Assembly: GCA_028692715.1 (NCBI GenBank)
Contig: JAQUWU010000036.1
Span: forward strand, 13,115-50,473
DNA: 37,359 bases
Direction: 5' to 3'
Origin: Paludibacter sp.
GTDB taxonomy: Bacteria > Bacteroidota > Bacteroidia > Bacteroidales > Paludibacteraceae
The translations under genes were made by a program, and so were the position numbers. Below the pieces are notes generated by a model. It saw only the letters and a list, made by a program, of their open reading frames with translations, did no database searches and was not told the DNA's origin. How positions within the stretch are numbered: the stretch's first letter is position 1; every line of letters starts with the position of its first letter. Positions 1-37,359 of this stretch are shown one piece after another.

Positions 1-3000
1 ATGCAATACTTCAGGTAACAAAAAAGGAAATAACAGTTACAGCTAATGCAATATCTAAAATGTATGGCTCAGAATATATTTTTACGGGTAACGAATTCAC
101 AACCGATAACTCACAGTTTGTAGGCAACGATTCTATTTTTACAGTGCAGTTGACTTCACCGGGTGCTCTAAAAAAATCTGCTGTAGGAGATTATAACATA
201 GTCATTAATAAAATTACAGGTTCTGGTTTGGGAAATTATAATATAATTCAAGTAAGCAACATTCTAACAGTTATACCTATGCCTGTTACCATTATACCAA
301 ATAATATAAATAAACCTTATAGTGATTTACTCTCTTTTTCTGGAAAAGAATTTTGCACCGATAAACCGCTGTTAAATGGAGACTCTATTTCTTATGTTGT
401 TTTTAAAAGTGACGGTTGTGCAGAAAATGCTCCTGTGAATGATTACGACATATTTGCATTACAAACTTATGGTGTTGGAAATCAGAATTACGATTTTACT
501 TATAAAGCCGGTAAACTGTCGGTAATACAAAAATCTATCACTGCAAAAATTTATCCACCGGAATACCTTGTGTACAATGCAAAAAACAAAGAGTTTATCG
601 TAACTGTAAGTGTTCCGGAACTAATACAAAATACTGATTATTACATACATTACACGAGCAATGATGGTATATATGATAGCTATTTAGCACCTTCAAGAGC
701 AGGAAGTTATACTGCCACATTTGAACTTAGTAGCTTGTCAATGTTGAAGTATTCAATGAGTACTGTGCCAAGTGAGAACTTTATAATAACTAAAGCACCT
801 TTGATTATTACTGCTAACAATGCAACAAAAACGTATGGGGAAAACCTGTATTTACAAACCGATGCATTTAAAAAGGATATGAATCCTTTGTTCGGCAGCG
901 ATGTTATATTCGGAGTATATTTTGAGTGTAAAGGATTGGCTGATACTGCTTCAGTTAAGACATACCCAATAATTCCTAAAAAAGTGACTGGCTCAGGAAT
1001 TGAAAATTATGAAATTATATTTGTTGATGGATTATTGACTGTTAATAAGAAAATATTGACTGTTAAAGCTATAGATGGCACTAAAACGTATGGCGATTTG
1101 TATTTTCCGAATTCAAAGAGTTTTTATGTAGATACACATGAGTTGATTGGAAACGATATGGTGACATCGGTAACACTGGTTTCAGATGGATATAGTAGTA
1201 CAGCCACAATAGGATATTATTCAATTAAAGCATCAGATGTAAAAGGTATAGGAATGAATAATTATCTTATTTCCTATGAAGAAGGGAAGTTACAGGTTTT
1301 AAAAAAGAAAATAAGTGTCCTTGCTAAACAAATTTATAAAGAATACGGAAGTGAGTATGTTTTTAAGGGTGATGAATTTGAAGCCGATATAAACCAATTT
1401 ATTGGAAGTGATAAAGTTACTGGTATACTTTTGAATTCACAGGGAGCACAAGCTATAGCATCTGTTGGTGAGTATAGCTTATCAATATCTAATGTTAGTG
1501 GTAATGGGATAGAAAATTATGATATCACAACTCAGAATGCTGTTCTGTTTGTTACCCCTATGCCTCTAGTTGTAATGGGAAACGATATAGAAAAAGAATA
1601 CGGCGATGTACTTACGTTTTCAGGAAATGAATTCACTACGGACATTCCCTTGTATAACAACGATACACTCTCATTTACTTTTTTGAAAAGTAATGGTTCT
1701 ACAGAATTGGCTCCGATTGGTGTATATGACATAATCCCAACTCAGGCAACAGGCGTAGGAAGTTTAAATTACAGTATAAGTTATCGGTTCGGAAAATTGA
1801 AAGTGGTTCAAAAGCAATTATTTGTTACGGCTCAAAATTGTGTAAAGGAATACGGAGAAAATGACCCTTCTCAAACATTTAATGTAACGGATAAACGTGG
1901 TGTTGAATTTCAACCATCAATGTTTTTGGGAAATACGATTAGAGAAGTTGGTGAAAATGTAGGTGTTTATAAAATTTCAAAAGGTACATTGTCCGTTTCA
2001 TCGTCTTATAAATTTACATTTAATGATGCATATTTAACTATACAAAAAGCGTTACCAACCATTGATCCGTACTTTACAAATAATGGAGGTCAGTTTATAA
2101 TGGCAGATGTGTTAGGAAGTAAAAATGGTGATAATCCACAGGGTAATTTGAATATAAAAATTCAAGAGGCAAAAATAGATAATATTATCTCTGTGAATAA
2201 AGGGACAGGACAATGTAATGTATCTGGATTACCGAATCAAATGGTAGAAGCTGAATTATATTATCAGGGAGATGAAAATTATTTGCCGGCAACTAAAACA
2301 ATGAAAATCTATGCTGTTATTTATCATTCAGATGGTGGAAAATTAATTTCGCCAATTACAAATTTCGACGGAAACGAATCGCTAAAACTTGAAACGCCAA
2401 CACAGGATAACAACTATGTTTTTGAAGGTTGGTACGAAGATGAAGATTTTTCATCCATTGCTATACGGCGTATCCCGGTTGGAACCTATCACGATGTCCA
2501 CTTATATGCAAAATGGTCTGTTACCTACGACGATTTATCTGTTGTGGTATTATTTAACCAGATTTTGGCAGTTGCCAATCCATTGAATCGTGATTTTTTA
2601 TACAATTCTACTTATAAATGGTATAAAGATGATGTGCTGTTGGCAAGTACCAAACAGTATTGTGGTTTTGATAACTATGTCCCAACGGGCAATTACAGAG
2701 TTGAAATATATTACCTGAACAATGCCCCAATCATACTGGAATTAAGTCATTCATCTGTAATGCAGAAATCAAAAATGTATCCGAATCCAGTGCTCAGAAA
2801 TTCAGAACTTACTTTGTGCAGCGAACTGGCAAAACAGGAGGGTGTTTCGGTGGAGATTTACAATCTAATGGGTGTTCGGCAAACAGCAATTAAAATTGAA
2901 CACGATACGGATAAATTTATGCTAAGCGGATTTAACGATGCCGGTATTTATATTATTCGACTTGTGCAGAACGGAACCATAAAAGAAACTTTTAAAGTAA

Positions 3001-3014
3001 TGGTGGAGGATTAA
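1..3014 (+). CDS. MBG-repeat surface protein with T9SS sorting domain (5'-partial)
   Basis: The reading frame is open from the left edge; translation of bases 3-59 already gives repeat-like sequence, so the ATG at 60 is internal and the start lies outside the window. The visible ~1000 residues hold about eight ~80-residue MBG-type repeats (nt ~30-2060), each with a K-x-YG-type motif near its start, a central loop and a GxGxxNYxIxYxxGxLxV-like end; the third unit is degenerate. An InlB/Listeria-Bacteroides repeat follows (nt ~2320-2530, with FEGWYEDEDF and LYAKW). The last ~80 residues form a T9SS type A sorting domain (YPNP, then a GIYIIRL-type end). By family knowledge such proteins are exported by Sec, moved across the outer membrane by T9SS and anchored or released. 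An adhesin or structural role is inferred. An outer-membrane barrel gene starts 4 bp downstream. Confidence 0.85.
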   Translation, partial: AILQVTKKEITVTANAISKMYGSEYIFTGNEFTTDNSQFVGNDSIFTVQLTSPGALKKSAVGDYNIVINKITGSGLGNYNIIQVSNILTVIPMPVTIIPNNINKPYSDLLSFSGKEFCTDKPLLNGDSISYVVFKSDGCAENAPVNDYDIFALQTYGVGNQNYDFTYKAGKLSVIQKSITAKIYPPEYLVYNAKNKEFIVTVSVPELIQNTDYYIHYTSNDGIYDSYLAPSRAGSYTATFELSSLSMLKYSMSTVPSENFIITKAPLIITANNATKTYGENLYLQTDAFKKDMNPLFGSDVIFGVYFECKGLADTASVKTYPIIPKKVTGSGIENYEIIFVDGLLTVNKKILTVKAIDGTKTYGDLYFPNSKSFYVDTHELIGNDMVTSVTLVSDGYSSTATIGYYSIKASDVKGIGMNNYLISYEEGKLQVLKKKISVLAKQIYKEYGSEYVFKGDEFEADINQFIGSDKVTGILLNSQGAQAIASVGEYSLSISNVSGNGIENYDITTQNAVLFVTPMPLVVMGNDIEKEYGDVLTFSGNEFTTDIPLYNNDTLSFTFLKSNGSTELAPIGVYDIIPTQATGVGSLNYSISYRFGKLKVVQKQLFVTAQNCVKEYGENDPSQTFNVTDKRGVEFQPSMFLGNTIREVGENVGVYKISKGTLSVSSSYKFTFNDAYLTIQKALPTIDPYFTNNGGQFIMADVLGSKNGDNPQGNLNIKIQEAKIDNIISVNKGTGQCNVSGLPNQMVEAELYYQGDENYLPATKTMKIYAVIYHSDGGKLISPITNFDGNESLKLETPTQDNNYVFEGWYEDEDFSSIAIRRIPVGTYHDVHLYAKWSVTYDDLSVVVLFNQILAVANPLNRDFLYNSTYKWYKDDVLLASTKQYCGFDNYVPTGNYRVEIYYLNNAPIILELSHSSVMQKSKMYPNPVLRNSELTLCSELAKQEGVSVEIYNLMGVRQTAIKIEHDTDKFMLSGFNDAGIYIIRLVQNGTIKETFKVMVED

Positions 3015-3018
3015 TTCG

Positions 3019-3903
3019 ATGAAGATAAGAAATTTTATACTAGTTGTTTTGATTCTATTTAATTTAGCGTCTGGTTTTACGCAAACTAACTATTCAGGTC
3101 GAGGAAGACCGGATCAGTTGATACTCCATACTACTCCTTCCGTTTCACTTTTGAGTTACAAGAGCCTGGATTCCAAAAGTACAATAAGTGGAAATATTGG
3201 AACTGGTTTAGAATATGGCCATTTTTTTAATGAAATTTGGGGCTTAAGTATTGGTGCCGAAATCACTTCTTTTAGTACATTTTATCACTTTAAAGGGCGT
3301 AAAGACTCGTTGGAACTGTTTGATAACTGGAGCTCGAGATATTACAAACTCAATCAAAACCTGACGACAAAGGAATTTCAGAGCGTGACTTATCTAAGTT
3401 TTCCGGTTAAAATTAATTATCGACATCGCTTAACTAAAAGCCTCAATTTCAATGTGTCTGCTGGTGCAGCATACACTTTGTATTTTGCCGAGAATAAGTC
3501 AATTGTTTCCGGAACTATCGACCGGCAAGCATTTTTTGGGGATATTTATGTCAATATTGACGAGTTTTATCCTCTTATGTTTGGCAAATTTACTGATTAT
3601 ATCAATCCAAGTTCCGAGAAACAATTCAAAAGTACTCTGTTAGGTGTTGTTCAAATGGGTTTGTCATTTAATTTGGCAGATAATTGGAATATGCATACCG
3701 AACTTAATTTTCAATATGGTTTCCAAAATATAAAAACCCGTTCGATTAATTTATTGATACCGGATGAGTATTCAGGGGTAACTGCTACTAATTATATAGG
3801 CGAAATTCATCCTCTTTCGTTGGGATTACGCATAGGAGTGGCCTATAATTTTGATTTATTTGGAGTAGATTGTAAATGTCATAACACATGGTATAAAAAA
3901 TAG
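3019..3903 (+). CDS. outer-membrane beta-barrel protein (OmpA/PorT-like barrel fold)
   Basis: This 294-residue protein begins with a clear signal peptide (hydrophobic residues ~5-20, ending near GFTQT). The rest consists of alternating aromatic/polar beta-strand stretches such as GTGLEYGHFF and GLRIGVAYNF, as expected for an 8- to 12-strand barrel of the PF13568-type 'outer membrane beta-barrel' group. It starts 4 bp after the stop of the T9SS adhesin and is surely co-transcribed, so it may help anchor or display that protein; this is inferred from position only. No enzyme motif is visible. A MITE-like repeat with a strong 15-bp hairpin begins 14 bp after its stop and may serve as its terminator. 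Confidence 0.7.
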   Translation: MKIRNFILVVLILFNLASGFTQTNYSGRGRPDQLILHTTPSVSLLSYKSLDSKSTISGNIGTGLEYGHFFNEIWGLSIGAEITSFSTFYHFKGRKDSLELFDNWSSRYYKLNQNLTTKEFQSVTYLSFPVKINYRHRLTKSLNFNVSAGAAYTLYFAENKSIVSGTIDRQAFFGDIYVNIDEFYPLMFGKFTDYINPSSEKQFKSTLLGVVQMGLSFNLADNWNMHTELNFQYGFQNIKTRSINLLIPDEYSGVTATNYIGEIHPLSLGLRIGVAYNFDLFGVDCKCHNTWYKK

Positions 3904-3916
3904 AAAAAAACGGACT

Positions 3917-4196
3917 TAAGTAATTGAAAACAAATAATGTCGTATTTTGCATGAAAATATTTAAGAATAGAACCTGCCTGCGACAGGCAGGTTCTATTTT
4001 CACTGATAGAGTGGATTTGAAAAAACGGATTTGAATTCCGATAAATCTGAATGATTTACAGATAGTTGCGTCTTAATCATCTTGCCGAAGGCAAGAAAAA
4101 TCCGTTTTGTTTTATCCTTCATTTTCCGATAAATCAGCGAAAATCAGCGTTCTATTAATGTTTCTAAATGCTACATTAATTTGTTCCATTTACTTA
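3917..4196. mobile_element. MITE-like palindromic element, copy 1 (interrupted)
   Basis: The element starts TAAGTAATTGAAAACAAAT and its other end, read in reverse complement, is TAAGTAAATGGAACAAATT, giving imperfect terminal inverted repeats that extend more than 40 bp. Its core is a perfect 15-bp hairpin (3966-3980 / 3984-3998, AATAGAACCTGCCTG with loop CGA). A second copy at 10749-10870 has the same ends and core but lacks 158 bp. The element fills most of the 334-bp gap between the convergent outer-membrane barrel gene and ald. The hairpin followed by TTTT could terminate plus-strand transcription. No transposase is present. Confidence 0.7.
3999..4148. mobile_element. 150-bp insertion nested in the palindromic element
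   Basis: The segment is absent from the second copy of the element. It is bounded by the direct repeat GTTCTATT at 3991-3998 and 4149-4156. Copy 2 has a single GTTCTATT at that point and is a near-perfect palindrome, so copy 1 is better read as having gained 150 bp with an 8-bp target duplication than copy 2 as having lost it. Inside are inverted stretches (AAAACGGATTT and AAATCCGTTTT) and a small palindrome CTTGCCGAAGGCAAG. It is too short to code. Confidence 0.5.
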
Positions 4197-4237
4197 CCTG
4201 ATTTTAAGGTGAGTCCGTTTCAAATCTTAAACGAAAA

Positions 4238-5350
4238 TTATAGAACCGTTTCTACTTCCTGATATGCTAATCCCCACGCTTCTGCAACGCCTTTGTAAAC
4301 TATTTTTCCATTGGCAATATTCAGACCTTTTCGTAATTCGACATTCTTTTTACAAGCTTCTTTCCATCCTTCGTTTGCCAATAGCAGTGCATACGGTAAT
4401 GTGGCGTTAGTTAAAGCCAATGTAGAAGTATAAGGCACTGCACCGGGCATGTTAGCTACGCAATAATGGATGATATTATCAATGATAAAAGTGGGGTTTT
4501 CGTGTGTGGTAGGTGTACAAGTTTCAATACATCCGCCCTGATCAACAGCAACATCCACCAATACTGTTCCCGGTTGCATCAATTTTAGCATGTCACGCGT
4601 GATTAAATGAGGTGCTTTAGTTCCGGGGATTAAAACGGCTCCAACAACTAAATCAGCACTTGCAATCGCCGTACATATATTATAATGGTTAGACATTAAA
4701 GTGGTTACATTGGCGGGCATTACATCGGCAAGATAGCGTAAACGTGGAAGGCTCACATCTACTATGGTTACTCTGGCGCCAAATCCTGCTGCTATTCTTG
4801 CAGCCTGAGTTCCTACTACACCTCCACCTAATATAACTACATTGGCTGGAGCTACACCGGGAACACCACCCAGTAAAATTCCTTTCCCTCCCACCGGTTT
4901 TTCAAGATATTTTGCACCTTCCTGAATTGACATTCGTCCGGCAACTTCCGACATGGGGACTAATAATGGTAAACTTCGGTCTGCTTTTTCAACGGTTTCG
5001 TACGCCAGACAAATGGCATTCCGTTCAATCATAGCATGTGTCAATGGTTCGCTCGATGCAAAGTGGAAATAGGTAAACAATAATTGGTCTTTTTTTATGA
5101 GTGGATATTCCGAAGCGATAGGTTCTTTTACTTTCATTATCATTTCGGAAATTTCATAAACTTCTTCGATGCTTGGTAAAATTACAGCACCTGCTTCTAT
5201 ATATGCTTCGTCGGTAAATCCACTGTTTTCTCCAGCTTTAGTTTGTACGTAAACAGTATGATCGTGTTTCTTAAATTCAGCAACTCCGGCAGGCGTAAGA
5301 GCCACGCGGTTTTCGTTGTTTTTTATTTCTTTTGGAATGCCTATAATCAT
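4238..5350 (-). CDS. ald: alanine dehydrogenase
   Basis: NAD-dependent alanine dehydrogenase catalyses L-alanine + NAD + water to pyruvate + NADH + ammonia in the cytoplasm. With the start at 5350 the protein is 370 residues beginning MIIGIPKEIK, the usual length and N-terminus. Visible landmarks are Arg15, Lys73/75 in MKVKEP, the catalytic His96 (YFHFA), the Rossmann motif GGGVVG at 175-180, Asp198 at the end of the second Rossmann strand, and the catalytic Asp270. The frame also has an ATG at 5389, but it would add 13 residues not typical of the family and overlaps a likely -7 element (5387-5394), so 5350 is preferred. A divergent Lrp/AsnC gene lies upstream. Confidence 0.95.
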   Translation of the reverse strand: MIIGIPKEIKNNENRVALTPAGVAEFKKHDHTVYVQTKAGENSGFTDEAYIEAGAVILPSIEEVYEISEMIMKVKEPIASEYPLIKKDQLLFTYFHFASSEPLTHAMIERNAICLAYETVEKADRSLPLLVPMSEVAGRMSIQEGAKYLEKPVGGKGILLGGVPGVAPANVVILGGGVVGTQAARIAAGFGARVTIVDVSLPRLRYLADVMPANVTTLMSNHYNICTAIASADLVVGAVLIPGTKAPHLITRDMLKLMQPGTVLVDVAVDQGGCIETCTPTTHENPTFIIDNIIHYCVANMPGAVPYTSTLALTNATLPYALLLANEGWKEACKKNVELRKGLNIANGKIVYKGVAEAWGLAYQEVETVL

Positions 5351-5386
5351 AATTGTAATTTTTAAATTGTTTAAGAAATTATGATA

Positions 5387-5394
5387 CAAATATA
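5387..5394 (-). promoter_or_regulatory. predicted ald promoter (-7 element)
   Basis: The minus strand reads TATATTTG, matching the Bacteroidota -7 consensus TAnnTTTG about 37 bp upstream of the ald start. The rest of the ald-lrp intergenic region (5395-5547) is very A/T-rich with A-tracts, typical of bent DNA bound by Lrp-family regulators. No clear -33 element is assigned. Confidence 0.45.
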
Positions 5395-5547
5395 AATCAA
5401 AAAGAAAAAAATTATCTCAATAGGAATAAAAAAAGAAAATAATTATATGAAAATGCTCTATTTGTAAAAAAAAATCTTTTTGTTGCTTTTATATTTCAGG
5501 AAAACGAAAAAATAACTGTTTACTAATTTCTATAAAATATTGAAAAA

Positions 5548-6009
5548 ATGAATATAGATGAAACGGATAAAAAAATATTAAGGTTGCTGCAAAAGAATGC
5601 CCATTTTACACTAAAAGATATAGCCAATAAAAATAATTTGTCATTAACACCTGTACAAGATAGAGTAAAGCGCTTGGAAAGGGAGGGTTATATTGAGAAA
5701 TATGTCACGATTCTTAATAAAGGGAAAAAAGGCAATCATCTGGCAGTTTATTGTCAGGTTACGCTTGTGAAGCAAACCAGTGATTTGTCAGGGGCTTTTA
5801 ATGAGTCCATTCGGAATTTCCCGGAAGTAGTAGAATGTAATTTTATTTCAGGGAATTTTGATTATATACTTAAATTGGTGTTGCCTGACATGGAAAGTTA
5901 TTACCATTTTCATCAAAAAAAATTGTCGGTGTTGCCGGCTGTTTCTTTGATAAATAGTTTTTTCGTCATTTCGGAAGTGAAAAGTACAACAGAATTGCCT
6001 GTTTATTAG
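5548..6009 (+). CDS. Lrp/AsnC family transcriptional regulator
   Basis: The protein has 153 residues, the normal family length. Residues 1-60 form the winged helix-turn-helix (IDETDKKILRLLQKNA, then a KDIANKNNLSLTPVQDRVKRL helix pair), and residues ~65-145 form the RAM/AsnC ligand-binding domain, including NFPEVVECNFISGNFDY. It is divergent from ald across a 197-bp A/T-rich spacer. Lrp-type proteins next to ald commonly respond to alanine or other amino acids and regulate ald plus themselves, so that role is likely here; the ligand cannot be read from the sequence. Confidence 0.92.
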   Translation: MNIDETDKKILRLLQKNAHFTLKDIANKNNLSLTPVQDRVKRLEREGYIEKYVTILNKGKKGNHLAVYCQVTLVKQTSDLSGAFNESIRNFPEVVECNFISGNFDYILKLVLPDMESYYHFHQKKLSVLPAVSLINSFFVISEVKSTTELPVY

Positions 6010-6055
6010 GCATTATTCTTTTTTACCTTGACTAAAGGAGATTATCTGTTTGTTT

Positions 6056-6799
6056 TTATTTCAAAAATCCCTGCTTTTTCAATACATTCAGGAATTTTTC
6101 AGAAAAGAATTCGTTGTTTTTCCGATTGTAACGAATATCGGTAAATACCTGAGCAATTGTTTCTTTATTGTTTTCAGTTACAAATTGCTTGTAAAAATCA
6201 CTGTTTTCCTTTTCCGAATAAATTTCATCAATCTCCTTTTCCGAAAAAACATGATAAGTTTCTTTGTGAACAATTGCATTTAATGCCAATCTATCTGTTT
6301 GTTCGGGAGTTTCGGCAGGATATCCAACAGTTATGGTTGTTACCGGAACAACTAATTCAGGAAGTTGCAATGTCTCAATAATTTCACCTGCATTGTAGGT
6401 GGTAGTACCCAAATAACAAATCCCCAAACCGGCACTTTCTGCAGCTATACAAAAAGTTTGGGCAGCTATAAGTGCATCGATGGCAGTTGCCATAAATGAT
6501 TGAAAATTATCGTATCCAGGATCGGCATTCCGTTGTTTACACCATTTTGTAAATCGGTTAAAGTCGGCACAAAATGTGAGTACAACCGGCGCTTGTTTTA
6601 TCATGGGCTGATTAAAATGAGCTGGTGACAACTTTTCTTTTTGTTCCTGATCGGTGGTTACAATAATGCTGTAAGCTTGCATATTCCCTGTATTTGAAGT
6701 TCTGCAGGCAGCTTCCAATAAGCTGTTTAATAATTCGTTGTCAATTGTCTGATTGGTATATTTACGAATAGAACGATGTTGATTTAGAAATTCGAGCAT
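6056..6799 (-). CDS. nitroreductase family protein (FMN-dependent)
   Basis: With the start at 6799 the protein is 247 residues beginning MLEFLNQHRSIRKYTNQ, the usual nitroreductase N-terminus in which RSIRKYT binds the FMN phosphate. Further family features are the SNTGNMQAYSIIV segment (~34-46), the GLGICYLGTTTYN segment in the middle and the VGYPAE motif. Size and layout resemble NfsA-like NAD(P)H-dependent flavin/nitro reductases; the physiological substrate is unknown. The frame extends to an ATG at 6853, but that stretch is low-complexity repeat and overlaps a promoter element, so the shorter start is chosen. The tail is Lys/Phe-rich. Confidence 0.88.
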   Translation of the reverse strand: MLEFLNQHRSIRKYTNQTIDNELLNSLLEAACRTSNTGNMQAYSIIVTTDQEQKEKLSPAHFNQPMIKQAPVVLTFCADFNRFTKWCKQRNADPGYDNFQSFMATAIDALIAAQTFCIAAESAGLGICYLGTTTYNAGEIIETLQLPELVVPVTTITVGYPAETPEQTDRLALNAIVHKETYHVFSEKEIDEIYSEKENSDFYKQFVTENNKETIAQVFTDIRYNRKNNEFFSEKFLNVLKKQGFLK

Positions 6800-6850
6800 G
6801 GAGGTAAGTTTGAAAGTTTGTAAAGTTCTTAAAGTTTGAAAGTGGAAGTA

Positions 6851-6858
6851 CAAAGGTA
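6851..6858 (-). promoter_or_regulatory. predicted nitroreductase promoter (-7 element)
   Basis: The minus strand reads TACCTTTG, fitting TAnnTTTG, about 52 bp upstream of the chosen start at 6799. The stretch between them is made of GAAAGTT/AAAGTTT-type repeats. Confidence 0.45.
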
Positions 6859-6884
6859 ATCGTTTTTGAGTTTATTGCAAATAA

Positions 6885-6916
6885 AAAGTCCTGATTGAAT
6901 TTTCATTCAGGACTTT
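6885..6916 (-). terminator. gdhA transcription terminator
   Basis: Arms AAAGTCCTGA (6885-6894) and TCAGGACTTT (6907-6916) pair perfectly, and four more inner pairs follow after one mismatch. On the minus strand the stem is followed by a T run, and it lies 20 bp after the gdhA stop. Confidence 0.8.
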
Positions 6917-6935
6917 ACTTAATAAACTTTACAAA

Positions 6936-8270
6936 CTAAATAATTCCCTGAGCCATCATCGCTTTTGCCACTTTTAAAAATCCGGCTACATTTGCACCTT
7001 TCATGTAATTAATATATCCATCATTTTCGCGACCGTAACGAACGCATTGAGTATGTATCTCGCTCATTATCTGATGTAATTTCGCATCCACTTCGGGTGC
7101 AGTCCATGATAAATGCATGGCGTTTTGAGTCATTTCGAGACCTGAAGTAGCAACTCCACCTGCGTTTACCGCTTTTCCGGGGCCATACATTATTTTATGT
7201 TTCAAGAGTAAATCAATGGCTTCAGGTGTACAACCCATGTTTGAAATTTCGCCAACACAAATCACCCCATTTTCAATTAATAATTTCGCATCGTTTTTGT
7301 CCAGTTCGTTTTGTGTTGCACATGGTAAAGCGATATCCACTTTCAATTCCCATGGACGGCGATTCGGAATGTACTTAGCTCCGAATTTTTCGGCATAAGG
7401 GGAAACAATGTCATTGCAAGTTGCTCTGAGTTCCAGTAAATAATCAATTTTTTCACCGGAAATACCATCTTCATCATAAATGTAACCGTCCGGACCCGAA
7501 ATGCTTACCACTTTTGCACCCAGTTCAGTTGCTTTTGTAGCTGCTCCCCATGCAACATTTCCAAATCCGGAAATGGCAATGGTTTTGCCTTTCAATGATG
7601 TTCCGGCAGTTTCCAGCATTTGTTTTACAAAATAAAGTCCACCAAAACCGGTAGCTTCAGGGCGAATTAAAGAACCTCCGAATTCCAGGTTTTTTCCAGT
7701 TAAAACACCTGTATTTTGGCGGGCAAGTTTTCGGTACATTCCGTACATATATCCAATTTCACGACCACCAACACCTATATCGCCTGCAGGAACATCCGTT
7801 TCAGGTCCGATATATTGCCATAATTCAGTCATAAATGCCTGACAAAAACGCATCACTTCAGCATCCGATTTTCCTTTAGGATTAAAATCAGAGCCACCTT
7901 TTCCACCACCCATCGGTAAGGTGGTTAATGCATTTTTGAAAATCTGTTCAAATCCTAAAAATTTGAGAATAGAGAGGTTTACCGACGGGTGAAACCGTAA
8001 TCCGCCTTTATATGGACCAATGGCGTTATTGAACTGAATTCGGTAACCAAGATTTACCTGTACATCGCCACGATCGTCAACCCAAGGTACTTTAAAGGTG
8101 ATAATGCGATCAGGCTCAACCAATCTTTCAGCTATTTTTGCCTGTTCAAATTCCGGATGAGCGTTGTATACATCTTCTATTGTCATCAGCACTTCATGTA
8201 CTGCCTGTAAATATTCGTTTTCGCCCGGATGCTTTGCTTCAAGCGATTGCATAAGTTTTTCGATATTCAT
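6936..8270 (-). CDS. gdhA: NADP-specific glutamate dehydrogenase
   Basis: Assimilatory glutamate dehydrogenase joins 2-oxoglutarate and ammonia to glutamate with NADPH. The 444-residue length is that of hexameric GdhA. Visible features are the substrate Lys88 in GPYKGGLRF, the active-site segment PMGGGKGG (119-126, Lys124), Asp164 in PAGDIGVGGRE, the Rossmann motif GFGNVA (235-240) and Ser258 where NAD enzymes usually have an acidic residue, which favours NADP. The C-terminal NAGGVATSGLEMTQNA segment is also typical. It has its own terminator at 6885-6916 and a long upstream region shared with a divergent porin gene. Together with ald it makes a local ammonia/amino-acid node. Confidence 0.96.
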   Translation of the reverse strand: MNIEKLMQSLEAKHPGENEYLQAVHEVLMTIEDVYNAHPEFEQAKIAERLVEPDRIITFKVPWVDDRGDVQVNLGYRIQFNNAIGPYKGGLRFHPSVNLSILKFLGFEQIFKNALTTLPMGGGKGGSDFNPKGKSDAEVMRFCQAFMTELWQYIGPETDVPAGDIGVGGREIGYMYGMYRKLARQNTGVLTGKNLEFGGSLIRPEATGFGGLYFVKQMLETAGTSLKGKTIAISGFGNVAWGAATKATELGAKVVSISGPDGYIYDEDGISGEKIDYLLELRATCNDIVSPYAEKFGAKYIPNRRPWELKVDIALPCATQNELDKNDAKLLIENGVICVGEISNMGCTPEAIDLLLKHKIMYGPGKAVNAGGVATSGLEMTQNAMHLSWTAPEVDAKLHQIMSEIHTQCVRYGRENDGYINYMKGANVAGFLKVAKAMMAQGII

Positions 8271-8842
8271 ACAATTGATATTTAATTATACGTTATAATT
8301 GAACAATTCCGTTCTTGTTTTAAGTCTGTTTTTGTTGTAAATAATATGAAAATATCATTCTTGGTAACAAATTGTAAGTTATTCGGATTGATTTAATAAA
8401 TTTGAATAATAAAAAAATCTTAAACCTCGCCAAATGTGCTGTATATGCTGACATTTAGATTATGCTGCAAGTTTAAAGTATTTATTTGTTATTATCAAAT
8501 ATTTTTGAATAATTTTTCAAATTATTTTCATTTTAATGTGTTTAGTGAGGTTGTTGATGCTTTATTATTCAGTAAAACAGTTACATATAAAATCTGTGAG
8601 CTATTTTGTCAGTTCAATTAAATAGAAGCTGATTATTCTTGTAAGTTTCAAATCGTAAGTGTGAAAAGAAAGTTGATTATTTAAGGAAATATCAATTAAC
8701 TTACAGCGTTTTCATTTTCATTATTTATAACAATGCATTTCTGCATGGCAAATAAATTTTTGTATCTTTGCATTCTTAACTGAAATTCAATTGTATACTG
8801 TTGTTCAACAGACTAAATGTTTATTAATTAATACATTCACAA
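8271..8842. other. 572-bp divergent intergenic region
   Basis: The spacer lies between gdhA (minus) and the Porin_10 gene (plus). It is strongly A/T-rich. I see a plus-strand promoter element near 8763, a short inverted repeat ATGCA-TTTC-TGCAT at 8733-8746 just upstream of it, and no convincing gdhA promoter on the minus strand. A 61-codon open frame at 8436-8621 has no coding character. No tRNA or structured RNA was recognised. Confidence 0.5.
8763..8770 (+). promoter_or_regulatory. predicted promoter of the Porin_10 gene
   Basis: TATCTTTG matches the Bacteroidota -7 element TAnnTTTG, about 73 bp upstream of the GTG start. The 5-bp inverted repeat ATGCA/TGCAT (8733-8746) sits around the expected -33 position and could be an operator. 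Confidence 0.5.
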
Positions 8843-10717
8843 GTGCGAAAATTTGTTTTATATTCTATTGTCTTATTAAACATACCATTTTTGTTTTCAC
8901 AGTTTGAGGTTCCATCCGGATACAGATTTGTGAAAACATGGCGTGTTTCAGAACAATTTGCTAAAGTTGATTCTATTGAAGTGGATACTCTGCATTTGAA
9001 TTTTCAGGATGAAAATGCCTTAGACAGATTGAGTATTGCTAATTCATATAATGGAAATCTGGGTTCTCCCATACAGCCCAAAGTATATTTTGACCAATTG
9101 CCGGTTAATGATTTTATCTTTGCCAATGCCTATTTGCCTTATATGATGAATGTGCAGAATGCAACCTTTTACAATACAAAAACTCCATTTACTTATTTGA
9201 ATTATAAAACAGGTGGAACAACTTACAGAGCAGAGGATAATATTAAATTTCTATTCACCCAAAATGTGAATAAAAATTTTAATATTGGGACAACGCTTGA
9301 TTATTTGTATTCGCCCGGAGAATATGCTTATCAGGGAGTTAATCGTTTTGCCGGTTCATTTTTTGGTAGCTACAATGGAAAACATTATAGTGCAACTGCT
9401 TTATTTTCAACCAATTCGTTGAAAGGACAGGAAAGTGGTGGATTAGAAGATCCAACAAGTATATACTCTTCGTGGTCAAGAAAAGATTTAGCAACGAATT
9501 TGATAGCTCAATCTGATTTTAAACAGAATCAAATTTTTTATAATCATCAATATTCCATTGGAATTGAACGTCCGATAAGAATTAGTGAAGATTCGGTGCG
9601 AATGGAATATGTTCCCGTTACCCGTTTTGCTCATACGTTTAAATATGACAAATTAAGTAGAAGATACTATGAAAATAGCGTTAATAATACCTTTTATACA
9701 AATACTTATCTTACTGGCGACATAACAAATGATACAACATCTTTGGTGACAATATCTAATAATTTATCGGTTAATATGGAAGAGGAATTCAATAAATGGT
9801 TGGATTTTGGATTAACAGCTTATGTTGAAAATGAAATACAGCGCTTTTATTACTTACAGGATACTACTTTAACCACAGAATTGGAATCGAATACAAAAAT
9901 TGGTGGTATTCTTTCAAAACAACGAGGTAATGCTTTTAAATATAATGTTTTAGCTGAAATAGATTTGCTGGGTTATAAAATTGGTGATTTCCTTTTGAAA
10001 GGAGATTTAGGCGGATTTTTTAAACTTTGGAACGATAGTATTTCGCTGGTAGCAAATGGTTTTATTCGAAGTGATGAGCCTTCAAAGTATTATCAGTATT
10101 ATCGTTCAAATCATTTTCAGTGGGATAATAATTTTGGGAAAACCTATAGGACAAATGTAGGAGGAACTTTCTCTATTCCAACACGAAATTTCTCGTTAAA
10201 TGTATCGGTAGAAAATATAACGAATAGGGTGTATTTCGATGACACTGCTTTACCAATGCAGTACGGCGGAAATATTCAGGTATTGGCTGCAAATCTCAAG
10301 CAGGATTTTCATGTAGGTAAATTTACCTTGGAAAATAATGTTATTTATCAGTTAAGTTCCCAGCAAAGCGTTTTACCCTTACCAACTTTGGCTTTATTTC
10401 ATAGTTTATATTATCATGATATATGGTTCAAAGTATTGAGTGTCCAATTTGGAGCAAATGTGAGGTACAATACTGAATATTATGCTCCTGCATACATGCC
10501 TGCAACCGGACAATATTACACTCAGTCGGATACTAAAATTGGAAATTACCCATTAATAAATCCCTACTTAAATTTTCACCTGAAACGAACTCGCTTTTTC
10601 CTTGAGTATTTTAACGTAAATCAACTCTTCATGGACGGAGCTTATTATTCAATGCCTAATTATCCAATGAATCCGGCTATTTTCAAGATGGGAATTTCAT
10701 GGAATTTTTATGACTGA
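8843..10717 (+). CDS. putative porin (Porin_10-type outer-membrane barrel)
   Basis: The protein has 624 residues, with a signal peptide at 1-20 (MRKFVLYSIVLLNIPFLFSQ) and then long beta-strand-rich sequence. It carries the features of the Bacteroidota 'putative porin' family (PF14121): the LGSPIQPKVYF-like N-terminal segment, YNTKTPFTYLNYKTGG, and QNVNKNFNIGTTLDYLYSPG. The start is GTG; the nearest upstream ATG (8817) is out of frame and no in-frame ATG gives a better signal peptide. It is a predicted outer-membrane channel of unknown substrate. It stands alone, preceded by its own promoter and followed by the second copy of the palindromic element. Confidence 0.8.
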   Translation: MRKFVLYSIVLLNIPFLFSQFEVPSGYRFVKTWRVSEQFAKVDSIEVDTLHLNFQDENALDRLSIANSYNGNLGSPIQPKVYFDQLPVNDFIFANAYLPYMMNVQNATFYNTKTPFTYLNYKTGGTTYRAEDNIKFLFTQNVNKNFNIGTTLDYLYSPGEYAYQGVNRFAGSFFGSYNGKHYSATALFSTNSLKGQESGGLEDPTSIYSSWSRKDLATNLIAQSDFKQNQIFYNHQYSIGIERPIRISEDSVRMEYVPVTRFAHTFKYDKLSRRYYENSVNNTFYTNTYLTGDITNDTTSLVTISNNLSVNMEEEFNKWLDFGLTAYVENEIQRFYYLQDTTLTTELESNTKIGGILSKQRGNAFKYNVLAEIDLLGYKIGDFLLKGDLGGFFKLWNDSISLVANGFIRSDEPSKYYQYYRSNHFQWDNNFGKTYRTNVGGTFSIPTRNFSLNVSVENITNRVYFDDTALPMQYGGNIQVLAANLKQDFHVGKFTLENNVIYQLSSQQSVLPLPTLALFHSLYYHDIWFKVLSVQFGANVRYNTEYYAPAYMPATGQYYTQSDTKIGNYPLINPYLNFHLKRTRFFLEYFNVNQLFMDGAYYSMPNYPMNPAIFKMGISWNFYD

Positions 10718-10748
10718 TTTTTTAAATTAAATGAATTTCAACGGTTTA

Positions 10749-10870
10749 TAAGTAATTGAAAACAAATAATGTCGTATTTTGCATGAAAATATTTAAGAAT
10801 AGAACCTGCCTGCAGCAGGCAGGTTCTATTAATGTTTCTAAATGGTACATTAATTTGTTCCATTTACTTA
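10749..10870. mobile_element. MITE-like palindromic element, copy 2 (intact palindrome)
   Basis: The 122-bp element is almost one continuous palindrome. It starts TAAGTAATTGAAAACAAAT and ends with the inverted counterpart, with a perfect 15-bp central stem (10798-10812 / 10816-10830, loop CAG). It shares ends and core with the element at 3917-4196 but lacks the 158 bp between the two GTTCTATT repeats there. It lies between the porin stop and the start of the solute-binding protein and may act as a terminator for the porin. Confidence 0.7.
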
Positions 10871-10906
10871 TAACAAAGTAATGTATAATTAAATGTTAAA
10901 TAAATT

Positions 10907-11713
10907 ATGCGAAAAAAAATACAGATAATTGTTATTGTTAGTACTTTGGTTGCGTTAATTATCTCAGTAATTTGGGTCAGACATGTACGTAACAGAATTC
11001 ATGATTTGCCAAGCATTATGAATTCAGGTCGTCTGTCTGTTCTTACTGATAGCAGTAGAATGGGTTTTGCAACAACCGGTGATAGCGTTTATGGTTTTCA
11101 GTATGAAATTGTGAAAGCCTTTGCTGATAGTTTAGGACTGGAGTTGGAAATTAAAGAAGAAAGTGATTTAAATGCCTGTTTAGAAGAAATTGAAGATGGT
11201 GATTATGACATAATTGCAAATTTAATTCCGGTAACCACCCAATGGAATCATCATGCAATGTTTACGACACCTCTGTTTACTTCGAGACAGGTACTTGTGC
11301 AGCGAATTAATAATGATTCAGCGCATTCAGTAAATATCACGAATCAATATCAATTGGCAAACGATAGTATTTATATTCAATATCATTCGCCTTTTAAAAT
11401 GCGTTTAAAAAATCTTTCAGATGAAATTGCTGATACCATTCATATTTTTGAAATGAAAGATTTGAGTACAGAACAATTGGTTCGATTGGTGTCGCAGTCA
11501 AAAATAAAATATACCATCTGTGACGAGCAATTTGCTCGTATTCTGAAGCTCCAATATTCCAATATTGATATATCATTACCGATAGGATTTGAACAACAAT
11601 TAGCTTGGGTTGTTCATCCTAAATCTGTATTATTACTCAAGAGCTTGAATGGCTTTCTCGAGGATTTTATCGGGAGCTCAGCTTATTGGGATATATATCG
11701 TAAATATTATTGA
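10907..11713 (+). CDS. periplasmic solute-binding protein, family 3 (membrane-anchored)
   Basis: The 268-residue protein has one N-terminal membrane segment (~5-24), then a bacterial extracellular solute-binding family 3 domain (~40-268): GRLSVLTDSSRMGFATTGDS, GFQYEIVKAFADSLGLELEI, then DYDIIANLIPVT. This is the amino-acid/polar-ligand binding fold, also used as the regulatory domain of MltF. No lytic transglycosylase domain follows, so it is not a full MltF, and no ABC permease or ATPase genes are nearby. The protein is therefore an orphan binding protein of unknown ligand. The stop codon TGA is the first triplet of an octamer repeat array. A MITE-like element lies just upstream. Confidence 0.75.
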   Translation: MRKKIQIIVIVSTLVALIISVIWVRHVRNRIHDLPSIMNSGRLSVLTDSSRMGFATTGDSVYGFQYEIVKAFADSLGLELEIKEESDLNACLEEIEDGDYDIIANLIPVTTQWNHHAMFTTPLFTSRQVLVQRINNDSAHSVNITNQYQLANDSIYIQYHSPFKMRLKNLSDEIADTIHIFEMKDLSTEQLVRLVSQSKIKYTICDEQFARILKLQYSNIDISLPIGFEQQLAWVVHPKSVLLLKSLNGFLEDFIGSSAYWDIYRKYY

Positions 11714-11790
11714 TGTGATGATGTGATAATGTGATGATGTGATGATGTGATAATGTGATGATGTGATAATGTGATGATGTGATAATGTGA
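11711..11790 (+). repeat. tandem octamer array (TGATGTGA/TAATGTGA, 10 copies)
   Basis: Ten exact octamers run head to tail, six TGATGTGA and four TAATGTGA. The first three bases are the stop codon of the solute-binding gene. A related array lies beyond the stop of comM at 31338-31393, in the same orientation relative to its gene. Confidence 0.9.
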
Positions 11791-11840
11791 TGATTAATCA
11801 ACCAATTAACCAATTAGCTAATTAATTAATAAATTAAGCC

Positions 11841-12758
11841 ATGCCTTTAAATATTCCTGTAACATTACCTGCGGTAGATCAACTGCTGAAAGAAAATATT
11901 TTCGTTATGGATTCGGAGCGTGCTTCCACTCAGGAAATACGTCCTTTGAAGATTCTGATTTTGAATTTGATGCCAATAAAAATTACTACCGAAACGGACT
12001 TGATTCGGTTGCTATCGAACTCACCTTTACAGATTGAAATTGACTTTATGCACATGGAAAGTCATACTTCGAAAAACACTCCTATCGAACATTTGATGAC
12101 TTTCTACAAAACATTTGATGAGGTGAAACAGAGTAATTATGATGGTATGATTGTTACGGGTGCACCTGTTGAACTCTTAGAGTTCGAAGAGGTCACTTAT
12201 TGGCCTGAATTTACTAAAATATTGGATTGGGCTAAGAATCATGTCACCTCAACTTTCTACATTTGTTGGGCTGCTCAGGCTGGTTTATATTATCATTATG
12301 GCATCCCAAAATATCCGTTAAAGGAAAAAATGTTCGGGATTTTCGAACATATAAATTTTGATAAATTGAACCCCATTTTCCGTGGGTTCGATGATGTTTT
12401 TTATGTTCCACACAGTCGTCATACCGAAGTACGTGCCGAAGATATATTGAAAAATCCGGATTTGACACTTCTTTCTGAATCACACGAGTCAGGTGTTTAC
12501 ATGGTTATGGCTCGTAATGGACGAGAATTTTTTATTACTGGACATTCAGAATATTCTCCTTATACCCTTGATACCGAATATAAACGTGATTTGGGAAAGG
12601 GATTACCGGTAAATATGCCCAGAAATTATTACCTGAATGACAATCCTGATAACGATCCGCTGGTTCGCTGGAGGAGCCATGCAAATTTATTGTTTACCAA
12701 TTGGTTGAATTATTTTGTATATCAGGAAACTCCTTACGATTTGGCGAATATCCATTAA
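11841..12758 (+). CDS. metA: homoserine O-acetyltransferase (MetA family)
   Basis: The enzyme acylates homoserine in methionine synthesis. The 305-residue protein aligns without gaps to the MetA family through the N-terminal half. Catalytic residues fall at their canonical numbers: Cys142 (FYICWAAQ), His235 and Glu237 (TGHSEYSP). Residue 111 is Glu ([13 protein letters not shown]). Family knowledge holds that Glu111 marks acetyl-CoA users and Gly111 the succinyl-CoA users such as E. coli, so I call it an acetyltransferase (often annotated MetAA or, loosely, homoserine O-succinyltransferase). It stands alone, with no other methionine genes in the window. Confidence 0.94.
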
Positions 12759-12815
12759 TCGTTGTTTTTATTAGATTTTTTTTTATCTTAGGAGTAAAAA
12801 TATTCATAACCCGAA

Positions 12816-12823
12816 TATATTTG
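12816..12823 (+). promoter_or_regulatory. predicted promoter of the MscS-type channel gene
   Basis: TATATTTG matches TAnnTTTG about 85 bp upstream of the ATG at 12908. The region after metA (12759-12815) is T-rich without a clear hairpin. Confidence 0.45.
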
Positions 12824-12907
12824 TTTAAGAAGCGGTGTTTTCTATCCGTTTCTAAGCAAATATCTTTCTATTGAACATTCCACAAACACACATAAAATAT
12901 ATTAACA

Positions 12908-14215
12908 ATGAAAAGTATAGATTTTATCGAAAACTGGACTGATAAATTATTAATGGATTCCGGAGTTGCTGAAGAATGGGTTATTTATTTAAGATTACTG
13001 ATTTTTATTATTATTCTTATTCTTGTTTCAAGTATTGCTTTTTTTATAACGAAGAGAATCATTATTAACTATATATACAAGATTGTAAAAAGGACGGCTT
13101 TTAAATGGGATGATGTATTGGCCGACGAAAGAGTATTTAATAATGTTGCACATATTGTACCTGCTTTATTAATCCGGCTACTTGCCTCCACCATTTTTGC
13201 TGATTTTCAATCGGTTTTGCCCTTTGTATTGAAGGTTACTAATTCTTATATTATAATAGTGGGTTTAACCATTATTTTGGCATTTATAAGAGTTGCTGAA
13301 TTAGGTTTTGCTGCACAACCGTCTTTTAAAGATAAACCTCTGACAAGCTATTTCCAATTGGTTCGAATTATCTTATACATTGCTGCGGGTATTCTTGTCA
13401 TGTCAGTCCTTTTTGGAAAATCACCTATCTATTTTTTAAGTGCATTTGGAGCAATGACAGCCATTCTTCTTTTGATTTTCAAAGATACAATTTTAGGGTT
13501 GGTTGCAAGTGTTCAAATATCCTCAAACGATATGGTAAAAGTGGGTGATTGGGTGGAAATGCCCAAGTTTAACGCAGATGGTGACGTAATTGCCATTAAT
13601 TTGAATACCGTTAAAGTACAAAACTGGGATAAAACGATAACAACGATTCCAACTTACTTTTTTATTACAGATAGTTTTAAAAATTGGCGGGGAATGGTAC
13701 AAAGTGGTGGTAGAAGAATTAAAAGATCGGTTTATATCAATTCAAATTCTATTAAATTTGTTGATTCCGAAATGAGGAAAAAATTCCAGAATTTTGAGTA
13801 TATCTCCGCTTTTGTTGAATCACGGCAGAATGAGATTGAAGCTTACAATAGTGAGAATAAAATTGATACTTCTGTGTTAATCAACGGAAGAAGAATGACA
13901 AATATCGGTGTTTTCAGAAAATATGTCGAATCTTATCTTGAAAATCATCCTTTTATAAAAAAGGATATGACCATCATGGTTCGTCAGCTTGCCACTGAAG
14001 ACAGAGGAATACCTATCGAAATATATTGCTTCACAAAAACGACTGAATGGCTGGAATATGAATCTATACAGGCCGATATTTTCGATCATTTATTTTCAGC
14101 AATACAGTATTTTGATTTGGAATTATTCCAACAACCAGGAGGAAGTGATATTAAGAATGCGTTAAAGAGCATAGGAAATCAGTTGAATAATGCAAATAAT
14201 TCAATTGCTGTTTAA
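12908..14215 (+). CDS. mechanosensitive ion channel family protein (MscS/YbdG-like)
   Basis: The protein has 435 residues and four to five hydrophobic helices in the first half (~24-48, ~72-86, ~98-120, ~149-168, ~174-195). The last is the pore-lining TM3-type helix, leading into SSNDMVKVGDWVEMPKFNADGDVIAINLNTVKVQNWDKTITTIPTYFFI, which is the beta domain of MscS channels. Size and the long C-terminal cytosolic region resemble E. coli YbdG rather than the 286-residue MscS. Expected role: release of osmolytes on hypo-osmotic shock in the inner membrane. It is followed 41 bp later by the U32 peptidase gene on the same strand. Confidence 0.88.
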   Translation: MKSIDFIENWTDKLLMDSGVAEEWVIYLRLLIFIIILILVSSIAFFITKRIIINYIYKIVKRTAFKWDDVLADERVFNNVAHIVPALLIRLLASTIFADFQSVLPFVLKVTNSYIIIVGLTIILAFIRVAELGFAAQPSFKDKPLTSYFQLVRIILYIAAGILVMSVLFGKSPIYFLSAFGAMTAILLLIFKDTILGLVASVQISSNDMVKVGDWVEMPKFNADGDVIAINLNTVKVQNWDKTITTIPTYFFITDSFKNWRGMVQSGGRRIKRSVYINSNSIKFVDSEMRKKFQNFEYISAFVESRQNEIEAYNSENKIDTSVLINGRRMTNIGVFRKYVESYLENHPFIKKDMTIMVRQLATEDRGIPIEIYCFTKTTEWLEYESIQADIFDHLFSAIQYFDLELFQQPGGSDIKNALKSIGNQLNNANNSIAV

Positions 14216-14256
14216 TTTATTTTCTGAATAAAAGTTTAATAAGTAGAATATAAAAT

Positions 14257-16164
14257 ATGAATTTACAGAAAGAAGCTATATCTAGTACAACTTCAAATGA
14301 CAGAAGGCTTATCGAACTTCTTTCACCGGCTAAAGATCTTGAATGTGGAATTGCCGCCATAAATCACGGTGCTGATGCTGTTTATATCGGTGCATCTCAA
14401 TTTAGTGCACGTGCTTCAGCCGGAAATTCGATTGAAGATATCGAAAAGCTGGTTCAATATGCACATCAATATAGAGCAAAAGTATTAGTGGCTCTGAACA
14501 CAATTTTGACCGATGAACAATTACCTGAAGCTGAGAAATTAATTTGGGATATTTATAATGCAGGTGCTGATGCGTTGATTATTCAGGATATGGGTATTCT
14601 GAAAATGAATTTGCCTCCAATAGCAATTCATGCCAGCACTCAAACCGATAATCGATCGGTAGAAAAAGTGAAATTTCTTGAAGATACAGGATTTTCACGA
14701 GTGGTGTTAGCTAGGGAACTAACTTTAAAACAAATTTCAGAAATTTCCGATCAAACGACTATTGCGCTCGAAGCATTTGTACATGGGGCATTGTGTGTAA
14801 GTTACAGCGGGCAATGCTATATGAGTCAGGCTAATAGCGGTCGTTCAGCAAACCGTGGTCAATGTGCACAATATTGCCGTCTACCTTACAGTTTATACGA
14901 TTCAGAGGATAATATTCTGGTGAAAAATAAGCATTTATTATCATTGAAAGATCTTGATCAATCCGATTCGTTGGAAGAAATGATAAAAGCAGGGATTACT
15001 TCGTTTAAGATTGAAGGAAGATTGAAAGATGTAGATTATGTGAAAAATATAACGGCTTACTACCGAAAAAAACTTGATTTAATTTTAGAAAAGAGTTCAG
15101 AATATAAACGTGCCTCTTCAGGAAAAACCACTTTCTTTTTTGAACCAAATCCCGAGAAAAGTTTTCGTCGTGGTGCTACTGATTATTTTTTACACGGAAG
15201 AAAAGCAGATATTATTCAACCCGATACGCCCAAATCGCTGGGTGAACCGATAGGAAAAGTGACCTATATTGGTCGTAACTTTTTTGAGGTTCATAACGGA
15301 CATTTATTAAGCAATGGTGATGGACTTTGTTTTATTAATAAGCAAAATGACTTGACCGGATTTAGGGTCAATCGTGTAGAACACCTCACCCCAATTCTCT
15401 CCAAAGGAGAGGGAGAAATAAAAAAAGTAAGAGTACAGGTTTTTCCTGCCGATATGCCCCGAATGGATATAGGTGTATTTCTATACCGAAATCAGGATCA
15501 GGCATTTGAAAAAGTGATGAAAGGAAAAACATCGGAACGTAGAGTAGGAGTGAGGGTACTTTTTAAAGAAACTGAAACAGGTTTTGCCATTCAACTTACC
15601 GATGAAGATGGTATCTCTTGTATTTTTCCGGTTTCTTGCGAGAAACAACCGGCACAAAAACCAGATGCAGTAATCGAAAATATCAAAAACCAACTCTCAA
15701 AACTGGGAAATACTATTTACGAAGCAACAGACATACAGATTGAAATAAATTCTCCGTGGTTTTTCCCTGCATCACAATTAAGTGAATGGAGAAGATTAGC
15801 CATAGAACTGTTAGATGTTGAACGTAAAAAGTCATACGTTCGTAAAACCAGAAAAGAATCTGTACTAACTGATTTTCCGACAAAAAAAATATCCTATCTT
15901 GGAAATGTAACCAACAAACTCTCAGAAACCTTTTACCTTGAACATGGTGTTGAAGAAGTTATGCCGGGATTTGAAGTAAAAGCAGAAGAAGGAGTTCCAT
16001 TGATGTTTACCAAACATTGTATCAAATATAGCATGGGCTGGTGTCCGAAAGAAGGATATAAAGCAACTTTTAAAGAACCCTTATTTTTGAAAAATAATGA
16101 TCAGGTTTACTTATTGACTTTTGATTGCAAACTTTGCGAAATGAGGATTTCAAAAAAGATATAA
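14257..16164 (+). CDS. U32 family peptidase / RlhA-like RNA-modification protein
   Basis: The protein has 635 residues. Residues ~18-300 form the U32 domain: IELLSPAKDLECGIAAINHGADAVYIG, LEAFVHGALCVSYSGQCYMS, SGRSANRGQCAQYCRLPY. Cysteines 180, 187, 203 and 207 are placed like the iron-sulfur ligands of U32 relatives such as UbiU. A C-terminal ~300-residue extension ends in a GWCPKEGY/FDCKLCEMRI segment. Length and architecture are closest to E. coli RlhA, which hydroxylates 23S rRNA; peptidase activity is historical and doubtful. Residues ~376-387 (HLTPILSKGEGE) are encoded by a GC-rich repeat (see 15382-15416). The gene converges on alaS with a shared hairpin terminator downstream. Confidence 0.85.
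   Translation: MNLQKEAISSTTSNDRRLIELLSPAKDLECGIAAINHGADAVYIGASQFSARASAGNSIEDIEKLVQYAHQYRAKVLVALNTILTDEQLPEAEKLIWDIYNAGADALIIQDMGILKMNLPPIAIHASTQTDNRSVEKVKFLEDTGFSRVVLARELTLKQISEISDQTTIALEAFVHGALCVSYSGQCYMSQANSGRSANRGQCAQYCRLPYSLYDSEDNILVKNKHLLSLKDLDQSDSLEEMIKAGITSFKIEGRLKDVDYVKNITAYYRKKLDLILEKSSEYKRASSGKTTFFFEPNPEKSFRRGATDYFLHGRKADIIQPDTPKSLGEPIGKVTYIGRNFFEVHNGHLLSNGDGLCFINKQNDLTGFRVNRVEHLTPILSKGEGEIKKVRVQVFPADMPRMDIGVFLYRNQDQAFEKVMKGKTSERRVGVRVLFKETETGFAIQLTDEDGISCIFPVSCEKQPAQKPDAVIENIKNQLSKLGNTIYEATDIQIEINSPWFFPASQLSEWRRLAIELLDVERKKSYVRKTRKESVLTDFPTKKISYLGNVTNKLSETFYLEHGVEEVMPGFEVKAEEGVPLMFTKHCIKYSMGWCPKEGYKATFKEPLFLKNNDQVYLLTFDCKLCEMRISKKI
15382..15416 (+). repeat. GC-rich palindromic repeat inside the U32 gene
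   Basis: A CACCTCACCCC stretch is followed by CTCTCCAAAGGAGAG, a perfect stem. It resembles the repeats in alaS (20920-20957) and upstream of and inside murI. It adds about 12 in-frame residues in a linker. Confidence 0.7.
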
Positions 16165-16223
16165 ATTTGGTTTTTCTGTCACCTACTTTAGGACAAATAT
16201 TTAATTTTCAGATATTTATTATA

Positions 16224-16262
16224 AAAATACCTAACGGTTTTTTGAAATCTATTAGGTATTTT
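16224..16262. terminator. bidirectional hairpin terminator
   Basis: Arms AAAATACCTAA (16224-16234) and TTAGGTATTTT (16252-16262) pair perfectly over 11 bp with a 17-nt loop and A/T runs on both sides. It lies 60 bp after the U32 stop and on the far side of the alaS end-copy, where it would have terminated the original, uninterrupted alaS. Confidence 0.65.
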
Positions 16263-16342
16263 CTTTTTCTATAAAGCTTTCTGAATAGCAGAATCAATAA
16301 GCTTAACGTTGATTTTTACCAACTATTTTTGGTGCTCTTTCC

Positions 16343-16430
16343 TTAATTTATAGCTTCCAATGCTTTCTCAATAGTTTTTTGAATGCCTGCTGCATTTTTA
16401 CCACCGGCTGAAGCGAAGAAAAATTGGCTA
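16343..16430 (-). pseudogene. second copy of the alaS 3' end
   Basis: Read on the minus strand this encodes [18 protein letters not shown] and TIEKALEAIN followed by a TAA stop, in frame. The true alaS end (19487-19564) encodes [18 protein letters not shown] and [10 protein letters not shown], then TAA. Over 78 aligned bases (16343-16420 against 19487-19564) I count 7 mismatches (91% identity) and no gaps; only three of the differences change an amino acid. Homology stops at the edge of the poly-Gly segment. The fragment cannot be expressed alone and marks one edge of the islet. Confidence 0.92.
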
Positions 16431-16443
16431 GTAGGTTTAAAAA

Positions 16444-17460
16444 TCAAAGTTTACTCCCATTAATTTCCACGCGTGTAACCCTATGAAGTTCAACTTTTAC
16501 ACACTCAATTTTCTCCTGATCAAATAATACAATGTTTTTACCGCCATTATGTAATGAACTGTTAAATATTATACCGCTTGCATCACTAATATAACGGATA
16601 TATTCACAAATAAATTGAGTAGGAATATATTCAATTTCGGAATCATATCGACGAATTGGTTTTGATAAATCCATGCTGATACTTCTCTTTAATAACATGG
16701 ATTTTGCATACTCAACAATTGCATCTACTTTTGAAAATACACTTGCATCTTCATTGAAATCCACCAATATTATTTCTTTCCCGTCTTTAACTTTAAACGT
16801 TCCAATACTTACGTCATCCAGATAAGTTGCTCTTACCTCGTAAAATACAGTATCAATGTTCTTTGATAAGTATAAATACGGAATGCCTTGTGGATTTGCC
16901 CTTCCTGCTGGGACTGAAATTTTGTTAGGACAACCCATATCTTCAAGTCCAAATTCTTTTTGGTTTTCTCTATAATGTAGTCTCCCTCTAAATAATGGTT
17001 CAAATTTAGACCATACAAAAGTCTTTTTTAAAATTAACTTCCAATTTAAACCTTCAATTATGTTTATATTTGTAAGAAATCGCTTCTCCCATTTTATTTT
17101 ATCTTTTAATTCTTCCCAATATGAAATACATTCAATAATTTCATCAATATAACTTACTTTATCTATAGGTTTTAATGTGAGATTTAAAGTTAAAAGGATA
17201 TCAGACAGTATGTCGTTGCATTCAATTTCTCCAGAGATAAGATTCCAATCGGATTGAATCAGCTCTACAAGAGGCTTACCAGTTGAGTCCAGTTTAAAGA
17301 TGTTGATAAACTCAGCAAAGAAATCGAGAAGTTCCCCGACTTCTAAAAGTTCTGAATCTATTCCATTTGAGCAATAGTCGCAAGTTCCATTTCCCGATGA
17401 ATTAACCTTGATGAATTGCCTCAATTCTAAATCATTAAAGCAATGAACACAAACCTTCAT
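16444..17460 (-). CDS. zinc-ribbon HEPN/RES-domain protein (predicted NAD-degrading toxin-type enzyme)
   Basis: The protein has 338 residues. The N-terminus has a CxxC...CxxC zinc ribbon (Cys4, 7, 27, 30). A mostly helical ~100-residue segment (~35-145) follows and fits the HEPN/RES N-terminal domain found on large RES proteins. Residues ~155-320 are a RES domain: RGRLHYR (158-164), GRANPQGIPYLYLS (186-199), then FYEVR (206-210). The Arg/Tyr and Glu positions are those expected for RES enzymes. RES domains such as MbcT degrade NAD+ and act as toxins; that activity is predicted here, not shown. No Xre/COG5642-type antitoxin accompanies it, so the two upstream genes may restrain or trigger it. 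It starts 2 bp after the stop of the Beta-family gene. Confidence 0.8.
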   Translation of the reverse strand: MKVCVHCFNDLELRQFIKVNSSGNGTCDYCSNGIDSELLEVGELLDFFAEFINIFKLDSTGKPLVELIQSDWNLISGEIECNDILSDILLTLNLTLKPIDKVSYIDEIIECISYWEELKDKIKWEKRFLTNINIIEGLNWKLILKKTFVWSKFEPLFRGRLHYRENQKEFGLEDMGCPNKISVPAGRANPQGIPYLYLSKNIDTVFYEVRATYLDDVSIGTFKVKDGKEIILVDFNEDASVFSKVDAIVEYAKSMLLKRSISMDLSKPIRRYDSEIEYIPTQFICEYIRYISDASGIIFNSSLHNGGKNIVLFDQEKIECVKVELHRVTRVEINGSKL

Positions 17461-17462
17461 AA

Positions 17463-18389
17463 TTATTTGACCGAATTTAGACAGTTATTTAATACCTCCA
17501 GATGATTCTTTATAGAAATCTTTTTAACCATTCCTAAGCCTGGGTAACTTTGGGTATGATAATAATTTCTTAATTCTTCAGAAGCATTAGTATGAATGTT
17601 TTTTGAATCAAGAAATATTACGGCTTTTTTTGAAGCTTCTTCAAATTTTCCTTGAATATTTGACTGGTCATCATTAGTGATAGATGCAAAATGTCTTATC
17701 CAAATTTCATCATTTTCTTTCTCATAAGTCAGATGAATGGCAACTGCATATGGAGCTGCTCCTCCTTCAATGAAATCGCTCACAAGAACGGTATAATCAG
17801 AAAATCCACAATAATTTTCTTCGGCATAAAACAAGTGCTCTTCTGTGAACTTTTCTTCAGGCATTGCTAAATAGTCACTATTCCTTTTTTGAGCCTTGAA
17901 ATTGTCATTCAGAAGAATAAAGTCTTTAGTTCTTAATCTCCTTTTAAGTGTTTTATTTTCTTTTGTAACAATATATTTTATCAATGGTGATTCAATAAAC
18001 TGATTAAAATCGTTACTACTTGTATCTGTGGTATCAGTTAAAATGATCATTACATCGATGTAATTATTTTCCGAAATATATTTTGACACTTCATTGAAGT
18101 TATTTGTTAGGATAAATGTGGGAATCCATCTGGATCTATCAGATAGCTCCAAATCAAGTGCATTTATAATTTCCATTACATTATTTATCTCACCGACTTG
18201 TGGATTAAGAATTAGCGAAAACTTTACATTACCTTCTATTAGTTTTGGCAATGCTAATTTCATGCTATTAAAAGTCTTTTTTACAGGTTCAATTATTGGG
18301 ATAATATTGTTTTTATCTCCCCGCTGCAGGGCATATTCTCTTAATGCGATTAGCTCAAATTGTCTTCCTCGTAAGTATGGATAATACAT
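17463..18389 (-). CDS. Beta family protein (sce7725-like)
   Basis: The protein has 308 residues. It opens with MYYPYLRGRQFELIALRE, the hallmark start of Beta-protein (PF14350) and sce7725-type proteins. An alternating helix/strand pattern suggestive of a TIM-barrel-like fold follows, including IIPIIEPVKKTF, FSLILNPQVGEI and ILTDTTDTS. Related proteins occur in phages and in bacterial accessory regions, and sce7725-type genes are usually paired with sce7726-type genes as here. No biochemical function is known to me. It is translationally coupled on both sides (2-bp gaps), so the three products probably work together. A complementary role as the sensor or regulator of the RES enzyme is speculation. 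Confidence 0.7.
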   Translation of the reverse strand: MYYPYLRGRQFELIALREYALQRGDKNNIIPIIEPVKKTFNSMKLALPKLIEGNVKFSLILNPQVGEINNVMEIINALDLELSDRSRWIPTFILTNNFNEVSKYISENNYIDVMIILTDTTDTSSNDFNQFIESPLIKYIVTKENKTLKRRLRTKDFILLNDNFKAQKRNSDYLAMPEEKFTEEHLFYAEENYCGFSDYTVLVSDFIEGGAAPYAVAIHLTYEKENDEIWIRHFASITNDDQSNIQGKFEEASKKAVIFLDSKNIHTNASEELRNYYHTQSYPGLGMVKKISIKNHLEVLNNCLNSVK

Positions 18390-18391
18390 AA

Positions 18392-19273
18392 TTATAAAAG
18401 GTTTATGTGTTTACTCAATTTATAATCTAATTTCCTAAAAGTTTTTTCATTTAAATTCATAGCAAAAAACAATTGCCTTAATTCTTTCTGAAACATTTCA
18501 ATAATACAGGTGTTTGACTTTCTTTTCTTTAGTTCCTCAATAAAGAGTTGATTTAATAACTTGTTTGGAATGCTTTTCATCATCTCTTTACATATTTCAA
18601 ACATATTGAAACTATTCATTTCAGGCAATTCTCCATAGTAATTTTTAATAATGTTTTTATATTCAGGGGTTCTAATTGAACGAATTAGAGTTTCGACATC
18701 AATAGTTTGATTTTCTTTTGCTCTACGAACTTCTCGCATAGTAACCGATTTAGGGCGTTCAATAAATTCAATAATACCTATCTGATCGTCTTCCAGTAAA
18801 TACTTTTCGGTTAAAGATTCATGAGTAATAACATAGCAATTTTTAAATATTTTGGAATAATCTGCTAATTGAGAAGATAATCTTTTGTTAGAATCAAGTT
18901 CTGTTTTAATCTCGAACGCTTTACTTGTGCCATTAAACATTACAATATCAGCAATAGAATTTCCAACTCTAAATTCATTAATAGCAACCGTATCCTTTAT
19001 TCCATACTTGTTTAACAACAAGCTGTTTATGAAAGTGTTTTTGTAGATATACTCGTTTTTATATTGCTTTTTTAGTTGAAAATAAACATATTGAATGTAA
19101 TCATAGTATGTGGTTATGTTTTTACCAATTTTAGATAAATCGTATCTCTCAATCTTAGCATCAATAAACGAATAATCATCATACTCTAATAGCTTATTAA
19201 ATGATGTACTTGAAAATATAGATGAATAACTTCTATATCTATTCAGTGTCATATTTTCAATTATAGATGACAT
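18392..19273 (-). CDS. PD-(D/E)XK nuclease-like protein (sce7726-like)
   Basis: The protein has 293 residues. The central segment carries a restriction-nuclease-type core: Glu100 (INEFRV), Asp109 (NSIADIVMFNG), Glu121-x-Lys123 (KAFEIKTELDS) and Gln135 (RLSSQLADYSKIF), matching the E...D...ExK...Q order of the PD-(D/E)XK fold. The N-terminal ~80 residues and C-terminal ~130 residues are helical and Lys-rich; the latter includes a TMREVRRAKENQTI segment. This resembles sce7726 family proteins, which pair with sce7725-type neighbours. It is the first gene of the islet operon, with its own predicted promoter (19358-19365). Nuclease activity and target are inferred. Confidence 0.72.
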   Translation of the reverse strand: MSSIIENMTLNRYRSYSSIFSSTSFNKLLEYDDYSFIDAKIERYDLSKIGKNITTYYDYIQYVYFQLKKQYKNEYIYKNTFINSLLLNKYGIKDTVAINEFRVGNSIADIVMFNGTSKAFEIKTELDSNKRLSSQLADYSKIFKNCYVITHESLTEKYLLEDDQIGIIEFIERPKSVTMREVRRAKENQTIDVETLIRSIRTPEYKNIIKNYYGELPEMNSFNMFEICKEMMKSIPNKLLNQLFIEELKKRKSNTCIIEMFQKELRQLFFAMNLNEKTFRKLDYKLSKHINLL

Positions 19274-19320
19274 TATTTAATGTTTGTTGTGACTAATATA
19301 AAGAGAATTTTGTTAAGTTA

Positions 19321-19353
19321 TTCAATAATTGGGGTTTATTTGAATTTATTGAA
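19321..19353 (-). promoter_or_regulatory. inverted repeat at the islet operon start site (possible operator)
   Basis: TTCAATAA (19321-19328) and TTATTGAA (19346-19353) are perfect inverted arms 17 bp apart, lying just downstream of the -7 element and over the expected transcription start. It could be an operator or a weak leader hairpin; there is no T run, so a terminator is unlikely. Confidence 0.35.
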
Positions 19354-19357
19354 TATG

Positions 19358-19365
19358 CAAATCTA
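19358..19365 (-). promoter_or_regulatory. predicted promoter of the islet operon
   Basis: The minus strand reads TAGATTTG, matching TAnnTTTG, about 85 bp upstream of the first islet gene. I see no terminator between the alaS stop and this point, so read-through from alaS is also possible. Confidence 0.5.
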
Positions 19366-19486
19366 CAACTTTTATTTCGAAAATTGGAGAATTGGAGTTT
19401 GTTTTTTAAGTATGAAAAATGAGACTGAATCAAATTGTATTTGGAACCAGCCACATTTTATTAATGTTCAGAAGTTAAATGGGACG

Positions 19487-22111
19487 TTATTTTACTGCTT
19501 CCAATGCTTTTTCAATAGCTTTTTGAATGCCAGCTGCATTTTTACCGCCGGCTGAAGCGAAGAAGGGTTGACCACCGCCTCCTCCCTGAATTTCTTTGGC
19601 CGCATCGCGGGCAATGTTTACAGCGTTCAATCCTTTAGAAACTAAATCGTCGCTTAAAAGAACTGTTAACGATGGTTTGCCTTCTGCAACGCAACCAGCT
19701 ACAAAGAATAATTTTTCCGATTGAATATTGCGAATCTGGAATGCCAGTGTTTTTACCTGATCTGCAGCAAGATTACCCTCGAAACGAATAACTTTAATTC
19801 CATTTACTACATTTGCATCAGCATGAAGTTTATCACGAAGAGCCATTATTTGAACTTGTTGGAAAGTTTCAAGTTTCTTTTTCAATTCTGCATTCTCTTC
19901 GGTTATTTTTTTTAATGCAACTAATATGTCCGGAGTATTATTTAGTAATTCTTTTGCTTCAGCAAGTGTATCCTGTTGTGCATCTAATAATTTTTCAATC
20001 CCGTAAGCGGTAATTGCTTCTAAACGACGAATGCCGGCTGCTATTGACGTTTCTGCTGTAATGCGAACCATTCCGATAGCACCTGTCGATTGCACGTGAG
20101 TACCACCACAAAGTTCGGTAGACGAGCCAAATTGAATTACACGAACCGATTCACCATATTTTTCGCCAAACAAAGCCATTGCACCCATTGCCTGTGCTTC
20201 TGCTATTGGAGTTTCACGCATTTCGTTGAGTTGGTAATTTGCACGAATTTTTTCATTAGCAAGTTTTTCTACGGCGCGAATTTCTTCTTTTGTCATTTTT
20301 TGGTAATGAGAAAAGTCAAAACGCAAACTGTCCGGACTTACAAACGAACCTTTTTGTTCTACATGTGTACCCAATACTTCACGCAATGCTTCGTGTAACA
20401 AATGTGTGGCTGAGTGATTGCATGAAATTGCCTGACGATTTTCTAAATTAATGGTTGCTGTAAAAGTTGCAGTTACATCGGCTGGAAGTCGCTTTGTAAT
20501 ATGGACTCCCAGATTATTTTCTTTTTTTGTGTCAAGAATTTCAATTTTCTCATCTTCTGAAACCAATACTCCGCTGTCACCAACTTGTCCACCCATTTCG
20601 GCATAAAATGGAGTGTTTGAAAGAACTAATTGATAATATTCCTGATCTTTTTGTTTTATTTTGCGGTAACGTAATATCTCAGTATCGTATGATGTGAAAT
20701 CATATCCCACAAAAACACTATCACCTTCGCGAACGGTTACCCAGTCACCTGTCTCAGTAGCGGCAGCATTACGTGCGCGTTCTTTTTGTTTTAGCATTTC
20801 TGAATTAAATTCCTCAATATCAACAGACATATTGTTTTCACGAAGAATCAATTCGGTCAAATCAAGGGGAAAACCAAACGTGTCATAAAGCGTAAATGCA
20901 ATTTTTCCACTCAACACGGTTCCCCTCTCCCCTGGGAGAGGGGTTAGGGGTGAGGTGATTTCTTTATCCAGTAACCTGATCCCTGTTTCCAGTGTGCGAA
21001 GGAATGATTCTTCTTCCTCTTTTATTACCTTTCCAATCAACGATTTTTGTGACACAAGTTCTGGATAAGCTTTTCCCATCACTTCGCACAATACATCGAT
21101 TAATTTAAACATAAATGCATGTCGTTGACCGAGGAAAGTATAACCGTAACGCACCGCACGGCGTAAAATACGACGGATTACATATCCGGCTTTGGCATTG
21201 GATGGCAATTGTCCATCTGTTATAGAAAATGCAATGGTACGAATGTGATCCGCAATCACACGCATGGCAATATCTACTTTTTCATCTTTACCATATTCAA
21301 CATCACATACACGACCTATCTCAGCAATAATTGGTGTGAATACATCGGTATCGTAGTTGGATTGAACACCTTGAATGGCCATACATAGACGTTCAAAGCC
21401 CATACCTGTATCAATTACTTTGGCAGGTAATCCTTCGAGCGAACCATCGGCTTTTCGGTTGTATTGCATGAAAACGTTGTTCCATATTTCTATCACTTGT
21501 GGGTGACTTCCGTTTACCAATGTAAGACCGTCTATTTTTGCTCGGTCTTCATTATCACGAATGTCAATATGAATTTCTGAACAGGGACCACAAGGACCTG
21601 TGTCGCCCATTTCCCAGAAATTGTCTTTTTTATTACCGTTTATAATGCGGCTTTTTGGAAGAAATTGTTCCCATATTTCAGCAGCTTCATTATCGCGTTC
21701 CAAACCTTCGGGCGCATATCCTTCAAAAACAGTAACGTACAAACGTTCTTTGTCCAATTTTAATATTTCGGTCAGGTATTCCCAAGCCCATTCGATGGCT
21801 TCTTTTTTGAAATAATCGCCAAATGACCAATTCCCCAACATCTCGAACATAGTATGGTGGTAAGTGTCGTGACCAACTTCTTCCAAATCGTTATGTTTAC
21901 CGCTTACACGTAAACATTTTTGAGAATCCGCAATCCGTGAATATTTTATAGGGTCATTACCCAGAATAATATTTTTAAATTGGTTCATTCCGGCATTGGT
22001 AAACATCAAAGTCGGATCGTCCTTGATAACCATGGGTGCTGATGGAACAATCTTATGTCCTTTTGATGTAAAAAAATCTAAAAAAGATTGGCGGATTTCT
22101 TGTGAAGTCAT
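19487..22111 (-). CDS. alaS: alanyl-tRNA synthetase
   Basis: The protein has 874 residues, the full family length. The order is: class II aminoacylation domain ([20 protein letters not shown], then [43 protein letters not shown]), tRNA-recognition helices, editing domain ([17 protein letters not shown] and [13 protein letters not shown]), then coiled-coil and C-Ala domain ending [15 protein letters not shown]. It charges tRNA-Ala. Residues ~386-398 ([13 protein letters not shown]) come from a GC-rich palindromic repeat inserted before VLSGKIAF; relatives such as E. coli lack this stretch. The last 25 codons are duplicated at 16343-16420 with an islet between. A copy of the GC-rich repeat family also lies in the leader, and the promoter is divergent from that of the M23 gene. 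Confidence 0.97.
20920..20957 (-). repeat. GC-rich palindromic repeat inside alaS
   Basis: On the plus strand CCCCTCTCCC and GGGAGAGGGG form a tight perfect palindrome around CT, followed by TTAGGGGTGAGGTGA. It is translated in frame on the minus strand as [13 protein letters not shown] in a loop between the aminoacylation and editing domains. Confidence 0.8.
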
Positions 22112-22128
22112 TTTATAAATTGCTATGA

Positions 22129-22187
22129 CCCCCTTCCCCTTAAAAGGGATTAAAGAAGAGTCCCCGTTAGGGGATTTAGGGGTTCAA
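22129..22187. repeat. GC-rich palindromic repeats in the alaS leader
   Basis: Two adjacent palindromes, CCCTTCCCCTTAAAAGGG and TCCCCGTTAGGGGA, are followed by TTTAGGGGTTC. They belong to the same CCCCT-AGGGG family as the copies in alaS, murI and downstream of the M23 gene. They lie between the alaS promoter and its start codon, so they are in the transcribed leader. Confidence 0.65.
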
Positions 22188-22212
22188 GGTTAATAATATC
22201 AAATAAAGACTG

Positions 22213-22220
22213 CAAAAGTA
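22213..22220 (-). promoter_or_regulatory. predicted alaS promoter (-7 element)
   Basis: The minus strand reads TACTTTTG, matching TAnnTTTG, with ATTTG about 24 bp further upstream as a possible -33 element. This predicts a ~95-nt leader that includes the palindromic repeats. Confidence 0.55.
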
Positions 22221-22232
22221 GTCCAAATTTAT

Positions 22233-22240
22233 TATTTTTG
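22233..22240 (+). promoter_or_regulatory. predicted promoter of the M23 gene (-7 element)
   Basis: TATTTTTG matches TAnnTTTG and lies only 12 bp from the divergent alaS -7 element, so the two promoters overlap. It is about 134 bp upstream of the chosen ATG at 22374. Confidence 0.45.
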
Positions 22241-22373
22241 CAGCAAATGATGATATAAAAATTGTGTTGACTCATTGATTTTTTTTGGGAAACGATTGAT
22301 TTACATCTGTTTTTTTCCAAATTTGACTTGTATAGCGTTAATTTTTGACGCTCAGAAAAATAGATTCTCCCTT

Positions 22374-23342
22374 ATGGCTAAGAAAAAATTTCATTTCAAT
22401 TCTGAAACATTAAGTTATGAGCAAATTGAATATACATTCAAACACTGGCTTAAGCAACTTTTAATACATGCACTTTCAGGTTTGTCATTGGGAGCAGTTT
22501 TCTTTTTTGTTTTTGTTTCTACGGTACAATCGCCAGAAGAGAAACAATTGAATGAAGAAAAAAGAAATATGCAAGCTCAATATAAATTATTAGAGCGTCA
22601 ATTTGATGAAGTTCAGGAGGTACTTAGTGATTTGCAACAGCGGGATGATAATTTGTATAGAGTTGTTTTTCAGGCAGATCCAATTCCACTAGCTGTTAGA
22701 AGAGGTTCTTCCGCCAATACGGCATTCTACGAACAATTGTTAGATATGACCAATTCAGAAATAGTAGTAACCACTACGAAAAGGATGACTGAATTAAAAA
22801 AAGAATTATATATTCAATCCAAATCTTACGATGATTTAGTTTTGTTAGCCAAAAATAAAGAAGCTTCTCTGGAATGTTTACCTGCAATTCAGCCGGTATT
22901 AAATAAAGACTTGACACGTATGGCCTCGGGTTTTGGATGGCGAATCGATCCCGTTTATCACACTCGTCGCTTTCACGCAGGTATGGACTTTGCAGCACCC
23001 ACAGGCACTGATATTTTTGCCACTGGAAATGGAACAATAATTAGTGCTGGCTGGCAACAAGGTTATGGGAATTGTATTCAGATTAATCATGGTTATGGAT
23101 ATCAGACAGTATATGGTCACATGAGTAGAATTATTGCAAAAGTGGGTCAAAAAGTAAAACGCGGTGAGGTTATTGGATTGGTAGGAAGTACTGGTAAATC
23201 TACCGGACCGCACTTGCATTACGAAGTCCATTATAAAGGACAGATAATGAATCCACAAAATTATTATTTCTTAGATCTATCTCCTGCTGAATACGACAAG
23301 ATGGTTCAAATGAGTAATAACTCAGGACAAATGTTAGACTAG
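22374..23342 (+). CDS. M23 family metallopeptidase, membrane-anchored
   Basis: The protein has 322 residues from the start at 22374 (MAKKKFHFNSETL). The frame is open back to an ATG at 22275, but that extension is atypical and the internal ATG gives the usual N-terminus. One membrane helix (~30-50) is followed by a coiled coil (~53-90, EEKQLNEEKRNMQAQYKLLE) and a C-terminal LytM/M23 domain with the zinc ligands His201 and Asp205 (RFHAGMDF) and His282 of HLH (280-282), plus His249 (YGHM). It is a predicted cell-wall endopeptidase or activator of amidases, acting in the periplasm during growth or division. murI follows on the same strand 112 bp later. Confidence 0.88.
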   Translation: MAKKKFHFNSETLSYEQIEYTFKHWLKQLLIHALSGLSLGAVFFFVFVSTVQSPEEKQLNEEKRNMQAQYKLLERQFDEVQEVLSDLQQRDDNLYRVVFQADPIPLAVRRGSSANTAFYEQLLDMTNSEIVVTTTKRMTELKKELYIQSKSYDDLVLLAKNKEASLECLPAIQPVLNKDLTRMASGFGWRIDPVYHTRRFHAGMDFAAPTGTDIFATGNGTIISAGWQQGYGNCIQINHGYGYQTVYGHMSRIIAKVGQKVKRGEVIGLVGSTGKSTGPHLHYEVHYKGQIMNPQNYYFLDLSPAEYDKMVQMSNNSGQMLD

Positions 23343-23420
23343 ACCCCCAACCCCTAAAGGGGAGAAAGTTAGAAATGATCCCTAACTCTACCTGAAGTTA
23401 GGCAAACCCTAAAGGGGAAA
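23343..23420. repeat. GC-rich palindromic repeats between the M23 gene and murI
   Basis: Starting at the M23 stop are CCCCAACCCCTAAAGGGG, then CTAACT...AGTTAG and a second CCCTAAAGGGG. They are of the same family as the repeats inside murI, alaS and the U32 gene. Confidence 0.7.
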
Positions 23421-23454
23421 AGAAGAGAAAATTCAAATAATATTTGTTGATATT

Positions 23455-24369
23455 ATGGATAAGAAAGAAGTTATAATAAACAAAACTCACTCAAACTCCC
23501 CTTTAGGGGCTGGGGGTAACTCACTTCCCCTTCAGGGGTTAGGGGTTAGTGCTGCCCCTATCGGAGTTTTCGATTCGGGTTACGGTGGTTTGACAATTCT
23601 TGATAAAATTCGTAAGGAGTTACCTGAATATGATTATATTTATTTGGGTGATAATGCACGATCTCCCTACGGAACACGCTCATTTGATGTGGTGTATAAA
23701 TACACGCTCGAATGTGTAACAAAATTATTTGAGATGGGCTGTCATTTAGTGGTTTTGGCTTGTAATACAGCTTCTGCCAAAGCACTTAGAACCATTCAAC
23801 AGAATGATTTGCCGTTATTAGATCCAAATAGAAGAGTTTTGGGTGTGATTCGTCCAACAGTGGAAGCTGTAGGTGAAATGACCAAAACAAAGCATATTGG
23901 TTTATTGGCTACAACTGGTACTGTTCAATCTGATTCTTATCCCCTTGAGATTCATAAATTTCACAAAGATATTGTGGTAAATTCCGAAGCATGTCCAATG
24001 TGGGTGCCTTTGATTGAAAATAACGAGCATTTATCAGAAGGAGCAGATTATTTTATTCGAAAAAATGTCGAAAATTTAATGCATACCGATTCGCAAATTG
24101 ATGTGGTTATGTTGGGTTGTACACATTATCCTTTGCTGGAAGGAAAAATTAAATCATTATTATCCAATAATATTAAAGTCGTTTCACAAGGAGAGTTGGT
24201 GGCAAAAAGTTTGGTTGATTATTTGAAACGTCACCCTGAAATGAAAGAAAAATGTACAAAAAATGCTTTAATTCAGTATTTTACTACTGAATCCGTTGAG
24301 AAATTTGCTACGTCTGCATCAATCTTTCTAAATGAAGAGATATATGCTCAACATATTGACTTAGGTTAA
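23455..24369 (+). CDS. murI: glutamate racemase
   Basis: The enzyme makes D-glutamate for peptidoglycan. In the 304-residue protein the family proper begins at residue ~35 (APIGVFDSGYGGL). Catalytic residues are visible: Asp40/Ser41, Cys103 in LACNTAS and Cys222/His224 in GCTHYP. The first ~33 residues are unusual: residues ~13-32 (SNSPLGAGGNSLPLQGLGVS) are encoded by two GC-rich palindromic repeats. No in-frame ATG, GTG or TTG lies between them and the conserved core, so the repeat-encoded leader should be part of the protein. The upstream M23 peptidase suggests a cell-wall theme; the secreted cupin follows after 9 bp. Confidence 0.94.
   Translation: MDKKEVIINKTHSNSPLGAGGNSLPLQGLGVSAAPIGVFDSGYGGLTILDKIRKELPEYDYIYLGDNARSPYGTRSFDVVYKYTLECVTKLFEMGCHLVVLACNTASAKALRTIQQNDLPLLDPNRRVLGVIRPTVEAVGEMTKTKHIGLLATTGTVQSDSYPLEIHKFHKDIVVNSEACPMWVPLIENNEHLSEGADYFIRKNVENLMHTDSQIDVVMLGCTHYPLLEGKIKSLLSNNIKVVSQGELVAKSLVDYLKRHPEMKEKCTKNALIQYFTTESVEKFATSASIFLNEEIYAQHIDLG
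23493..23549 (+). repeat. two GC-rich palindromic repeats inside the murI 5' end
   Basis: CTCCCCTTTAGGGGCTGGGGG and TTCCCCTTCAGGGGTTAGGGG lie 5-6 bp apart. Both are open in the murI frame and supply about 19 residues before the conserved core. Confidence 0.8.
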
Positions 24370-24378
24370 TCTTTTATT

Positions 24379-24789
24379 ATGAAAAAAATCTTTTTACTGT
24401 TTATTCTTTGTGGAATTTTTACAACTGTAAAATCGCAATACAATGCCGGAGTTGTACTTGAGCAACTTTTAAAAACGGATACGACTTCTATTGGGCAGAA
24501 GATTGAATATCCTGATTTTGAAGAAGATGAAGTTTCCATTTACAAAGTCACCATTCAGCCCGGACAATCAACTGGTTGGCACAAACATGGTTTTCCGGTT
24601 TTTGGTTATGTAATGCAAGGAACATTAACCGTTGAAGTTGAGAATAAAGCCTCACATGATTATTCGGTAAATTCTTCCTTTTCAGAAGTTATAAATACAA
24701 TGCATAATGGCATAAATAAAGGGAAAGTAGATGTTGTGTTAATTGCTTTTTTTATGGGCGAAAAAGGAAAACCATTATCTGAGCATTAA
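24379..24789 (+). CDS. secreted cupin-domain protein
   Basis: The 136-residue protein has a signal peptide at 1-19 (MKKIFLLFILCGIFTTVKS) and then a single small beta-barrel of the cupin type: VTIQPGQSTGWHKHGFPVFGYVMQGTLTVEV is cupin motif 1 with the metal-binding His pair (WHKHG) and Glu. The later segment with TMHNGINKGKVDVVLIAFFMG fits motif 2. The ligand is unknown. It starts 9 bp after murI and is probably co-transcribed, though a functional link is not obvious. Confidence 0.8.
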   Translation: MKKIFLLFILCGIFTTVKSQYNAGVVLEQLLKTDTTSIGQKIEYPDFEEDEVSIYKVTIQPGQSTGWHKHGFPVFGYVMQGTLTVEVENKASHDYSVNSSFSEVINTMHNGINKGKVDVVLIAFFMGEKGKPLSEH

Positions 24790-24795
24790 ATAATG

Positions 24796-24958
24796 GTAAC
24801 TACTCAGCCCCCCAACCCCCTAAAGTGGGAGTTCTGGAGCGACATTCATCATTTATGCGCTTTAATTTGGCTGCTTTTTTGTGAAAATTATTTTTTTTTA
24901 CTCTGCAATTTCTCTAAAAACGTCAAATGAAGTACTTCTTGAAGTGCTGAGTAGTCAC
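24796..24958. mobile_element. 163-bp element with 13-bp terminal inverted repeats
   Basis: The left end GTAACTACTCAGC (24796-24808) matches the reverse complement of the right end (24946-24958, read inward as GTGACTACTCAGC) at 12 of 13 bases. Next to the left end is a C-rich CCCCCCAACCCCCTAAAG stretch like the GC-rich repeats elsewhere. The interior is non-coding. It looks like a MITE or the fused ends of a lost insertion sequence. It accounts for about half of the 317-bp gap before the metal operon. Confidence 0.55.
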
Positions 24959-25085
24959 GAAATAGTACTTGATTTATAATATAAAGAATTTTTAATAAAG
25001 TTTTTCAGAATGTTCTATTTTGTCTCCATTATCATAAATAAAATAAAAAATATAAAGATAATTCTATAATCCATAGACCCTATAC

Positions 25086-25093
25086 TATCTTTG
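25086..25093 (+). promoter_or_regulatory. predicted promoter of the metal operon
   Basis: TATCTTTG matches TAnnTTTG only 13 bp upstream of the ATG at 25107, predicting a very short leader of about 7-9 nt. Confidence 0.5.
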
Positions 25094-25106
25094 TAGCTCA
25101 AACAAT

Positions 25107-25562
25107 ATGAAAATACTTATTCAAAATAGTATATCACTCATATTCGGGCTATATTTTTTAATAGCCGGAACGGGATTTAACGTGGTGAATTATTGCTGTA
25201 ATTTATGTGAAAAAGAAGGTGTAGAAGCAGTAATTATTGAATCAAAACATATACAACGCGATCACGAAATGAGCTGTTGTAATGATGATTTGTCATCCGA
25301 AAAAACTTGTGATAATTTACAACATCATTCAAACTCCTGTCATTTAACCCGCTATAGTGTTGAAATTTCTCCTATTAGCTCCATATTGGAACTTAAAACA
25401 GCTACTGATTTTCAATTAATTCTGTTTCTCAATGTTCAAAACAGAATTTCAGAAGTATTAAACAATAATATTGATTCAGAGTTTGAATTACCCCCACCAG
25501 ATAAGAAATTATTAAAAAAAGGTAGAGATATCCTTACTACCAATGCTATCCTTCTCATTTGA
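25107..25562 (+). CDS. Cys/His-rich exported or membrane protein, metal operon
   Basis: The 151-residue protein is not a named family I recognise. Residues ~7-23 are hydrophobic (signal or membrane anchor). A stretch rich in potential metal ligands follows: Cys30, 31, 34, 57, 58, 68 and 78, with His48, 53, 73, 74 and 79 (CCNLC, then MSCCND, HHSNSCH). The C-terminal half has a second hydrophobic segment, a PPPDK motif and ends hydrophobically. It sits 79 bp upstream of a TonB receptor with a Cys-rich plug motif and an exported HMA protein, so binding or sensing of a soft metal such as copper is a reasonable inference, not proven. Confidence 0.65.
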   Translation: MKILIQNSISLIFGLYFLIAGTGFNVVNYCCNLCEKEGVEAVIIESKHIQRDHEMSCCNDDLSSEKTCDNLQHHSNSCHLTRYSVEISPISSILELKTATDFQLILFLNVQNRISEVLNNNIDSEFELPPPDKKLLKKGRDILTTNAILLI

Positions 25563-25641
25563 TTTATATTGAGCTGTTTTTTAGGCGAACTATTTTTTAG
25601 TTTGCCTGTAAGATTATTTACTCAATTTAAATCAAAAAAAT

Positions 25642-27810
25642 ATGAAACAAATATTTTTTCTGATTGGTTTCTTGCTTTTTTATATGTCTGCTTTTTCTGC
25701 TATTAAAGGGAAAGTGATTGATAAAAAAGGTGAACCAATCCCTGGAACCAATGTGTATTGGTTAAATACATCTGTGGGTGCAGTTACAGATGTTAATGGT
25801 GATTTCCAAATCACTAATCGCCCTATCGATAAGGTTTTAATATTCAGTAATATCGCTTTTAATAGTGATACCGTTGAAATTACAGATGGAAAAACATTAT
25901 TAAAAATAGAATTACGAGAAAACTTACAATTATCGGAACTTGCTGTAGTTGCGAAAAGTCTCGGTACAATAAAAGGTCGTACTTCTGTTATACAAACCGA
26001 GAAAATTACGGGTGCTGAATTGTGCAAAGCGGCTTGTTGTAATTTATCAGAAAGTTTCGAAACCAATCCATCAGTGGACGTATCGTACAGTGATGCAGCA
26101 ACAGGCGCAAAACAAATTAAAATGCTCGGCCTTTCGGGTGCTTATGTTCAAATGCTCACTGAGAATATCCCCAATCTTCGTGGAATTTCGTCTACCTATG
26201 GTTTAGGTTATATTCCCGGTCCATGGATGGAGAGTATTCAGGTTTCGAAAGGAACAGCTTCGGTAATAAATGGTTATGAAGCATTAACAGGACAAATTAA
26301 TGTAGAATATAAAAAACCACAAACTAGCGAAATTGTGGCCGCAAATCTGTTTGCAAGTGATGCTGGTAGAATAGAAGCAAATGTGAATGTATCAGCTAAA
26401 TTGTCCAATTCGTTGTCGACGGGAATTTTGTTCCATGCTTCGGATGAACTAATGTCTCTCGACCAAAACGGTGATAATTTTTTGGATATGCCAATGGTAA
26501 AACAATACAATTTTATCAACAGGTGGTATTTTAAAACTGATAAATTTATATCACAATTATTTTTCAGAGCATTGTCAGAAAACAGAGTGGGAGGACAGCT
26601 TACAGGAAATTATCATATAGGAATTGACACAAAAAGGTACGAGTTTTTTGTAAAAAATGGTTATATTTTCGACAATATAACAGGTTCCAGCATTGGGTTT
26701 ATTGTAAGTGGTTCCTTACACAATCAAAATGCAAAGTATGGAACTAAAGCGTATGATGGTCATCAGGATAATTTCTATGCAAACCTGATTTATCAAACCA
26801 GTTTTGGCGAAATGCACAAGATCTCAACCGGAGCAAGTTTTAATTATGATCGTTATGATGAAACCCTTACATTGGCTGAAATAACAAATTTTCCAAGAGC
26901 TGAATATGTCCCGGGAGCATTTCTGGAATATACTTTTAATCTGAATGATAAATTTATTGCATTAGCAGGTTTGCGTGGCGATGTTAGTTCGAAATACGGT
27001 GCTTTTGTAACACCTCGTTTACACTTAAAATATAATGTGAATGAGCATTTGAATTTCAGAGCCAGTGCCGGTAAAGGATATCGTTCGCCTAATGTGCTGG
27101 CGGAGAATAACTTTATGCTTGCCAGTAATCGGACAATGAATATTGCAACCGATTTGAAAATGGAAGAAGCGTGGAATTATGGACTTAGTACACAGATTTT
27201 AATCCCTGTTTTCAACAAAGAATTAAATTTGGTTGGTGAGTGGTATTATACAAATTTCAACAATCAGGTTGTAGTTGATATGGATACAGACCCTCATGGA
27301 GTAAGTTTCACAAACCTTATCGGAAAATCATTTTCACACAGCGCACAGATAGAGGCAAATGTTGAAGTTGTTAAAGGACTTTCACTGACTTTAGCACACC
27401 GAATAACCGATGCTAAAACAACTATTGGTCGCGTTTTGCGTGAAAAGCCACTTACACCACGTTACAAAAGTTTAATCACTGCTTCGTACCAAACAGCTTT
27501 GAAAAAATGGCAGTTTGATTTTACAACACAGTTTAATGGAGGTGGTCGTATGCCCGACCCTGATATAACAACTCCCTTATGGAAAACTGAGTTTGCATCC
27601 TATACCATTTTGAATACTCAGATAACGAAATATTTTCGTACCTGGTCGGTATATTTGGGTGCTGAAAATCTGACAAATTTCATTCAGGAAAATCCGATTA
27701 TTGATGTGGAAAATCCCTCAAGTAGCAATTTCGATGCTTCAATGGTGTGGGGTCCAACTCATGGACGTAAAATTTATATCGGCCTGCGTTGGGCATTGGA
27801 TCGTGAATAA
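25642..27810 (+). CDS. TonB-dependent receptor, predicted heavy-metal type
   Basis: The 722-residue protein has a signal peptide (1-19) and then a carboxypeptidase-D-regulatory-like domain (~20-95, IKGKVIDKKGEPIPGTNVYW). The plug (~110-230) carries the unusual ELCKAACCNLSESFE (Cys128, 132, 133), and a 22-strand barrel ends in an aromatic-rich strand (IYIGLRWALD). It should import a ligand across the outer membrane using TonB energy. The substrate is inferred from context: a Cys/His-rich protein upstream and an exported HMA protein 40 bp downstream point to copper or another soft metal. A siderophore-type ligand cannot be excluded. Confidence 0.82.
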   Translation: MKQIFFLIGFLLFYMSAFSAIKGKVIDKKGEPIPGTNVYWLNTSVGAVTDVNGDFQITNRPIDKVLIFSNIAFNSDTVEITDGKTLLKIELRENLQLSELAVVAKSLGTIKGRTSVIQTEKITGAELCKAACCNLSESFETNPSVDVSYSDAATGAKQIKMLGLSGAYVQMLTENIPNLRGISSTYGLGYIPGPWMESIQVSKGTASVINGYEALTGQINVEYKKPQTSEIVAANLFASDAGRIEANVNVSAKLSNSLSTGILFHASDELMSLDQNGDNFLDMPMVKQYNFINRWYFKTDKFISQLFFRALSENRVGGQLTGNYHIGIDTKRYEFFVKNGYIFDNITGSSIGFIVSGSLHNQNAKYGTKAYDGHQDNFYANLIYQTSFGEMHKISTGASFNYDRYDETLTLAEITNFPRAEYVPGAFLEYTFNLNDKFIALAGLRGDVSSKYGAFVTPRLHLKYNVNEHLNFRASAGKGYRSPNVLAENNFMLASNRTMNIATDLKMEEAWNYGLSTQILIPVFNKELNLVGEWYYTNFNNQVVVDMDTDPHGVSFTNLIGKSFSHSAQIEANVEVVKGLSLTLAHRITDAKTTIGRVLREKPLTPRYKSLITASYQTALKKWQFDFTTQFNGGGRMPDPDITTPLWKTEFASYTILNTQITKYFRTWSVYLGAENLTNFIQENPIIDVENPSSSNFDASMVWGPTHGRKIYIGLRWALDRE

Positions 27811-27850
27811 TAAGTTACAAATAATAAATTAACAAATAAATTTATAAAAA

Positions 27851-28237
27851 ATGAAAACAAAAATTATTTTAATCGCTCTATTATCATTCCTGTTTGTTGG
27901 TGGAATGTTTGCTAAAAAAGAAAAAGTAACTTTTAGTGTAGAAATGGATTGTATGAGTTGTAAACAGAAAATAGAAAAGAATATTGCTTTTGAAAAAGGC
28001 GTTAAAGATATGGACGTCAATTTCGAGAAAAAGACAGTAATACTTACTTACGATGACTCTAAAACTGATATTGCAAAATTACAGAAAGGTTTTAAGAAAA
28101 TTGGCTACGAAGCAGTTGTGGTTAAACCGGCAGCTTGTTGTGGCGAAAATACTTCTGAGGGATGTAAAGAGAAATGTGCCGATAAGAAATCAGAAGAAGC
28201 ATGTAAAACCAAAGAATGCGAAACTAAAGTAAAATAA
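27851..28237 (+). CDS. exported HMA-domain protein with Cys-rich tail
   Basis: The 128-residue protein has a signal peptide (1-21, MKTKIILIALLSFLFVGGMF), so it is periplasmic or surface-exposed rather than a cytosolic chaperone. Residues ~25-91 form a heavy-metal-associated ferredoxin-like domain with the CxxC site MDCMSCK (Cys34, Cys37) and a KKIGYEAVV end. The last ~35 residues are Lys/Glu-rich with six more cysteines (96, 97, 105, 109, 118, 123), a second possible metal-binding region. It follows the TonB receptor by 40 bp. Likely job: accept or buffer the metal brought in by the receptor. A mercury (MerP-like) role is possible but no mer genes are present. Confidence 0.85.
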   Translation: MKTKIILIALLSFLFVGGMFAKKEKVTFSVEMDCMSCKQKIEKNIAFEKGVKDMDVNFEKKTVILTYDDSKTDIAKLQKGFKKIGYEAVVVKPAACCGENTSEGCKEKCADKKSEEACKTKECETKVK

Positions 28238-28322
28238 TACCGATAGCACAAACAATACAGTCCAATTTCGACTTTGTCTCATTGCCCTATTTGTTTGTAT
28301 ACATCGGCATTAACCACAGTAG

Positions 28323-28355
28323 ACATATAAAATAGCTTTGGGCTATTTTATATGT
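28323..28355 (+). terminator. 14-bp perfect hairpin downstream of the HMA gene
   Basis: Arms ACATATAAAATAGC (28323-28336) and GCTATTTTATATGT (28342-28355) with loop TTTGG. There is no T run after it, so it may be an mRNA-end stabiliser or weak terminator about 86 bp beyond the stop. Confidence 0.45.
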
Positions 28356-28396
28356 ACAGATGGTATAAGATTGTTGCTGAACAATTTTAAAATAAA

Positions 28397-28430
28397 AAAA
28401 AGTCCCGAAAGTGAAATTTCGGGACTTTTT
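28397..28430. terminator. bidirectional terminator between convergent operons
   Basis: AAAAAGTCCCGAAA and TTTCGGGACTTTTT are perfect 14-bp arms with loop GTGAAA, and A/T runs on both sides serve both strands. It lies 15 bp after the stop of the minus-strand TonB receptor. Confidence 0.9.
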
Positions 28431-28444
28431 TATTGCTGTTTTAT

Positions 28445-30913
28445 TTAAAACTTCACGGAAATTCCGGCAAGCAAATTTGTCCCTGCTTGCGGGTACGCTC
28501 CGAAGTAGTTATATACTACTGTTGACTGGTCATAAACTGGATTAGCGGTGTCCTGTGGAATATAGGGAGAACTCCAGGCATTACTGATATACATTGCATT
28601 GAAAATATTATTTACAAGCAAAGTAAAGTTTAGTTCGCGTAGACCCTTTACAGGTACTGAATAACTCAGACGCAGGTTGTTTAAGAAATAATTAGGCAAC
28701 TGGCGATCTGCACTTCCTGTATTATCGACAAATTGTTTTCCAACATAAACCGATTGCAAACCTGCCTCAAAATCATCTTTCGTGAAAGTAATCATGCTAT
28801 TGGCCATTAATGTAGGGGTAAATGCTATCGGTGTATTCTGGTATAATTTACTCACACTTTTCCCTGTAGGTTCCCAATTATCATCAAGTACATTTACTGT
28901 TTCGGTAAAATCTTTGATACGATTGTAACTAAAGGTAGCTGAAGCATCCCAACGCAACCAACTGAAAGGTTTAATTGCTCCAACTAATTCAATTCCGGAG
29001 CGGTAACTGCTGGCAATATTGTCGGTAAGGAGTTCGCCAATATCATTAATTTTACCCGTAAGGATCAGTTGATTATGATAATACATAAAATAAGCATTAG
29101 CACCGATCGAAAAAATGGAGTTATGGAATTTATATCCTAATTCAGTATCGTACAAAGTTTCGTAGGTAGGCCATGAATCTTTTGTGCCATCAGTATAATT
29201 AGTACGTGTGGGTTCACGGTTAGCAATGGCAAAAGAACCGAAAATTTCATTTTTTTCATTCGGACGGAAGAACACACCCGCTTTTGGATTAATGAAATTG
29301 AACTGCTTGTCTACATCAAGTATTTGCATAGCATTGATAGCATCATCCCACTGATCATTGACACCTTTCAACGTGTAATTCACCCGACGATATTGCAAGT
29401 CAGCATACAGATTGAATTTTGTTGATAAATCGTAATTGGCTTTCAAATAGATATTGGCATCCAATTTGTTTACTTTGCTACGATAATACTCTGTTATGGG
29501 AAGCACATCTCCAATATAATTTTTAACCCAAGTTACATCGCCCCAATGGCTACCCCAATATTTATTCATTGCACCTCCTAATTGAGCCGTTAGTTTGTCT
29601 TTTTGATAATTAAGAGAGGAAACAGCTCCGGCAAAATCATTCCCCATCTTTTTCTGACGTACTAAATCACTGCTTGTAATGGTGGTGATGTCATTTAATT
29701 CAAAAGACGACAGAGCATAATTTCTTAAGGTTTGATCCTGTTTGTATTCTTCGTAATATCCATCACCACGGGTATAATGCAAGCCTGCATTCAAGCTAAG
29801 CGATGAAGAAAAAGTGTGAACACCCAGTAACTGAAAATTAGTTTGGATGTAATTATCAGTTTGATTTTGATAATACAATGGATCTCCATTTGAATCGTCA
29901 CCCATATAACCACAGGGATTGTATGTACGTGGATATTCCAACTCAGGCAGTGCATAAGAATCAATTCCATTCCATGCATGATACGTTTTTTCGGTTCCGC
30001 CAAAAGTCAAAAACTTAATTGAAGTATTTTCACCGTAATAACCTGCTTGTAAAAAATAAGATTCCATATCCACCGTTGCCCTATCGATATAGCCATCCGA
30101 TTTTACAGATGACAAACGGGTATCAATAGCCCAATGATTGTTCAGCAAGCCTGAACTGGCTTTTACTGTTTCTTTTAGTGTGTTGAACGAACCGTAGGAA
30201 ATGTTCATTTCTCCCGATGCCTTTTGAGCAAAATTATCGGTTTGCATACTGATATTGGCACCGAAAGCACCAGCACCGTTGGTGGAAGATCCTACCCCAC
30301 GTTGTACCTGTACACTTTCAAGCGAAGAAGTGAAATCGGGAAGATCAACCCAATAAGCACCCTGTTCGTCAGCATCGTTATACGGAATGCCGTTTATGGT
30401 GATATTGATGCGGGTTGCATCTGTACCACGTATACGGAAATTTGTATAACCGACCCCAGTTCCTGCATCGGAAGTTACAACCAGCGAAGGTGTATTGGAA
30501 AGCATGTAAGGAATGTCCTGACCAAGATTCGATTTGGCTAAGGTCTCTTTGTCGATGTTGGTATATACAACCGGAGTCTTGTCGGAAGCACGAAGCGAAT
30601 TTACGGTAATTTCGTTGATAGAAATTGAAGTCGTTTTAAGTGTGATAGTCAGATTTTTATCCACTTCTGAGTCAATGTTTGCCGTTTCGTAACCAATATA
30701 CGAAACAACAATTGAATAATTTTTCTTTGTCAGTCCTTCAAAAAGGAAAGAACCATTTTTGTCGGTAATTTTTCCCGAATTGTTGTTTTGTAAAACTACT
30801 GTTGCGCCATTTAGTGCAACCCCATTTTCGTCCAACACTTTTCCTTTAATGCTGTGTTGAGCGAATGAAATCATTGAAAACAGCATAAATGCTGCAATAA
30901 AAAATTGTCTCAT
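28445..30913 (-). CDS. TonB-dependent receptor, predicted thiamine uptake (OMthi-like)
   Basis: The 822-residue protein has a signal peptide (1-18, ending SFAQ) and a carboxypeptidase-D-regulatory-like domain (~19-105, HSIKGKVLDENGVALNGATV). The plug follows (~115-230; TPVVYTNIDKETLAKSNLG, then FRIRGTDATRINITINGIPY) and then a full barrel ending AGISVKF. On sequence alone it is a generic TonB receptor. The substrate call rests on a TPP riboswitch 70 bp upstream: riboswitch-controlled TonB receptors for thiamine are known in Bacteroides. No other thiamine gene (pnuT, thi) is in the window, so it is monocistronic here. Confidence 0.88.
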   Translation of the reverse strand: MRQFFIAAFMLFSMISFAQHSIKGKVLDENGVALNGATVVLQNNNSGKITDKNGSFLFEGLTKKNYSIVVSYIGYETANIDSEVDKNLTITLKTTSISINEITVNSLRASDKTPVVYTNIDKETLAKSNLGQDIPYMLSNTPSLVVTSDAGTGVGYTNFRIRGTDATRINITINGIPYNDADEQGAYWVDLPDFTSSLESVQVQRGVGSSTNGAGAFGANISMQTDNFAQKASGEMNISYGSFNTLKETVKASSGLLNNHWAIDTRLSSVKSDGYIDRATVDMESYFLQAGYYGENTSIKFLTFGGTEKTYHAWNGIDSYALPELEYPRTYNPCGYMGDDSNGDPLYYQNQTDNYIQTNFQLLGVHTFSSSLSLNAGLHYTRGDGYYEEYKQDQTLRNYALSSFELNDITTITSSDLVRQKKMGNDFAGAVSSLNYQKDKLTAQLGGAMNKYWGSHWGDVTWVKNYIGDVLPITEYYRSKVNKLDANIYLKANYDLSTKFNLYADLQYRRVNYTLKGVNDQWDDAINAMQILDVDKQFNFINPKAGVFFRPNEKNEIFGSFAIANREPTRTNYTDGTKDSWPTYETLYDTELGYKFHNSIFSIGANAYFMYYHNQLILTGKINDIGELLTDNIASSYRSGIELVGAIKPFSWLRWDASATFSYNRIKDFTETVNVLDDNWEPTGKSVSKLYQNTPIAFTPTLMANSMITFTKDDFEAGLQSVYVGKQFVDNTGSADRQLPNYFLNNLRLSYSVPVKGLRELNFTLLVNNIFNAMYISNAWSSPYIPQDTANPVYDQSTVVYNYFGAYPQAGTNLLAGISVKF

Positions 30914-30983
30914 AACAAATTGATTAGTTAGTTAATAAATTTTGTTTTGAGAGCCTAATAAAGAACACGGAAGATTTGTCTTA

Positions 30984-31052
30984 TTCCCTTCCCGGAATTA
31001 CCCGCGCAGGTTCAAAGGGTATGATCTCAGCCCGAAATATTAAGGCACCCCA
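30984..31052 (-). ncRNA. TPP riboswitch (THI element)
   Basis: On the minus strand the conserved core is clear in order: GGGGTGCC (31051-31044), GGCTGAGAT, ACCCTTTGAACCTG, then GGGTAATTCCGGGAAGGGA. These are the pyrimidine- and pyrophosphate-sensor helices of the TPP aptamer. The stem between GTGCC and GGGC is short and lacks the optional P3a. No hairpin with a T run lies between it and the ATG, so control may act at translation or mRNA stability, or through an expression platform I cannot see. Thiamine diphosphate should repress the downstream receptor. Confidence 0.92.
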
Positions 31053-31181
31053 TTTTGGTTTGAAAGTTCGAAAGTTTTTAAAGTTTAAAAGTATTAAACC
31101 GTTATAACTTGCCGAAAGTTCATGTATTTTAAAAAAGAAAGAAAAACAGCCCTGGAAGCGAGCCGAATTCCTTTCGGGGGA

Positions 31182-31189
31182 CAAAAGTA
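31182..31189 (-). promoter_or_regulatory. predicted promoter upstream of the TPP riboswitch
   Basis: The minus strand reads TACTTTTG, matching TAnnTTTG, about 270 bp upstream of the receptor start, giving a leader that includes the whole riboswitch. Confidence 0.55.
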
Positions 31190-31201
31190 CAATAAATTTT
31201 T

Positions 31202-31233
31202 TAATGTGTTGATATGATGATGTGATGATGTGT
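31202..31233 (+). repeat. degenerate TGATGTGA octamer array
   Basis: Four diverged octamers (TAATGTGT, TGATATGA, TGATGTGA, TGATGTGT) lie in inverted orientation to the array at 31338-31393, so a transcript through both could fold. Confidence 0.6.
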
Positions 31234-31337
31234 TGATTTTCGGAAGCAATAATGATTTATCTTGATGATATATAACAGATTAAATCGTTGTCTAAAATTC
31301 ATATATTAACACATTTATGTAATGTATTACTTAATTA

Positions 31338-31393
31338 TCACATCATCACATCATCACATCATCACATCACCACATCACCACATTACCACATCA
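31338..31393 (-). repeat. octamer array immediately after the comM stop
   Basis: Seven octamers on the minus strand: TGATGTGG, TAATGTGG, TGATGTGG, then four TGATGTGA. The array starts 2 bp after the comM stop codon. It is the same family and gene-relative orientation as the array at 11711-11790. Confidence 0.85.
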
Positions 31394-31395
31394 AA

Positions 31396-32934
31396 TCAAC
31401 CCGCCCAACCCTCTCTGTCCAGATTTCTGTAATTAATGGCTTCGGCTATATGATTGGAAAGAATATTTTCGGCATCGTCCAGGTCGGCAATGGTGCGTGC
31501 TACTTTTATAATTCTGTCGTAGGCACGGGCTGATAAGTTAAGTCTGTTCATTGCATTTTTCAATAATTCCGAACCAGCTTTGTCAATTTGTGCAAACTCA
31601 CGCATTTGTTTCGACGACATTTGAGCATTACAATATACTCCATCTACTTCTTTAAAACGTTGTTCCTGAATCTGACGGGCTTTTATTACCCGTTCACGAA
31701 CTTTTTCGCTGGTTTCAGCATTTTTCATTTCCGAAAGTTTTTCAAAAGGTACAGGGACGATTTCGATATGAATATCAATGCGGTCGAGTAGGGGACCGGA
31801 GATTCTGCTCAGATATTTCTGGACCACACCGGGAGCGCATACGCATTCACGATCGGGATGATTATAGTATCCGCAAGGACAAGGATTCATCGAAGCTACG
31901 AGCATAAAAGATGCAGGATATTCAATAGTAAATTTTGCACGTGAAATACAAATTTTCCGATCTTCCAACGGTTGACGCATTACTTCCAGCACTGTTCTTT
32001 TGAACTCAGGAAGTTCATCGAGAAATAAAACTCCGTTATGTGCCAATGAAATTTCTCCGGGTTGCGGGAATGTTCCGCCGCCAACAAGTGCTACATCGCT
32101 GATAGTGTGGTGTGGACTTCGGAACGGACGTTGCGAAATCAACGAGGTATTGCTGTCAATATTTCCTGCAACCGAATGAATTTTAGTAGTTTCTAACGCT
32201 TCTTGCAAGGTTAATGGCGGTAAAATGGTAGGAATGCGTTTTGCCAACATCGACTTCCCTGCTCCAGGAGGGCCTACCATAATAATATTATGCCCACCAG
32301 CTGCAGAAACTTCTAATGCCCGTTTCACATTTTCCTGTCCTTTTACATCCGAAAAATCAATATCAAGGTGATTTAGATTACTAAAAAATTCCTCACGTGT
32401 ATTTACAATGGTTGGCTCCAAAGTAGAATTTCCCTTAAAAAATTCAATTACTTCGGAAATATTTTCCACTCCGTAAACATCCAAATTGTTAACCACTGCA
32501 GCTTCACGGGCATTTTGTTTCGGAAGAATAAATCCTTTAAATCCGTCTTCGCGTGCTTTAATGGCTATTGGTAAAATTCCTTTAATAGGTTGTAAACCTC
32601 CATCGAGCGAGAGTTCGCCCATAATAACAAATTTTTCTAACTCTTCATTTGGTAATTTTTGGTCGGCAGCCATAATGCCAATGGCCATGGGCAAATCGTA
32701 GGCAGAACCTTCTTTACGAATGTCAGCCGGAGCCATATTGATGACGATTTGTTTACGGGGGAAAGTGTTTCCGGTATAATTTAGAGCAGAAGCGATTCGT
32801 TCGTGACTTTCTTTTACAGCGTTATCGGGTAAGCCAACATGTAGAAAGCGAATTCCTTGACTGACATTCACTTCGATAGTGACTATGGTAGCATTTATTC
32901 CCTGAACAGCTGCGCCAAAGGTTTTTACTAACAT
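31396..32934 (-). CDS. comM: YifB/ComM family Mg chelatase-like AAA ATPase
   Basis: The protein has 512 residues, the full family length. It has an N-terminal Lon-protease-like ChlI subdomain (~20-140), Walker A GPPGAGKS (221-228), Walker B (GVLFLDELPEF), a cysteine cluster NPCPCGYYNHPDRECVC that may bind zinc, and a C-terminal Mg_chelatase_C helical domain (SARAYDRIIKVARTIADLD). In naturally competent bacteria ComM is a hexameric branch-migration helicase for incoming DNA; the family is widespread in non-competent species too. The gene starts 38 bp after the stop of the outer-membrane protein gene and is probably co-transcribed with it. An octamer array follows the stop. Confidence 0.93.
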   Translation of the reverse strand: MLVKTFGAAVQGINATIVTIEVNVSQGIRFLHVGLPDNAVKESHERIASALNYTGNTFPRKQIVINMAPADIRKEGSAYDLPMAIGIMAADQKLPNEELEKFVIMGELSLDGGLQPIKGILPIAIKAREDGFKGFILPKQNAREAAVVNNLDVYGVENISEVIEFFKGNSTLEPTIVNTREEFFSNLNHLDIDFSDVKGQENVKRALEVSAAGGHNIIMVGPPGAGKSMLAKRIPTILPPLTLQEALETTKIHSVAGNIDSNTSLISQRPFRSPHHTISDVALVGGGTFPQPGEISLAHNGVLFLDELPEFKRTVLEVMRQPLEDRKICISRAKFTIEYPASFMLVASMNPCPCGYYNHPDRECVCAPGVVQKYLSRISGPLLDRIDIHIEIVPVPFEKLSEMKNAETSEKVRERVIKARQIQEQRFKEVDGVYCNAQMSSKQMREFAQIDKAGSELLKNAMNRLNLSARAYDRIIKVARTIADLDDAENILSNHIAEAINYRNLDREGWAG

Positions 32935-32972
32935 GATTTTTCGTATTTAGTGATGGGTTAATTCGTGATTGG

Positions 32973-34046
32973 TTATTTAAACCAGTTTGACATAAAAGTC
33001 GGTTTTTTATTTTTGGTTTGTTTATAGTTATTATCAATTTGTGCTTTTAGCGTAAATACCTGTTCATACATTATTTTTCCTTCGGAGAAATGAAGGTTTA
33101 ATCCGAGTTTCCCATCTACATACTTGCTGCGGATAACATTCAGATACCATTTGCTTTGTAAATAAAATCCCGCACGCAAAAAAGGATTGTTCCAATACAT
33201 TTCGTGATTGTATTTGTAATAAAAAATATCACGTGGATTCCCTGAGTAAAGAGTGTTTTGTGTCCCAAATCCTTTATATTCTGAATTGAATCGAATGACA
33301 GCACCAATGGGCGTCTGAATGCCATTTGTCAAAGCACGATCTCGCTCATATCCAGCCAAAACTCCAACGGCAAATAAAAGTGTATCAATACCGGTTTCGT
33401 CGGAATAATTTAGACCAAAGGACAAGTGTGCCAGCGCATTATCATTCACATTGTACAATGGATTTCGTGGTAGCGTATTGGCAAGATGAAACATATACGA
33501 TTGAAAATCAACAAAAAATAAATTCAAACTTTTATGAGCTGATGCTCCAACAAAAAAAGTTTCGCGTAAGAGAGGAGTTTCATGCCCTGTCCAGTCTAAC
33601 CATAGATTAAAATTCGATTTTTCATTACTTACTTGCCAAAAAAGTCCTTGCATGGTAGGTCGATAATTACTGACAGAATCTTGAAAAAATAGATCAGAAT
33701 AATTTGAAAGTAATTCGGAACGTGGAAAAGCACCCGCGTAAAACAATTTGTTCTTTTTCTGGTATTTATAATAGGCTATTGGTTGAGCAATGTCTATAAA
33801 ATTTGCCGATCCGGAAATTTTCATTACATCGGCACCGACAAAAAAAGAATGAACCGTATCCCATTTTAACCCAATTTCAGGAGAAAAATGAACTCCGGTC
33901 ATGGTTTGGTCATTGGTTAGTGTTGATTTAGCATATTCCGTATTGTCGAAAAAGTAGTTTAAGCCGACTTTCCATTGAATGTCCTGAGCAGAAATAAAAG
34001 TTGACAGAAAGAATATACAAATAAATAAAAGGTGTTGTTTTCTCAT
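32973..34046 (-). CDS. outer-membrane protein of unknown function
   Basis: The 357-residue protein has a signal peptide (1-20, ending FISAQ). The remainder is rich in aromatic beta-strand segments (WKVGLNYFFDNTEY, GVHFSPEIGLKWD, AHLSFGLNYSD, RAGFYLQSKWYLN, LGLNLHFSEGKIMYEQ), fitting an outer-membrane barrel of about 14-16 strands. I do not recognise a named family. Predicted -7 elements lie at 34079-34086 and 34087-34094 (minus). comM follows after 38 bp. Confidence 0.65.
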   Translation of the reverse strand: MRKQHLLFICIFFLSTFISAQDIQWKVGLNYFFDNTEYAKSTLTNDQTMTGVHFSPEIGLKWDTVHSFFVGADVMKISGSANFIDIAQPIAYYKYQKKNKLFYAGAFPRSELLSNYSDLFFQDSVSNYRPTMQGLFWQVSNEKSNFNLWLDWTGHETPLLRETFFVGASAHKSLNLFFVDFQSYMFHLANTLPRNPLYNVNDNALAHLSFGLNYSDETGIDTLLFAVGVLAGYERDRALTNGIQTPIGAVIRFNSEYKGFGTQNTLYSGNPRDIFYYKYNHEMYWNNPFLRAGFYLQSKWYLNVIRSKYVDGKLGLNLHFSEGKIMYEQVFTLKAQIDNNYKQTKNKKPTFMSNWFK

Positions 34047-34149
34047 GAAATGCTGAATTTATTTTCAAAAATAAAAAACAAATATACAAATTTAATAAAT
34101 CAATTATTTGTTTTGTGAAAAATATTTTAAGAAATGATGAGTATAAAAA

Positions 34150-34175
34150 AATCCCGAACCAATAGGAACGGGATT
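34150..34175 (-). terminator. terminator of the helicase gene
   Basis: Arms AATCCCG (34150-34156) and CGGGATT (34169-34175), followed on the minus strand by six T. It lies 20 bp after the helicase stop. Confidence 0.75.
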
Positions 34176-34194
34176 AGAATATCATTTTTATTCG

Positions 34195-35520
34195 TTATTT
34201 AGCCAAATCAATTTTGGTTTTCATGTTTTTAATTTTTTCATTTTCAACCAATTGAAGTACATCTTTTACTTTTTTTGTTTTGACAGCCACAAATGAATAA
34301 TACTCTTTCACTTCTACCATTCCAAGTTCATCTTTCGCTAATTGTCCTTTTTTAAACATAAAACCTACTATGTCCATTTTACTGATTTTATCTTTTTTGC
34401 CTTTTCCAATATAAAGTGTCGACCATTCAGGTTTAGGAGGTGCCGAAACTAACTTAGGTAATGAAAATGCCAACGGAACAGGCAGGATAAAATCAGGAAG
34501 ATTCTCTTCGGCCGCCAATAAAACAAAGGATTTCCCTTCAGCATTCATTCGTGCAGTACGACCATTACGGTGTATATATTCATCAATTCTAACCGGAACA
34601 TCGAAATGTATAATATTTTTTATTTCGGGAATGTCTAAACCTCTCGAAGCTAAATCGGTAGAAATAAAGGCCGTACAACTTCCATTTCGGAATTTTGAAA
34701 GTGCTCTTTCTCGATCGGGTTGCTCAAGTTTCCCGTGAAAGAATTCATTTGCCAATTTACGGGTAGTGAGATAGGCACTCACTTTTTCCACCACTTCCCG
34801 TTGATTACAAAAAATCAATGTTGAATCATTTCCCAGATAACATAACAGATCAAACAATGCCGCCATTTTATCGTTGCTGCTTGCTTTTACTGAAAAGCTT
34901 TCAAGCCCTTTTAATGCGTTGTTTTTCTCAGAATAATCGAGTTTTATTGGATTTTTAATACCCGTAAATTCAGGAACTGTGACAGCATCGGTAGCTGACG
35001 TAAGTATACGTTTTTCGATAGTTGGAACTCGTGATAGTATTGCTTCCATTTGTTCAGAGAAACCCATTTCGAGCGATTTATCAAACTCATCAAGTACAAT
35101 TAAACGAATGGCGTCAGTAGCAAAATTTTCTCTTTCCACATGATCTTGCAGTCGCCCGGGAGTGCCAATTAATAATGCCGGTGGCACTTCTAAATCGCGT
35201 TTTTCTTTGTTCGAAGGTCTGCCGCCAAAACAGGTATTTACTTTGTAACCCGTACTCATGCTGCGCCAAACCTGCTCGATTTGTTGAGCCAGTTCGCGGG
35301 ATGGAGCTATAATTAATGCCTGTACTTTTTGAATTTCAGGATTCAAATTTAATAAAATTGGTAGCAAATACGCCAATGTTTTACCTGAACCGGTTGGCGA
35401 AAGAAGTATTATATCATTTCCTTTTTCGTTTGCATCTAAAGTTGCCAATTGCATGGCATTTAATGATTCAATATCCATGCTTTTCAGCGTGTTATCAATC
35501 AATTTTGAATTATTTTTCAT
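34195..35520 (-). CDS. DEAD-box RNA helicase with DbpA-type C-terminal domain
   Basis: The 441-residue protein has Walker A SPTGSGKT (41-48), motif Ia PSRELAQQ (73-80), TPGR (120-123), motif II DEFD (144-147), motif III SAT (175-177) and motif VI HRNGRTAR. The final ~75 residues (WSTLYIGKGKKDKISKMDIVGFM) form the DbpA RNA-binding domain. DbpA helicases act on 23S rRNA in 50S subunit assembly. Motif II is DEFD instead of DEAD; other residues look intact. A -7 element (TATCTTTG, 35525-35532) ends only 4 bp before the ATG at 35520, so the mRNA would be nearly leaderless, or the true start is Met15 at 35478 (MDIESLNAMQ). I keep the longer form. Confidence 0.88.
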   Translation of the reverse strand: MKNNSKLIDNTLKSMDIESLNAMQLATLDANEKGNDIILLSPTGSGKTLAYLLPILLNLNPEIQKVQALIIAPSRELAQQIEQVWRSMSTGYKVNTCFGGRPSNKEKRDLEVPPALLIGTPGRLQDHVERENFATDAIRLIVLDEFDKSLEMGFSEQMEAILSRVPTIEKRILTSATDAVTVPEFTGIKNPIKLDYSEKNNALKGLESFSVKASSNDKMAALFDLLCYLGNDSTLIFCNQREVVEKVSAYLTTRKLANEFFHGKLEQPDRERALSKFRNGSCTAFISTDLASRGLDIPEIKNIIHFDVPVRIDEYIHRNGRTARMNAEGKSFVLLAAEENLPDFILPVPLAFSLPKLVSAPPKPEWSTLYIGKGKKDKISKMDIVGFMFKKGQLAKDELGMVEVKEYYSFVAVKTKKVKDVLQLVENEKIKNMKTKIDLAK

Positions 35521-35524
35521 GCTG

Positions 35525-35532
35525 CAAAGATA
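35525..35532 (-). promoter_or_regulatory. predicted helicase promoter (-7 element)
   Basis: The minus strand reads TATCTTTG, a perfect TAnnTTTG match, 4 bp before the annotated start. It implies a leaderless mRNA or a downstream start codon. Confidence 0.5.
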
Positions 35533-35585
35533 ATGGAAATTTGAATGGAAATGGTTTTTTTAGTCAATAGGTTGGTGTAAAATAT

Positions 35586-35621
35586 AAATGTCTGACTCTG
35601 TTTTAATAGAATCAGACATTT
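35586..35621. terminator. terminator of the methyltransferase gene
   Basis: AAATGTCTGACTCT (35586-35599) pairs with AGAATCAGACATTT (35608-35621) over 14 positions with one wobble or mismatch and an 8-nt loop. It follows the methyltransferase stop by 8 bp on the minus strand. Confidence 0.75.
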
Positions 35622-35628
35622 TGAGGTG

Positions 35629-36261
35629 TTATTTTTTTTCAATAAGTTCAATTTCAATAATATGATTTGTCTCGTTTACAATTTCAGAAATCACCCTGAA
35701 ATTTCCTTGCTTTATGAGACTGTGAATTCCACCGTTTTTCTGAAAGTTTTTAAAATTCCGGTAATGTTCCCTCCCAGCAACAAATTCAATTATTTTACTG
35801 AAAATTCCAGCTAGGTTATTCGGTTGAGGTGTCAGATAATCGCCAATAATTATTCTTTTGGCTACTTGTGCCATATCAAGCATTAAGCTTAATCTCTCAT
35901 TTTCATTGATTTCATGAATCACATAGGTTGTAATTGCGTAGTCAGATTTATCTGTAATTTCAGTATTTAGTTTTGCGAGGGATGTGTGCTTAAATTCTAT
36001 TCCAGTAAAAGTATTTTTTGATAGATTTTTGTTTGCCTTCTCGATATTTCGCTTCGAAAGATCTATTCCCAAAGCGTACTTGCATTTATCCGACAATAAA
36101 AACTCAAGATATCCGGTACCACAACCTATATCAATTATAGTACTACCTGTAGGAATAATTTCTTTAATTTGATTAAATAAATTTTTCTGGTTAGGTGCTA
36201 TAATTTTATCGTAAAAAATACCATCGTACCAATGGAATTTGTTTGTTTTTTCTGACATCAA
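35629..36261 (-). CDS. class I SAM-dependent methyltransferase
   Basis: The 210-residue protein has motif I IIDIGCGTGYLEFLL (DIGCGTG, 44-50), an acidic residue at the end of the second strand (GIDLSKRNIEKA), and a motif IV-like YAITTYVIHEINE. It is a small cytosolic methyltransferase of unknown substrate; the C-terminal part with AGREHYRNFKNFQKNGGI resembles small-molecule methyltransferases, but no closer call is justified. It starts 11 bp after the stop of the flavoprotein and is probably in the same operon. The start may be either Met1 or Met2. Confidence 0.85.
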   Translation of the reverse strand: MMSEKTNKFHWYDGIFYDKIIAPNQKNLFNQIKEIIPTGSTIIDIGCGTGYLEFLLSDKCKYALGIDLSKRNIEKANKNLSKNTFTGIEFKHTSLAKLNTEITDKSDYAITTYVIHEINENERLSLMLDMAQVAKRIIIGDYLTPQPNNLAGIFSKIIEFVAGREHYRNFKNFQKNGGIHSLIKQGNFRVISEIVNETNHIIEIELIEKK

Positions 36262-36272
36262 TTTTTAGGTAT

Positions 36273-37359
36273 TTACATTCCGGGGAATCGACCTATGATT
36301 CCCAATTTGCTCCATTTTGCATATTTTCCCCAAGCTTGTTTTAACCAGTGACCAACAATTGGCATCGGTATCATAATTTCTCGTTTGTGGTCACGATAAA
36401 CAAATGCTGCACCATTACCCATATCCATCACGCACATAATATTTAAATGAGCCTGATAACCTTTCATATTTGAACCGTTTTTTTCCATTTCAAGTATATT
36501 GTGTGCTGCATTTCTACCCATCACTTCGGCAATATGACCTTGTTTTGCAGCCCAGTCCGGACCTTCGTAAGCGGCAGCATCACCAATGGCAAATACATTT
36601 GGAAATTCTTCCACCTGATTAAAATCATTTATTTTCACAAAACCGGCTTCTGACAATGGCAAATCTGTGCTTTTCAACAACGGAGAACCCGCACCTGCAG
36701 CAATGAATATCACTAAATCGGATTCAAGTTTTGATCCATCTTCAAATATCACGGCATCTTCTACGAATTCGGTGATTTTTTTTCCAAATCGGCTTTTGAT
36801 ATTCTGTGCTTCAAACATTTTGTGAATGGCTTTCATAGCACCTTTTCCCATTTTAGCACCTGGTTCGGCCATTGGAGCAAACATTGTCAGTTCAAAGTTC
36901 TTACGAATACCTTTCTTTTTCAGGTAATGATTGATATTGAAAAGCAACTCAAAAGCCGGACCGCCACGGACTGCCGATTTATCTTTTGGATTACCACCAA
37001 AACCAATCGCTATTTTTGCACTGCCTTTGGCTACTAATGCATCCAATTTATCACGCAGTTGAGCTGTTTGCTGAGGCTGTCCACAAATGGTAGACGTAAA
37101 TTCAACTCCTTTAGGCTGCATTTTTCCTGAGCCAAATGCAACTACCAGATAATCATAATTTAGATTTTGGGTTTCCAGCATCACTTTATTTTCTGCTGCA
37201 CTAAGTCCGGTTACCTTGTCAATAATCAGATGGAAGCCATATTTCTTCTGAATGGATGCCAATGATATTTTGGCATTATCGTATTTAAGTTCATGAACCG
37301 GAATCCAAATAGAGATTGGAAACACGAATAAAAAATCGCGATCTGAAACGAGTGTAACA
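36273..37359 (-). CDS. NAD(P)/FAD-dependent oxidoreductase, sulfide:quinone reductase-like (5'-partial)
   Basis: The frame runs off the right edge. Bases 37326-37358 translate in frame as VTLVSDRDFLF joined to VFPISIWIPVHEL, the usual family stretch after the missing N-terminal FAD-binding GxGxxG, so the GTG at 37325 is not the true start. Visible features are LNYDYLVVAFGSG, the family segment GFGGNPKDKSAVRGGPAFELLFNI, and the second flavin motif FPNVFAIGDAAAYEG. Two cysteines (TICGQ and NIMCVMDMG) lie where SQR redox cysteines might be, but the classic set is not complete. It belongs to the SQR/NDH-2-like flavoproteins and probably reduces quinone; the electron donor is uncertain. Confidence 0.82.
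   Translation of the reverse strand, partial: VTLVSDRDFLFVFPISIWIPVHELKYDNAKISLASIQKKYGFHLIIDKVTGLSAAENKVMLETQNLNYDYLVVAFGSGKMQPKGVEFTSTICGQPQQTAQLRDKLDALVAKGSAKIAIGFGGNPKDKSAVRGGPAFELLFNINHYLKKKGIRKNFELTMFAPMAEPGAKMGKGAMKAIHKMFEAQNIKSRFGKKITEFVEDAVIFEDGSKLESDLVIFIAAGAGSPLLKSTDLPLSEAGFVKINDFNQVEEFPNVFAIGDAAAYEGPDWAAKQGHIAEVMGRNAAHNILEMEKNGSNMKGYQAHLNIMCVMDMGNGAAFVYRDHKREIMIPMPIVGHWLKQAWGKYAKWSKLGIIGRFPGM

Follow-up and report, generated by a model that had tools for sequence, protein, structure and literature searches.

Phage 21 and e14, which reside at icd of E. coli, code for an integrase and carry a divergent 3' end of this housekeeping gene with mostly synonymous differences. The islet described here, located behind alaS of a Paludibacter sp., likewise carries a divergent housekeeping-gene 3' end, but, in contrast to the elements at icd, no integrase gene. 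Its lack of an integrase gene, its direct repeats and the restored 3' end of a housekeeping gene are reminiscent of CIMEs, the att-flanked remnants of ICEs and IMEs as set out in parts of PMC5704250; unlike the elements described there, no integrase or related full element was seen at the alaS site, and the boundary and length of the repeats differ between insertions at the same gene. Homology-facilitated illegitimate recombination, which according to sections of PMC5361080 leaves orphan 3' regions at T6SS and Rhs loci, offers a second comparison: new DNA is anchored by one-sided homology and the old 3' part remains downstream. There, however, the anchor lies within a variable locus, whereas here an unrelated essential gene supplies it, with a whole operon as cargo. 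This cargo belongs to the sce7725/sce7726 families (NF033831, NF033832) with a RES partner; among the papers listed by a literature search, none dealt with the function of the two families.

The duplicated alaS end and its cargo

The window, i.e. the whole stretch of DNA that was analysed, comprises 37,359 nucleotides (GenBank assembly GCA_028692715.1, contig JAQUWU010000036.1, positions 13,115 to 50,473). According to the open reading frame list, alaS (19487..22111, minus strand) is intact with 874 amino acids; matches were present in 39 of the 40 genomes searched, its own included. The duplication of its 3' end claimed in an earlier note on this DNA was confirmed, positions 16343-16420 and 19487-19564 being identical at 71 of 78 bases without gaps. 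The similarity may extend to codon -28 (outer copy ..Q F FFASAGG.., inner copy ..Q P FFASAGG..), which delimits an inner copy from the last codons to the stop (19487..19570, minus strand) and an outer fragment of approximately 28 codons including the stop (16343..16426, minus strand), 17 bases downstream of the stop codon of RES. The outer copy was matched by the full alaS protein at E = 6e-6 (search of the own genome) and by the alaS tail profile at E = 1.3e-13, so that a chance resemblance is excluded. Besides the outer copy, the full-protein search (E ≤ 0.001) revealed no second alaS in this genome; a degraded full-length paralogue, the origin that the earlier note had named as speaking against its reading, is ruled out, the outer copy being an end fragment. 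A second decayed tail suspected at approximately 16270-16330 was rejected, its best frameshift-aware score of 28 lying below those of unrelated stretches (up to 39).

The islet between the copies has direct repeats at both ends, one of which completes alaS, and no gene is broken; its G+C content is 29.5%, compared with 35% for the window and 39.5% for alaS. The evidence, including that from relatives (see below), supports the reading that the islet was inserted next to alaS with the 3' end of the gene restored. In this respect the proposal of an element that integrates at the 3' end and restores the gene holds, whereas the implied integrase-type element is not borne out by the negative tyrosine-integrase motif scan and the varying repeat lengths (see below). 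A hairpin at 16224..16262 (-11.4 kcal/mol, z -3.2 on the plus strand; -11.7, z -4.6 on the minus strand) could serve as a terminator in both directions, for the outer end and/or for the U32 peptidase-family gene that lies beyond the islet (14257..16164, plus strand; Pfam PF01136, synteny). The hairpin had been regarded as the original alaS terminator that stayed with the outer copy: it does fold, but the attribution is weakened by its position 60 bases behind U32 and by the sequence after the inner alaS end, which folds about as well (-11.9 kcal/mol).

The cargo consists of three genes only, none of which matches a serine recombinase in Pfam or NCBIfam. All are encoded on the minus strand: an sce7726-family protein (18392..19273; 293 amino acids; NF033832, E 4e-53; PADLOC "cll", E 1.6e-21), an sce7725-family protein (17463..18389; 308 amino acids; NF033831, E 1.3e-87; PADLOC "beta" only at E 0.0096) and a RES-domain protein (16444..17460; 338 amino acids; Pfam PF08808, E 2e-12). 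The profile scores exceed the curated cut-offs (given in brackets) for sce7725 with 294.5 bits (60), for sce7726 with 180 (70) and for RES with 47.8 (23.2). RES had no PADLOC match. The residues D109, E121 and K123 of sce7726 are invariant in an alignment of 32 relatives and presumably represent the PD-(D/E)XK pattern of a putative nuclease; the match to NgoMIV was weak (E 0.11). Judged only by family resemblance, the three genes probably form a system for anti-phage defence or another kind of conflict. The genes sce7726 and RES occur in the window's order in 68 of 80 genome-contig loci, the remainder mostly being truncated where the contig or the locus ends.

Islets at other alaS loci

The islet is not universal among the relatives: the RES search of 48 genus genomes yielded close copies in two, the window's genome (G000) and Paludibacter sp. 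ppb03 (G022). The latter contains a decayed islet copy and a decayed alaS tail ahead of the c1-gcpE pair, which in at least five other genus members lies directly 3' of alaS and represents its native surroundings; the left side of the G022 locus is broken, and its link to alaS is inferred. The junction of RES and tail falls at nearly the same alaS codon in both genomes. Their islet DNA is 81.8% and 83.9% identical, whereas alaS reaches 75.2% and the M23 region 72.5%; in consequence of this greater similarity, the islet has moved between lineages.

Other cargo at alaS, as predicted in the earlier note, is present in G044, where one reading frame of 434 amino acids separates alaS from a decayed copy of its tail (frameshift-aware score 62 versus a maximum of 39 among 61 unrelated stretches). 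Its counterpart G018 is an empty site with an M20 gene directly after alaS, as far as the short contig reaches. Empty sites are shown for two relatives. A third cargo was found in G700, a member of another family, where approximately 2.0 kb separate alaS from a further alaS end of about 87 codons. The codon at which the outer copy has its inner boundary differs between cases (-28, about -47, about -87). Two further weak tail matches were treated as chance: the one in G048 (L149) falls within a reading frame resembling GH25, and one that recurs in seven genomes (L209-L215) seems to represent the antisense strand of a conserved gene, presumably recJ. A trio in G011 (44-54% identical) had no alaS tail discernible by eye behind RES, its other flank lying off the contig.

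Gene tails at other trio loci

Of the 94 trio loci given, 81 contained both operon ends and 74 or 75 were tested after loci with short flanks had been dropped; some seem to be the same record twice (L170 and L350) and are hence counted twice. Direct repeats across the islet (E<1e-3) were detected in 17 of 74 loci and inverted ones in a single locus, compared with 3/150 in a control of mismatched pairs. Both copies lay within approximately 600 bases of the operon in 10 of these 17; the other seven were far from it on at least one side or occurred in repeat-rich relatives. According to parts of PMC2884548, in which other criteria were used, it is ordinary for 10-18% of small variable segments to be flanked by short direct repeats. 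On the protein level, gene-tail copies were recognized for alaS in the window, valS in L284 (40 codons), an HTH_17 gene in L297 (20 codons) and a PPDK-like gene in L301, so that in a small number of genomes the trio follows the duplicated end of a gene other than alaS; 67 of 75 loci had no tail match by protein, and in 71 of 75 a credible one was lacking. L308 is a tandem paralogue and L163 and L164 (repeat-rich relatives), L307 and L344 (E 0.008-0.009) were excluded, as were L303 and L288 from the protein-level cases, their repeats lying near gene ends. Including the alaS loci, the repeats measure 64 (L297), about 84 (window), about 120 (L284), at least 140 (G044), about 330 (G700) and 656 bases (L301), and the trio occurs in both orientations relative to the tail-duplicated gene.

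The two copies in the window had been described as two alleles with mostly synonymous differences. Formally this is correct (four synonymous and three non-synonymous among seven), and with P = 0.07 against an assumed 25% the excess is weak and non-significant in this genome. The allele interpretation gains its support from the sister cases, in which the copies look like alleles by their mainly synonymous differences: 48 synonymous versus 4 non-synonymous in L301 (52 differences), 10 versus 4 in L284 (14) and 17 versus 10 in the alaS tail of G700 (27).

These cases suggest that the trio and other small cargo can spread by swapping in at essential-gene ends without an integrase of their own. Work on genomic islands largely seeks integrases and tRNA genes; small defence-like operons may also move via a borrowed essential-gene tail, the remaining scar of approximately 60 to 650 bases being overlooked by ordinary annotation. 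If this is general, a search for duplicated tails would expose hidden mobile cargo together with its exact insertion boundaries, and an integrase would not be needed for it.

Mode of entry

We favor an entry of the islet by recombination at the alaS 3' end, most likely homologous and without an own integrase, and assign this reading a probability of about one half. The incoming DNA would have carried a foreign allele of the alaS end followed by the sce7726-sce7725-RES operon; the foreign end would have paired with the resident one, either in one crossover with a circular molecule or by one-sided homology combined with an illegitimate join on the other side, to give a complete alaS of mixed origin, followed by the islet, with another alaS end remaining on the far side. 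Two alaS ends would provide homology on both sides, by which the islet might be passed on to other alaS genes or be precisely lost. The homologous mode is favored by the varying lengths and boundaries of the repeats, the synonymous excess and the lack of a tyrosine-integrase motif in the alaS, valS and PPDK tail cases. In a sliding comparison of the window's alaS with those of the genus, in which a foreign stretch was sought, no close relative was found among them. At 84 bases and 9% divergence, the repeat is short for homologous recombination to be efficient.

A serious alternative, though somewhat less probable, is that the islet is a cis-mobilizable element, namely an att-flanked remnant or hitch-hiker of an integrase element that uses the alaS 3' end and whose integrase was lost or acts in trans. 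The restored gene end, the direct repeats without a broken gene and the nearly identical tail boundary in the window's genome and G022 would be explained. The same applies to the inner edge of the outer copy, which in three of four cases opens with an identical run (17 bases in the window, 17 in L284, 33 in L301); in G700, eight identical bases are followed by mismatches, unlike an att core, and the combined P with this value included is approximately 0.05 by arithmetic. Furthermore, tRNA-Lys, a tyrosine integrase and the trio lie in a row in the family relative L288, where a part of the integrase 3' end recurs beyond the trio (57 bases, 75%). In 4 of 60 loci (L282, L291, L321, L341), a tRNA gene has its 3' end directed towards the operon at a distance of no more than about 350 bases. 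Integrase-like frames are present in 6 of 81 trio loci, and the gene-tail case L297 has two such frames 2-3 kb away. Integration at housekeeping-gene 3' ends and CIMEs are both described in parts of PMC5704250. Against this explanation, no tyrosine-integrase motif was detected in the window, in the loci of G022, G044 and G700 or in 41 other genus alaS loci (432,508 bases, some with little downstream DNA). In addition, there are three boundaries within alaS, repeats from 64 to 656 bases and a trio in both orientations, and an alaS tail was confirmed in none of 78 candidate stretches from IMG/VR contigs. Counted against the homologous route were the shortness of the 84-base repeat, the trio at classical integrase sites (L288, the tRNA-facing loci, L297), the att-like edge runs, the majority of trio loci without a tail, the non-significant excess in the window, the broken left side of G022 and the ordinary repeat background as reported in parts of PMC2884548.

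A duplication of the target on insertion, by a staggered break with repair or by slippage, followed by decay of the outer copy, would require no foreign allele. It is unlikely: the outer copies in G044 and G022 are indeed decayed and only four of the seven differences in the window are synonymous, but the synonymous shares of L301 (48/52), L284 (10/14) and G700 (17/27) make both copies look like working ends, and target-site duplications are usually far shorter than 64-656 bases. An empty alaS-U32 site, which the earlier note had expected in relatives, was not found among those examined: U32 is followed by recA in 14 of 20, and its adjacency to alaS was seen only in the window's genome. Still less probable is that a fragment of alaS came to lie beside U32 through a chromosomal rearrangement and that the islet was acquired separately; this would fit the adjacency seen only here, the usual positions of U32 beside recA and often of alaS beside c1-gcpE, and the location of recA-uvrD and c1-gcpE on other contigs next to other genes in the window's genome, but the same islet-tail junction precedes c1-gcpE in G022 and is thus independent of the rearrangement.

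As an extension of the favored recombination at gene ends, and very doubtful, one might imagine a class of integrase-free, "tail-anchored" islets with borrowed essential-gene 3' ends as homology arms, in which the putative sce7726 nuclease would act in a homing-like manner by cutting the tails of islet-free recipients, thereby driving the copying of the islet into sites next to alaS, valS and others. With regard to mobile DNA, sce7725 was not found in IMG/VR, and in the linear phage-collection record L354, sce7725 was not flanked by direct repeats (E 0.05); 12 records of the plasmid collection and three of the phage collection contain sce7725 proteins that are 30-40% identical.

The duplicated alaS end and its cargo

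The claim of the earlier note that the 3' end of alaS occurs twice was borne out: the inner copy, i.e. the true gene end (19487-19564), and the outer copy (16343-16420) are identical at 71 of 78 bases without gaps, and the likeness may extend back as far as codon -28. The outer copy is indeed a fragment; in the 4.85 Mb genome, a full AlaS protein query (E ≤ 0.001) matched nothing besides the fragment and alaS itself. The duplication marks a genuine insertion at the end of a gene, a scar that recurs at alaS and is seen at a few other genes too; it represents a new form within the known kinds of gene-end insertion. In excerpts of the open-access literature on integration sites, genomic islands and aminoacyl-tRNA synthetase sites, alaS was not reported as an attachment site, nor did the open-access literature covered yield any report of alanyl-tRNA synthetase as a prophage attachment site; the Halorubrum homeocassettes beside alanyl-tRNA ligase differ, being alternative cassettes between core genes (PMC11078007).

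The islet between the alaS copies consists of three minus-strand genes encoding a sce7726 family, a sce7725 family and a RES-domain protein. PADLOC gave a good match of sce7726 to 'cll', a match of sce7725 to 'beta' at E 0.0096 and none for the RES gene; a tyrosine-integrase motif scan of the window was negative. Across 32 aligned sce7726 proteins, D109, E121 and K123 are invariant, which we take to be a PD-(D/E)XK nuclease pattern. The toxin NatT is an NAD phosphorylase and apparently of RES type (PMC11535050, excerpts). By family resemblance, the trio is therefore probably a conflict or anti-phage system.

Occurrence of the islet and of other cargo at alaS

The genus survey comprised 48 genomes including the window's own, with 42 alaS ends read. 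Adjacency of alaS and the U32 peptidase-family gene beyond the outer copy was seen only in the window's genome; recA follows U32 in 14 of 20 relatives examined (with one small gene intervening in two of these), c1 and gcpE lie directly behind alaS in at least five genus members, and in the window's genome recA-uvrD and c1-gcpE are located on other contigs beside other genes. In consequence, the survey contained no empty counterpart of the alaS-U32 site.

Screened for RES, the 48 genomes yielded a close relative (78% identical) only in Paludibacter sp. ppb03, a distant one (46%) in G011, and weak matches in G061 and at another place in ppb03. In ppb03 the same islet does occur with an alaS tail: behind RES come a degraded alaS tail, then a hairpin (-20.2 kcal/mol) with T-run, then c1 and gcpE, the usual surroundings of alaS. 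The tail fragment scored 45 bits by a DNA model of the tail (background, alaS genes aside, at most ~26), and RES-to-tail spacing and junction codon nearly agree with those of the window's genome. This islet has decayed: the first 26 codons of sce7726 are missing and the gene is fused to other DNA near ssrA (the latter by eye), the sce7725 match is split over two frames, and RES is interrupted by an in-frame stop as well as by a contig break. The two contigs concerned (L229 and L216) have 84 identical bases inside RES in common, and their ends resemble inverted repeats, as though an insertion sequence had split RES. DNA identity between both genomes is 81.8-83.9% for the islet versus 75.2% for alaS and 72.5% for the M23 region, so that, on this comparison, the islet moved horizontally between the two lineages.

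Other cargo at alaS, which the earlier note had proposed to seek in related genomes, was encountered, as was an empty site for one such insertion. In G044 a single 434-aa reading frame (no match in Pfam or PADLOC) separates alaS from a decayed alaS end with its stop in register, followed by an M20 peptidase gene; in G018 the M20 gene stands directly behind alaS, on a short contig, which makes this the empty site. Against its own alaS, the G044 decayed end reached a frameshift-aware score of 62 (61 unrelated stretches peak at 39); it extends back to about codon -47, its upstream part scoring 35, equalled by 0 of 151 controls. By profile alone the fragment is unremarkable (E 0.67; 25.3 bits), and it is distinguished by its position. 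Two alaS-tail matches by profile (E ≤ 0.01, 393 genomes of the order) were present only in the window's genome, in G036, where they are two contig-end pieces, and in G700 of another family. In the latter, two small genes separate alaS from a second alaS end (~87 codons), and its alaS ends are also alike for ~65 bases beyond the stop. Three copies of a short intergenic repeat surround this cargo and both alaS ends (7575-7650, 9385-9460 and 9790-9840 of the G700 locus; by eye).

The trio behind other genes

The 94 trio loci comprised two sets, of 80 and 13, and the window; in 74 of them the flanks on either side were long enough for comparison. Direct repeats spanning the trio (E < 1e-3) were present in 17 of these 74 and an inverted repeat in one, compared with 3 of 150 mismatched flank pairs, and in 10 of the 17 both copies lie within ~600 bases of the operon. 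At the protein level (75 loci; control 3/200), a copied neighbour-gene tail was found for alaS in the window, valS in L284, an HTH_17 gene in L297 (20 codons) and, over 656 bases, a gene in L301 that is presumably PPDK-like. In L284 the last 40 valS codons are duplicated (8842-8967), and the opening bases of the copy coincide with the RES stop codon, placing the junction exactly at the operon end. Four further matches were discounted, two as weak and two as lying in repeat-rich loci. Widening the test to 979 reading frames with at least 250 aa yielded 13 matches, with tail-only copies in the window, G700, L284 and L334; L308 was rejected as a tandem paralogue, and the remaining eight are paralogues by appearance. 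The L334 copy (Pedobacter xixiisoli, beside the trio) comprises 23 codons at 83% and is separated from a 333-aa gene ahead of it by 1.5 kb containing two small reading frames.

Mode of insertion

The suggestion that the copies are two alleles gained clear support from other insertions and weak support from the duplication in the window, whose differences are 4 synonymous versus 3 non-synonymous: synonymous changes account for 48 of 52 differences in L301, 10 of 14 in L284 (including a stop-codon change) and 17 of 27 in G700, so that in these three both copies probably were once working gene ends, i.e. alleles. Repeat lengths and inner boundaries differ widely between insertions, and no tyrosine-integrase motif was detected in the alaS, valS and PPDK cases or in 41 other alaS loci of the genus; both features favour homologous recombination with the gene end as its anchor, for which excerpts of PMC5361080 offer a precedent in orphan 3' regions at T6SS and Rhs loci. 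A serious rival are cis-mobilizable elements (CIMEs), att-flanked and devoid of an integrase (PMC5704250, in part). It draws its weight from a Paludibacteraceae record (L288, 4329-8813) with tRNA-Lys, tyrosine integrase and trio in succession, a candidate self-mobile carrier of the trio; from tRNA 3' ends facing the trio in 4 of 60 loci; from integrase-like frames in 6 of 81 trio loci, including L297; and from an identical run opening three of four repeats (combined P ~0.05). The general rate of direct repeats at small variable segments, reported as 10-18% (PMC2884548), likewise counts against the recombination reading.

Further repeats in the window

A palindromic CCCCTCTCCC...GGGAGAGGGG repeat lies in frame inside alaS at a variable linker (20920-20960) and again at 23535 in the murI start region; similar inserts occupy the same alaS linker in G044, G049, G021, G042 and G013. 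The alaS repeat is reminiscent of the palindromic elements that stand in frame in genes of other bacteria. Two direct-repeat pairs, 98% identical, are spaced ~6.8 kb apart (3917-3998/10749-10830 and 4149-4196/10823-10870), and an 8-base unit resembling GTGATGAT forms arrays, partly inverted, at 11683-11818 and 31182-31393, 19.5 kb from each other.
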